DNA from: Apophysomyces variabilis | Lineage: Eukaryota; Mucoromycota; Mucoromycetes; Mucorales; Mucoraceae | NCBI GenBank assembly: GCA_002749535.1 | Contig: MZZL01000409.1 | Coordinates: 1,547,527 to 1,611,526, forward strand | Length of the DNA: 64,000 nucleotides | Direction: 5' to 3' | Shown here: piece by piece, positions 1 through 64,000 of the stretch | Numbering within the stretch: position 1 is the first letter of the stretch | Layout: each line of letters starts with the position of its first letter | The notes under the pieces: model-generated | What the model saw: only the letters and a program-made list of their open reading frames with translations | What the model was told of the DNA's origin: nothing | Databases searched by the model: none | Program-made: the position numbers and the translations under genes

Positions 1-80
1 ATATATCACTTGAAGGACGCGTCGGTGTTTTATTTTTGAGCGTACAAACGTGTATTTGATTGTAGCACAACATGGACGCT

Positions 81-1680
81 TCACCAATCTTCGTCCATTA
101 CATTGGTCAACACAATAGAATCGCCAAGCTCGGCGTGAAACCCAGGGCGAACCATTCGGCTGGTATATACACGGCGTTCAACGCGCTCGTGCGACGAAGG
201 ATTGGATGTACCAGACAAACTGAAGTAGCTTGGTGGGGGAGAAGGGGGAGACATCAGCGCAGGTGTTTGTGAATACCAGGGATCGGAAATCCGAGATGGT
301 GGCTCATCCAGCGACGGATCGAAGAAAATCGGCGCTTCCTTTGATTGATCATATGGTTGCACCGCGGTCAAGTCTTGGACCCTTAAAAGATAATCGCAAG
401 GCAGATTGGCAATACCAATTGGGACAGTAACGGGAGCTGCTTGTGGCATCTTAAAAAGGTTACCTTGTTGCTCAAAATGGATACTGAACTCAATGTCGTA
501 GTAAACTCGGAGATGTTGCGAGGTGAACGAAGGTGACACAAGACGGCTGGGAATATGGAGATGGACAGGTATTCGCACGGATCTTTCGTTACCAAGGATT
601 GCCAGTTTAGATTCCATAATATGGCGAGTGTATGACCGGTGTGCTGTTCCTGTTTGTAGTAGGACTCTCCCCAAATGGTGCTTTTTTAATATATAGGAAA
701 CACCAGCTACTACCATATCTCGAGCGGCACAATCAACTTGAAGTTCTATATCCACCTCTTCGTCTAAAACGTATTTTGAGAGATAAGGATTAGGAGACGG
801 TATTTGAATTTGTCTTGTTACCTGGAGAAAATACGTGCTGCGGTAAATTCACTTTGACCTGTGCTAATATGGATTTTTTGCTATAGAGCGTTTCGCAGTA
901 CGACCATTCACGGGATGGTGGTGCACAAATAATAGGGCGATAGGGCGTTAAATATTCACTGCTTCGAAGCCCTGGGTGAGAGGATGGTGCATCAAGGTAG
1001 GCTGTCCACACGTAGCGGATATGGAATCCGTTAGGTTCTTCAACAGATGGTGGAAAATTCACGTTCGGAAACTAATATCGAATTGTCATGATAATGGGTA
1101 TTGTTTGATCCGCTGTTGTTGTGTTACCTTCATTGCAAAGGGAAACTTGTGTTGTCCTGGTTCAATCGTATCCCAGGTACTCATTGTATGTGCTGATGTA
1201 GCTTAGCATACTTTCGCCTGAGCAGCGTGATTCGTACTTACCACTACTTGCTGAACCCCATATCACTGAGCTCACCTCGAAATAGATGATTTTCACCTGT
1301 TCAATACGCTCAAGCTTGCTTTCGAGCCCCGTTTCACGTACTCTAGCAGATGCTGTTTCTTCTCCTCGAAACTAAGATGGTCAGTCTACCTTGACGATAA
1401 AGACACTAGGTATAATACCTTGATTCGTATCCGAGTTGCATGTATGGGTATGGAGTTGGTTAAGGTCACTGAACCTGCTTGATCCTGTCAGAAAAGGACC
1501 CAAGCGCATATGTTTGTGTTTTTTTCCCTTACCGCGGACAATGCGGTTTGGTCTTATGATCATATTTTTTCCATCATCAATATCAATGGTAAGCTCACTG
1601 TGTTTTCTTTCATTGGATAATGCTGTTGTTGAGGTTATAGAGTTTAGTGACAATACCGAACACGAAGATGAGTTGATCAT
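81..1680 (-). CDS. alpha-arrestin (arrestin-domain protein) with a PPxY motif
   Basis: Arrestin-domain trafficking adaptor, predicted to link membrane proteins to a Rsp5-type ubiquitin ligase. Six exons join in phase to 441 aa: 1680-1533, 1468-1419, 1371-1242, 1192-1128, 1071-822 and 763-81; the introns are 47-64 nt. Exon 2/3 gives the beta-strand RIRIKFRGEE, followed by KIIYFE and, across exons 4-5, IEPGQHKFPFAMKFPNVNFP, the usual arrestin-N signature. Exon 6 is the arrestin-C half (VDIELQVDCAARDMVVAGV onward). A proline-rich tail near residues 390-400 contains PPPSYF, that is a PPxY motif of the kind bound by WW domains of Rsp5/Nedd4 ligases (family knowledge). The start is the first ATG of the exon that opens the arrestin fold. 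It diverges from the methyltransferase gene. The paralogue (Rim8, Art type or other) is not resolved. Confidence 0.85.
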
Positions 1681-2543
1681 TTGCGGTGGATAAAGTTGAC
1701 CGGAAAAGAAGGAAGAAGTGATTTCAAGGACAGAACGACGTATATAAGTTTCCCTTTAGTAAAATTTGCCTTATCAAGTAAAATCTTTTGGCAGAGGTGA
1801 CGGTAACTCTATGGGCACTGTGCACATTAAATACGAATCTGCTTAAGGGATGGGGACACCATTCAACGGGTGAGGCGTCAGTGGGAAAGTGCAAAAGCAA
1901 GGGGAAATTGAGGTAGGCTGTAATTTTACGAATCGGAGAAATTAAAAGTGATTTTGGGCTTCTCATTTTCTGTAAGCAATCTATTTCGGTTGCCGATATT
2001 CACACAACCTTGCTATAATTATTATAGTCCATTTTCAGTATACTGTTTGTTACTATTTTTGTTACCTATTTGAAAAAATTGATTCTGTTCATATCATTCA
2101 TATTTACTTCTTCTATTTCGTTCTATTCAAACTAATCTCTCACCTTATGTTGTACAAGAAGAAGTTTAGAACAAGGTTAGTGCTCCGCGTCTGCGATTGT
2201 GTCATTTTTTAAGCGGAAGCTTAAAATAGATGAGGTTAGCGTTTTTTGCTGTTGATCATCTTTTTGCTTTATATTACTTAATTCAAACAATACACAGAAA
2301 AATAGAATGGGCGTAGAGGAATAAAGAAGGTGGCAGTATAAGATGAACAAGGAAGAGGAGAGACGTCGCGTAATAGGGCCACTATACACCCAAACAGGGA
2401 CATCGGTCAATCCCAACTCCGGCCTCTGGTCTTCATGCAAAAAGTGGAGCGGTCACAAGATGGGAACTTTTTTGACGTTCCGATCGGTTTTTTTTCTTTC
2501 TTTGGTTCGCAACAACCCTTCTTCTAAACCTCTCTTTTCACGG
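1681..2543. promoter_or_regulatory. divergent promoter between arrestin and methyltransferase genes
   Basis: About 860 bp between two divergently transcribed genes. It is AT-rich with pyrimidine tracts (2020-2110 and 2475-2540). An open frame runs from 2343 into the methyltransferase, so ATGs at 2343 or 2460 are possible upstream starts, but the stretch before 2544 looks like a 5' leader. No TATA box or operator could be assigned with confidence. Confidence 0.35.
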
Positions 2544-3863
2544 ATGCCGCGCTCTGAATCTTCACAAAACGCAAAACCACGTCGACGGTCATGGCTACAC
2601 AATTCAGGCTTCTTTTCTTTATTCACTTCCGCGCCACCATCACCTATACGAGAGCACACGTCACCCAAACCGCGTTCACAATCCCTCGAAGCAACACCGT
2701 CGTTTAAACCATCCGGAACCAAATCACCTTTGGCTGCCATCTTCTCAAAAGCAAGACGAAGCCAACTTAAACGATCGCCGACAGCAGGTGATATCTCTGT
2801 GCGATCTTCAAAAATACCGGTCGAACAACCCACTTCAACATTTTATTCCGATTCTACCATGCAATCCTATCTCTCAATGCATCCATTACAGCGAGAAGAA
2901 CGAGAAGAAAATGAAGAACAATTGCTGCATCTGTTTGAAGTGGATGAAGAGGAAGTGGAGCGCATCCAATTAAAAAACGATCTTGTCAAACTCGCGTTTG
3001 AGGGGTAAACTTTTTTTTGGCGCAGTAGTTTGAGTTGACGCCAATGCACTAGGGAGTTTCCGCCACCAGTGGATCTTCATCAGTTAAGAAACGGACGTAT
3101 CCTCGATGTTGGATGTGGTCCTGGATTCTGGTGCATCGACCTCGCGCAGAAATATCCTTCTATCAAAGTAATCGGCGTCGACTGTGAAAACGTATTTCCG
3201 GAACCCATTACCATGCCTTACAATTGCCAACTCAAGAGGTTCAATGTATTGAACGGATTGGGCCAAAAGTTTGAGGAAAATAGTTTTGATGGGATTCATA
3301 TACGTTTCATGGCTTTATCATTTACAGCGGAACAGTACGCAAGGGTAATTAAAGACTGCTGGCAGCTTTTGAAGCCTGGTGGATTTATGGAAATATTGGA
3401 GTCAGACGTGATGGTCTGTTCACCCGGACCAACAACAGCCAAGCTAAATCATGAAAGTACGTAAGCTTATAACAGAATTATAATCGAACTGCTAACGCTA
3501 AAGCTCCTTAACGAAATAGTGGCTGAAATGGCAAGTAGTCGAGGAATCAGGCCATCGCTGGCACGGCATATTGCGGAGCTGATACCAGAGGATGCGGAGA
3601 ACAAACAAGAAAAATATCGATCGCTTCCCATAGGGTGGGGTGGTCGCCTGGGTGTCCTATTCCGGGACGATATGCTCCAATTACTTACCAAATTCCAACC
3701 TGCTGTTCGTCGATATTATGGTCGAACCGAAAGTAGCCAGCAGATGTTTGAAGCCGAGCTGGCTGTTGCTTCACGAGAAATGGAACAATATCGAAGTTAC
3801 AGTAACTTTCACCATTTTACCTTCCAAAAGCCCGTAATAAACACAAAACGTAATGCCTCTTAA
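2544..3863 (+). CDS. SAM-dependent methyltransferase (class I, UbiE/Coq5-like fold)
   Basis: Putative cytosolic methyltransferase; substrate unknown. The exons join in phase: 2544-3004, intron 3005-3052, 3053-3456, intron 3457-3519, 3520-3863, about 400 aa. The N-terminal ~110 residues are basic and Ser/Pro-rich, probably disordered. An acidic segment (EEREENEEQLLHLFEVDEEE) precedes the catalytic domain. The SAM-binding motif I is clear: GRILDVGCGPGFWCIDLA, followed by an acidic residue after beta-2 (VIGVDCE), then FDGIHIRFM and LLKPGGFMEILE (post-I and motif III). This arrangement is common in fungal LaeA-like and N-methyltransferase-like proteins of unknown substrate. I chose ATG 2544 because the upstream codons resemble leader sequence; an in-frame start at 2343 would add 67 residues. 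Confidence 0.8.
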
Positions 3864-4624
3864 TAAGAAAAATAGCGCGTTGGACGTCTTGTCGTTTGCC
3901 CTAATTTGTAGAAAATTCTGTTTGTGATCATGTTACTGTTGGCATATCATAAACCACGGGGTGGACGATAAGTTGTATGATACGTTTCGGCTTCTCGGCC
4001 CAAACTAGGATTATGCTGTTGAAAGCAACTGACCGGAGATAGCCACTGCCAGCAAATACAGGTGCGGCAACTTGTTTGATCACAAGGAGTAGTCATTGTC
4101 TAGAAGCGGCCGACCGACACACACAGTACCAATCGGAAACTGACAAGCCAACCGATCAAATCGGGAACAGCACAATAGTTTGCGATGAACATCTCTACGT
4201 CTTACGATTCTATATTACTTGATCGCCATCATGTCTGCTTCTAGGAAACATTTTCTGCCACCACAAACTGTTTGATTAACTTTGAATATGAAGACGTCGC
4301 ACCGAAATTCTGTACCTTCGGATGTTACTCCGTCCGTCGCAGAAAATGATCTATTTAACAGTTTCATGTATAATATCAGCAAGGCACGGGACCATAAGTA
4401 TTACCAATGTCTCATATGAAGCTAACGCCCCTATATAATCTGGATAGCCACTAGCCATTTTTCGTTATATGCTCGGGTGATGCATGGTCGACGTGTTCGC
4501 ATACTCATATAGTGATAATGATAGGTTACTAGTGTTAAACAGACGAAATGGCTCAGGATGATGTTTAAGAATTATCCTTGCTTACCCTTACCTGCATGGC
4601 TAAATATGCTTTTAATTTTTCATA
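3864..4624. other. intergenic, no gene recognised
   Basis: No open frame with coding character and no RNA gene was seen. The sequence is mixed AT-rich DNA with stops in all frames, between the methyltransferase and the stray rRNA fragment. Confidence 0.5.
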
Positions 4625-4860
4625 TTCCCTTAACGAGGATCAATTGGAGGGCAAGTCTGGTGCCAGCAGCCGCGGTAATTCCAGCTCCAATAGCGTATAT
4701 TGAAGTTGCTGCAGTTAAAACGACCGAAGTCAAACCTTGGCGTTTAAGTTGGGCGGCCTAGTCTTCATTGACTAAGCTCGTCTTAAATGAACCATACTGA
4801 CGATCCATTTTGACAATTTATGTAATGATCCAAATAATACCTTAGGTATTGCTTTAATCA
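4625..4860 (+). pseudogene. 18S rRNA gene fragment (530-loop/V4 region), mutated
   Basis: The stretch from CCCTTAACGAGGATCAATTG, through GGAGGGCAAGTCTGGTGCCA and GCAGCCGCGGTAATTCCAGC, to AGCGTATATTGAAGTTGCTG is the universally conserved 18S small-subunit segment around the 530 loop. It differs from the eukaryotic consensus at a few normally invariant sites (GAGGATCAA for GAGGAACAA, TTGAAGTTGCTG for TTAAAGTTGTTG). What follows to about 4860 resembles the variable V4 region of a fungal 18S gene but becomes hard to follow. No flanking rRNA, ITS or 5.8S/28S sequence is seen, so it is an isolated, decaying fragment. The edges are approximate. Confidence 0.8.
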
Positions 4861-6691
4861 CTATCTTTTTCTGATTTTAGTTGAACCATGCACATTATTT
4901 TTGCTTTGGACATTGCAAGAGGTTCTTTGGCAATTATCAGTTCTTTATCCCATATCCAATTGCTTTATCCGTACTATAAAGCTCCCCCATAATAGGATCT
5001 TACAAGGCTTTTCCAATAGTTGTTCAAGTAACGGTGTACCGGAGCATACCTTACAATAACACGTTCATACAATAAGATAATGAAGACTATCCGAGATTAC
5101 TTCTTGTGTGCACAGAATGCTGCAATTACATAATAGCAAACGAAATGTCTGTAAGCTTTCCCGGATACCCGGGAACACATAGACGAATCACAATTTCACC
5201 TATATGAAGCATCGTTAGTCATGCGCATGTTCTCAGCTGATGACAGGTTTGGCTATAGCATTTGATGACTGATTACTCACTATTTTATGTCGTCGTAGGC
5301 TCAACGCACTTTCAGCGAGAAGGGTCAGAATACACGTCGTAGGTATTGGTTCTTTGCGTGTCCTGTTTATGGTAGATTAGCTCTGATCTTACGATACGGA
5401 CAAAGCAGAATATAAATGTAATGAACAGATCAGTGTACTTTATTCACATGATAGGTTCGAAATCTCACTCTGAATATGTGTATTTTGTCTCGAACGCCAT
5501 AAAGAGTATGGGTAGTTTCTTAAAAAGATATGATTGTTGGGTATCCATAACATATCAAAGGTCAAGCGCCGTATTAGAAACCTTATACACCCGAACAAGC
5601 ACTCAACGTGCTTTATTAGGCCAGCATTTTTATATCTTATGGCAAAAACAAACTAAAAGAAACCAGTTCGAAGGGATCTTGTGTACGTTCAATAAATTAT
5701 GATATTAATGTCTTGAGTACGCTAACTTTGTGGAACTTGCTTTTATTTTTGAGGTACTAATTTGAGACAACCAAAGGGAGAGCTTTCTTACTTGTTTGAT
5801 CATAGGCTATAGGTAAACGCGTCTGTATTTCTTTGTCCAGGTTTTCCAAGATATTTGTCCTGGCTAACTCTGCGTTAGATATCTGCTTCTAGTCAGCCAG
5901 CGTCTTTGCAAGCTTGAGGGTAAATTGTAATAGAAGTTATTTTTTCAGTAAATAGATTCACATCAACATAAAAAAGAAAACAAGTTCCGTTATGTCAGCC
6001 TTTTACAATTATACCTAGTAAATGGTGCAAGGAATACATGATGTCTATTATCGCTCTTCTTTAGTGTTAATCTTTTGTGGCGCCGCTCAAACATTTGTAT
6101 ATCCCGACGACTGACTGCAATGCAGCAGCGACTGTCCGCGGACATTAAACAAACTCGGCGTTTTCTGGAATGTTCAGATCTGCCCAATGACACGGGTTTG
6201 TTAATCAGCCCTGTTGGGCGAATTGTTGCCAAATGTCTCGTCTTCTTTTCAAAGTGAATATGTCTGTTAATACTAATCTGCTTATATGAAAATTTCGATT
6301 AAAGTTTGTTTTACAGCAAAAGTTAAGTAGACATTCATTTATCTTTTTGGAAAGATCCGGTGCATGGATGTTAGCACCTGATATCATTTCCCAGATGCCG
6401 CAGGTATACCATGAGAACAGCAACGGAGCAAACAACGTGATATGTCGATGCACCCAACTGTGGGGTTAACCATGTATTTCTGTATCAGCTTTGAGCACAT
6501 TGTAAGATACATTCTATGCTACTGACGTTCCAGCCGACTACTATTTGCATGGACTTTGCTGGATGATTCAACAGGAGGAAACGCCCAACCCCAAGGTCAT
6601 ATGATAAGCTACTGAAAAAGCAGTCTTACATGAAATAAAAAGCAGCATTATTGTTTCGCTTTGCACCTCTTCTCTTTTCCTATTCTGAACT
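4861..6691. other. gene-poor intergenic region
   Basis: About 1.8 kb without a convincing gene. Short open frames at 5421-5702 and 6075-6257 have no recognisable motif and no supporting splice structure. The last ~200 bp (pyrimidine-rich CACCTCTTCTCTTTTCCTA before 6692) is probably the leader of the sugar transporter. Confidence 0.45.
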
Positions 6692-8631
6692 ATGGAAGGT
6701 GCAGCAAATCCAAAAACTCCTCTTTTAAATCATACAAAGCCGCCCGTAAGCCGACCAAAATACAAACGGCGGCGGTCTTCGTTTGAAGCGTCGACCTACA
6801 ACAGTACCGGGCAGCCACCAAGCTACGTTAAATTGTCTGACGGACCTGTATTACCCTCCGATCCCGGTCTTTCTCTACCAAAAATGTTGGCTTTAACCAT
6901 ATGCATGGCTGGTGTGCAGTTCACATGTAGGAAAAGAACAGAATCGATGAAATAGGAATTAATACCCCGTTAGGGAGCGTCGAACTATCGTAAGTCGGAG
7001 CCAAAAGCACAGTTCGTTTCATATAGATGTTAAACCCCCCCCCAGCTATGGAACACCGTATCTTCTATCTTTGAATCTACCAAAGGAATTGACCGCACTC
7101 GTTTGGTTAGCCGGACCCCTTTCAGGATTGCTTGTACAACCTGTACGTAGGACTTCAGATTACAATATGCAGGACCGCTCACTGTGCATGTTAGTTGATT
7201 GGTGCTTTTAGCGACAAATGCACATCGCGTTTCGGAAAACGACGGCCATTTATTGTTTCAGCTGGTCTATTGACTTGTGTTGCCATGGTCTGTGTAGCTT
7301 ATGCAAAGGAAATCGGTAATGGATTGGTTACGTTGCACGGTGATCAAGACGAAGAAGTTCTGAAGAAGGCTGTAAGGCAAAACGAATGTGGGATATAATG
7401 TGCGTGCTAACAATCATTGAGTATAGGCACATACTTATGCCATTATTATTGCCGTTCTTTCATTTTATGTGCTTGATTTTACGTTGAATGCTGTTCAAGC
7501 CATTTGCCGAGCCCTCATCTTGGATATACCCCCGCTCTGGCAGCAAGATATAGCAAATGCTTGGAGTGCACGTATGAGCAATTGTGCCATGGTTGTTGGT
7601 TATTTTGTAGGCTTTGTCGACCTGGTCAAATATCTTCCTTGGCTAGGTGATTCGCAGATGAAAGTATTCTGCATTGTTGGTATTACCGTCTTTTGTATAA
7701 CACTTGCCATCACTTGCTTCTTTATCACTGAAAAGAAGCTCGAGCGTGATGATCAGGATGAGCAGTACGTACATTCAAAGCTATAGTTATATTATCTAAA
7801 TTTTTTTCTTTTTTAGGCCCTGGTACCAAGTTTTCGTTTACATTTGGCGTGCATTTCGGTTTCTGCCTCGGCCCGTCCAAACACTATGTAATACCCAGTT
7901 TTTTGCCTGGATGGGCTGGTTCCCATTTCTATTTTACAGGTAATACTTTCGTTAGATGTTATCTTTTGTACTAATTTTAGCCCAGTACTCAATGGGTCTC
8001 CGATATCTACTTTCAAACGCACCCAGGCAACCCCACAGAGGGGAACTGGGCTGAAGGCACGCGTGCTGGATCGTTTGCTTTGCTGTGTTACTCTGTGGTG
8101 TCCGTCATAGCCAACCTCGTTCTACCGATGCTTACAACCAAATTTGAGGACAAGATACGCCTGTTCTCTCTTCTCAATCTTTATACCATATCGCATCTCA
8201 TCGTTGCTGCAGCATTGTTATCGGCCTGGTTCGTGCGATCAGTAATCGGGGCTACAATGGTGCTTGCAATCATGGGTATACCTTGGGCCATCGTACTTTG
8301 GATTCCTTTTTCGCTTGTGGGCGAATTTGTCAGTTTCGAAGAACATCGTCGTCAGACAGCCAATAATAACTCATCTTCAACGTCGTCCGCTCGGGTGGAA
8401 GACCAACAAGACGAATTTGACGCTGGCATGATTTTAGGGGTCCATAATATGTATGTCGTATTTCCCCAATTTGCGGTTGCCGTCATCTCTTCTTTTATTT
8501 TTGCCGCTGCTGATGCTGTAGCCGGTGACAAGAAGAATGATCCCAGTTCCGTAGCATCTGTACTGGCATTTGGCGGATTGATGGCTATTGTTGCAGCAGG
8601 TTTCAGCCGTTCAGTTATTCGAGTCAAATAA
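6692..8631 (+). CDS. sucrose/alpha-glucoside proton symporter (SUT / SLC45, GPH-type MFS)
   Basis: Predicted plasma-membrane sugar:H+ symporter. Seven exons join in phase with introns 6927-6973, 6990-7045, 7143-7194, 7372-7426, 7765-7816 and 7940-7985. Exon 2 is only 16 nt (6974-6989). The SUT signature appears only after splicing: VQFTWSVELSYGTPYLLSL, then the loop motif GAFSDKCTSRFGKRRPF (GxxSDxCxSxxGRRRPF family pattern), RALILDIPP and FLFYSTQWVSDIYF. Near the C-terminus is LGVHNMYVVFPQF, another SLC45-typical segment. The N-terminal ~60 residues are hydrophilic. About twelve hydrophobic segments are apparent. Fungal relatives include S. pombe Sut1 (family knowledge); the actual sugar is inferred. 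Confidence 0.88.
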
Positions 8632-9265
8632 TAATATTAAGCCTCCTAGTTCATTAAAGACGTGTAGTGATTAAACTATCGGATGTTGTCCAATATATAA
8701 ATATACAACATCCAATATCATTAACTAAAGGCACTGTTAGCAGTTAATACAAGCAAAGTGGTACGCTTTTGTCCTTCTATTTCCTCCCTGGATACCTGAT
8801 CAATGGGATACAAAGCATACCTCAATCTCAGAAGAAGGTTAGCTTCCCTTCCTGGAGCGTTGCGTACTCACCTGTCAGCAAAAGACCATAATAAAGGCTG
8901 TGCACGGGATTAAATTTGGTAGGACTTTAGTGGCCCTTGTTTATGTATTGGTTACCAATATGACTGTTGCCAAGATATGGTTTGCGATTCTGTCAATCGA
9001 TCATTCCCCTGCAGGAAAATTGAAGTCCTATACATATTGCTGCCCACATTATCGCCACTAATACGTATCACAGCAATAAGAGTTTTTTTTATCAGATGTC
9101 TGTTAGCATGCGAGAAAAATGCCATGCACAGTCCGGATAGACGATCTGGAGCGAAATCGAGTCATTTATTGTCAGACAAGACGTTGCCAAATTCGGGACG
9201 TTTCGCATCACATTCCAAAGTCACGCACCTAATGCGTGCTCTCACTGGGGTTAACATGCATCTTC
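8632..9265. other. intergenic between SUT-like and STB6-like genes
   Basis: Tandem same-strand genes flank this 630-bp stretch. An open frame at 8977-9273 has no family signature. The region is probably the 3' end of the transporter transcript plus the STB6-like promoter. Confidence 0.4.
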
Positions 9266-12175
9266 ATGGTTGACAATAGTCAATTCGTCTTTGTCGAGCG
9301 GAAAAAAGCACTACAAATAGCAGCAACATGTGGGCTAGGCGTCATTTATGAAGAAGCTGAATTGCAAGGATACCAGACTTACATTGTTGAACAATGGTAT
9401 GTGCTTCATCCATAAAGGAAACCTCATTGACACTTTCTTTTAGGGTCTGCGACCGTAATATTGCATCCAACACTGTCAAGGTGTTTACAGGTGATCAGTC
9501 CCATAAGGTATGTCCGGTAATTAAGATAGCAACTGCATGGGCGCTAAACGAAATGTAGATCAAGGTTTGCGTTATCTCTATCACGGCCGCTGATCGTCAT
9601 CATCCTCGACCTGAAATACAGTCGTTTTTCGATACTGGGACTCCTGTTAAGCTTAAATCGGTAGATACAAATTTTAGTCAACTACTTGTCAGTAGGAACT
9701 CATTATTGCGTAAAGACACCATTAGGGGAGATCATGTTAACTGATCCAAGTGAATTCCCTTGTGACATGGACATGGTGCTCGTACCTGATGGGGACTATG
9801 AAAAGTGGATCAGCCAGGCCTATGTTAATATCAATTTACGACGTTCGAATTGCACTGGCCGTAGCGCACTAAATCTCCGCAAGCCAAAGTATGTTACGAC
9901 TGAGTCATGTCAAAGCCTTGCTGACGTCTAGACAGTCCTGCTTCAGAAGAGAAGTTTAGGTCGATCTATAAAGTGGCGGATGTAGTGAATTTCGAAAATG
10001 CTGTAATAGATCTTGTAACCTTGGCACAGGTAGCTCTGTACTTGTTCGGCTTGCTAAAAAAGGACTACATCGACGGGCTCATATGCAATGAAACTACCGC
10101 GGCCTTATGGGAGTTTTACACGAAATACAACCCGCATAAATCACCAGATGTAGGACATACCATCTCTAATTAGGATTCTTATGCTATTTGTGTAGTACCA
10201 AGTCAAAGAACCCTGCTGGATGGAGCCTCACTTGTTGACGGCTTTAATAACAAAACTTATTGTATGTAGAAACAAGCTTCAGGCATATAATTACACCGTA
10301 AGTGTATTATAACTTGAGGCAATTTTATCTTAGAAATCGTAGACTATCAAAGATCCTTTTGCAGATTATGAAGCGTTTCGTTTCGACATTGATGAATATC
10401 AGGTAAAAGGAAGCACATTGAATCTATACACTTTCGAAGACTAAGCATCCGGTCACTACATAGCGTGTGAAAGGCTTGAAACGTACAAAATTCATCGACT
10501 TGGAGACGCTTGAAAAACTGAACGAAAACACGATTAGCCAACTAAAAATGCGGAACGTAATTAAATCCAAGCTCGACGATATTTCAGGTGGATACTCTCG
10601 AATTAAACCGGCCATCTAAGCATATAAATATTACAGGCATCAACAACTCTCCATTGTTTAACGAAGCATCAGATCCGGAAATATTTCGTCACCATGCAAC
10701 ACTGGGAAGCCTCCGAGTCATTTGGAGACCACGTCTGAAAAACGTAAATGGCACTGAGCAAGATCGGCAACCTTATGAACTGATCCATATGATCAAAGGC
10801 GTTTCTGCAAGAACGGTTAGTATAGATAACAAACTTTGAAACTTTTCTGACTGATCTTTTTAGACGCGGACTAGTGGTGCGGCCGCAGAAATACTCACAA
10901 AGGCAGCACGGTATGTACAATGAGAACAGAGAGCAAATGGCGATATTTATGGGGAAATTCCAGTTCATTACCATGGGTTTCTACTACAGACCATCGGCGT
11001 AACAAATCACGGCAGCGTAAAATCAGAAGAAATAGGTCTGTCTTCACGCAGAGTCCTGGATTTAGAAGCGGTAGTTCTAGCGGCAAACGCGAATTTGACT
11101 ATGAAGCTGGTGTATCCTCAGCGAAGAACCTTTTTACAGGGAGGCAACCCTCTCCATTGACTTCAGAAACATACTTATCCTCGGATGATGATATGTATGC
11201 TGAAAGGTAAGAGTTTGGTATGCATATTGTCATGATTAACAGCGATTCATAAGCTACCGATCTGATTCCGAAGTTCGCTCATGGAGGCTCTCGCCTGAAC
11301 AGCTTGATCAAGGTAAAGCGTGAACCAGTCATCCTGCTTTTAATACCGTTACAGATATTCCCACTTATGTGCGTTCAACATCGCCGTACACTAGCAAGGA
11401 AAATTCCCGTGTAGCATCGCCGGTTACTGCTGAACGCCCTGATATCCCTACTACAAACCAAGATCCTATTAATGGGTGTAATTCAGCTACTAGACCACAC
11501 CGGGTACCTAGACGTAATCGTGCTGTATCTGATAGCACTGTCCCAACCCTTGCGCTCTTGCAACCGTCTGAAAAACGTGATGAAACGTTTGTAGCTCAGC
11601 GAACCCGCTCTATTAGTCTGATTAACATCGTGGACAATAACCGAGAGGTTGATCTTCGACAGAATCACCAACTGCATGAACAACAACACGTGTTGCAGCA
11701 TCGTCGCAGCACCTATATGGATGTCAAAACTTACGTTTTCTATGAGAAGCTAAGACGGCAACAGCTTGCACTGCATGAAGCCTATGTAAATATGAAAAAA
11801 ATGGCCCAAGTCTATGAAGACACGGCCAATCAACTCCGCATAACGTACCAGCGACGGTCAAAAGAATTTGAACAGATACAGAGAAACGCGCGACAGGTGA
11901 TGGAGGAACAGCACGACACAGAAAAGCAACTCAAGCATGTGGAGGACAACAGTGCCAAACTTCATTACGAACTTAACGTATTAAATGAATATCTGAAGGA
12001 CATTGAAGACAACGTCTGTGCGTTTTATAGGAAGGTCGATCTTCTAGAACGAAAAATGGATGATTCTCAACAATCCATCACCACTATGTTGATTATCGGC
12101 AACTATTTTAATCATTATTGGCAAAAGGTCAAACGATGGATTGGATGGTCTGAAGCAGCAATCCACAAACCGTAA
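9266..12175 (+). CDS. STB6: STB6/STB2-like protein (Sin3-associated family)
   Basis: Large regulatory protein of the fungal Stb2/Stb6 family; yeast members bind the Sin3 corepressor (family knowledge). About 13 exons, splice-consistent, give roughly 760 aa. Example introns are 9397-9444, 9508-9558, 9661-9715, 10150-10195 and 11208-11254. The N-terminal family domain reads YQTYIVEQWVCDRNIA, VKVFTGDQSHK, STPLGEIMLTDPSEFPCDMD and VPDGDYEKW, then ENAVIDLVTLAQVALYLFGL and LITKLIVCRNKLQAYNYT. The middle is basic and Ser-rich (residues ~330-520). The C-terminal ~150 residues form a coiled coil (YEKLRRQQLALHEAYVNMKK onward) ending in a Trp-rich segment (HYWQKVKRWIGWS). ATG 9266 is the first start in frame with the conserved domain. 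The apparent frame break near 10160-10240 is only an intron. The symbol is by family, not proven orthology. Confidence 0.82.
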
Positions 12176-12881
12176 CGATTTGATCTCATTTTTCATACGA
12201 TTTACTATATTACTTATTAAGGAAGCAAGCTTATCGGAAACGGAAGAAATTACCTATATAAATCCATTAATTGATCCTCTACAGTAGATCGTCTGTAATA
12301 ATTTTGGGAAATCTCTAACATGCACAACACATCTTTTACGTATGACCTTTTCATCTCTCAGTTCCTATAGGCCGTTTAAACACTCTAATAACCTTTGACA
12401 AGATATATGAAAAGAGCAATATCAATACCAATAGCGGAAGCAGCAGTATTAGTTATTTTTTATAGAGGCGGACGTATGCACAAGCATAACCGTTACAGCA
12501 TACCTTTGCTCTCTCAGACGTTATGAACAGGTGTATTGTACTATTGAAATAGCGTCATTGTAAAATATGGACAAAATTTTTGTCCTTCCTTCTCCCCTTT
12601 TTCTTTTTCTTTTGCAGCTCTTTGGTTATTCTTCATCAGCATAACTCGTATAAGGTTTTGATGAGGTCTTCTCCTGTAGCGGTTGGATAAAGTCGCGTCT
12701 CATCATGATTTTGCTCCAGACTACATGCAAGATACATATACAATGTTGCATTTCCCGTTGTCCATACCATACTAAACGAGTTTAGAGACAGGGAATAAGC
12801 AAAACACAGTAGAAAACAGAATTCTAACGGAAACAAAGCCCCTTTTATTCATTACATTACTTTTTAGTATTACATTTGTTT
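12176..12881. other. intergenic between convergent genes
   Basis: About 700 bp between the ends of the STB6-like (+) and RAD2 (-) genes. It should hold both 3' UTRs. No coding motif, RNA gene or strong hairpin was found. Confidence 0.5.
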
Positions 12882-15800
12882 TTACTTATGTGATCTGGTT
12901 CGTTTTCTACTATTTTTTGCATGATTATTGTCACTATCAGATTGTGTATCATCATCCTCTCCTTTCCGCCATCGGTTAACGATACTTTGAACTCGTTTAC
13001 TTGCATGTTTGCGTCGCTTGTGTGGCGCGTAAGTTGAAGCTCCCGCCGAGGCATCAAAGTAGGAGCTGATATTTGCCTGAGTTCCCACAGTCTACAGTGT
13101 CCAAAATGCAACAAGGTATGTCAGAATTGAAAGCCACAGAGAAGTTAGAGATTACCGTTCGTTTATTCAGCTCACGAATGACAGGAATGAGAACTTCGTC
13201 TGCTTGCTTCTCAGACCAAGTGAAAGATTCCATCAGAAACACACGCAAACTGTCCAGTTGAGGTGCAGCCCATTCAAAGGCTTGTGAAGAAGAATCCACT
13301 ATAGGATGATAGTAGGCATCGCGGACGAGAGGGTTAGGAAACCCTTCCGGTATCTCTAAATATTTATGTTTTTTTCTCTAAACCAAAGTTGTTAGTACGC
13401 AATAGCATTCGCAAGGAAATCGACTTGGCTTACAAACTTTCGCTGAAAATCAGTATGGTCCAGTCCGCTTTCATACCACGTTCGAAATGCTATTAGTGGA
13501 TCCTGCAGTTGACTATCCTCTGGCTTGGAAAACTCAGCTAGGATTTCCATCGCGGCTACAGGACCAATACCAGGGATGCCTTCTGTATAATCGCTGCCAA
13601 GAAGATAGGCCAATTGAACCAATTTTTCTTGATTCAGCCGCATTTCACGCTCAATATCTTGAGCTACATAGCATTCCACATACTTGCGTTGGTTAAACAT
13701 GTTCTTATAGATGCGACTTCCACCAAAGAGGAAGACGTCGGAGTCATCTGTCACGATGCCTTCAACTAGTGATAATCGCAATAGCTCCGCACACTGCGCT
13801 TCAGCTTCCATGGGTGACACAACATAAGGAATACCAAATAACCGCAGAAGTTCCTATATACCTGAGTATTACAAAACGTTGCATGCCATATATATTCCAT
13901 ACTTGTATATCTTGGACCATTTGTTGCGTAACATCGTCCGTGTTTCCCATTTCTTTTCGCTGCTGTTTATTCAACTCCTTCATATCGCGATATAGATCTT
14001 GTCGCACACTTTCAAGGTCCTTAGACGCAATATCGGATACGAAGCGTGCGTACTCGTTCTCTTCAGCAACTGGATCCCCAACAAGTTCCTCATCAGAATT
14101 ATAGCCTTGATGCTCGATGCTGTCTAACAGGGCTGCCGTTGTTTCTGCTCCAATGCTTTGTTCCACAACAGTTTCCGATACTTTATCAGAATTTGACTCG
14201 TTTATAGTTGTGGTTGATGACGATAATTCCGCAGGCGTAGAATTCCGGTCAAACCTAGACTCCAGCTTTTCTTCAATCTCATCTTTACAGAGCCGCTCGA
14301 CAAGATTATCAGGGCAACGCTGATTGATGTCAGTGGTTTCGTTTACTACACTGTCGTCATCTGTGGCTAAGTCAATGCGAATCTCTTTCTCTATTGCTGG
14401 GGTTCCGTTCAACTTAATTTCGCTTGGCTGTGCAGGAGCTATGCTGGGCAAAGAAGAGGAAAGATTCGTGGTGGCAAAAGGTTTCTGATCCATTGATTGT
14501 GCAGCTGTGTTTTCATCAGCAAACTGGAAATTTATGCTTTCCTCTTCGTCGTCGGTATCATGAAGCGTCATCGTGCCGTTTCCTTCTAGTGTTTCTGTCA
14601 ATCTTAATAGCTCTCTTTTCCAGTCTAGCGTTGATTTTAAGAATCGCTCGTGGAATGAAAGCGATTCCAACGCTAATCTGTCGTTGTCATTTGTCTTTCC
14701 GTAAACTTTTTGTACTGTAGATAGATTATGCACCAATTTCTCGATAGAGTCTGAATAAACTGCATCATGCAGCAGCTTCTTGTGCTCTTCATTAAATGAA
14801 TGCATATAGATGAACGCATCTGGGACCTGTGCTCGCCATAGCTGGAAAAACTCGTCGGCATTAAGACATATTTCGTCCTGTCTCTGCGGCGATGGTGATA
14901 TAACCGCTTGCTGACTTTCTCCGCTATAGATTCGGGCAATGATATCATTCACGGCATCTTCATCAGCATACGCACCCATATCATCAATTAGGCTCTGCTG
15001 TCCGATAAACAAAGGTTCGTCTTCATCGTTCTCAGTAACCCCCCTGTCAGAATTCACCAACTGCTCTTCCAAAAGATTTGTTTCTTCAAATCCGTCCATA
15101 CTTCCATTCTTTTCCGATTCATCACTGTCCGAAAGCTCAGCCATCATTGCTGCTAATTTAGGATTCGCGGCAATAGCATCTTGCACCTTGTCTCTTCAAG
15201 TAAGTTAGCACAGATAGAACCTACTGTTTGGCTTAATACCTTGGCTCTTCCGAGCTCGTGGGGCTCCTAGGGCTCTTAGGAATATTAGGTGATTCCTTGT
15301 TTGATTCGCTAATGCCCGGCAAACGCCAACCTAACCCTTGATCCAAAGATTCATTCTTCAGGAGAATATATTGTCGACTGCGTTCACCAGCAATTCTTGC
15401 CGGGACAGTGACTGATTCGTCATTATTTGCCGAGCTCATCTCTAGATATTTTTGAGTCATGTTGTTGCGATGAACCAACTGTTTTATCTGTTGTTTCGAG
15501 AAATCAAGTGCTGTGTTTGACTGCCGAACCATCTCTTCTAGTCGAGCCCAAGAAGTCTGTCTCGACTTTATTTTCAGATCTTGAATGATTTCGTATTGGA
15601 TCTCTCGCGGTAAGTTACGAAATATTTCGGAGTCGATATCCATTTCTGAAGGGGCGAACTCATCAATGAAGCTTTGAAGCTCTTCCTCCGTTGCTAAACG
15701 AGGATCCATCTTATTTGGCAGCATTTGCTGGTCGGTAGGTGGTAATTCAAACTGATCTCGCTTACGTCGTCGACGTAACTCCTCCACTGCTGCAGATCTC

Positions 15801-16337
15801 TCCAATTCATCAAAATAAACGTAGGCTTCCTCATCTGCATTTGAACCCTTTCTCCTGAAACCAGTTCATCAGTTTCTATTTTCTTTCACTTTCTTTAGCA
15901 AGCTTTGCCAGCTTACTTTTTTTCTTCTTCCAGCAAAAAGCGCGACTTTGCCTGAGCACTCAAAATTTTCTCAGCGGTTCGCTTCAAGTTATTTACGACA
16001 CCTTCGCGCCTACGACGTCTTTCCCTCTATGAGCCTGTTACCATACTGTGTAATAGGCAGGCACAAAACCTACAATGGTCAACCGCTTAAGAGCTGGTGC
16101 TCCGCCATCAAAAATAAATACGGGTTTAATATTATAGAAGAGTAATTTGCATAAACGACGAAAGAATCCCAACAAGTGGCCATTGCGCAAAGCATTGCCT
16201 TCCTTGTCTCGCATGGTTCTCATAAATTGATGGATCCATATGCTAGCATCCACCGCTAACTTCCGATTACGAAGGGATTCAAGTTGTACTGGTCGTGCAG
16301 CGGGTCCTACAAGCGTCCAAAGCCCTTGAACACCCAT
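12882..16337 (-). CDS. RAD2: RAD2/XPG structure-specific 5'-flap endonuclease
   Basis: Nucleotide-excision-repair nuclease that makes the 3' incision; nuclear. The product is about 1,000 aa from some seven exons on the minus strand. N-region: [32 protein letters not shown] (first catalytic Asp) and [14 protein letters not shown] long acidic spacer (15800-13900) is typical of XPG/Rad2/Rad13. I-region: [20 protein letters not shown] with catalytic Glu residues, [12 protein letters not shown], then [19 protein letters not shown] (Asp plus helix-hairpin-helix). The C-terminal part continues [20 protein letters not shown] and [19 protein letters not shown]-box-like QANISSYF and a basic tail follow. 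The intron 13378-13433 must be removed; reading through it gives a false end at 13392. The I-region begins directly after an intron ending at about 13850. The start matches the invariant MGVxGLW. Confidence 0.95.
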
Positions 16338-17142
16338 CGGTCACAAGTGCTGCGGAAGAGAAGCATGAATAAAGTCACGAACTCGCTTTGGTTGGATACG
16401 CCTATCCAATTTTCGCCGCTTAAAAAGTCTGTTAGTGCTGGCAAATGAGGTATATGATGGCCTTGACTGGAAATAAAAGGTACAATTATCACTTGAGGGA
16501 AGGATTTCCTGCCGTTCGCTTTCCATTTCCATGTTCACACAAAGGACTGTATCAAATTAATAATAGAAAAGTCCATTCGCATTAAGCTCTCGCAGAAACA
16601 GAAAACTGGTTTTCCTTTAGGAACTATAAGTGATTTTACACGTTCGCATCTATAAGAAGGTATCAGCAATAACAAGTTATGAGACTTGTAAATTCTGCTT
16701 CTGGCTGACCGGACAGATACGAAACGTAAGGTACTAGTCAACTAGGAACACAGATGTAGGCACTTCTTTAAAGTGAATCAATTACTCGCAGGGAAATTCA
16801 CCGGATTACTTTACTTTTCCTTGTTGGTTCTCAAGTAAAATATGGTGGCAAGCGATACAATGTCCAATTACAGCTCCTTTGTTCGTAAATCCAGTAACCA
16901 GCCGCCTTCCTTTTTCTCTAGGCCTGTGGTTGTTCATGTAAATGCATATTTTACCTCTGAAAAACTATAACTGTATGATAGGATGAAAACGACGTTCATT
17001 ATGGAGGAAGAACACACTCTTACGAAAACTCTGTGAGAACGCACGTTGCTCATGGCGGGAATTGAAAACGAACTTTTTGGGATCCTCCTTCATCTTTCCC
17101 TACTCGCGATCTTGGATGGCGAACAGCTTAAATTACTAGCGT
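16338..17142. other. intergenic upstream of RAD2
   Basis: About 800 bp holding the RAD2 promoter and the sequence before a doubtful small membrane-protein gene. Minus-strand open frames at 16307-16741 overlap the RAD2 start and show no domain. Confidence 0.4.
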
Positions 17143-17762
17143 ATGCGCATTCTTGTCGGCATTGTGCTGGCCTTTTGGTTGGGTTATCTGACAGCTTCTT
17201 TCGGACTATTCGACATTTTTCGGGGAGAAGTAAAACCCTTACAGGATGGAGAAAACGCAAAACAATCTCATAAAAGTCCATTGTTTCTAGAAACATCTAG
17301 TGTACGCTTTGCTCGCATTAGGAGCGAGTTATCTGCTTATATTTATACCATTGGAACGTATTGCGAATGCCGAAGCGATGAAGGTACGGGTTATCAGCTT
17401 ATTCTATGGGTTAGTGACGCGTTTGCTAATGGACTTGTCTAAAAGAATACAGGGACGTATTCTCGCACATCAGCACGCGCGCAATTAGAACGAAGAGGAA
17501 GCTTCTGATACTATACGAACATTGATGGTGAATCTCCGTCATTCCATACCCTTTCTTCAACGGCACAGTCCGAAATTCCAGGTGTCAGGCCATAGAAGCA
17601 CGCAAGGGTAACAAGGGAAAAGATCCTGATGTAAAAGTAGCCGCCTTGGTAGGATGTCTACGGATACAGATGAAATATCACTCGCTACATAAAACGTTGG
17701 CTTGGCGTGAAGATCATTTTCGGAGAAGTCTATCCAGGGATCATTGTGCGCCCCGGCTCTGA
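17143..17762 (+). pseudogene. small hydrophobic protein locus, probably decaying
   Basis: No family recognised. Exon 17143-17229 encodes a signal-anchor-like start (MRILVGIVLAFWLGYLTASF). After a plausible intron 17230-17290, a second hydrophobic stretch follows in phase (HLVYALLALGASYLLIFIPL), and the frame closes with TAG at 17486-17488. The same frame stays open after this stop with coding-like sequence (EEEASDTIRTLMVNLRHSIP). A third segment in another frame (KVAALVGCLRIQMKYHSLHK) runs to about 17760. This could be a ~94-aa two-span membrane protein, a gene with further introns I cannot place, or a longer gene broken by a nonsense codon and a frameshift. The pseudogene label is an inference. 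Confidence 0.35.
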
Positions 17763-18697
17763 GGCATGCTCTTTCTGCATCAGCTTAGAATGCAATTATC
17801 TGTTATAAAAAGCAGAACAATCTTAAAGGCCGAAATAGACCACATTGCGTGTGTCACAATATTATTTTTCACATAATAGCAACATTTCTTTTAGATATCA
17901 TTGTCTGTTCAAAAATGGGGGACATAAAGACAATGAGCTGGTCTTTTTTTTGACTTCAGATACAGCAATCAAAGCAGTCATTATCAATCATGGTTTGCAT
18001 AAATATCGTCCCTTCTTTTCCTATCACCTTAACTCTCTTTAACCGGGATGTATTCCCTCAAGAAAAGAAGAACCATCCCGTTTGCCTTCAGGAAATATAT
18101 TCATGGCAGCATCATCCATTCAAGGATTGACTCTCTACTTTGCGCAAGGTAAGTATTCACCATTAACTCATAATTAACATAGCTTATGCAAAGTGAAATA
18201 GATGATTCATGTATCTAGGAAAATAGCGATGTGCTTCACTGTATGAGGATAGTGGAAAGGACAGGGCCACGCAATTCAGGTATTTTACATTCACTCACTT
18301 TCGTTTTTCAAACTGATACCCTGTTATCGTTAGGTGACAACAAACTCGGTCGGAGCCTTCGGATTTCAGAGGGTGCTACTGATACCCCCAGTGCAGACTA
18401 GCTCGATTATATATTCAAAGCAGATCTACGATGAGCGCTTAATTCAGTATTGTCAGCACAGGATCTTATTTCAAGCCCTGCCGAATTGTAGTTAGTCTCC
18501 CCCATTCTCCCCTTAGTGCTACTGGATGTAAGACTTTAGCACACAGTAACTGTTGTAAATTTTCACAACTCGTGAAAACTTTGTTGCAAGGCTTTTTTTG
18601 CATAGCGTAAACCTATACTGAACGAGCGGCGAGACACTACGGTAGCAGTCCGATCGGCTGTTCGCCGTTACAGTTTCCATGTTGACTTGCTCTTAAT
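17763..18697. other. intergenic
   Basis: About 930 bp with no convincing gene. A short frame starting MAASSIQGLTLYFAQ at about 18102 is followed by a splice-like gtaagt but could not be extended into a protein. Confidence 0.4.
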
Positions 18698-19981
18698 TTA
18701 TCGATCACCCCATAGACATATAGTGTCTTGAGGATCAATCTTGTGGGTCTCCATCATATTTCTTGTTTTGTCATTCCAAATTTCCCTTTGAGCATCTGTC
18801 ATGCTTCTAGGGTGATTGAAAACAGAGTAGAACAAGTCCAAAACAGGCAAAATATAATTGGCATACCAGTAATGAAAAAGATCGTAGCTAACCTATTGAC
18901 AATTGAACACTCCTTTTGTATAATGGTCATTGCCCATTTGCTTACCTTGACTTGTGGATTAATAAATATTTTACTGTAATTGTGTTTACGCAGGTCAGTA
19001 TGAATCAGGCAGCATTCAGAGGCTTCCAGTGGCATATCCGGCTCCTTAGGAACAAGAGCTCGAAATCGAATGTTGTCCTAAATGGTAATAAATTAGAGCC
19101 GTCCCCTTTCCCCATGTTTCACCGAACCTTTAAGAACGGATCAGCCTTCATGGCGATCATGCCATTCCAACAGCTGTATACGGGAATAGGTTGACCTTTC
19201 TTAAGTAATTCTCTGCTGTTTTTGTCTTCAAAATAAGGGTATTTGCCAGATCCGACCCAATTTTCAGTGATTTCGCGGGTCGCAAATAAATCGTAGAATT
19301 CACCGTAGAAATCCATAGCACACACAGCATCATAATCACCTCCTCGTGTCATCAGGAGATTGAAAGCATCAGGGAATTCAAATATAATATCATTAAGAAA
19401 TAGCACCTTGTCAAAGTGCATTCCTGTATTGGGCAAGGGATCCATAGCACGATTTCGAATCTCAGCAAGTCTGGGGATACGTCGTCCATTATCTTTCTTC
19501 TTTTCGTCGACAATAACTTCATGGCGAACATGATGTTCAGCTAAATATGCTCTGTATTCTTTGAGTATCTCCTTGGTCCGGTCAGTGCTGCCTAAAAGGT
19601 CATATAGATATGTATAGGTATATGGATGGATGGGTGAAACCATAAGTGAAAAGGATGATGTTATCTACCATTTTCGTAAATAGAGACAAAGGCATTCTTT
19701 GGGCCCAGCCATTCAATAAGCCGACTCAATTCCATCATCCATTTATCCAATATATCTTCATTATTGTAAAGATTGGCAGCGATAAACACTCTCGGTTTTC
19801 CAGTGCTTGCTGGGTCGATGAACTCGGATCTGATATTAGGGAACTGGTTAAAGCGAGTGGTTCATTCAAGCATTGATGCTCACGAATAGACATTGGTGAA
19901 TAACAGGTAATAAGTTGGTAAGGTAATAAATACGATCAGCAATAATACAATGGTGACCGATCTTTTGCGAGCAAGTGCCAT
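18698..19981 (-). CDS. CAP59/CMT1-type alpha-1,3-mannosyltransferase (type II membrane protein)
   Basis: Predicted Golgi glycosyltransferase of the cryptococcal CAP59/CMT1 family (mannosyltransferase_1). Five exons on the minus strand give about 350 aa. The start is MALARKRSVTIVLLLIVFIT, a short basic tail followed by one membrane anchor. After an intron come VFIAANLYNNEDILDKWMME and LGPKNAFVSIYENGSTDRTK, where NGSTD spans an intron. Then RRIPRLAEIRNRAMDPL, KVLFLNDIIFEFPDAFNLL (acidic metal/nucleotide-sugar site), VCAMDFYGEFYDLFATRE, VYSCWNGMIAMKADPF and ASECCLIHTDLRK. The final exon (HYWYANYILPVLDLFYSVF) ends at 18698. All junctions keep phase. It probably acts in cell-wall or glycoprotein mannosylation; acceptor unknown. 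Confidence 0.85.
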
Positions 19982-20459
19982 GCCTGCGGATTCTCTCACG
20001 GCTATTGAGCCAAGGGAAAAACGTGAGGTTCCCAAGTCTATGAATTGTGACTAAAACGCCGCACCGGATGTGGTACGAGATAGAACAATACTCTTCCCTT
20101 TTGTTTTTCAATGTTTGATTTAAACTAGCGAGCGTATGTCCCAGACAGAAATCTATATTCAGAGACCAAGCTCGTTTATAGATTAGAAGTCCGAGGAATC
20201 GTTCAAGTTTTCGCAGTTCTTGGCGTTGCACATTCATACAGAATACGAAGTTATACTTGAGCGTCAGCTCAGCAGCTATATTTGTTATCCTTGCCAAGCC
20301 CCAACAATTTGGCTTTGTGTGTAAGATATGAAAGAGGATTGCCTGCTATTGACAATCAAGGGGCCTTTGGGGCTGCTTAAGCTCTGCATATTGCTCTTTT
20401 CCTTCCCCGATGGCTAAATTGCAACAGGTTGCTCAGCAGTTAATCGTGTCCGTTTGTAC

Positions 20460-20768
20460 TCAGACGGAAACTTTACTGTTTATTTTCAGAGCCTGAATTG
20501 ATTGGTGTGGATCTTCAAATATATACTTGGCCAACTGGCAATGTTTGCCTTTTGAACCCATCCCACAATTGGTATAAATTCCATTGACGAAAACAGAATA
20601 ATCTAAGAGATTGTTTTCTAACCCGTAATATGACACAAAAGTCAACGTGGGTGAAGCAGAATAGTTTCTTGTGTATGTGTCCAAAGCATACGTCAGTGGC
20701 GTTTCTATCCCCGCCAAGAGAAATTTTTGTAGGACAACCAGATTTAAGCTGAATCGCCCCGCTCTCAT
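20460..20768 (-). CDS. unrecognised ORF between divergent genes
   Basis: A 102-codon open frame with some coding character (LDYSVFVNGIYTNCGMG), but no start context, signal peptide or domain that I can name. A second frame overlaps it (20515-20799). It lies between the mannosyltransferase and phosphoesterase genes, so it may be a remnant of an older gene, a small secreted protein, or chance. The YSVFVxGxYTxC pattern faintly recalls histidine acid phosphatase tails; I do not rely on this. Confidence 0.22.
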   Translation of the reverse strand: MRAGRFSLNLVVLQKFLLAGIETPLTYALDTYTRNYSASPTLTFVSYYGLENNLLDYSVFVNGIYTNCGMGSKGKHCQLAKYIFEDPHQSIQALKINSKVSV

Positions 20769-20850
20769 TGGGGAATATGTATCCTCTCTTTTTCCGCATT
20801 TATGACGTTCACATAAGGGGTCCGTTCCTTAAGTTTGGCCAACATAAACA

Positions 20851-22235
20851 ATGATTACTGTTCCTGTATTCGAACTCTTTACTTTGCCTAAACGAAGAGT
20901 GGTAAATACTTTACGGATACTATGGATATTGGCACTATGCCTAGGTGAATTCCTTGTATTCTGGCTGGCAGCACATCGATGCTCTCCCTGGCCGTCCATG
21001 CAACGAAACTCAGAAGGGGTAATCCAGAGTTATATCATATCGGTCCAACCTGTAATCCTCTTGCTTTAGACCATGAACAAGTTGATGCTTATAGCCGACC
21101 CGCAAATAACGGATGCTTATTCATATAAAAGAACAGGCATCCTGCAATCTTTGACAGAATTTTACAGCGATTTATACATGCGTCGCAACTACCATCACTT
21201 ATTACGCCAACTGGATCCACAAGCAATTATCATCATGGGTGATCTTATGGATGGAGGGCGAGAGTGGGAAGATCCAGAGTAAGATATCGAGAACAGAAAC
21301 AGAAAGAAAAGAAAGACGCAAAGAGCAGACCATTTGACCTTCGGAAATTCTTTATGTTCTATAGATGGTATCAGGAACTGAGGCGATTTAAGAAACTGTT
21401 TGACACGAATATACCAGTCCATTACATGGTCGGCAACCATGATATTGGTTTCGGTGACGGTATTAAACCTTCTGTTTCACAACGATTTACTTCGGCTTTT
21501 GGACCAACCAATTACCTTTTAAACACAACGAACTACACTCTGGTTGTCGTCGACACTGTATCCTTGAGCGCCTCAAATCCAGAGTTACGACAAGAAGTAC
21601 ACTCTTTTCTCAATCAACCTTTACCAGACACCCCACGGATTCTCATGACCCATGTCCCACTATATAGAGAAGATACTGTTGACTGTGGGCCGTCCCGTCA
21701 AACGCGTAAAAAGGGCGGCATCCGACAGGGAGCGGGGTACCAGTATCAAAACCTGATGACCAAGGAACTGTCCCAACAGTTACTGGAACAGATTAAGCCA
21801 GTCGCGGTATTTTCGGGAGATGACCACGACTATTGTCTTGTACGACATACATACGGCAAAGAAGAGGAGGCAATCGAAATTACAGTGCCAACATTTAGCA
21901 TGGCACAAGGTGTTCAGTATCCAGCTGTGCTGTTATTGGACACATCAGAAGATCTCACCACAAAGCTCTGTTGGCTACCAGATCAGATATCTATCTTTAT
22001 CGGATATAGTTGTCTGTTTGGTTTGACGTTAGCGATCTTGACTGGAAAACATGTCTATCGATGGTTCAGGATCCAAAAATCGCTCTCGAAACAGTCATTA
22101 GAAGAACTATCTGTCCTGAAACGATCTAGACAACATCGGTCACTGAGGAGGATAAGTTTGAGTTGGTTAAAGGATATCTGTGACATAGCCACTGTTAGTA
22201 TGGTGCTATATGTGTTTTGCTTGATTTTTATTTAG
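20851..22235 (+). CDS. Cdc1/Ted1/PGAP5-type metallophosphoesterase, membrane protein
   Basis: Membrane-anchored calcineurin-like phosphoesterase. Family members (yeast Cdc1 and Ted1, human PGAP5/MPPE1) act in the ER/Golgi removing ethanolamine-phosphate from GPI anchors (family knowledge). Exons: 20851-21018, 21070-21278 and 21365-22235, in phase, about 415 aa. The N-terminal anchor is near residues 18-40 (ILWILALCLGEFLVFWLAA). The metal-binding motifs appear in order: LMLIADPQITD, IIIMGDLMDGGREW, HYMVGNHDIGFGD, RILMTHVPLYRED and VFSGDDHDYC. Two more hydrophobic segments lie at the C-terminus (IFIGYSCLFGLTLAILTG and VSMVLYVFCLIFI). The Lys/Arg-rich stretch 21279-21364 is intronic although open in frame. 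Confidence 0.85.
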
Positions 22236-22439
22236 ATCACTTAATTTTTGCATGTTATGTGCGAATCCTGTGATGCAATGGGGGAAATGATGAAAAAAGC
22301 AACTGAACGTAATATGCCTTGTGGATGTATATGCGTGTGGGGTCTGTGAAAACAAAAAAAATGTGATATAGAGAGAAATGAAGGGGGACCACATGAACTT
22401 TCAGGGTAAGAGCTGTCTCAGAAATAGGACACAGAGCCA

Positions 22440-23834
22440 TTATCCCGTGTTGACATATTCGTCGGTATCATCAGTATTGTGTAGTGCGGAAGGTAGGGAT
22501 GTGGGTAAAGATTGGAGAAGAGTATTTGGGTTCATCGAATCGTGTACTGTTTCTGGCAATGAAGAACATAAAATGGAGCTTGGGCTTGTTGGCGCAGAAA
22601 AAGATGAATTAGAAGAATCTAGTCCATCTGGTTTGGACACATCCTGTGATTTTCTCTCGTTGGTCAGGAGGCTTTCCTGGTTCAATGGAGACGAACTCAT
22701 CATGGCTGCTGTCGCTGCTGCTGCCGCTGCTGCTGCTGATCGGTACTTTTGCCGTGTGCCTCGTCCTAGAGGATGATCGTTATGTGCAGCATAAACCTGC
22801 ATCTCACGTGCATAGCGGGCTTTGTCTGCTTGAGCTTTGGTTTTCCATGGCATCCGCTCGGCTTCAGACATGGTGTTCCAACGGTCAGCACAAAGTTTGC
22901 TAATCTGACCCACCGTCGAACCAGGATAAGTCCGCATCGTCTCGGGACGTACTTCAGTCAGATACCACATGTATGCTGATAAAGGATGTTTCGGTGCTCC
23001 AGGATTCCTATCTCGTCTATGCTTCTTTTTGGTTTGCGGTTGGCCTGACAATGATGCTTCCGGGACGTTCAATGCCTGTGAACTGCCATTCTCTGTAAAA
23101 ATCGGATTGTTTCCTTTTTCCATCTGTCCAGCAACTTTTTTCTTTGATTTGGCGTAATGGCCAGCTTTCGTTAGTTCGGCTTTCGATCGTCGAATGTACA
23201 TTGAATTCGGATGCATTGCTCTCTGTGTCTCCTTGAGCTTATTGGCTTCGTTCACATAATGACCTTTTTCGCTCTACAAAAAAATTAGCGTAATCGTTTC
23301 GTAGCATGGATAGTTCCATGGGGTTACCTGGCTCAGGTTCTTCCAGCGTTCACCGATCTCTTTACTGATCTCAGCCACTTTCATTGTTGGATTCTGATCT
23401 TTCAGCCGTTTCCGTAATTCCTTGTTGAACAAAAGAAATGCGTTAGGAGGCCGGATGACACGGATAGGTGCTGGGCTTGTATCGCTTCGAGGACGAGATT
23501 TGTTAGGGACTTTTGATTTGTTGCTAGGGCTTATATCTTTCGTCATGTCTACAGTTGGTTGATGCAACTGGGGTGGTTGCATGGTTGTCTGCAAGATGGG
23601 AAATGTTGTGTAGGGCGATGATAATGCTTGGAAAGGGCTGTCCTGAAGATGAGCATGTTGTTGTAGTTGTGGACTGTGTAGAGCATTGTGTAAGGTCTGT
23701 GCTTGAGAAAAGTCCGCGTAGGGCAGACCAAAAGGTAGATTTTCAGGAAGGTTGTCTAAGTTGATGTGCTCTTTAGTTAGACATGCTTTCGTCATGACTT
23801 TTTTTATGTTGTATTTTATAATATACTTACTCAT
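22440..23834 (-). CDS. protein with two HMG boxes (MATA_HMG-type plus HMGB-type)
   Basis: Nuclear DNA-binding protein. One intron (23274-23327) splits the first box; the product is about 446 aa. Box 1 reads IRPPNAFLLFNKELRKRLKD and IGERWKNLSQ, then the intron, SEKGHYVNEANKLKE and HPNSMYIRRS. This is the sequence-specific MATA/Sox-like type seen in fungal mating and Ste11-like regulators. Box 2 reads PKHPLSAYMWYLTEVRPETM and ADRWNTMSEAERMPWKTKA, the HMGB/structural type. A basic linker (KKKHRRDRNPGAPK) precedes box 2, and a poly-alanine tract (22690-22740, GCT/GCA repeat) and a Ser-rich tail follow it. ATG 23795 is an alternative start. Neighbours are a phosphoesterase and non-coding DNA, so this is not the sex locus context. 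Confidence 0.85.
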
Positions 23835-25396
23835 TATTTATGCGGGCACATGTAGGCGATACAAGGGAATGGAAAAAAGCACTTTGGTTGGTTGAAGTAA
23901 GTTTGGCAAGGACCGAAAGGTGTTTACTTGGGTTTTTGGCAACGATTTGAAAACCCGAATGAGCCGTTCTTCCATTTGGTTGGCTGAAAACGATCGGCTG
24001 GATCGGGCTACGATCTTCTGCTACGATGAAAAAGTGAATGAAGCTACGCTAAGGTACAGTCGTGCGTTTTATATATAAAGTGCATTCTGAAATATATGAT
24101 GGACTAGATACCAACTGCTTCACCATCGCAAATTCTTAATGTATATTGATTGCTGTATAAAACGTAGATTATTCCTTAAGGCATACAAATACATAAATTG
24201 ATCACTGTGGCACCCAAAGCCGGTTATCGTGGCATTGCACAGACAAATTCTGAACGAAAATATGTAAGGTATGACGTCTAAACATTGTCTTACTTTTTAC
24301 CATTAATGTCGTATTGCAGGCTTTTGAACATCTCTTCACCTCTAGTGCTCATTTTTCGAGCTGATATATAGGACAGATCTACGCTTTAGAAGCACGGTAT
24401 GGTATGTAGGCAAATCGCATAAAACATAGAGTGTCGTAGCGTATGTATGATTTTCGTCTTGTGTTCTTCTCGCCGCCTTTCCATTAAAAAGCTTTTAGAA
24501 ATTAATGATTTGAACCGATTTTCCAGATGACTGATTGATCGCATCAGTAGCATCTCATATGCCATGCAATGAAAATGTATGGCTTTTTCCATCAATATGA
24601 TAAAATATGAAACGTGGTTTGTTAGTGGCGCTAAATCTTGCACATACCACAAAGAATAAAAAAGAAACAAGATTAGAAAATGAATCTTTCGCTTCTCACC
24701 GATCTTTCTTTGTGGTGTTTTCACATTAGCCTTTGTAAATCGTTGGTAGGTAGAAAGCGTCTTGTTTCCTTGAAGGTATTAAGTTATTATACGTGAGGAG
24801 ATAGCAGTTGACTTATAATTTTATCACTTCAGTTTCAAGGGAAAGTAATTTCTTGTTTTATACTTCTCAGATCTGAGAGAAGTGCTAATTTAACTTTTCT
24901 TTGCTGAACGTAATATTATGTTAAAAGCAAAGCATTGTTGAGCACAGCAACGCGAGTTGACGTGTACTGCCCCAGCTCCGGAATATCGTAGGAAGGACTC
25001 ATCTGTAAGGTCTAAACCCTTAATTAAAGCATCATGATTGGACGAGACAAAACCGAATCTGGTGAAGGCTTTGATTTGCATTTGCAAAGCATAACCACGA
25101 ATGAGCCTCAAGCTGCTATAGCAAAGATAAAGAACTCTAGGGCGATTAAAGCGTTACGGGATAGAAAGGCTGCACATGTTACAGGAAATCCGCATATCAT
25201 ATAAAATGCGACTTTTGTAAAATTTGTGCGGCTTTAAATTACATGAGCTATACGACGTCTGTACGACTTGTATACGATTTATATGGTTATGCAACCTATG
25301 AACCTTATGTTGCCATAATGAATAGATCAGCGACTTGCAAATATTAAAAGATGAACAAACAAATTCCAAAAGGTTACCCTAAGGTATAGTTGGCCA
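23835..25396. other. intergenic
   Basis: About 1.5 kb with no gene that I can support. Minus-strand open frames at 24386-24724, 24890-25111 and 25154-25369 lack domains and splice partners. The right part should include the HMG-box gene promoter. Confidence 0.4.
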
Positions 25397-26144
25397 ATGC
25401 GACCAAATCAGCGCCTATTTTCTTCGGGAATCTTAAAAAGCTTACAGTCAGTGCACTACAATACAGTCCATCATGGGAGAGCACTTGTTTCCGGCAAATT
25501 TTCCTTGCATTCTGGCTTATCATATCGAGATTATAAAAGCAAAGGGTTCATAGCAATCGTGCGGTTTTTGGATAGCTTCTTCGCGTATGCAACGTCCTTC
25601 TCTCCATATGAATTAGCAAGGACCCAGTGAATACGACCAGCAACAGTTCAAAACAATGATGAAGGAGACTTCTGGGTACCTTACCCACCTACAAGCGGAT
25701 TTTGCCGCTGTCATTAGCCCGCTTATGCTTCGACTCAACAATAACGATTTGACCATTGACTGACAGATAAGAAGATTCTACATAGCCAAACCAACAGAGT
25801 GGCCGAAAACTTCCTGATCTTCTCCTGATAAGCGCTCAAGAAAACCCGCAAGATAGCTAGCAATGTCTATATACCTGTGTCCGTGTTTACCGGTTCATCT
25901 TCACAATTTACCATGGAATGGTGGACTACTTGATCTCTTCCTTGTGCCGAAGTCAAACTGTTTGTTGAACAAAAATGAAACGAGTACCCAGAATCAAGAC
26001 ACGCAGGCTGCCATGGCCACCGCGAGCGGCGGCCACTCCCAAGTCACACCTCCCGTCCCCTTTGCTACGAACAGTGTTGGACACACTCCTCACCACAACC
26101 CACCGGTACAGGTACGATGTAGGGCCCTCTTCTTAATGGAATAG
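25397..26144 (+). other. cryptic coding-like region, unassigned
   Basis: Three segments in different frames look protein-coding but do not join into a clear gene. One at about 25630-25760 reads EYDQQQFKTMMKETSGYLTH then LQADFAAVISPLMLRLNNND. One at about 25975-26110 is Gln/Ser/Thr/Pro/His-rich (TASGGHSQVTPPVPFATNSV) and locally GC-rich. The first frame (25397-25630) has no motif. This may be a small gene with introns that I cannot place, or a decayed one. Confidence 0.25.
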
Positions 26145-26813
26145 CATTTGGGGTAAAGTGAAAAGACGTCGATCCTATCATTCTTATGTACTAGCAATGA
26201 ATGTAGTTTGTACGCTACTTAAATGAATTTTGCGTACATTGGAGGATCAAGTTCATGTAAATAAACTAGACTTTCCACATAGCACATTTATTAAAGATAA
26301 ATATATGTGTCTTTTTTAGGGCAAATTGATCCTTACACAGACGCAAAGTTTATTTAGAGTAGCGTAAGATAACATTTAACAAACAGTGTACTAAGCACAA
26401 TCATTGGATGTAGTCCTTTGCTTTAAATGCCGCTTTCTCCGGACGTACAACAAACCTTATTTGAGTTCCTCAGGAAACAAAAAGGGCCGATTCACTTAAA
26501 AGTTGCGACGACTGAGTTTCATTAGAAGAGAGTAGTTCAAGGATATTCTGCTTTTATGTGCTGTACTATTGCAGTTCCTTTGTTATAATTAGCTTAAACC
26601 GCTATCGCAGCAAGAATGATAGTAATGGATCCAAGTAAATAAGTGAGAAGGCTTGTGGTAACGCTAAGTGATGATTCATGCTAAGAAACGAGAAAGCTCC
26701 GCTGGGTGAACAGTCATCAGCAGAAGCCGAGATAGGAAATCCTCATATCCCTGGGTTTGACCCTGGCTTTCTTGTTTTTCCTTTTTTCTCTGTAGATGGT
26801 ATAAAATATTACC
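26145..26813. other. intergenic before the MFS carrier
   Basis: About 670 bp of AT-rich DNA with no recognised gene. A TTTTTCCTTTTTTCTC pyrimidine tract sits just before the start codon at 26814. Confidence 0.45.
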
Positions 26814-28370
26814 ATGGACCATTTTAAAGACTTCAAATTATGGAGGGATCGTATGGTACAATCCGAGATAGCTGCTTGTTTCGCTAGTTCTGTTATTATC
26901 TGGGTTTCCTTTGGTGTTCGCCAGACATTTGGAGTCTTCCTGATTCCGATTACACATCAGACAGGTTGGGGCCGAGCTATCTTTTCCGTTGGTCCTGCCT
27001 TATTTCAGCTATTTTGGGGATGCACGCAGCCATTTATTGTATACCTTGCCGAACGAAAAATTGGTTTTGGTAAATCGATCTTTGTAGGGTGCTGGTTCTA
27101 TGGCATCGGATGTTACATTATGTATGCCTCCGCAGTATCACCTGGCCTTTTCATCTTTGCTTTGGGTATCGTAGTCGGCGGTGCAGCTGGCGCATTGTCC
27201 TTTCCAGGTCTCTTAGCTGCTGCTGGTCATCGGTTTGCACACCAGAGCAAACGACAAAGTATCGCATTTGGCGTAGTATCAGCCTTTGCTAGCGTTGGAC
27301 AGTTCAGTTTTTTGCCTATAGCAAGAGCAATGATTGCTTCTATTGGTTGGCAGTTAGCCCTAATTATCATGGGTAAGCATTGGATATAATAATACGCACA
27401 ATTTCCTCAGACAGCAATGCCACAGGTTCCCTGATAATACTTGTATCGCCGTTGTCCTATTTCCTACAATCCATACATTACTCCCCGCCTACAAAAACAT
27501 CCGATGACATGACTATTACTGATGAACCAAAAGAAAAAGATACCGAACACGGTACTTTTATGGCTCTAAAGACCGCACTTACTTCTTCCGCATTCTACCT
27601 AATTACACTGGCTTATACCATATGTGGCTTCCACATGGGCTTTATGTTGACTCACTTACCAGCCTATATCGTACGTAGATATAGCATTGAATGCCGACTT
27701 GAATGGGATTGATATTGACACCAATGTTTTGTATAGCAAGATCATGGAGTGGATCCTAACCTCGCTGGTAAAAGCGCTTATTAGAATTCCATGTGAAATT
27801 CAACCTTGATTGTCTAGCCTGGACACTGTCCATTATCGGCCTGGGATCTGCCATAGGGACTTTTCTTACTGGCCTTTTGGGTGCACACTTGCGTCCAAAA
27901 TTCATCTTGGCGTTTATATTCTTTGCAAGAACAATAATGATTATTATCTTCTTATGGGTTCCGATGTCAATCGCAACAATATTTGTATTCTCAGTGATCT
28001 TCGGAGTAAGTTTTTCATTGTTCGGCAAAGCTGGTCAAGGAAAATTAATGGCAAGGCATGTTAGTTTTTGTGGCTATCGATCATCCCTCCTGTAACCAAA
28101 TTCATTGGCGATGTATATGGCAAGAAGTATCTCGGCACACTTAATGCAATCTCTTCTGTGGGTAATGTAGAAAAAAAAAGTTTTAAAAAATGGTAATTGA
28201 TCAATACACTTTATATAGGGCATCAGGTTGGTTCATTCTTGGGCGCCTATATTGCAGGGATTGTCTATGACGCACAGCATAATTACATGACCATTTGGTA
28301 CGCAAGCCTTGGTCTTTCTGTAGTAGCTTGTATTTCCTGTATCTTGGCAAGCGATCGATCGCTGGGCTGA
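26814..28370 (+). CDS. MFS transporter, monocarboxylate/oxalate-formate-porter-like
   Basis: Predicted 12-span major-facilitator carrier of unknown substrate. The exons join in phase: first intron 27373-27410, then short introns near 27673-27735, 27769-27829, 28005-28055 and 28164-28219. N-half: SSVIIWVSFGVRQTFGVFLI, ITHQTGWGRAIFSVGPALFQ and FWGCTQPF. Then VVGGAAGALSFPGLLAAAGH and AFGVVSAFASVGQF. C-half: YTICGFHMGFMLTHLPAYIQ, DHGVDPNLAAWTLSIIGLGS, IIPPVTKFIGDVYGKKYLGT, LNAISSVGHQVGSFLGAYIA and GIVYD. The pattern SFGxRQxFGxFL, GWxR, HLPAx, GHQxGSFLGAYxxGxxYD is, from memory, that of bacterial and fungal MFS proteins close to the oxalate:formate/monocarboxylate families. The GTAG introns show that it is expressed as a eukaryotic gene. 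Confidence 0.8.
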
Positions 28371-28760
28371 TAGAATCTAAGATTGCATATGCATGATATG
28401 TTATTCCATTAAAAAGGCTATAGATAACTATATAACCCCCTTTTTTTCCATTCCCCGGTTCCCCTCCCAGATTAACGAGAGAACATCGTTAATTCTTTGA
28501 CAATTCTTGACTATGAGTTTAAACGGGTAATAAGGCATTTATTTAGGGTTACAATACTGTATAGCGAGGCAAAACTCAGGCTGCAAGAACGGAGAATAAA
28601 ATAGTTCTTTGAAGACCTTGTTCATGGTTTTGTCTGACGCACAAAAACCATACCCAACACTCCCTAAGAACTACCTTTAAACCGTTTTCTAATCTCCCTT
28701 CCTTTTTCTTCTTCACGTTTGATCATCCCTTTCCTTTTGTAACATCTTTCTTCAGGCGGC
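28371..28760. other. intergenic before the F-box gene
   Basis: 390 bp of non-coding sequence with a pyrimidine-rich leader (28690-28745) before the F-box start at 28761. Nothing else was seen. Confidence 0.45.
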
Positions 28761-29687
28761 ATGACCAGGCCATGGTCCCCACAATTACCGGTGCTTCCGA
28801 ATGAGTTACTCATGCAAGTCATTCTTTTCACTAATCCCAAAGACTTGGTCTCGTTTCTATTCGTCTGCCGGTACACATATCAACTTGTTTGTCAACGTGT
28901 ATATCGTAGGGTGATATTTCCAGACACTGTTGGTCTCACAGACATCGTTGGGTTCTGCCAAAAATACGGCCTGTCATTGGAAACGATCAAGCTTCCGAAA
29001 GCCCATCATTACTCCGATAACTTTTTTGTTATGCTACTCCAGCTATGTCCGAAGTTAGCATTCCTGCAATCCAGTATGACACCTAAACAGCTACTTCGTC
29101 TAAGACCATCTATCCGACCATCCGCTTGTTTCATGCTTACCTACGTGCCCACATCGTATGATCTCGGAGATCAATATAACTTGGCTGCCCTACCATGCTG
29201 CTCGTCCTATTTCGCATTTCCTAACCATCATCAAACTACCACATTAACCCATATTTCCCATTACTTTCATCATCCAGGCGCGCTTCGAAATGCGATTCTA
29301 CCAACCTTTGGCGCGGATCTACTATCACTTAATCTGAATCCTTATGATGTTGTAACTGCAGCAGTGGCCAGCATGATCGCCCAGAAATGCCCTCGTCTAC
29401 GCTATTTGGCTGCACCTGCGGTAAAGGCAGAAGGATTATGGATGTTACTCCGTTGGTGTCATACATTGGTAGCCATTCTCGTCGGTGGTGATCAAAGTGA
29501 TGATGAGGACGAGGACGATACTGCGGCTCGTCAAGCACGACGGATGTTGAGAAACCAAGAAAACGAACAGTCTGTTGCGACCATTGAAAATCATAAACGG
29601 GTCTGGTGTGTCCATCCTCACACACGACGTATGCTTAATGAACCAGATTGCAAATCATGGCACATTGGCATTCTCCCAAAAGTATAG
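28761..29687 (+). CDS. F-box protein
   Basis: Putative SCF ubiquitin-ligase substrate adaptor, single exon, 308 aa. The F-box is at residues ~8-50: LPVLPNELLMQVILFTNPKD, LVSFLFVCRYTYQLVCQRVY, RRVIF. The rest has leucine-rich-repeat-like spacing (LETIKLPKAHHYSDNFFVML, LQLCPKLAFLQSS, CPRLRYLAAPAV) and an acidic run at ~250 (SDDEDEDD). The target is not predictable. A decayed F-box/LRR relative lies 0.9 kb downstream on the same strand. Confidence 0.8.
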   Translation: MTRPWSPQLPVLPNELLMQVILFTNPKDLVSFLFVCRYTYQLVCQRVYRRVIFPDTVGLTDIVGFCQKYGLSLETIKLPKAHHYSDNFFVMLLQLCPKLAFLQSSMTPKQLLRLRPSIRPSACFMLTYVPTSYDLGDQYNLAALPCCSSYFAFPNHHQTTTLTHISHYFHHPGALRNAILPTFGADLLSLNLNPYDVVTAAVASMIAQKCPRLRYLAAPAVKAEGLWMLLRWCHTLVAILVGGDQSDDEDEDDTAARQARRMLRNQENEQSVATIENHKRVWCVHPHTRRMLNEPDCKSWHIGILPKV

Positions 29688-30570
29688 AGTGTTTTCATAC
29701 CTTTGTTGGTGTGAAATTCTTGACCTTCTTTTATTTTTTGTTCTTCTTGTCTATGCTTCATCATGCGCGTATGCGCGATATATAATATTTGTAGTTCTCC
29801 TCCTTAATATCTCTGTAATTCGAGATATGAAACTGATCGTATAACAAAGAATATCATTTCTGAGCAAAGAATAATCTGCACGGCCGGTAGACTATATAAC
29901 GGTAGTTTCTGTGGCATGCATGAACGTATTTGGCACGACTGGAAATATAGTCGACATGAAATCCCTCACGTGTTAACACGTCCGAAACCTTAAAACACTA
30001 CATTGCATTTGTGATATGGTCCCTGTAAGTTAAGAAAGAAGTGTATGGTTGCCATCTATCTTCTGGCCTACCAATGCTTAGCGTCTTGTGTATATTCTGT
30101 GTCGCTTTCAAATCCATCAATTTAACTTGTACAATTAATAAACTTCTTTCTTAAATATGTAAAGTGGACAATGTTTCGTAAGCAGCACAACTATCAGGAC
30201 TTGATCCAAGTAGGAAAGAAACTGTATGGTCATTCTTATCGGGAATGCTGTCGTCTTTTTGTGGGTCTTAAACAATCGATAGATGACACCACATCCTGTG
30301 TCTTATTTCATATATTTGCTGTCCCGAATAATTAGAACAGTTGGAATCAGCCCATGCTGAATGCCAACCGATGATTAAGCGCGATCGGACAAGTAGCCAT
30401 GGTACTTGTTGGACGAGCAAGCTTTAATTGAGTGAAAAGGTGTATCACTTTGCAAGAGAGATCTTCCTTCATGTTATACATACAAAGTGGGGATGATTAT
30501 GACGAGCTTTGTTGGCGCCAGCGCATTACTTAGAAATTGATGCTCCATAACGGACACGGAAGCCGAATGG
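29688..30570. other. intergenic between F-box genes
   Basis: About 880 bp with stops in all frames and no RNA gene recognised. Confidence 0.45.
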
Positions 30571-32012
30571 GTATTGCCGATATGCTTCCCTATGACTTGG
30601 TTTATGCTGTTCTCGAAACTTCTTTTCACCAGTTTGGTTCATTGCATACATGTTTCCCGTCGGTGGCACCACTATATCTCCGAAGCCCTCACTTTTAGTA
30701 TGATGTTCAATTTTGTCAAACAAAGGCTGTTTGAATGTGTACATTTAGTATATATATACAACGATGAATGGTGCCCCTTTGAAACGTCTGACCGCGGAGC
30801 AAGAAGCGACGCGTCGAGATATCATTCTTATGGCATTGACTCACCATGTATGCTATCAATTACAGAGGCTCGGTAATACTAGACTATTTTGCTGGTGCTA
30901 ATTGCTCAACTGCTTATGCTGGAGGATCTCTCGGGATTTTCGCGTACGGCGAACCTATTTCTCAGTTATTGGATGTTGCAGGAGTTACTTTGAAATCTCT
31001 CACCGTGGGCTGGAGTGACGTTAAAATTCCGCGATATTATGGAGCACGTAGCTCAGACGTGGAAAACTCTTATATACCTGAATCCAGAGAATACTTCCGC
31101 AACGAATATTCACCCTTTAGCTCAGCAATCATAGTTATAACACCTCGAATATTTTGGTTACATCTTATCTTACAGCTTATCTAATCAAAGTACTTAGATT
31201 TTTGGCTACCTGTCAACCGTTTGTTTCCAATCGCTTTCTTTAAACACAACCATGGTCTTAATATAGGAAGCCCTGTTACCGTATTATATAAATTTTCTTC
31301 CCGTACACACTTGCGTCTACAGCAATGCACCGTCAATGTAACGCCACTGATCAACATTGTGCACGTATGCTGTCCACGACTAAGTCCCTTTATTATTGAT
31401 GCGATCGCTTTACTCCCTATATCGCTGCTACAATGCTTCCACAATTGTTTGCTCCTCCGGGATCTTAACGCTTCTCACTAAATACACTTTGTATGGGGCG
31501 TGAAGTAGCTAAATTTCAAGTCATGCGATGACGGATGCTATGGCTAGAACCTTTTTACAGGATTCGAGTGAATTAGAAACGCTGAACTACGAAGGAAATC
31601 CGTCTATCACTGAGCAATCGTTGTTATATATTTTATTTACAACCAAAATCTGTCTACGCTCTCTATGTCTACGACATTGCGTAGCCTTTCTAAATAGTAT
31701 CTGCTAATCTGGTGTGTGTCAATAGAAAGTCAGAGGAACCTAATCAGGCCTCTCCTCGTCCTTAGATGCTTGTTCTTATGACGTTAGCAAAATGTTCCCG
31801 GCTGCAGCGTCTTTATTTTTCATATTGTAGGAGCATTGCGGATTCGTAGCGAATGCTGGAGCAAGTGCATCGAAACAGGTTGGCTTTTAGGGGACCACTG
31901 CATCAATTTATGTACTAGCATGCACCACGCGAAGATTAAACGACGGATCATTAGTGATTATGAATCTTATTGGCCAAACAAGAATGGTACAATCGATTCA
32001 ATGAGAAACTGA
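30571..32012 (+). pseudogene. decayed F-box/LRR gene
   Basis: A broken relative of F-box/LRR proteins. It begins with an F-box half (MLPYDLVYAVLE), but the second half (SLVHCIHVSRRWHHYISEAL) lies in another frame after a shift near 30610. Further leucine-rich pieces occur in several frames: QLLDVAGVTLKSLTVGWSDV, AHVAQTWKTLIYLNPENTSA, then SSELETLNYEGNPSITEQSL and LRSLCLRHCVAFL. The last frame (RIRSECWSKCIETGWLLGDH) ends at 32010-32012. Some breaks could be introns, but the F-box break has no splice sites nearby. Confidence 0.5.
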
Positions 32013-33440
32013 TCACATAATTGCTGGCTTTTCAGGGCTACTGTGTGACAACTCGGTACTTTTGTATTGAGAGATACTATTCAGTGGACGATCTTTTACG
32101 CTACGTTAAATAAGCTTTGCATCCATGCAAGAGCAAAAGTTGCCGAAGAGAAGACGAAAGATGCGGTACACACCCAATCCTGGTTCCGCCGTTTCTTCTG
32201 ATATCTTCCCTCCCACAAAAAGATCGATTGGTCCGCCTCTTTCAAGATATGGGTTGAAATACATGGAGGAGTTTTCCATTATATATCATTTTCTCTACGA
32301 ATAAAGCGCGGTTTTGGGGAGTGTACCACATCTGGAGTCGGAGTGGAGGCAACCAGACTTAGTGTAGGAATTCACGTTAAGATAAAGTTTGCGCTAAAAA
32401 GGGGTATATGTATCGGTCAATAGCAAGTAAAGCATGCAGGAAGCATATTTTACTTAGATCAACTTGCTACCCCACTGGCACATTGATTTAATTTCAGCGC
32501 CATAAAAAAGTACGTTTATGGTTAGTAAATGGAAAGACAGTTTTTTATTTTTATGTTTTATTTTACTTACTCACGAAGGGTATTTCTGACGTGTGTCAGG
32601 CGCACGCTCCGCACCTGCTTCAGTGAAGGTGGCAAAAGGAAATCAGCTGGAACGTGGAACAGGTAGTGAAACGCGCCGCAGAGGATTTGAAGCGATGCAA
32701 CACCTGACCAGGACTTGAAATACAGCAGCATGAAAGACAATGTGTATAAAAGCGTATCATTTCTCTCTAGCTAACCTAGTGGAGCGCAGGGAGCTTGCTC
32801 ACACAACTGAGGTGGTTCTGCACAGAGGTCATGCAAACTAAAGTATAAACAAATAGTACGAGTAATCGTGTACATAGTATTAGTTGAAATGCGTACCGGG
32901 GATGCTTATGGATGACAGAGCAAAGAGTCAAGAAAGTGCTATTTCTTCGCGGATCACGGAAAGCAGAAATGACAGTCATTGATAGTAAATTGCCGGATTT
33001 CTAGTCGATGACAACACTAACAAAGTTAGAATGACGGCCAAATACAAGGTCTTGCATGAAGCAATAATCTACAGTGCAGTATACGTACAGATGAGACAAA
33101 AGCCAACATTTTGTTCTATAAGTGGATGATATATATGGAAGGAAGACACCATTTCTGGATCGAAGTTAAAAAGAAAATCTGTTCAAACCATTGCGCATAT
33201 TAAAGCCAACGCATATGCCATTATCTCATAGATTTATAATAGATATTCAGCAGTGTAAATATGCATATGCGCCGGAGCGACATCCTCTGAAATAGGCGCA
33301 AAGGAATGTTCAGAAACCTGCACTCTGTCGCTGTAGCTACGGTCTGACTATGAAATTATCTACCGTAGTTGATTGGCAGCTTTTCCACAAACGGGATTTT
33401 CGCTGCCGTCGCGAAAAATCAGCAGTGTCGTTTTTTGGAG
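32013..33440. other. intergenic
   Basis: About 1.4 kb with no supported gene. The right end is the promoter of the ARID gene. Confidence 0.45.
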
Positions 33441-36004
33441 ATGTCACAACCAGTTGAAGCGATAGAGCGAACACCTGAATATGAAGAGTTTATGAGAAAA
33501 TTGAAAGAATTCCATGACCGGAAAGGGTGAGCAATACACGATTCAGTATTCGCTCGTTCGAATGGTACGTTGCTCACCATGTTACCCTTAACAGCACGGT
33601 GTTACAGGCCGAACCTGTCCTTGGTGGAAAGAAGTTAGATCTCTATCTTATTTATAAGACTGTGATTGAAGCTGGCGGCTACGAGAAAGTAATTTTTTGA
33701 ATTACACCATTGCCATGAGCGCTGATCATTTTCGTACCTAGGTCACCTCCAATCGTGGCTGGAAACAAGTTGGCGATCCGTTTAATTTCCCATCGACTTG
33801 CACGAACAGTGCTTATATTTTGAAATCGACGTATAGAAAATACTTGGTTAGTATCAACTAAAGCTTTAACAATAGTAGATCGAACTTTCGCGCACAAAGC
33901 ATGACTTATGCCGAATTTGTTCAGTTAGGTTGGGAGGAAGAAGAATATTGGAAACGCCCTTGGAACCCACCATTATACCAACTTGAACCACGTAGCCATG
34001 AAAAACCAGCTTCACCTTTGCCGGTCAGCACTGACACGAAACAACGCGATACCGCACGTCAGACTGCCACTGGTGGGTACCAAAATAAAAAAAACACGGA
34101 GCTAATCCTTCTTTGCTTAGCATTTATACAACCTGCGCCTGCTACCACTGTGTACAATACTCGCCAGCCTTTTGTCTACGCACCACAGTTTCAAGGCATA
34201 CCTAATCCGGCGTTCTTTTCACCTGGTACGAGAAGTCACTGCTTAGATTGGGAAATGCTAAAAACAAGACAGCAAACTTTATGGACGAAGAGTTCAGATC
34301 ACGCATATTACTAGCGCTACAATCTACGCTGCCAAATGAGGTTGATTGGGCATTTAATACTCTTGTCAGGTTTTCATTTTCGTCGGAAAACTTTAGCCTT
34401 GATTTCATGCCGGTTCTGGTGGATCTTTTGCTACAATATGCAGAAACTTTCTTTCAGGGAAAAGTCCTTCCTTTATTAAGTGATACAGAAAACAGTGATG
34501 GGGGTCGAGAATCTAGCGGCAAGATGTTCAACAGCAAAGAAAGTCAGGAAGAGTTTGAACGTGTACTGCAAGTCTTCCATATTTTGCGAAATTTCTCGTT
34601 TTTGGAAATCAACATCCGTAGACTAGCGCATCACGAACGTTTACGGCATATGTTAATGATGGGAATCGCGCTTCCACCAAGTTCACAATATGCAGAACTA
34701 AGCCGACACTGTCTCGATATTCTAGAAAACATTGCACCTCAGGTTATCGTAACAAGCGCCGTGGATCCTTATATAGTTGCCATGTCATTCCTCCTTTTTA
34801 CCAACGATCGTGCGCTCACATTAGGCGCCATTCGATCATTAACACGTGTTGCCGTGACAGAGATCAATGAACGCCATCTTGGCATGGCTAATCCTGCCAT
34901 ACTCCAACGAATGACTCAGTTTTTGCTGGTAGATGATGAAGAGTTAACAGCAGCAACCTTAGAATACTTGTACCAATATTCCGGGCTGCATGGAAATTTT
35001 GCGATTCAGCTTGTCAGCCAGTATCCTGGAAATCTGATAGGGCTGTTGACGGGATTCCTCTCCTACAAATCAACACTAGCGCCGTCTTCAAACTCAGTGA
35101 ACGAAACTATACATGGAATTACAGCGGCACAGATGAGGAACGGCAAACCGAAATCACAAGCTCCGACCATACCTGATCTCACAAACTACGCACATCTGGA
35201 TGAACCGTACCGTTGTCTCGGATGGTAAACAATCTGGAATACTAAGAAGGGCGCTAACCTTTGGTCAGGTTAAAGGAAAAACTACTTAGTGCTGGTTTGG
35301 AGGACAAAATAGCACTTAAAGAAATCTATTCCGAATATCAAAATCTGTTCGGCACAGAGAAACCTTTAGGAGTAAAGGAGTTTTATACAGTTTTAAAGAT
35401 TGCATTCCCTCAGCCTTCAGCCATTGAAGCTGCTGCTTCATCAGGATCTGTGCCTTTAGAAACCCTTACGCTGCAAAATATCAAATACGCACCACCCAAA
35501 AAGCCGGAAGGTAAAATGATATGTATTATGAATATTTGTCTGATTTCTTCAATAGGTATTAAGTGTCGATGGAAGGAATGTACGGAAAGTTTCGAAAATG
35601 ATGGGGCTCTACATAAACACATATTAGCCGACCATGTTCCTTCGTCGGATGAAAAAGACGGTAGTAGCCGTTATTCGTGTCAATGGATGAATTGTACCCG
35701 AAGCGAACTCTCTAATCGAGCGACAACCATACAACACCTGCGCACACATTTCTCAGTCCAAAGCAAACAGCGGCCAAAGAAACGCAATGAATTTGCGGTT
35801 GATAAAATTCCAATTGATGATTCGGAAGTATCAGGTGTTCCCTTAACGGCTGCATTGCTTATACGAAATCTGGTCAAGCATAAGCAACATCACGAATATT
35901 ACCTACCATACGAAAAAGAATTGGCTTTACTTGCTATTCAACGACCAAAACTGGCGAAATATATCTTGGCAGCGTTAGCAGAACTGGACATCACTCAAAA
36001 TTAA
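33441..36004 (+). CDS. RSC9: RSC9/ARID2-like chromatin-remodelling subunit (ARID, RFX-like, C2H2 fingers)
   Basis: Nuclear subunit type of RSC/SWI-SNF-class remodellers. An ARID domain is split over exons 33441-33526, 33595-33688 and 33742 onward: EEFMRKLKEFHDRKG, then TVLQAEPVLGGKKLDLYLIY, KTVIEAGGYEK, TSNRGWKQVGDPFNFPSTCT and STYRKYL. Next comes EYWKRPWNPP and, after an intron, an armadillo-like region (LLALQSTLPNEVDWAFNTLV). An RFX-type winged-helix-like segment follows (LKEKLLSAGLEDKIALKEIY). Two C2H2-like fingers come next: CRWKECTESFENDGALHKHI and CQWMNCTRSELSN with H/H. The intron between 33848 and about 33900 cannot be placed in phase (1-nt mismatch), so there may be a sequence error or an unusual exon there. 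The overall architecture matches Rsc9/ARID2. Confidence 0.82.
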
Positions 36005-37460
36005 ACTCTAATTGTATTCTCTCGCCCTACAAACTTAGCATAGCTATTTTTACTACACTGTGTTATATACAAGTTTTTATCAGAATTTCTTCGCATCAAC
36101 CCAGCGCGTTGGGTATTGTCATTGTCTCATAATAGTGTGATTCAAGGCTAATGTTCAGTGATGTTTTGGATCTATAAAGCGTTAGAGAAAATATTAAGAA
36201 GGGTTTCGGCACATTAAAAGTAACGCTTACTAATCCTTCAACATGACCATCATCTGGGTGATTTGCTAAAGCTGTACTACAAGGAAATATCACCATGTCT
36301 ATCTTTCTAATTCTTACACCGGAGTGGAACAAGATACGGTCAAATTATGATTCATAAGTGTCAAGCAGTTGCTGTATAATTTTTAGAAGAAAAAAGATAA
36401 TGATCGCTTCTGAATTAAGACTAGCGAAGAAGAAGTCGGACACATTCCGGATATTTCAGACTTCCTGATTCCTTTTAGCCTGAATCCTTTAAATCTTTGG
36501 TGCACGAATCGCCTGGTGTCTTGCGGACTTCCTGGCCTGTACTATGATATTATCGATCAAACCACTTAACGCTCATGAAATGCCTGTTTCAAGTGAACGT
36601 GCGCTTAATTAGCCAAATGTGCTTTTGGGTTCAAGATGCCCTAATTGATGAAGGCTAAGAGAAATTGAACTGGTAACAGTCATGAACGATATCAACTTGC
36701 ATACGTTTGGCAACATTGGAAAAGAAAAGATACACGTTAGTAACTTACTTTTCAATATCTACACCACAATACACTCATTGTCAATACGGGGAATAACAAT
36801 TTTCCTAGCACATACAGATAGAGTAAATTATGTAAACTTACCTTTCCATATCTGACGACACAGTATTATTCCATTATACTTTCGTCATATATCTAGCAAG
36901 GTGTATAATGCAGCTCACACGGATGAAGCAAAACATAATTCCACGTCTATAATACGTCCTTCTGTCCAAAACAGTCGAAGCATATAATGTGCACCTGAGC
37001 CGGTGACCTCTTTTGTCCTATGTTGTCAATCAGAGTATTTGAATCAATCAAGACCAAATATTTGCTGATTTACTTTAATATAGTTCGACGTCTTATTCTT
37101 CATTCTTTTATTGATTGAGAACTATTAACACTGATAACAACTGTTGATTGGTACTCTTTATTCGGTAATGCTGATTGTTTGATTTTCTGTCATGCTGCAA
37201 GAGTTGCCGTCCATTATGTAAGCATGTCTCATTCCAGGGCTGTGGAACACCTGTACGACCCAAAAACCTGTAAGTTTTTAATCATACTTGGTTACACGAA
37301 TCGTGAGAAGAGGCAGCGACATTTTAGCTTTAAGTTCTTGTGTGATTGGTCAGCGGTACCAAGCAGTCCGGTCCAACTCAGTTTTTTTTAATCTGCAGGA
37401 TCTCTATTGTTCCCAACAACCCGTTCATTCTTTTGTTCCCCACGAAAATAAACATTCAAT
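36005..37460. other. intergenic
   Basis: About 1.45 kb with no supported gene. The last ~120 bp is a pyrimidine-rich leader before the ferric reductase start at 37461. Confidence 0.45.
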
Positions 37461-39165
37461 ATGGAGAACATGAACATGGGGATATCGGAAGACACACCGT
37501 GGAATATGAATATTCCTCAGGCAGGGGCTCTTGCAGGCGTCCTTGCTGGTTTCTTGTTCCTCATGACAGTTCGCCATGGCATCACAACATGGCGGCGCGG
37601 TCACCCATCGCAACCAAGTCTGTGGAAGATTTATACACGCACAGAGCGGTACATTATCAACAAATGTTCGTATACTATTGGTGCTCGCAAGCCCTTTATC
37701 CCTCCCATTGGATGTATCTTGATTGTCCTGGCTTTCATATCAGCTGCTCTCCCCCTGTTACTTGTTGACGTCGATCTAGCAATCAATGCGAACCGTGCTG
37801 GCTTTCTGGTGCTAGCTATCGTACCATTTATTCTAGGGTCCGCCGGAAAGTACTCAGCAGTGGCACTTTTAACTGGCATTTCACCCATCAAAGTCAACTT
37901 TATCCACCGCCTGCTAGGAATAGCTGCCGTGGTATCTGCGACCGTTCATATGTCGACACAGATCCAATCATGGGCTAGATTTCCGCTGTTTTTAGCCGAA
38001 CAACTTAGCTTAACTAAAGTACATTATGGCCTGGCGGGTTATTCTTGTTTACTCGCAGTGTTCGTTGGCAGTGTTTATCCTGTTCGCAAATATATCCATG
38101 AAGCATTTGTTCTGTCGCATTTCTTGGCGTTCGGATTCATTGGTGCCATTGCCAAACACACGCCGTACGCTATGCGATACTTCATGGGCGGTCTTATATG
38201 TTATACGGTCAATGCGCTGGCAGGATGGTTCGTCAAGTCCTATCTAGCCAAAGCTCGGGTACAAGTGCTACAACATCGATGCACGCGTCTTTCGCTACGT
38301 TTGTCAAGTCCAATATCCCAAAAACCGGGCCAATCGGTTTATATCTGTATACCGGCCATCTCTGTATTCCAATGGCACCCGTTTACTGTCACAAATGTTC
38401 GGGCTGAGGAGAAGCAGGCCTCTGACATGGTCGAACTGCATGTATGTGTTCGTGGAAACTTTACTCGTGCGGTCTATGAGAAAGCAGATCCATCCCAGGA
38501 ATGGACCGTATTTGTGTGTGGCCCAGTCGGAAATAGCGTTGATATTCACGAGATGCTGGCATCTCATGAAACCATTGCCCTAATGAATGGAGGTGCAGGT
38601 GTCACTTTCGGTATTCGTCTGCTGCGTGAATTAGCATCAGCTGTATTAGACAACCCACCTATGACAACGCTCGTAACTAAATCTATCCATTTTTGCTGGT
38701 CTGTACGGGATGCGGCAGAACTTGAATGGTTCGAAAACGACATTATCAAATATATGGAAATGTTTGATTCTGTTCGGAAAAGCAATCCTCGTATTCCTGA
38801 ATTACATACTCATCTACATGTAACTGGCGAAAGCAAGTCAGAGGCCGAAGAAATGGAGAAAACAGAAGTTGAGACACAAGATTTTTTGCGTGGCCGCGAA
38901 GAGGACACTGTCAATGCTAAGACAACCATTGCTACTAAGGCTGTTTTTGGTCGACGAATTGACACCTATGCATTCCTACATTCATTATCTGAGAATAATC
39001 TTGGTATCTATGGTAAGTACGAAAGAATAATATCTACACGTATTAACCATGCGCCTTATAGCTTGTGGTCCAACTGCATTTAATGCGGATATCAAAAATG
39101 CAGTTGCTTCTCTCTCACATTGGTCAAAATCTCCCTATTTGCATTGTGACGAATTTGAATACTAA
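37461..39165 (+). CDS. ferric reductase (FRE/NOX superfamily)
   Basis: Predicted membrane flavocytochrome that reduces extracellular Fe3+/Cu2+ with cytosolic NADPH. Two exons: 37461-39012, intron 39013-39061, then 39062-39165, about 551 aa. Two haem-ligand pairs are visible: HX13H in FIHRLLGIAAVVSATVH, and HX12H starting in VLSHFLAFGFIGAIAKH. The FAD-binding motif WHPFTVTN follows, then a nucleotide-binding glycine-rich loop (NGGAGVTFGIRLLREL). The C-terminal CGPTAF (NADPH-domain CGP motif) appears only after splicing; without it the frame would stop early at 39081. Several hydrophobic spans lie in residues ~25-270. There is an acidic spacer before the last exon. The start is the first ATG after the leader. 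Confidence 0.88.
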
Positions 39166-40561
39166 GATACTAACATACTACCACAGCACATGGTTGCGTT
39201 TGTTCATATTCCATATTTTCATAAGATAAAACCTCATTCCTGTTATAATATAAGTTTCTTTGCCGATATCGTTAACAGGTATACGACCTCGCTATGCTTC
39301 GGCAGCTAAAGAAGCAATTGAGCTTTGTGTTATTCAAACTTACATCTTACTTTGACCGACCCGCATGTGTTGCGTGGGGCTTACCTCTGCAACTTCTTTT
39401 TCTTCCTGGTGAATTCTGATTGTCTGATATCATGATGATGTGCTTGGTATATCGCCAGCCGCCTAATGTTTCTGCTATTGTTCAAATAGCGGTTCCACAC
39501 AGTATTGCAGGTTTTGCATCTGAGTACTGCGTGTAACGATTGAGACAGGGATACTTTGACATTCGTTAAACTTTCCTGTCCACAGTTGGAGCATATTTTG
39601 GACGTTCTATACTCACCAATCTCTGTTATCGCACAGAGACCTCGCTTTTATTTCTAATTTAGCTTGCGGTAGATTGTCGAGACCACTCCCATTCTTTTTC
39701 CTCACATGGTGTCGGGGAACATGGCATTTCCAAATGCAATGAGTGGTTTTTTCTGGGATCTAGTAGGTGTGACTTTTTCCACTTTGCCCTGAAAGAAAAG
39801 AATCAATAAATGACACTTTAGCATAACGTATAACTTACTCCATAGGGCGACTGCCAGTAAAAAATCGACAGTTAGAACCTTTCTGTCCGTTGGCTTTTTT
39901 CCTACGCCTGCTCTTACACCTTCGCCGTTACAAACGATGCCGTCGCCTATTCAAGCTATTTGTCTGCCAGTACAGTATTTGTCTCTATCGTTGATCAGCC
40001 TGGAGGCAAATACCTCCGTCGCTTCTTGACGTCCAATATACCTATTTGATACAGGTTATTACAATGTACACTTTGTTCCTCAGAATTGCTTTCCCTAACT
40101 ACCTACAAAACCGGAGACTAACAAGTCACTGATCGTAGAAGCGATAGATAGAATCGGCTAGTAACGCGAGAATGCTTTGGCCCCTTGGCAGCATAGGCAA
40201 GATCGCGGCAACAATAATAAAGTCTAGTACTTGCAGAAAGAGATCGCTATATGAAAACGATTGTTAGAGCAAAAGAGAACTGAAAGTTTGGACCAGACTA
40301 CGAAATTTGAGGACACCACAACCATGGAAAGGTTCACAGTTGCTAAATAGCGCAATGACACATACTGGCTGTGTAGTACTAAACTTTCCTGTTTAAGGTT
40401 TCACGATTTTTCTGCTTTGTATAATAGACCAGCTTTGGGCTTGCTTGCTTCGCAGCGCACCAATGCTTTCCACCACCCCACCCATCCATTTGATGTCAGG
40501 TATGGGTTACACTAGACACATATTGTATATTTCTCTATAAGCAAGCGCGTAAGTAATTTTT

Positions 40562-40581
40562 GAAGCTGCTTGCGCAGCTTC
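40562..40581. repeat. perfect 8-bp inverted repeat, 4-nt loop
   Basis: GAAGCTGC (40562-40569), TTGC, GCAGCTTC (40574-40581): a self-complementary stem of 8 bp. It is flanked by a short T run on the left. Function unknown. Confidence 0.6.
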
Positions 40582-40609
40582 TCCTGACCTAAGTATGAAA
40601 ATCTAGTTT

Positions 40610-40691
40610 CAGTGCATGAAGAGACAATTGTCTGAGAATGATATAAAAATAACTGTTAAAAACCGATTTGCAGTGCATGAAAAGACTATTG
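40610..40691 (+). repeat. two imperfect 21-bp direct repeats
   Basis: CAGTGCATGAAGAGACAATTG (40610-40630) recurs as CAGTGCATGAAAAGACTATTG (40671-40691): 19 of 21 bases match, unit spacing 61 bp. No gene is associated. Confidence 0.5.
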
Positions 40692-42981
40692 CAAAATCAA
40701 CTAGTTGAAGAGAGATTGAGTATCTACCGAGATTTTATTATGCTTAATGTGTTAGCGAAGTGTGAGCTTCCCTATCCGGCTGAACCAACTTTGGCGTACG
40801 AATTCTGTTCCGGTTGCACCTGGCTCTCAAAAAGAAGCAAAATACTGACTGTCATTAAAACAGAGCATCAGACAGTAAGAAGCAAAGAAAAGAAGAATCC
40901 CGTAGAAAGCAGCTGCATCCTTATGAACTCTAAGGAAAAGGGCATAAACAACCAATAACCTTACTAGCAAAAGAGCCACTAAAAGCTATTCTCAGAAAAC
41001 AGAAGCTAGCCATCTATACCGTGTATCTAACTGATCGCGATAAAAGCGGTGTATAACCACAGTGGAAAAAACAGGAACCAAACCTTCTCGTTCGCCTTTG
41101 CATTCAATGACTTCTGTACCCGAGGATCGTAAATATCGTAAATAGAGTAGCGCAAAAACTCAGTTGAGTGAAGTAATTTAGCCAATGCTTTCATTGGTTT
41201 GCAATGACGTTTTTTAAGTGTCTCTTATGCCTTGACCGGATTATCGTCTTTTTTACCTTTGTGGATAATCTGACCCTCAGAATTAGTCTCACAAGTTGTC
41301 GCACGTAGCCAGCCATAGTGGCTGATGCCCCATTGTCCTGTTCTTCGCTTTGATTGTAAACATATCTGTTTCATTTAGTTGCTTTATATCCAGGTTCTTC
41401 TGCATCTCCGTTAATGTTCCTTTGTAATCTCTACTTTCTCCTTCAGAGGAGGAGGAAAATCCATGGTCCTTGTTCTGATTGTTTGACCCAGATTATTTTT
41501 AAAATTGTAATACCGATAATCGTCAATCTAATGCCATATCAGCAGTCCGTAGTATTTCAAATATCAATGGTCAGTAGGTTCATCGGACTAGGGTATGATC
41601 CTCAATTAGTATGGCCATGTAGGCGCCTGTATTATTTAGAATTCCTGCACCTTAGGTGCCGCATTTTCCAACCGTTTATTGTTTTCCCAATAATTTGAAA
41701 AAGTCGCAAGTTTTTCAATGCCTGTATCCTAGAATCCGTTAATAAGCAGGGTAGAAGCAAGACTGGAAACTATTAATACTCGTTGCTATCAAGTTTAAGC
41801 GAATGATACAAGAGAAGGCCGGCTTGCTTTATAATTGCTACAGCAGAAACATTAATTAAAACGTGATGTCTTGCTTACAAACCTCATTTTGTAGGAATAT
41901 TTGCTGGATATGGCATTGTGAAAAGAAATATAGAATTTTTACTGTTATTCCCAATGAGCAATTAAAAGTTACTTATATGGAAAAATATTGTCAAATTAAC
42001 AACAACTTTGAAAAGTAGAACATGTAAAGCCGCAGCTTCAATGCTGATTAACAACGCATCAGTTATATTTATTCTACTCTCGAGAAAATCCAACTAAACG
42101 ACATCGATATAAGAGGATATTCTGTATCAATACCTTAGTAGAATAAAAACAAAGCATTTCGGTTAAACGAATGAATTTATTGAAAGCCAAAGTCAACATC
42201 AAAAAAGTTGCCGTGAACTTTCAACGCCGTCACAGGTTGAATATGCTTCATTCAAGGGAAAATATGCAAGCTCATCAGAAATAATAGCTTGGGTAAAACA
42301 GTAGCCAAACCAATTGTAAGCCAAGCAACGACATTACTTGAACCTTTGTCTAGTATATTTCGGTTCTCGCATTTTTGGCATATTGTGCTTTTTGGCGCTG
42401 CTGGATGCAGTAGGAACCGGGACCGGAAGGTCATGCCTATTTTGTGATACTATAGATATATATATTATTTTCAACCCACTGTTATTTATGTTCTAGCACG
42501 CTGTATCTCTGCAGAGATTGGGATTGATTCTGGGAAAGATGAAAGCCTTTGTTGATTGAGTATAATGCAAGTAGCCTTGTCTACTTGACATTGTGTCGAC
42601 TCTGTGAGCTGTTATCGAAATCTAGCTATGAGACATAAGCGTGGAAGTAACCATTTGCTGTCGTTGTATACATCGTGCGTTTATATAATCCTAGAAAAGG
42701 GTGGAGGTTTTCCAGGTAACCAACATGAAGCTATGTGACTTGTAGGGGGCCGTTACGTTACTGGTTTGTCCTAAGGTACCTCTTTTCTCGGGACAGAAAA
42801 AACGTCGGCGCGATAAAAAAAAACCCATCCCTAACTTATAGAAGACTTCACTAGATTTCAGTTAGTCATCGGGATTACTATTACTTTTGCCACCTCGACT
42901 TGGATGACCTGCAATTAAACAATAGTTTCTTCGCCTCAAAGACCACCAACCAGCCAAGAAACAAAAGAGGAACACAAACCA

Positions 42982-45296
42982 ATGTCAGTTGAAAAAGACA
43001 GAGAATTAGCTCTTAATGGGTTTCCAATGCACGGGCATTCTCTCCAAATGTATAATTCTTCACCCTTAAATCGCAGTGCCTCTCCTTCATCAACCCCGGC
43101 CGCCTCTTCACCATCTGTTGGAAACTACCATATTCCCATGTATACCAATAACTCGTTTACGCGATATACAGTGTCTATGGGAGCACAGCAGAAACAGCAT
43201 CCACAAGAACAGCACACGCTGTTGAATTCTTCGCATGGTGCCATGAACTCTACCGAACTCTCTGTACCACTATCATCACTTCCAGCAGGCGCTTCATCCC
43301 ATGTCGCAAAGCAGTTGACTTATGCGCAAATATCCCGGCAGTCTGCGTCTCCACACCACCATGCACGGACGGCTGCTGCCATGGCGCGCAGTGCTCCAGT
43401 GGTGTCCACAGTTGTTATAACCGATCCCAACAATCCTAGTAAGACAATTAACGGACTTGGCAGACGTTCAAACGAAGAAGAAACCTCCACAGTGGGAAAA
43501 CAACTGACATTCGCTGCATCAGCAACAGAAGCCTCAAATCAGACTTGGTCTACCTTGGATATTGGCGGCATGGGTCTCAGAAATATCTCGCCTGTCCTCT
43601 GCACGTATACGTTTCTGACAGTCTTATACATGAACCATAACAATATTACATATCTGACGCCAGCGCTTTCAAAATTGGTAAATCTCAAGACTTTAGATGC
43701 GTCAGGCAACAAATTAACCTCGATACCACCGGAACTTGGACTTTTGATCAACTTACGTGAGCTGCTGCTATTTGACAATGAATTGATGACAATACCAAAC
43801 GAATTGGGAACATTGTACCAACTGGAAACACTCGGACTGGAAGGCAATCCTATGCAACCGGATATTAAGAATTTATTAATGAAAGAAGGGACTGCCGCGG
43901 TTATACTTTCTCTGAGAGAAAATGCACCAGGTTAGGAAACACGCTATAGAGCAGGTCAAGAATTCATACCATTATGTAGTGGGTATGCCTCCTCCCCAGA
44001 GAGAATGGATTACCCTGGAGGCTGATTCAGAGGATGAGGACCAAGGTAAAGGAAACTTATGCGCCGCTCATGCTCAAGATGTTCTTAGATAAATTTACGG
44101 TGCTGTGTTACAACACATTATGCCAGAAGTACACGACTACACAGGCCTATGGATACACTGCATCTTGGGCTTTGACGTGGGAATATCGCAGAGAACTAAT
44201 TATCTCAGAGATCATCAGCTTCAATGCGGATATTATTTGCTTGCAAGTAAGATTTTAAGCAAGAACATAGTTCGGTTTACATTATGTTATAGGAGGTAGA
44301 AATGAATCGGTACGATGATTTTTTCTATGGTGAGCTGAAGCGCCGAGGTGGTTATGATGGTGTATTCTATCCCAAGTCTCGCGCAAAGACTATGTCGGAA
44401 ACGGAACGGGGAGCAGTTGACGGCTGTGCTACTTTCTATAAGACGTCCAAGTAAGCAGTCTAGGGATAGAAGATGTATAGTGATGATCTCACTGTATATA
44501 GATTCAATGTGCTTGAGAATTTCTTGCTAGAATACAATCAGAAAGCCTTACAGCGGCCCGACTTCAAGAAAACCGAAGACATCTACAACCGAGTTATGCC
44601 GAAAGACAATATAGCGGTAATGACAGTCCTTGAGAACAAGGATACCCTAGCTCGTGTGTTGGTAGCCAATTCCCATATCCACTGGGATCCATCATTTGCA
44701 GACGTGAAACTTGTGCAAGTTGGTATGTTAATGGATGAACTTGACAAGCTGGCTGCTCGTCATCTCTCTCCACCAGCGTCGTCACCGAACGGCGCAAAAT
44801 ACAACTCTACTTCGAAGTTGCCAACGGTTATCTGTGGTGACTTTAATTCCGTACCTGATTCCGGAGTGTACGAATTTCTCTCCAAGGGCTCCATAAAACA
44901 GAATCACGATGATTTTGGCGACCATATCTACGGTTCCTACACCACTGAAGGATTATCACATAGCCTATCACTCAAAAGCACATATAGTCACATAGGCGAG
45001 CTTGCGTTTACAAATTATACACCAAGGTTTAAAGGTGTTCTAGATTATATATGGTACACTAATAACACAATCGATGTCTTATCACTGCTTGGGCCGCTTG
45101 ATAATGAATATACAAGTAAAACGGTCGGCTTTCCTAACGCGCATTTCCCATCCGAGTAAGTTCCCCACGTACAAATATCCGCATTTTCTTACCAAAAAAC
45201 AGTCATATTCCTTTAGTGGCAGAGTTCCGCTTTAAAGCCCCTCGGCCAGATACAGATGAGCCTAGTTTCACGTCCACTTCAAAACGACATTCATAG
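42982..45296 (+). CDS. CCR4: CCR4 (CNOT6-type) poly(A) deadenylase
   Basis: Catalytic deadenylase of the CCR4-NOT complex; cytoplasmic mRNA decay. The exons join in phase; introns include one after 43930, one at about 44045-44088, 44237-44290, 44451-44501 and 45158-45210. About 640 aa. Residues 1-185 are a Ser/Gln/His-rich leader. Leucine-rich repeats follow (LDIGGMGLRNISP, LTVLYMNHNNITYLTPALSK, LKTLDASGNKLTSIPPELGL). The endonuclease/exonuclease/phosphatase domain is complete: FTVLCYNTLCQKYTT, DIICLQEVEMNRYDDFF (metal Glu), GRAVDGCATFYK-type core (here ERGAVDGCATFYKTS), KDNIAVMTVLEN, VICGDFNSVPDSGVYEFLSK (Asp/Asn), VLDYIWYTNN and, across the last intron, SDHIPLVAEF (catalytic His). The end at 45294-45296 is after the terminal exon. 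Confidence 0.93.
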
Positions 45297-46650
45297 GATA
45301 CCTTGTATAGAGCGAAGTGGCTTAATTCAAGGATTAGGTGAAATCAGTTACCAACTTCTTTATATTTGGTTGACTTGTAGTTCGAGTTGCATTTCGTTTT
45401 TGATCTTATTTGTTTTTATCATTGTACATGTCTTTCTCTTTCTTTTCCCTTCTTTGTTTTTGGTTTACAATGTCTTGTTAAAGCTTTTGGATATATGTAC
45501 AAGTAGAGTGCATTTCTATATGTTGATATTTCCATTTTCTTCGAAACTTCTAATTGAATCAACGCCACTTAGAAGGATATATGATGTTCGTCTTATGCCA
45601 GGTGATGCAGAAACTTAATTGATGCTTGGTTATTACACACCTTCTAGATCCTTCAATAACCCATTAGCCATATCATCAACGACTAATTGACAGATAAAAG
45701 CTCTGACCGGATGCGACTTAGTCGGCTTTCCTTTCGTATCTGAATATGGGTAATAGATAACTATTGTCAATAAAAAACATATTCTTTATGACCCACAAAT
45801 TATGAACGGTTAATAATCTATACCTTAAGTAGAAAGCAATAAAAACCATGACCTATTCCTTCTTCTACCCTTCTTATGTTATCTACCGTATTGAAGTGAA
45901 CTTCTATGATGATTGGTAAGATCAGGGAAAAACGAGGACCTCTGCCGTCTTTCGGGATCTTTAAGTTTATTGGCAATTAGCTGTAAGGCGAAGTCGATCG
46001 GTTAGCACAAGCACGGGCTATGGACAGCAAATGGGACCTACGGAAGTTGATTCTTTATCCAATCGATATTTATACGGTTTGGTTCCTGAAAGATCAGGCT
46101 TAAATCTAAGCTACAATACGATCTCGTTAAGACGTGACTTACTTAGCTATGTTTTCCATATATCGTGTTAAAGGTCCTCATAAAGCTTTAATCCCTATCC
46201 GTCCTGTTTGCGATTGACCTCAGCAACTGCTGACAGTTAACGCAAAAGTGCATATTTTAGACTCTGAGCGACAAAATAACAGTATTGTCCTGCTCGCAAA
46301 GCTACACTAACTCAAAGTTTTGCATAGTTGGTTATAATATAACCACGACAAGCGTTCTAAACCATTAGTCTTCGTGTCAAATACCAACATCTCCAGAAAA
46401 GACTACGCTCAGCACAACCATTACATATTCTCTCGCCCGTTTGGTTCACTTTCTGCAATGATAGGTCGTCTCACCATTGTTACAATATAGATTTACAAAG
46501 ATATAGATGCAAAACATTGTTCAGCAATAAGTATCCTCTTCCGTTTATTCTTATATTTCTTTTGTTACCCTTGATCCCCAGTGGGTTTTGACCTTTTGCC
46601 AAAAAGAAAAATACCGTGCACGACACGCACAACAAAAATTGGTAAAAATT
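45297..46650. other. intergenic
   Basis: About 1.35 kb AT-rich with no supported gene between CCR4 and tRNA-Val. Confidence 0.45.
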
Positions 46651-46657
46651 AAAAAAA
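46651..46657 (-). terminator. pol III terminator (T7 run)
   Basis: Seven Ts on the minus strand (seven As on the plus strand), one base-run after the tRNA-Val 3' end. This is the normal RNA polymerase III stop signal. Confidence 0.75.
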
Positions 46658-46731
46658 TGTCCGATGCCAGACTCGAACTGGCGACCTCCTGTGTGTGAGA
46701 CAGGCGCGATAACCAACTACGCCAACCGGAC
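46658..46731 (-). tRNA. tRNA-Val (CAC)
   Basis: 74 nt on the minus strand. The acceptor stem pairs GTCCGGT with ATCGGAC (one G-U), discriminator A. The anticodon stem-loop is CCTGT-CTCACAC-ACAGG, so anticodon CAC reads GUG (Val). The T arm GCCAG-TTCGAGT-CTGGC is intact. The D arm GCG/CGC has the GG of the D loop in AGTTGGTTA. No intron. The open frames that cross it are artefacts. Confidence 0.92.
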
Positions 46732-47836
46732 TTCCTTTTTTGGAATTTGCAGGAAACTTTTTCTAGATATAATAGAAATTTTTGACTTGTCCCTATTATC
46801 ATCCGCAGAAATTTTATACGTACACAACGAATATATGAAAATGTGGTGCAACCAATTGGGTGTCAGAACGGAAACTGAACATAGTGAGTACCTTTAATAT
46901 GTAAGAATTAAATATAGCTTATTAAGTTATATTATAAATACTATAAAACTTAGTTGACATTAGTGCAAAAGCAAAATTGGATATTTTTCAAAGTTTAAAT
47001 AAACTAGTTACTAAGTATTCTATTAGATTTAGGGTTGTATACAGTTTGGTTCTTCTTAGTTCTTCAGCAGAACCAAATTGAACCATCATAGTGAAGGAAC
47101 CAAACTAAACTAAACCAAACCAAACTGAGAAAAACTGAGGAACTGAGTAACCGAACTGAGCTAATCAAACTAAAACTTGAAAAACAAGAAAAGGACTATA
47201 TAGGAACCTTTTTACTGGAAAGCCAAGGAGTATAAAACCTGTATATAATGTGGTTATTGTGAAAAGAGAATATTTTCTATAGAAAATACAGTCATCGTAG
47301 TTCAAAAACTGTTTTGCAGTGAGATTAGCTTGGCATTTCACTCATTTCAGTTGGCTAAGATGAGCATTGGTTTTGTGCTCTACTAATTCATTCAGATGAT
47401 GAAATGAGCATTTCATCATTATGAATTTCTATGGAGATGGTCGTAAATGAAGCAAATGGTATGCGCTGGACACGGTAAGTAAAATGACATACGTACTGTA
47501 TCTCTGTTTTGACTTCGCGCAGTAGCAGCAAAAGGCCATAGAAGTTATCCAAAATGGATAGCTGTAGGATCTGTTCAATGAGATCATCGGCCTTGCTCCT
47601 CTTTTAGAAAGACAGGCCGTATTATCGTTTGAAGCAAAACTGTCAACCTTTTTAAGTATTTTAATTGTCAAAATGCCGAATTGACAAATAGTATAAATAC
47701 TGAGAACTCTCCTACAAAAAAGGTCAATATCTTTTTCAATACGATTTTCTGACACTTATAATAGTTTTCGAACGCTGTAAATCTTCCAGAGATCCTCGAG
47801 GTGCTCTCTCGGATAGGGTAAAATTACTATCGTTTA
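46732..47836. other. AT-rich flank and left part of hAT element
   Basis: The sequence TTTAGGGTTGTATACAGTTT at about 47028-47047 resembles a hAT terminus. The stretch to about 47165 is built from repeated AACCAAACTAAA-like units. No gene is present. Confidence 0.4.
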
Positions 47837-50130
47837 TTGTACCCTGTCTCGATTAACCTTTGTCAGCAGGCAATGACAGAACATATGTCGATAGCACGAG
47901 AGTCATCTGTGATGTTGCTAGACTCTATGGCTTCAGACACTGACCTAGGGGAATCTGGATCCTTCATGCTGAATACACAGTCTCAAGAATCTGGTTCAAC
48001 TGACATTGATAATGACGAGGCCAAGGGTAGTTGGATTTTGAAATTCAAGTAAGGCGAGCAGTTCGTTGATAAAGATGGGAAAAGCCAGATTCGATGCCTT
48101 CTTCCTGGATGTGGTGGCAAGCATTTTGCAGCAAACTAGTCGTGCACATCTGAGCTACTTAATCATTTACGCGTCAAGCACGATGTCACCAAGGATCATG
48201 GCCCTCATGCAGGCAAAAATAAACGGGTTCTTGGTGCTCTCAACAAGTTTCTAATTGGCACAAAACGACCTCGAACTTTCAACAAGGTGCAGTTTCATGA
48301 GCAAATTTGTCAAATTCCTTGTGAAGGCTAAGCTACCTTTCAATATCAGCGAAAATGAGGAACTACACACATTACTTGAAATGGCACAGTCAGCATCAAC
48401 GGTTGATTCGGTGAAGCTTCCGTCGGCAGACACAGTTACCAAAAAAGGTTTTTATTTCCATCTTACCCATACATGTTTAACTTACAAAGAAATAGACCAG
48501 AGAGTAGTATTTCCGTTATAAGGACAAGGTTGCCGCTTTGTTGAGCAAAATACCAATGATATCCTGTACCATTGACTCTTGGACAAGTCCTTCTCGTCAA
48601 GAATTCCTTGGGGTTACAAGTCATTAGATTTCCACATCAACTTTGACTATGCAAGAATTACGGTTGGGCTTTGAGCCTTTGAACGGTCCACATACTGGAG
48701 AAAATCTGGCGGAAGCATTCTTAACAATCCTTGGAGAGTTTGATCTGTGCGAAAATCTCTTTACTATAACCAGCGATAATGTATCAAACATGCTAAAGAT
48801 GACACAGGTCATAGAAACACGCGCTATAGAAAATGGATGGGTAATTAGATTAATCATATAATTCCTGTATACTTATAGTCTCTTGCAAAACTAGCCTTTC
48901 CGAGCAGAGTTGCATCATATACCTTGCTTGGGTCATATTATCAACTTGGCTGTCCAAAACATACTGAAGATCGGCCTATCAGCACAAACACCAGAAAGTG
49001 AGGACGAACTTGATAATGAACGCGAATCCACGGAGACAAATGTCACCATTGAACTGCGAAAAGGCATTAACAAGATAAGGTACAAACGCGCATTCATCTT
49101 TCGTCTTTGCTAAATAACTACTTACCAAATTCTCACCCCAACGGATTGAAAAATTCAAGCGTATTCAATTAAATGAAAAGTGCCCCGACCTCATACTTAT
49201 AAGCGACGTTCGTACCCGTTGAAATTCGACGTTCCAAATGCTTGCTCGTGCGGTAGTTTTAAAGGATGCTTACATAGCAATGTGTTCCAGTTTGCCAGAG
49301 CTGAATCAATATAAACTTACGGACCACGAGTGGACATGCATTGATCAAGTGAAGAATCTACTCCATATGTTTGATGTCGTGACCGAACGTCTCTCTGCAA
49401 GCAAATCCTATGCAACAATCAATACAAAGCATCTTATTTTACAATAAGCTCATGGACTCGCTGGAAGATTTCGTAGCTGATGCTCAATACTACATGAAAT
49501 TGCGAAATGCTGCTGGGATTAGATTAAAAAAGCTGCAAAAGTATTACTGCAAAACGGATAATACACACGTATACACAGTTGCCACTGCAATAGACCCATG
49601 TATGAAGTTCTCATGGTGGTATCAAAGTGGTTGGGAAGAAGAATGGCAGGTCCTTAGCCAGAACATGGTGAAGGGCACTTGGTCCAGTTTTCCAAAAAGA
49701 GGAGAGGCTAAAGCTGTGATTGATGAAAAGATGAAGGAGCTTTATGACTTGTATGGAATGCCAAATATGTCAGACGAGCTAGCCGATTACATTTCAGAGA
49801 AAATCTGCGCTCCTACTACAGGAGGTAACAAAGCCTTGTAATTGGTATACTGGCAGATGCAGTCGCATCGATGGCCAAATCTTGCTAACATGGCGGCACA
49901 ATATTTAGCTGTTCCAGCAACGTCAACGCCATTTGACCGATGCTTTTCAGCATCGCGCCTTTTACTTCCCTACACACGTAATCGATTAGACCCACATGTT
50001 ATAAAACAGTTAATGGTTTCAGAATCTTGGTCATCCTTTTCTTTTGAATAAACTGGATCTGATTCAGAATTCTGCTGATTAGTCGAAGTGAAAAATGGCT
50101 TCGGTTCTTCGGTTCTTTTGCGTAACACTA
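47030..50130 (+). mobile_element. inactivated hAT-superfamily DNA transposon
   Basis: The bounds are tentative: the left end TAGGGTTG (47030) is weakly matched by the right end TAACACTA (50130, reverse TAGTGTTA). No convincing 8-bp target duplication was seen at these edges. The inside carries a broken hAT transposase. Subterminal AACC/GGTT-type short repeats occur at both ends (47085-47120; 50098-50118). Confidence 0.5.
47837..50051 (+). pseudogene. hAT transposase, several inactivating mutations
   Basis: Domain order is that of hAT transposases. A BED-type zinc finger comes first (CLLPGCGGKHFAAN, then LLNHLRVKH). Next is SKIPMISCTIDSWTSPSRQE then FLGVTSH, the RNase H-like core with its Asp (CTIDSW), followed by FTITSDNVSNM and LHHIPCLGHIINLAVQNILK. 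The C-terminal dimerisation domain reads ANMAAQYLAVPATSTPFDRC and FSASRLLLPYTRNRLDPH. Breaks: TAA at 48050-48052, TAG at 48137-48139 inside the zinc finger, a frame change near 48290, TAG at 48624-48626 where the family has Trp, and TAA just before the dimerisation domain (about 49839). The reading frame is therefore dead. Small introns are also possible. Confidence 0.75.
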
Positions 50131-50564
50131 GCTGTTCTTAGACTTTTCGGTAATGTACACAACGGTTTCTCCTGCTAAGGACACTTACTTTGCGATCTTG
50201 TTCTTCGCACCTTATAAACTTACCTTCGAACTTTATTCTGATCTGTCTATATTGTTATCTAACGCTTCATGTTTATAATACAATTGCTGTTTTTATTCAC
50301 TTTATTTCTAGCTGGATCCTATTTCTTATGTGACATTATTTTTAATTGTACTTTTATTTTATTTAATCGTATCCATTATTCTTTATTAGTTTTTTTACTT
50401 AAAGATTAGTAACAGTACCTCACGTTTGTCAACAGAGAACCGGTTAGTTTAGGTACAAAGTTATCAACAAATTAGCCTTATATCCACATCCACACCTCTG
50501 CTGGTCATCAAGATATCGTTATTAACCAAAATTCACTTGATTCTTGTTCTCTGATCGTTTAGAA
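50131..50564. other. AT-rich spacer between transposons
   Basis: About 430 bp of T-rich sequence without genes, between the hAT remnant and the CACTA-like element. Confidence 0.4.
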
Positions 50565-52176
50565 CACTGTGGGAAATTTTTCGTCAGATTCATCGGGAAA
50601 TTGACGTCGTGGCGTCAGGTTCATCGGGTTCATCTCCTCTCTGCTTTTCTTTTTTCGATGAGACAGATTTTTAAAAACGGTTCCTTTTTCCTTAATATCG
50701 ACTATTAGATTTGCTCAAGATTATCAGATCGAGCCCACCTTCAACAAAGCCGTGGTACACGTTAATATTGCCCAGTATATACGCGAGATACATTGGCAAA
50801 CACTGTCGCTTCACGTAAGATCCCGTATAGCTTGTACATCAATGTGTATAAAAAGTTGCTACGATAGGACATTATTATCATGTTTGAGGAAAAATAAAAC
50901 ACTTTATAAATCTTTTGTTATAAACATAGAATTAGTAAGTTAAAGCTATGATTGTAGTGCGCGTAGGTTTATTTACCTCCAGGGTTATATACGTTACGTT
51001 GACTAGATTGTTGAGATGTTATACAGAAACTGGCATACAATTTGCTGTGGCTAGTGCTCCCTGATTTGTTTTTCATACTTTTCCATTATGACTAACCCAT
51101 CTGATACCAATGGCATTAAGATCCGCCTAGAGAATGAGAAAAATCGCATGAGGAGTTGAAGGCTGACGAAACAGAGATTAAACTAGATTGAAAAGGCCTA
51201 CCTCTGTTGCTCTCTGAGAACAATGATATTGGTAACGTGGCTCTACCAACTTCGTCCGCAGGAACCATCAAGGCACCTTACGAACCAGATGCCCTGAGAA
51301 AGAAGCAAGCCTTGGATATGAATTATAGGCCTGGCCAAGCAGTTTGTCCTCAACTCGAAAGAGATACCCGATGGCGTTATAACTGACATTATATCTCTAT
51401 CAGTAACATCTCCAACCTGGTGATCAAAAAGCTGGTGGACCTAAATGCAAGCCAAAGGCCGGTCCGATATGTACTGAAAGGACGTGCATTCCTGGTAGAA
51501 AGAAGATGCCATTGACAGCCTGGACAGGATGGCCCTTGTCAAATACAAGGTCTACTGAACCAGCGCGAAAATTACTTAGCCTCGCAGTACCTATTGTGAA
51601 AGCATTGGAACAATCGTACTAGCGTAAAATGCCGAATACAGGCATCTCTACAGCTAGCACTGTGAGAGCAGTGCTTCTAGTAAAGCGTATAAAGTTCTAA
51701 CAAGATAGATTATATAGTGGTAAGTAATGGTTAAAATTTCTTTCTTTCTTACATCACATGGAAATAGTTCTCAGCAACATTCACCAGGTATAGAGATAAG
51801 AGGGGAAACAGTGTCCTCCAGTATCACTCGTTGGTAAGTTTCGAACGACGGTTTAAATGACTTAAGCTTTCTCCGTTCTTCTATGTTTATAGCTCGAAAG
51901 AGACTGAGGGACGAAACAGAAGAAAAAGCACAAATGCTTCGAATCACTCGGGTTGCTACAAGTGTAGAAAAGCTTAAGCAAAAAAGAAATAAAGCTATTC
52001 GTTGCCGTGTTTCAATTATACTGTATTATTCTTTACAATGCATAATCAATAGAAACGGATACTAGAAGCTAGGAATAGGTGGAGAGAAAGGGGGTAACTG
52101 CGACGGCGGCAGCTTCGTCGGGTTCATCGTTAGCTAAAGGAGACCCGACGAACCCGACGAAAAATTTCCCATAGTG
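50565..52176. mobile_element. 1.6-kb non-autonomous transposon with CACTR ends (CACTA/EnSpm-like)
   Basis: Left end CACTGTGGGAAATTTTTCGT (50565 onward) and right end, read in reverse, CACTATGGGAAATTTTTCGT (52176 leftward). The match continues, with CAGATTCATCGGG on the left and CGGGTTCGTCGGG on the right, giving about 33 bp of terminal inverted repeat with four mismatches. The direct repeat GAA flanks it exactly (50562-50564 and 52177-52179), a 3-bp target duplication as in CACTA elements (family knowledge). TCGGGTTC-like subterminal motifs recur inside both ends. No transposase is encoded. Confidence 0.75.
51090..51560 (+). pseudogene. decayed protein-coding passenger inside the CACTR element
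   Basis: Fragments in different frames look coding: MTNPSDTNGIKIRLENEKNR, ADETEIKLD (shifted), ALPTSSAGTIKAPYEPDALR, LAKQFVLNSKEIPDGVITDI. Stops and shifts interrupt them. Family not recognised; gag-like or captured host gene are both possible. The end of the coding-like part is approximate. Confidence 0.35.
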
Positions 52177-52636
52177 GAAGAATCTCTATCTTGTACTTTA
52201 TAATCCGCAACGGCATTCTATTTTGACGATCCAAAAAAGATCTTACTAGGTAAATAGAGACGGATCTTAAAATATTACGCGGCCAAGTTTTCAAAAATTT
52301 TACAATGAATTCAACAAATATCCTATACATACCTTTCTTCGACCTGAGATGATTTACTTATACTGTTACTCTCCAAACGCAAATAGAAACTGTGGCCCTA
52401 AACTATTGAGTTACAACAAAAATAAATAAGATTTCTAGCTTTTGCCACAGATATTGATTTGCAAAAACCAGCAAACAAATCATTTAAATATATAGCATTA
52501 ATAGTAAATAAATATCATATGGTCGTCATAATATAGAGGAACCAAAGAAGACCCAGTAAAATGGGATAATAGCCAACCCTGTCAAAGGTTGACTAAATAC
52601 GGCAATGTCAAGTATTTGGGCGTATAACAAGGAACC

Positions 52637-52897
52637 TAGGGCTTGAAATAGGCGGGCCTTAACCGGTCGGGTCATAACTGGGCCGGGTCAGGATATTGAC
52701 CCATGGCCCGCTGGGCTGGGCCAAGATCTTAACCCGGAACCCGGCACACTAGGCCTATCACACTGGGATGGGCCCATTGACCCGTGGGCCAAGTCGGGCG
52801 GGCCATATCAGGCGGGCCAATTTTATGGCCCAGAATCCGGCCCACTAAGGCCCGCCCGGCAGAAATTTGATCGGGCCGGGTCAAATCCCGAGCCCTA
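52637..52897. mobile_element. 261-bp GC-rich hAT-type MITE with exact 8-bp target duplication
   Basis: The ends are TAGGGCTTG (left) and, in reverse, TAGGGCTCG (right). The direct duplication AAGGAACC sits immediately outside both (52629-52636 and 52898-52905). The interior is strongly GC-rich and made of repeated GGGCCGGG/GGCGGGCC/GACCCG motifs in both orientations, in sharp contrast to the AT-rich surroundings. The 8-bp duplication and TAGGG ends indicate the hAT superfamily. Confidence 0.85.
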
Positions 52898-52905
52898 AAG
52901 GAACC

Positions 52906-55204
52906 TATACAAAAACATACTTTTGTTAAGTATATCCTATCTGCTGGTCACTTAAACGCGCAAAATATATGGATACCAGTTGAAGCGAATAGAGTAATAC
53001 TTCAAATTAAGTAGGTTTTAAATTATTTTAGTGTTCACCCATTTGCTTATATGGCAACCTTTGGCACAATAGCTTAGGACAAGAGAGGGCACGTTTAATG
53101 AGAAAACCTGCTGTTACACAGAATTTCATTCAAGTTACATTTAGAATTTGACACTTAATTTAAGTACGCTATTTCAATAGAGTAAGTTCTACAATAGATT
53201 TTATGATCAAACTTTTATAATATTCATATGGCCGGTTTTAATTTATCTAAACATAGGACAGTACAGAACCCCAAGGAATCATAACTCGTTATTGTACAAG
53301 AAATCATCCTTGTGTTGTCCGAATTAATAATACAAGCTGTCGATATATTGTATTGATAATGTCACTAAATTGAGATACTTCACGCGGCGTATGGCATTGT
53401 ACATCATTTTTCGAGGTAATTTCCGGCATCCAGAAAGTGATATTGCGGTGAATAGGGAGATAAATTTAGCCCAAGCACAGTCCTGTAACAAAATGCTCAA
53501 GGTTATGAGAAAAAAAGAGCCGCGCTTTTACTGTATATAGTCTAAAACTTGTTAAAATGCAAGATGAAAAACAACAAATATCATGCTTTTACTAGTTTTT
53601 CTCGTGCCTACGCCCCAGCCAAGTGCTGGGATACCGTTTGAGGTAAGTAAAAAGACGTCAACATATAATTTCATTTACTAACCATGGAATATAATTCAAG
53701 CTGCTCAGATGAATTTTGTGTCCACTGGAAAGCCAAGTCAATATAACTAAAACATAATGCCTGCATAATTGATCCATTACCAACTGTTTTATTCTTTAGT
53801 GAAAGCTTGGTCTTTTCATTGGACGCAAAACTTATTATAGAGTAGAGCAAAACACAATTCAACGAGCAGTTGTAAGCCTCCAATTCTTTACAGGCGTCAA
53901 AACATAGAAAGTGCATATGCTGCGACACGCAGGTTGTGATACATCTTTTGATTTGGGTTTGTCTGTTAGAATGCAAAACAGGTATGCAGACTATGCAATT
54001 TGTTTATATCGTAAAAGAGGTTGCTGTTATAAAAAGGAAGTAATATACATTAAAGCCATTGCATTAGCTCTAAGTTGAGTAAAAAGAAGTCAGTGCGTCC
54101 CAATGAGCGGATTGGATACCTCATCTGCCTATTCGTGCTTATGGTCCACCCAACGGTTACATCATTACACAAATAGCGATTTTCTTGTGAACCTAGCAAT
54201 CTGTCCACTTAGTATGCAATTACTTTTTACTTTAAGGTTGTCGCTTGGATTAGACAAAGCTCCGAGATGCTAATGAAGTCAAATTAGTTTTATCACCGCA
54301 GATGACATTGGACTATTAGGTAGTTAAGGCACCGAGTTTAGAAGCTATTCAAAGAGCAGATCCTGAGTTCTTTTCTTTTCCTTATGTACTGATTTTTTAG
54401 GAACATCTTTACTTGACTGTCGTTACACAGATCCTTCCAGAAAAATGTCGTGTTTCTCAAGTTTCGCGTTAAGAGTCATCAGACTTGCATCGGTAATATT
54501 GATAGCGAAAAGTAGGTTACCGTCCACACCTTAAATTTATTCTACATCTAGTACATGATGTGAATGACTTCAATTGCTCGTTCACCATATCTACCTATTC
54601 ATCCCATAATCCATAACCGTTTTCCCAATTTGTGCTATATCGGACCCATTAAAGTTTGAGCTTAACAAATGAAGAGTTAGTGAGCAAGCTTCAGGAAACT
54701 TTTACTTTATGAAATTGTCTTCTTTGTAGATATTGACGGTACTTCTGCCAGCGGCTAAGTCTGCAGCGTTATTGTTGGCCTTTGACAAAATCTACTCTGT
54801 CTATAGTAAAACGTAGCTATCCCATTTCTATACTTTGCCTCGATTGATGCAGCAGAACGTAATAAATGACAACTCCAGCTTATATTCCATGTCATAATAT
54901 TGTACGACTCTGTCGCAGTTCATCATGCTACTTTATCTCTGAGGCTAAACAGTAAATTGTATCGAACGTAACGATCGGTTTCTTCAGGCAGTTGTTCTAT
55001 TATTCATCTGCAGTCTTTTACATCCAGAGAAAAGTAATTATCGCTTCTATGCAGAAATGGAAACTTAGTGCAACACTATTCTTGGTGTGTAACCATGCAT
55101 CGGTACAAGCATCAATCTTAATTCTGTTAACCATGAAGCCGGATACATAATATCATTTCAACTTCTATATCTCTGTCCATAACTTCTCTTTGTCTTGCGC
55201 CAGT
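52906..55204. other. gene-poor intergenic region
   Basis: About 2.3 kb, AT-rich. An open frame on the minus strand at 53671-53976 has no domain. The last part is the promoter of the coiled-coil gene. Confidence 0.45.
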
Positions 55205-58200
55205 ATGGAATTAATCCATAGCTCGACAGCATCGGTCTGTCCGGATAATGAAGACCATTGCCTAAACAATCCAGAAGCAGACCAAATAGTTCAACCGACG
55301 AAGCATTTTAGTCCATTGGTACCTTCGATGCGTCGATCATTATCCTCATCTTCAGCCTGGAATCAGAGAGAGAAAGGAAATGCTTCATATTTTCACGATT
55401 ATCTTATGAACGAAATTCCTGTTCTTACATCTCGGGGACACCGTGCGCCAACAACAAAAACAGACTATCTTATACCACATTTCGAAAAGTCAGTCATGGA
55501 TAAAGACCAACAGCAGATAGAGTTCATTTCTCGGCTTCCAGAAGCACCTTTGTTGACACGGGCCTGGTCCGATAGACGAGCCTACGCTGGTAAACACAAC
55601 CGATTATGGAAAGCAGAAGTATTTCCAACTTTATATGAGGAAAACAGCATGTCAGCAATAGTAGAAAGTTCTGATAGTGTGAGCAGTCTGCAGACAAACG
55701 ATACAAGCCAAACTAAAAATATCAAGTATGATTCCCATGGAATTACCGAAGCCGAAAACGGTGATCTTCCATATCGGCAATTCTGTGCCCATCTCGCTGC
55801 GTGGGTTTCGGAACCCAATTTGGGCATCAGTAAAATGGGTAATGATAGCATGGAAACGTTGTGCCACCAACGGATCCAACTTGTTTATGCGCTACAAAGA
55901 ATCACTGCACATCACGCATTATTGGAGAAGCAGCTTCGCAGTTCGGAACAATGCTATAGAAGGATAGAAGGATTTGTGCAACCATTTACCTTACCTGACG
56001 GTGCTTCGCAAAATTCACCTGCGAGAAAAAGCGACATCAACCAAGCATTGAATATCGTCTATGGCGAGATACAAAATGCATTGCATGAGCTTGACCAGAA
56101 CAAAAAGCAAAGTACGCTCTATTGGTCTAAAGTGTGCGAAGAAAAGGAAACACGTGAGTTAAGTGATAAGGTACGAACGAATGCTAACCAAGGAGAATGT
56201 AGTGACAGATTCTTTAAAACAAGGAACGAGTGGTCAGCATATGAGCATCATTTTACCAATACAAGCATACGCTGAAGAAATTGCTGAGCTTAAGCAGCAG
56301 TTGCAACGAGCTCGCAGCGATGCGGAGGACTGGGAAGAGCAATGCAAACGGAATGCAGATATCGTGGCAGCAAATGAATTGAAACACAAGCGAACCAAAG
56401 AGCAATGGAAAAAGAGAGAGGAAGAATATCAGTTAAAGATTACAGCGCTACAAGAGCGGAATTCCTCGACACGCAAAGCCCATCAACCGAATGACACAAA
56501 AATACGGCCGCGAAAGGAATCTTTAAATTACCATAAACGCAACCAGATCTCAAGCATCCCTCAAGACGAGAGTAAAAATCTGAACCTTATTATTATGGAA
56601 CGCGACAAGGAAATAGCACAACTTCGTACTCGTATCAGCGATCAACAAAAACTTCTTGACGATGTACGCTTTGAGGTGATAAGTGTGCAAGCGGAGGTAC
56701 ACAGTACTAGGGGACAGAGTATACGTTATCGGGCACAAGCTGGACATGTGTACAAGCAGGTTCATGATGAGGAAAAGATGGCTAAACTTTCGCAAACCCA
56801 GAAGTATGAACTAATAATTGATCAGCTTCAGCAAGAGCTGCAAGCTCAGAGTGAGAAGACAGCCGCGTGTGAGAACCAAATTAATGAGTTCAAAACTAAA
56901 TATCAAAAAGCCAAAACTGATGCGGAGGACTGGGAGGAAGAATGTCGAAGGATCTCCGGTGTTATTGCTGCAACCGAGCTTAAGTTCAAACATGCAAAGA
57001 ATCAGTGGAAGAAACGAGAAGAGGAACTCTGTGCACATTATAGTATGGATGATTTCTCATTCTTGCAGCCACATATTGTTGCAGAAAGGGAAGCAGAAAT
57101 ATCAGGGTTGAAGAAAGATCTGGAAGCCAAGGAAAAAGAACTCCAGTCGATAGTAGCATTACAAAGCAGCAACGATGCACTCTCGCGAGCACTCGCACAA
57201 CGAAATGACGAGTTAGGACAACTACATAAGGCGCTTGAAATGAGCCAAGAAGCAGACGTTCAGTTATGCGCTGTGTTACAAGAAGAAAATAATATGTTGA
57301 AACGAACGCTTAATGAACAGAAGGAGACGATGGCAGCAATGGAAGAAGAAGGAAAAATATTGCGTGAAGCGTTGCAAGACGAAAAGACAACGTTAATGCG
57401 TTCTGTCATTGAAAAAGAGAAAGAAATGTTCCAATTACGGATGCTAGTGGAAACACAAAAAGAACAGCTGGAGTCAGGGGAAAAACAACAAAACGTGCAG
57501 TTATTGCAGCAAAAGGATTCCTATATTTCACATCATTTACCTACAGAATGCGAAGCAGAGAAAGAAGAACTAAAGAAAGAGAATAGCAAAATGAAGGATG
57601 CAGTCATTGACTTGGGCAGGCAGGTGGCAGATCTTCGCAGTGAGCTGGAAAACAAGGCGACCGATGCCAGGACACTTACCGCTTTGCGAAATGAAAAAGC
57701 TGCGTTGACACACACAATTGCAAGACGCGATGAAGAGCTACTTCAACTACGCATAGCTCTCGAAGCAGAGAAAGAAGAGGTGGCCCAGAAATATGCTGAA
57801 CTGAATGAGCAGAAGGCTGGACTAAAGCAAGGGTTGATTGAACGTGATAGCACAATATTACAATTGCGCGACTTAATCAAAGAGCTAAAATACAACGAGA
57901 AAAACTCGATGGCTGATTATCTAAAAGAGAAAGACGATCTAACTCGTAGGATTGAAGAGAAAGAGGAAAGGATATCGCAGCTGACTAGTGGATCTGCCCT
58001 GCAGAAAGAAGAAGCAGAGAAAAATTATAATGCATATCAAAATGAAAAAGCAGACCTGATGCACACAATCTCAGAAAAGGAAGACGAGCTAATACGACTG
58101 CGTAAAATGCTGGATATTCAAGAAGAGGAGCTAAAAATGCAGGCAATGCTACAAGATGAAAGGGATGCCTTAATTCGCGATATCGCTTATAAAGACGCAG

Positions 58201-59222
58201 AGTTGTCACGGTTGCAAGCATTAATCGAGACGCAAACAATGCACGAGTCAGAAGCTCTCAGCATGCTGCAAAACAAAAATGCTGAGTTGACGCAAAAACT
58301 TACTGAACAAGAAGAAGCTTTGTTGCAAGAAGGAATTGTCAATGAAAAGCAATTCAAAGAGAAAGAAAGAGAGGTCATATTGATGCAAGAAGAAGTGGCT
58401 CGTTTGAAGCAAGAGATTGCCAAGCGAGACGAGCAGATATCGTATTCACAAGAAATTTTTGAGAAACAAGACAAGGAGGAAGACAAAGCGTATCAACAAA
58501 CAAGCTCTATCGAGTCCCGGGTGGATGAGGCAATCCAGGTGCATGCGCGCAAGCTGTCAATTAAGCGAAAAGAGGTAGCACATAGGCGAGATACAGTAGA
58601 CAGCCAAGAAGTCGCACTTCGAGAGACTGTAGTGAAGCAAGAAGCAGAGATTTCCAGATTACGACAAATGCTCCACTCAAAATCAAAGGAATTACAGCTG
58701 CATATGGCAAAACAGATTCCTGAGGCCACCATGTCGCATGCTGCAGAAGGGAAAGGCACCAAAGTGTCTGCACTGCGCAACACATTCGAGCAGATGCAAA
58801 CAAATAAAGACATAGGAAAAGCTATGTCGCCTGGGCAGCAGCAGTTACAACGGGTGCTTGAAAACGAGATTAGAAAAGAACTCGGTGCAGCCTACCAGAG
58901 GGATTATAGTGCATGTCAAGTGAAGATATCGCGTGAGATGAGGACTATGGCTGGTCATATCGCCGAGCTTGAAGCAGAACTTGAAGAATTCCACAGACGT
59001 CAAGAACAAGATTGTGTACGTGTTGCTCGAGCAGATGAACATCGAAAATCAGCTGAAGAGGAATTGAGACAACGGCGTAAGGAATGGGAGGATAAGGAGA
59101 AAATTCTCAAGCAAACAATAGAGGAACTGAAGCAAAGAGTTGCCGAACTGGAGAAGGAGACAGTACGACTGTATCAGAAAAACCTGGACCTAGTGCATGA
59201 ATTAGGCAAATGGGCACCGTGA
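55205..59222 (+). CDS. large coiled-coil protein of unknown function
   Basis: About 1,320 aa from two exons, 55205-56153 and 56203-59222; the intron 56154-56202 contains a GCTAAC branch point and keeps phase. Residues 1-215 are Ser/Thr-rich and probably disordered; residues ~220-310 are partly helical (QRIQLVYALQRITAHHALLE). From ~330 to the end it is almost continuous heptad-type coiled coil rich in Glu, Lys, Gln and Leu. Two ~40-residue segments are clear duplicates: DAEDWEEQCKRNADIVAANE and DAEDWEEECRRISGVIAATE, each followed by LKxKxxKxQWKKREEE. No motor, kinase, GRIP or PH domain was seen. Its resemblance to spindle-pole, septation or vesicle-tether proteins is only compositional. ATG 55205 is the first in frame. 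Confidence 0.8.
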
Positions 59223-60929
59223 AGAACTAATTAGTATCCTATTTAATCCATACAAAAAGGTTTAAGTTGCCATCGATAAACAGGAAAATACCAGGTCTAT
59301 GTTGATGAAAACAATGATAACATTAACATTAGTTTATACTATTTAGTTTATATAAAGCGTATTTCAAGCAGTATTAGCATCCATAGTGCAGTAACTTACG
59401 TTTCATAGTGCTTTCGAGGAAGAAGAAAAAATCGCCGTAACATCATCGATTTAGAGGGTCCGGATCAAGACAAGCCGTACCTTTCTTCAGTTAGAATAAG
59501 CATACAGTTACCATTTGCTATTGATGTTGGGAATTATAACCACTGCATGAGTAAAATGACTAAAGAAATCGTCCTGTACTTCGACTCTCTGGATATTGCA
59601 CGTGAATTTGCTTCAACGAATAGCAGAACTTGGCGCTGACTAGGAAGAAATATATGTGTGCTAAAACTCAGATGCACTGTAATAGGTTTTTCACTGAAAA
59701 TAAGGGATACACCTTTCTAGCGAATACATTCCAATATCACAGTGCATTACTATTTGATAACCAGTCAATAGATAACGCCAACAGCCCCGAAAGAATCAGC
59801 CAGGATTGGAGAACTTCAAAAATGGCAACATCATATAACTCACGTAAAGGATAATGGTAAGCAGTCCCAGTACAACGAAACGCTTTGGTTAAGGAACCAT
59901 CAACTCATTCGCCATGCAACAAATGAATAGCTGTCACACTATCCCCTGAGAATATTTGGTCAAAGTGACCATATACTAAAACTATCGGTGAGTTGTCCTT
60001 GCTAGGATTGTCGCATGTATATTTCTATTGTTTCTTGTAGACAACATTATCGAATAAATAGTATTTTTTTATCGATTTGGTTGCTATACACCTTTTTCTA
60101 ATCCTCTCCTGAAATCTTTTTGCTCCCAAATTAAAGAGACACTTTCTATGTACCGATATACCATCTAAGCAATTCCACTTAACGTAACTGATACTAAATT
60201 CTACGCGATAGATCTATATCACAGTTAGTGATAACACCCTGTTTGTCTCATTCTGGAACAAATATTAGTTTATGTAAGTTCCTGTACACCTGTCACTGTA
60301 TACAATGTTGACAAAAGATAGGTAGCCTATCAAGGTCCATCAGCCATATTGTTATTCTGCCTTCTTTTTCTCCAATAAAATCCTTAAAGTCTTTGCAACA
60401 AGGTAAGAAAAAGCCCTTACTAAACGTTTAGCTAATAGAACGACCATAGACGTCAACACCATGTTTATATATTTAGTTTTATTTGCGATCAAAGACAAAG
60501 GTAGCAAAGCAAAGTGTAATATACTATTCCCATTCTGGAAAAGCAGAGAGCGTTTCCATGAAATGTGGAGATAATTATGAATAGCTCTTTCTTCTCATTT
60601 ATATAACTAATTATGTGTGTCATAGGAGGAAAAGCCGAAAAGACGAAGAAAAGCTCGCCAAATTGTCTCGGGGTATCCGAACTCCTCCGATGCGTCAGTT
60701 GACATTTTATATCCTGAGCGGCGAGCGCCTGGTCAGGCAGCAACCCGTCCAGCTTTTGGGTTAAATACTTGAGGTTAGGCAAAACCAACAAGCTATACCA
60801 TTATCATGAATTATTTTCGTATCGCTTTTTCATTCCTATTTCTTTTTGTTTTCAGACTTTCTGTTCGGATTTTTAATGCTTTCTACAGTCGGTTCTTGCA
60901 AGGTAATTTGCGCCAGCTAAAAAGTACTT
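59223..60929. other. intergenic with one coding-like stretch
   Basis: About 1.7 kb with no complete gene. At 60627-60770 a plus-strand stretch, following a splice-like ATAG, encodes KPKRRRKARQIVSGYPNSSD then ILYPERRAPGQAATRPAFGL and a stop. No upstream exon could be found, so it is left unassigned. Confidence 0.35.
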
Positions 60930-61163
60930 TTACGACAGCTTTGGCTTTGGATCTCTCTTTTTCACAGGTGCAGACTTTGCTGGAGCCCTCTCCCTTTGGT
61001 TCTTGTAGTACAACTTAGCGTAATTCTGAGCTGTTCTTTTTTTGATACCCACTTGTCTACCCGCAGCTGCTGCAGCCTTTCCTTCATACGTTACTAGATT
61101 GAGCAGCATAGCTAACTGTTCGTCAGTGTAATTCCGATATGTATCGCGTTTATCTTTGCGACG
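60930..61163 (-). pseudogene. helix-turn-helix (homeodomain-like) transposase fragment
   Basis: The minus strand encodes YRNYTDEQLAMLLNLVTYEG, KAAAAAGRQVGIKKRTAQNY and AKLYYKNQ, then a basic tail and TAA at 60932-60930. This is the helix-turn-helix pattern found at the N-terminus of Tc1/mariner-type and related fungal transposable-element proteins. No ATG starts the domain and no catalytic part follows, so it is a fragment. It lies just upstream of the Fanzor-like gene in the opposite orientation. Confidence 0.5.
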
Positions 61164-61650
61164 TCAAACTTTAATTGCTCTTCGGAAGGTTTGTTGCGAG
61201 TCGCTTGCAAGCACGCTTATAGAAGTATTGCGATTGCACAATCAACAAATTGTAACGTACTGTAGCAAAAATGGTGGATGAAAATAATATATGAAGATGA
61301 TCCAGAACTTTCAATGCAATGCGCAGTATTATACAGACAACTATCATGAACTTGTCGATGGGCAAATCGTTCCTTATCTGACTTTAGCCTTGGGTAAGGT
61401 CAATACAATCAGCTAATTTTATGTGAAACCTATCTTCGGGCGACTGCTAGTTTCCACTGTCATGCAGGATAAATGCTGTCATTACAAGAAAAAAAAAAGA
61501 AATGGTTTAATGTGAGTACACCTGAGCGTTATCATCTTTTCTTCCTTATTATTTCTTCTTTTGCAGTTGAATCCATCATGGATGATTTTGCGTTTTATAT
61601 GCGTTCGCTTATCTAGTCTTTTTTCATGTTGTCTCTGACCGCCTTGACAG
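61164..61650. other. upstream flank of Fanzor-like gene
   Basis: About 490 bp, AT-rich, with a poly-A run at 61488-61499. No further domain was found. The true 5' exon or start of the next gene may lie here (ATG 61579 opens only 12 codons). Confidence 0.35.
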
Positions 61651-64000
61651 GCAAAGACTACATCCAGAAGAAAAAGGAAAAAAAAGCCGCTGATATGGAA
61701 TTACAGAAGCAGCTACAAGAGGAGGAAAGGTTAAAAAAAGGTACGTACACATCCTCATAAAAGAAAGTTAACTGACAGCAACCAATCTCAGCAAATCCGT
61801 CTCAGTGTANNNNNNNNNNNNNNNNNNNNNNNNNNNNNNNNNNNNNNNNNNNNNNNNNNNNNNNNNNNNNNNNNNNNNNNNNNNNNNNNNNNNNNNNNNN
61901 NNNNNNNNNNNNNNNNNNNNNNNNNNNNNNNNNNNNNNNNNNNNNNNNNNNNNNNNNNNNNNNNNNNNNNNNNNNNNNNNNNNNNNNNNNNNNNNNNNNN
62001 NNNNNNNNNNNNNNNNNNNNNNNNNNNNNNNNNNNNNNNNNNNNNNNNNNNNNNNNNNNNNNNNNNNNNNNNNNNNNNNNNNNNNNNNNNNNNNNNNNNN
62101 NNNNNNNNNNNNNNNNNNNNNNNNNNNNNNNNNNNNNNNNNNNNNNNNNNNNNNNNNNNNNNNNNNNNNNNNNNNNNNNNNNNNNNNNNNNNNNNNNNNN
62201 NNNNNNNNNNNNNNNNNNNNNNNNNNNNNNNNNNNNNNNNNNNNNNNNNNNNNNNNNNNNNNNNNNNNNNNNNNNNNNNNNNNNNNNNNNNNNNNNNNNN
62301 NNNNNNNNNNNNNNNNNNNNNNNNNNNNNNNNNNNNNNNNNNNNNNNNNNNNNNNNNNNNNNNNNNNNNNNNNNNNNNNNNNNNNNNNNNNNNNNNNNNN
62401 NNNNNNNNNNNNNNNNNNNNNNNNNNNNNNNNNNNNNNNNNNNNNNNNNNNNNNNNNNNNNNNNNNNNNNNNNNNTGATTGAACCGGATTTGTCTTTAGT
62501 GGCTATTGTCGATAAGATTTGTGATGATTTAGAGGCACTGACGCCTAAGCCTGCAACGCAGCAAGCCATATCGGCATCTCCTGGCGCGTATATTCCAACG
62601 TTAAAATACATCCTGTCTTCCTATGAAGAAGAGCATAAGATCGTTGCTGCTTCCGAAAAAAGTTCTAGTGATACAACTCTGCCTCGTCTTTTCTCGATTT
62701 CATCAAAACCAATTTGCAGGTGGCGTTTTGTTTCAACAAACGCCAAACTTTTGGCGACTCTGTTATCCATTCGAGAACCAACACAGCCGAGCGAATACCC
62801 ACGAGTATTTTTTGAAGCCCTTGATCTTACTCGTTTCGGATTTAATGGGTATGGGAAATAGCGATAGGTACCGTTAATTTCGAACACTCACTCTTTGTTA
62901 ATATATACGTACAGCTTGGGAGATTTTGCCGGGAATGTAAATCATCGTTTCGCATGCAAAATTCTTTCTGATGGATTTGCAGTAAATCTAGTTTTTGCAA
63001 GAAAACAAAAGGAAAAGGTGCCGGCAACGGAAATTGACCTGGAGGATCTTACCTTTGATGAAGTCCAGCAGTGGTTCGAACCGTGGGCCGTGGATCCGGG
63101 GTTGAATCAAATATACACAGCTGCAGACGGTAATGGCTCACAGCGGCATCAAGTACGCCGTGTGTCGACAAAAGAGTATTATGCCATGACTGGCTCTACG
63201 CGGAGAGGGAAGCAACTCGAAAAACGGAAGGATGCGGCGGGTGTCACTCATATTGAGACTGGTTTAGAAAGTTGTAAAACAGCGTCATCAGAGCAATATC
63301 ATCAGTTCGTGGAGTGCTTTGCCCAGAATTTTCCAGTATTGACAGCTTTTTACGGGCCCGACATGGCTGAGAAGCGTTTCCACAATTACCAGGGAGTACA
63401 ATGTGCTCGTGAAGAGCTCGTTAATGTGTTAGTCAACGGTGGAAAAAAGTACTGCAAGCAGCGGCGAAGAAAGACTCGAAAGAATAGACGAAAGAGGAAG
63501 AGAAAGACTCTGAAACGGCGAGAACAAAAGAAGCTGAAATGGCGATCAGGGTCAGAGACTAAGTGCAAAGTACTGAAATAAGTGATATTAACGAAATCTT
63601 CTAACCTAGACCACAAGAATCTGGAATCAGATCAACGCAAAATAAACCGCACCCAAGCACAAAAAAGTCATCTAAAGGTATTCAAGCAAGCAAGAAAATA
63701 CCATTAATTGTATTCGGATCAGCAATGTTTGGTGCGAGTGGACATGCCTCAAGAAAGGGCAAGCGTGCTGCGTTAGTCAATCCCTGTTGAAACATGCTAA
63801 AGAGAAGAGAAAGGAGAGGGGAATTGATTGCAACGACAGTCGATGAATTTTACACGTCTCAGGTTCGTTGTCATTTGCTTCGTATGTACCCTCATGGTTT
63901 ATCTATAGATGTGCAACATCTGCCTTCAGAGAGGGCTGGAGAAAGTCCCCATATCCGATTCTGTGTCCCACCATGGTGTAGTAGTTTGCAAACACTGCCG
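61651..64000 (+). CDS. Fanzor-like protein (eukaryotic TnpB / Cas12f1-like TNB domain), partial
   Basis: Putative RNA-guided endonuclease of the Fanzor/TnpB family. The 5' exon (61651-61740, DYIQKKKEKKAADMELQKQL) is Lys/Glu-rich and is linked only by position across the gap. After the gap comes TLPRLFSISSKPICRWRFV, then an intron 62849-62914 joining LDLTRFGFNG to LGDFAGNVNHRFACKILSDG. The RuvC-I-like segment follows: EVQQWFEPWAVDPGLNQIYT (Asp in VDPG), then RRVSTKEYYAMTGSTRRGKQ and REELVNVLVNGGKKYCKQ, a Lys/Arg-rich stretch, and a RuvC-II-like strand IPLIVFGSAMFG. Next, TTVDEFYTSQ joins across intron 63863-63908 to MCNIC ... VVVCKHC, a CxxC/CxxC zinc ribbon. RuvC-III must lie beyond 64000. 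The intron near 63550-63605 is uncertain, and an in-frame TGA lies at 63788-63790. Confidence 0.72.
61810..62475. other. assembly gap (666 N)
   Basis: A run of Ns of 666 bases inside the Fanzor-like locus. The N-terminal part of the protein cannot be read. The run may be of estimated length. Confidence 0.99.

Follow-up and report, generated by a model that had tools for sequence, protein, structure and literature searches.

The closest described counterparts of the locus reported here are the SpuFz1/SPu-1 elements of Spizellomyces punctatus, which are reported to carry a Fanzor1 gene, to be present in many copies and to have inverted ends with TA (PMC10432273, PMC3627910). These elements are described as bearing a conserved CA on the left of their left repeat, which agrees with the CATA that the enzyme requires as its TAM, and their guide RNA is reported to come from the region between the stop codon and the right repeat (PMC10432273). 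Fanzor1 genes inside Tc1/mariner elements (PGv-1, PUl-1 and PUl-4) were reported in 2013, PUl-4 being described as a Fanzor-only element with mariner-like ends and TA, and Mucoralean Fanzor1 families are on record from the same year, with ten in Mucor, four in Rhizopus and three in Phycomyces (PMC3627910). Another Mucoralean Fanzor1, PpFz1 of Parasitella parasitica, has a solved structure, according to its report (PMC11423790).

The window analysed here, a 64,000-nucleotide stretch of the genome of the Mucoralean fungus Apophysomyces variabilis, very probably contains, towards its right end, a decayed Fanzor1 gene copy in a non-autonomous Tc1/mariner-type DNA transposon. The copies of this element (the window family) are like SpuFz1/SPu-1 in carrying a Fanzor1 gene, in their number and in their inverted ends with TA, and they share with SpuFz1, as described, a non-coding stretch between the stop codon and the right end. 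Unlike SpuFz1 in that description, the family has introns and a longer tail (~230 nt), it bears TC rather than CA to the left of the left repeat (PMC10432273), and an alignment places DPG in its RuvC-I motif against DPN in SpuFz1. It resembles PUl-4 in being a Fanzor-only element, and its mariner-like ends set it apart from the Mucoralean ROr-4, PBl-3 and MCi-4, which are given as MuDR-like with 9-bp duplications (PMC3627910). PpFz1 is not named among the PDB matches of the window protein, whether searched as a single sequence or as a profile. The nearest database protein is the hypothetical protein DFQ29_001721 (P0001) of Apophysomyces sp. BC1021, with 48% identity over 59% of the query, the sole passing match among 7998 scored candidates of a large protein database; it is a partial record that has no Pfam label and, unlike the window protein, misses the ribbon part. 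A housekeeping GTPase encoded in the same genome has 100% identity, over 90% of its length, to one of Apophysomyces ossiformis, which makes that species or a near relative the most likely host. No report of a Fanzor in Apophysomyces was found in the open-licence literature; the kind of gene is known, and its members in this genome are new.

The gene is encoded on the forward strand and is interrupted by an assembly gap of 666 N (61810..62475). Two tentative exons precede the gap. One, at 61291..61393 (MKMIQNF...TLAL), is an open frame followed by GTAAGG that has similar frames in other copies and a putative start; the other, at 61651..61740 (KDYIQKKKEKK...LQEEERLKK), has AG before it and GT after it, and its peptide recurs in the copy C91b and is frameshifted in C88. 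The N-terminal part of the window copy lies in the gap and is judged from the other copies, which encode there CxxC..C knuckles and the N-terminal region that follows them. After the gap, four exons (62478-62848, 62915-63562, 63610-63862 and 63909-64142) are linked by short GT..AG introns, and their frames were checked against 20 copies; the first of them reads IEPDLSLVAIV...LTRFGFNG and has GT after it. The second, bounded by AG and GT, aligns with SpuFz1 and holds the RuvC-I motif VDPGLNQIYT (63090-63119, catalytic Asp codon at 63093-63095) together with KEYY, GSTRRGK and NVLVNGGKK. The third contains IVFGSAMFG (63707-63733) and VDEFYTSQ (63839-63862, alternative catalytic Glu at 63845-63847), the latter separated by a 46-base GT..AG intron from MCNIC, which opens the zinc ribbon at 63909. 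The last exon, with CKHC at 63987-63998, crosses the window end at 64000 and was followed on the same contig in locus L009 (2936-3169), where RTLWQRD continues the frame, with the RuvC-III Asp at 64017-64019 and the stop codon at 64140-64142. Re-reading of the sequence recovered every motif string listed by the first-pass annotation, in the order and on the strand that it gave, and the downstream RuvC-III Asp, which it had proposed to look for, is thus in place.

The search of the spliced protein with family profiles, also proposed there, gave a match to the TNB domain PF07282 (Cas12f1-like TNB/OrfB zinc ribbon) over residues 414-469, with an E value of 4.2e-9 and 36.9 bits against a cut-off of 26.3. 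Since this match exceeds the cut-off and the same DNA is found at 21 other near-full-length genomic places, the Fanzor motif set is not due to chance. Counted from the DPG, the window protein contains the pattern D-x(125,275)-[TS][TS]-x-x-C4-x(5,50)-RD, reported as the Fanzor signature (PMC3627910). DPG in RuvC-I is likewise given as a Fanzor feature, together with a glutamate placed six residues ahead of the zinc finger (PMC10711439). In the spliced numbering, DPG is found at residue 184 and the ExxxxxxCxxC arrangement at residue 420 (EFYTSQMCNIC), its Glu six residues ahead of the ribbon, and the RuvC-III Asp lies six residues past the ribbon (CxxC-x21-CxxC-x6-D), beyond the window end. Judged from these motifs, the catalytic glutamate is the alternative one in VDEFYTSQ. 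The string IVFGSAMFG, which had been annotated as RuvC-II-like and sits at what we take to be the canonical RuvC-II place, contains no glutamate, and its catalytic assignment is withdrawn.

A single-sequence search of the PDB returned SpuFz1 (E 0.006) and GtFz1 (E 0.071), and a five-row profile returned SpuFz1 (E 2.2e-8), LaTranC (E 1.1e-7) and, more weakly, several TnpB/Cas12 chains; the profile alignment with SpuFz1 pairs vDEf with lDEy and WqRD with WnRD. Because LaTranC and TnpB/Cas12 chains match as well, the PDB profile alone cannot separate Fanzor from TnpB. The setting is not that of Fanzor2/IS607, as the element has inverted ends with TA and its nearest solved matches are Fanzor1 proteins. 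Some Fanzor2s are reported in inverted-end elements too (PMC10711439), so this setting by itself does not exclude Fanzor2. By HMM match, catalytic motifs, PDB profile match and transposon setting together, the window gene is assigned to Fanzor1, and the TnpB/Fanzor membership first read from the motifs is borne out.

The post-gap DNA has 22 near-full-length places in the genome, the window copy included, in addition to partial ones; the other 21 have 84-95% DNA identity to it. With at least 22 copies in the genome, the locus, which the first-pass annotation took for its strongest candidate for a special system, is not unique. The element is ~3.5 kb long (60886-64371). Its left end, TA followed by the left terminal inverted repeat TACAGTCGGTTCTTGCAAGGTAATTTGCG (60884..60912, + strand), is of a type common to the loci L050 and L048, and homology to L050 begins at 60882; a 49-bp stretch at 60891-60939 has 13 further genome match rows at 87-93% identity. 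The right end, outside the window, is at 64371 and is followed by TA at 64372-64373 (together L009 3398-3400). In all 20 fetched copies the right end reads AACAGTA or a one-base variant of it, after which the flanks differ, except in one pair that shares its flank. TA is present at the right end in 20/20 copies and at the left end in 12/13, the remaining one having CA. The commonest left end of the family is TACAGTTTATTG, and the type borne by the window copy, L050 and L048 resembles the left ends of another family, F3 (locus L071). A pattern made of the repeats of the two ends has 89 matches in the genome, and its reversed control has 0. A search for empty sites with 12 joined flank pairs (10 of the window family and 2 of a further family, B), in which 40 of 161 candidates were scored, did not recover any, and for this reason the TA is not proven to be a true duplication. 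Matches of several right flanks to repeats, starting ~9-12 nt onward, were set aside as repeat-edge noise; in the copy C95c the similarity, by eye, runs nearer to the TA. To the left of the element, window positions 59614-60896 are themselves repeated (C119, C95:1324280 and C59), in part in opposite orientation, and the junction of this repeat with the Fanzor element is common to the L048 copy. Several copies also have an inverted-repeat insert near their left end (~278 bp with ~73-bp arms; L038-L041, L043 and L044, upstream of the copies C91a, C30a, C75, C95c, C91b and C94), whose middle is found in either orientation between copies.

The transposase content of the window element is limited to a remnant of an N-terminal helix-turn-helix, a 77-aa open frame at 60930..61163 on the minus strand, opposite to the Fanzor gene, with a sub-threshold HTH_66 match (E 0.011). 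This remnant has 28 genome match rows, itself included, and one related frame, outside the element, contains a DDE_3 domain (PF13358, E 3.9e-18) with N at what we assume to be the place of the first catalytic D. None of the end patterns tested occurs in the locus of this relative, and no intact transposase with window-type ends was found. Taken as a whole, the setting fits that of a non-autonomous Tc1/mariner-type element.

The window copy does not have an intact open reading frame. An in-frame TGA at 63788-63790 (+ strand), which is position 401 of the 502 in the reading frame shared by the aligned copies, precedes the zinc ribbon and RuvC-III, so the copy is read as the relic of a Fanzor1 member, which should be inert, and the working RNA-guided nuclease suggested by the first-pass annotation is not supported for it. 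It could be argued that the TGA comes from an error in the assembly, is bypassed by readthrough or lies in an intron that escaped recognition: the frame is open over the other post-gap exons, where two deletions relative to other copies, of 2 and 1 bases, cancel each other, and 63 GT..AG pairs with spacings of 40-250 bases enclose the TGA, 24 of which have a length divisible by three. A functional window copy is nevertheless very improbable, as the same position is a stop in 3/20 copies, the window copy included, which argues against random error, and the stretch around it is coding in other copies. Moreover, a stop or frameshift is present in 19/20 copies checked over the four post-gap exons, a state of decay that sets the family apart from the SpuFz1 elements, and omega among copies is ~0.67, a mild bias against amino-acid change and nothing stronger. 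The other 19 copies diverge from the majority by 1.8-2.6% in the post-gap exons, 2.0-3.4% in the introns and 2.6% in the tail, and by more, with a wide spread, in the stretches before the gap (4.0-6.0%); the window copy diverges by 2.4-4.8% in the post-gap exons and by 6.1% in its tail. Such a pattern of divergence and broken frames is what would be expected of a burst with subsequent decay. The gene stands between two apparent host genes, presumably, to its left, a long coiled-coil frame and, to its right, a CDC6/ORC1-like gene, a position that could suggest a TnpB-like gene domesticated by the host and kept for a cellular role. Such a role has a negligible probability, given that the gene lies within transposon ends, is one of at least 22 copies, and belongs to a set whose post-gap exons, introns and tail diverge about equally.

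The decayed transposon family thus described carries a bias at its left flank. Of the 22 window-family copies, 13 have a left end that could be read, and in 13/13 a C immediately precedes the terminal TA (or, in one copy, CA), the two flanking bases being TC in 11 and CC in 2. At the mirrored place on the right, C is found in 6/19 copies (Fisher p 0.00012 versus the left). The window copy, with the flank TTTC, was left out of the count because its upstream junction is common to L048; C20:28231 (flank TG, not assigned to a family) and C94:2153392 (an F3 right end) were also left out of the flank counts, C59:474073, a window-family copy, out of that of F3, and L032, whose flank is the same as that of L027, out of the right-side count. 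In family F3, which is taken as Fanzor on its motifs (its Pfam match, 18.4 bits, is below the cut-off of 26.3), the left flank has T in 10/11 and TT in 10/11, and A follows the right end in 4 of the 6 paired ends (6/11), which were matched to left ends by position only. In family L12 (locus L012), T is present in 6/6 left flanks and in 1/6 right ends. The left flanks of family B are TG, TC and AT, with no motif at n=3. As SpuFz1 elements have CA to the left of their repeat and their enzyme the TAM CATA, the flank can be read as a TAM, and TCTA may be that of the window family, a candidate held here as a prediction by analogy and not as a result.

It is proposed, tentatively and with close to an even chance of being right, that Fanzor families which share and exchange their ends each retain a left motif of their own (TC-TA in the window family, TT-TA in F3, T-TA in L12) and lack a corresponding bias on the right, that this motif is a TAM which would follow the gene and not the repeat, and that insertions at other TA sites would have been lost, unguarded by the nuclease. 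The flanking C, or T in the other families, may instead be a part of the element or a preference of the transposase, a reading that is a real possibility although below an even chance. It would agree with the fact that the search for empty sites gave none to place the boundary at the left flank, with the right-side bias of F3 (A in 4/6) and with the TG, TC and AT (n=3) of family B, in which the commonest left repeat is also found and no motif is seen. On the other hand, the second flank base varies in 2/13 copies (CC), above the divergence inside the element (~2.5%), and a symmetric transposase should bias both sides, whereas the window family shows no right bias. The repeat and the motif are also separable: the left repeat of L050 is F3-like and yet its flank is the TC of its own, window, family, F3 itself having TT in 10/11, and C flanks 13/13 window-family copies versus 1/3 in B despite the shared repeat (p 0.025). 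For the 230-base tail between the stop codon and the right end, the genome search gave 41 match rows. This is where the SpuFz1 RNA is reported to arise (PMC10432273), and a guide RNA just past the window end, as the first-pass annotation had suggested, is plausible by position only; the structural, covariation and Rfam support was not found. Six single folds of the tail were no better than shuffles (z -0.6 to +0.7), RNAalifold on 14 tail sequences gave a covariation term of +0.64 with a double change in 1/28 pairs, and Rfam had no match up to E 0.5. A tail held by selection as a guide-RNA gene seemed a strong candidate at first: in 16/16 family-B-type loci (L051 and 15 others), the tail is more similar to the window family than the last-exon stretch is (mean identity 0.84 vs 0.62). 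It was weakened by the distances within family B. When L051 is compared with each of the 15 other B loci, the exon stretch, here a fixed 260 bases before the tail that may include some intron, is better conserved in 12 and equal in 1, and the tail is ahead in 2 (L060 and L063); furthermore, seven diverged B tails (0.75-0.85) are less similar to that of L051 than the tail of the window family is (0.86). On account of these distances, exchange of 3' ends between Fanzor families is the probable explanation of the tail likeness, and a conserved guide-RNA gene is unlikely to account for it.

For the active ancestor of this decayed Fanzor1 transposon, we infer a model in line with published Fanzors. 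The protein, with its RuvC residues (DPG, alternative Glu and RuvC-III Asp) and zinc ribbon, would bind an RNA from the 3' end of the element. The guide, formed by the last 14-15 nt of this RNA, would come from the host DNA to the right of the element. The complex would then cut DNA with a match to the guide beside the short left motif, candidate TCTA. As such a target would exist only at a site that the element has left, cutting would favour copying the element back into the vacated site, and mobilisation itself would be provided in trans by a DDE_3 transposase encoded elsewhere.

Further traces of this kind of gene are present in the genome. A second, broken Fanzor relic lies in the window at 39465-39674 (- strand), with zinc-ribbon motifs and two stops, and by motif it is like the family of L011 (C108). 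Another Fanzor-like family is represented by a 279-aa open frame in L016 (2476-3315; Pfam 24.4 bits vs the cut-off of 26.3), with similar places on C27, C79, C95, C107, C110 and C119; five places score identically, and for that reason this family has perhaps expanded recently. About a dozen bases to the right of one Fanzor element, L024 contains a U6 snRNA copy (995-1115, - strand) followed by LINE-like sequence, as judged by eye. Elsewhere in the window, positions 4457-4812 (+ strand) have an Rfam match to eukaryotic SSU rRNA (82 bits); as model positions 4-1116 are squeezed into 356 bases, this is read as an SSU rRNA fragment with large deletions.

The window copy alone, being broken, would not matter. 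Fanzors, eukaryotic relatives of the CRISPR nucleases, are guided by RNA and are of interest to genome engineering, and the role that they play for their transposons is so far a matter of inference. The presence in one genome of several Fanzor families whose ends are related offers a test, from sequence only, of whether the nuclease selects the insertions that survive. Should the left-flank motifs be TAMs, they would be readable for enzymes that were never expressed, and the retention model would gain a comparative test.
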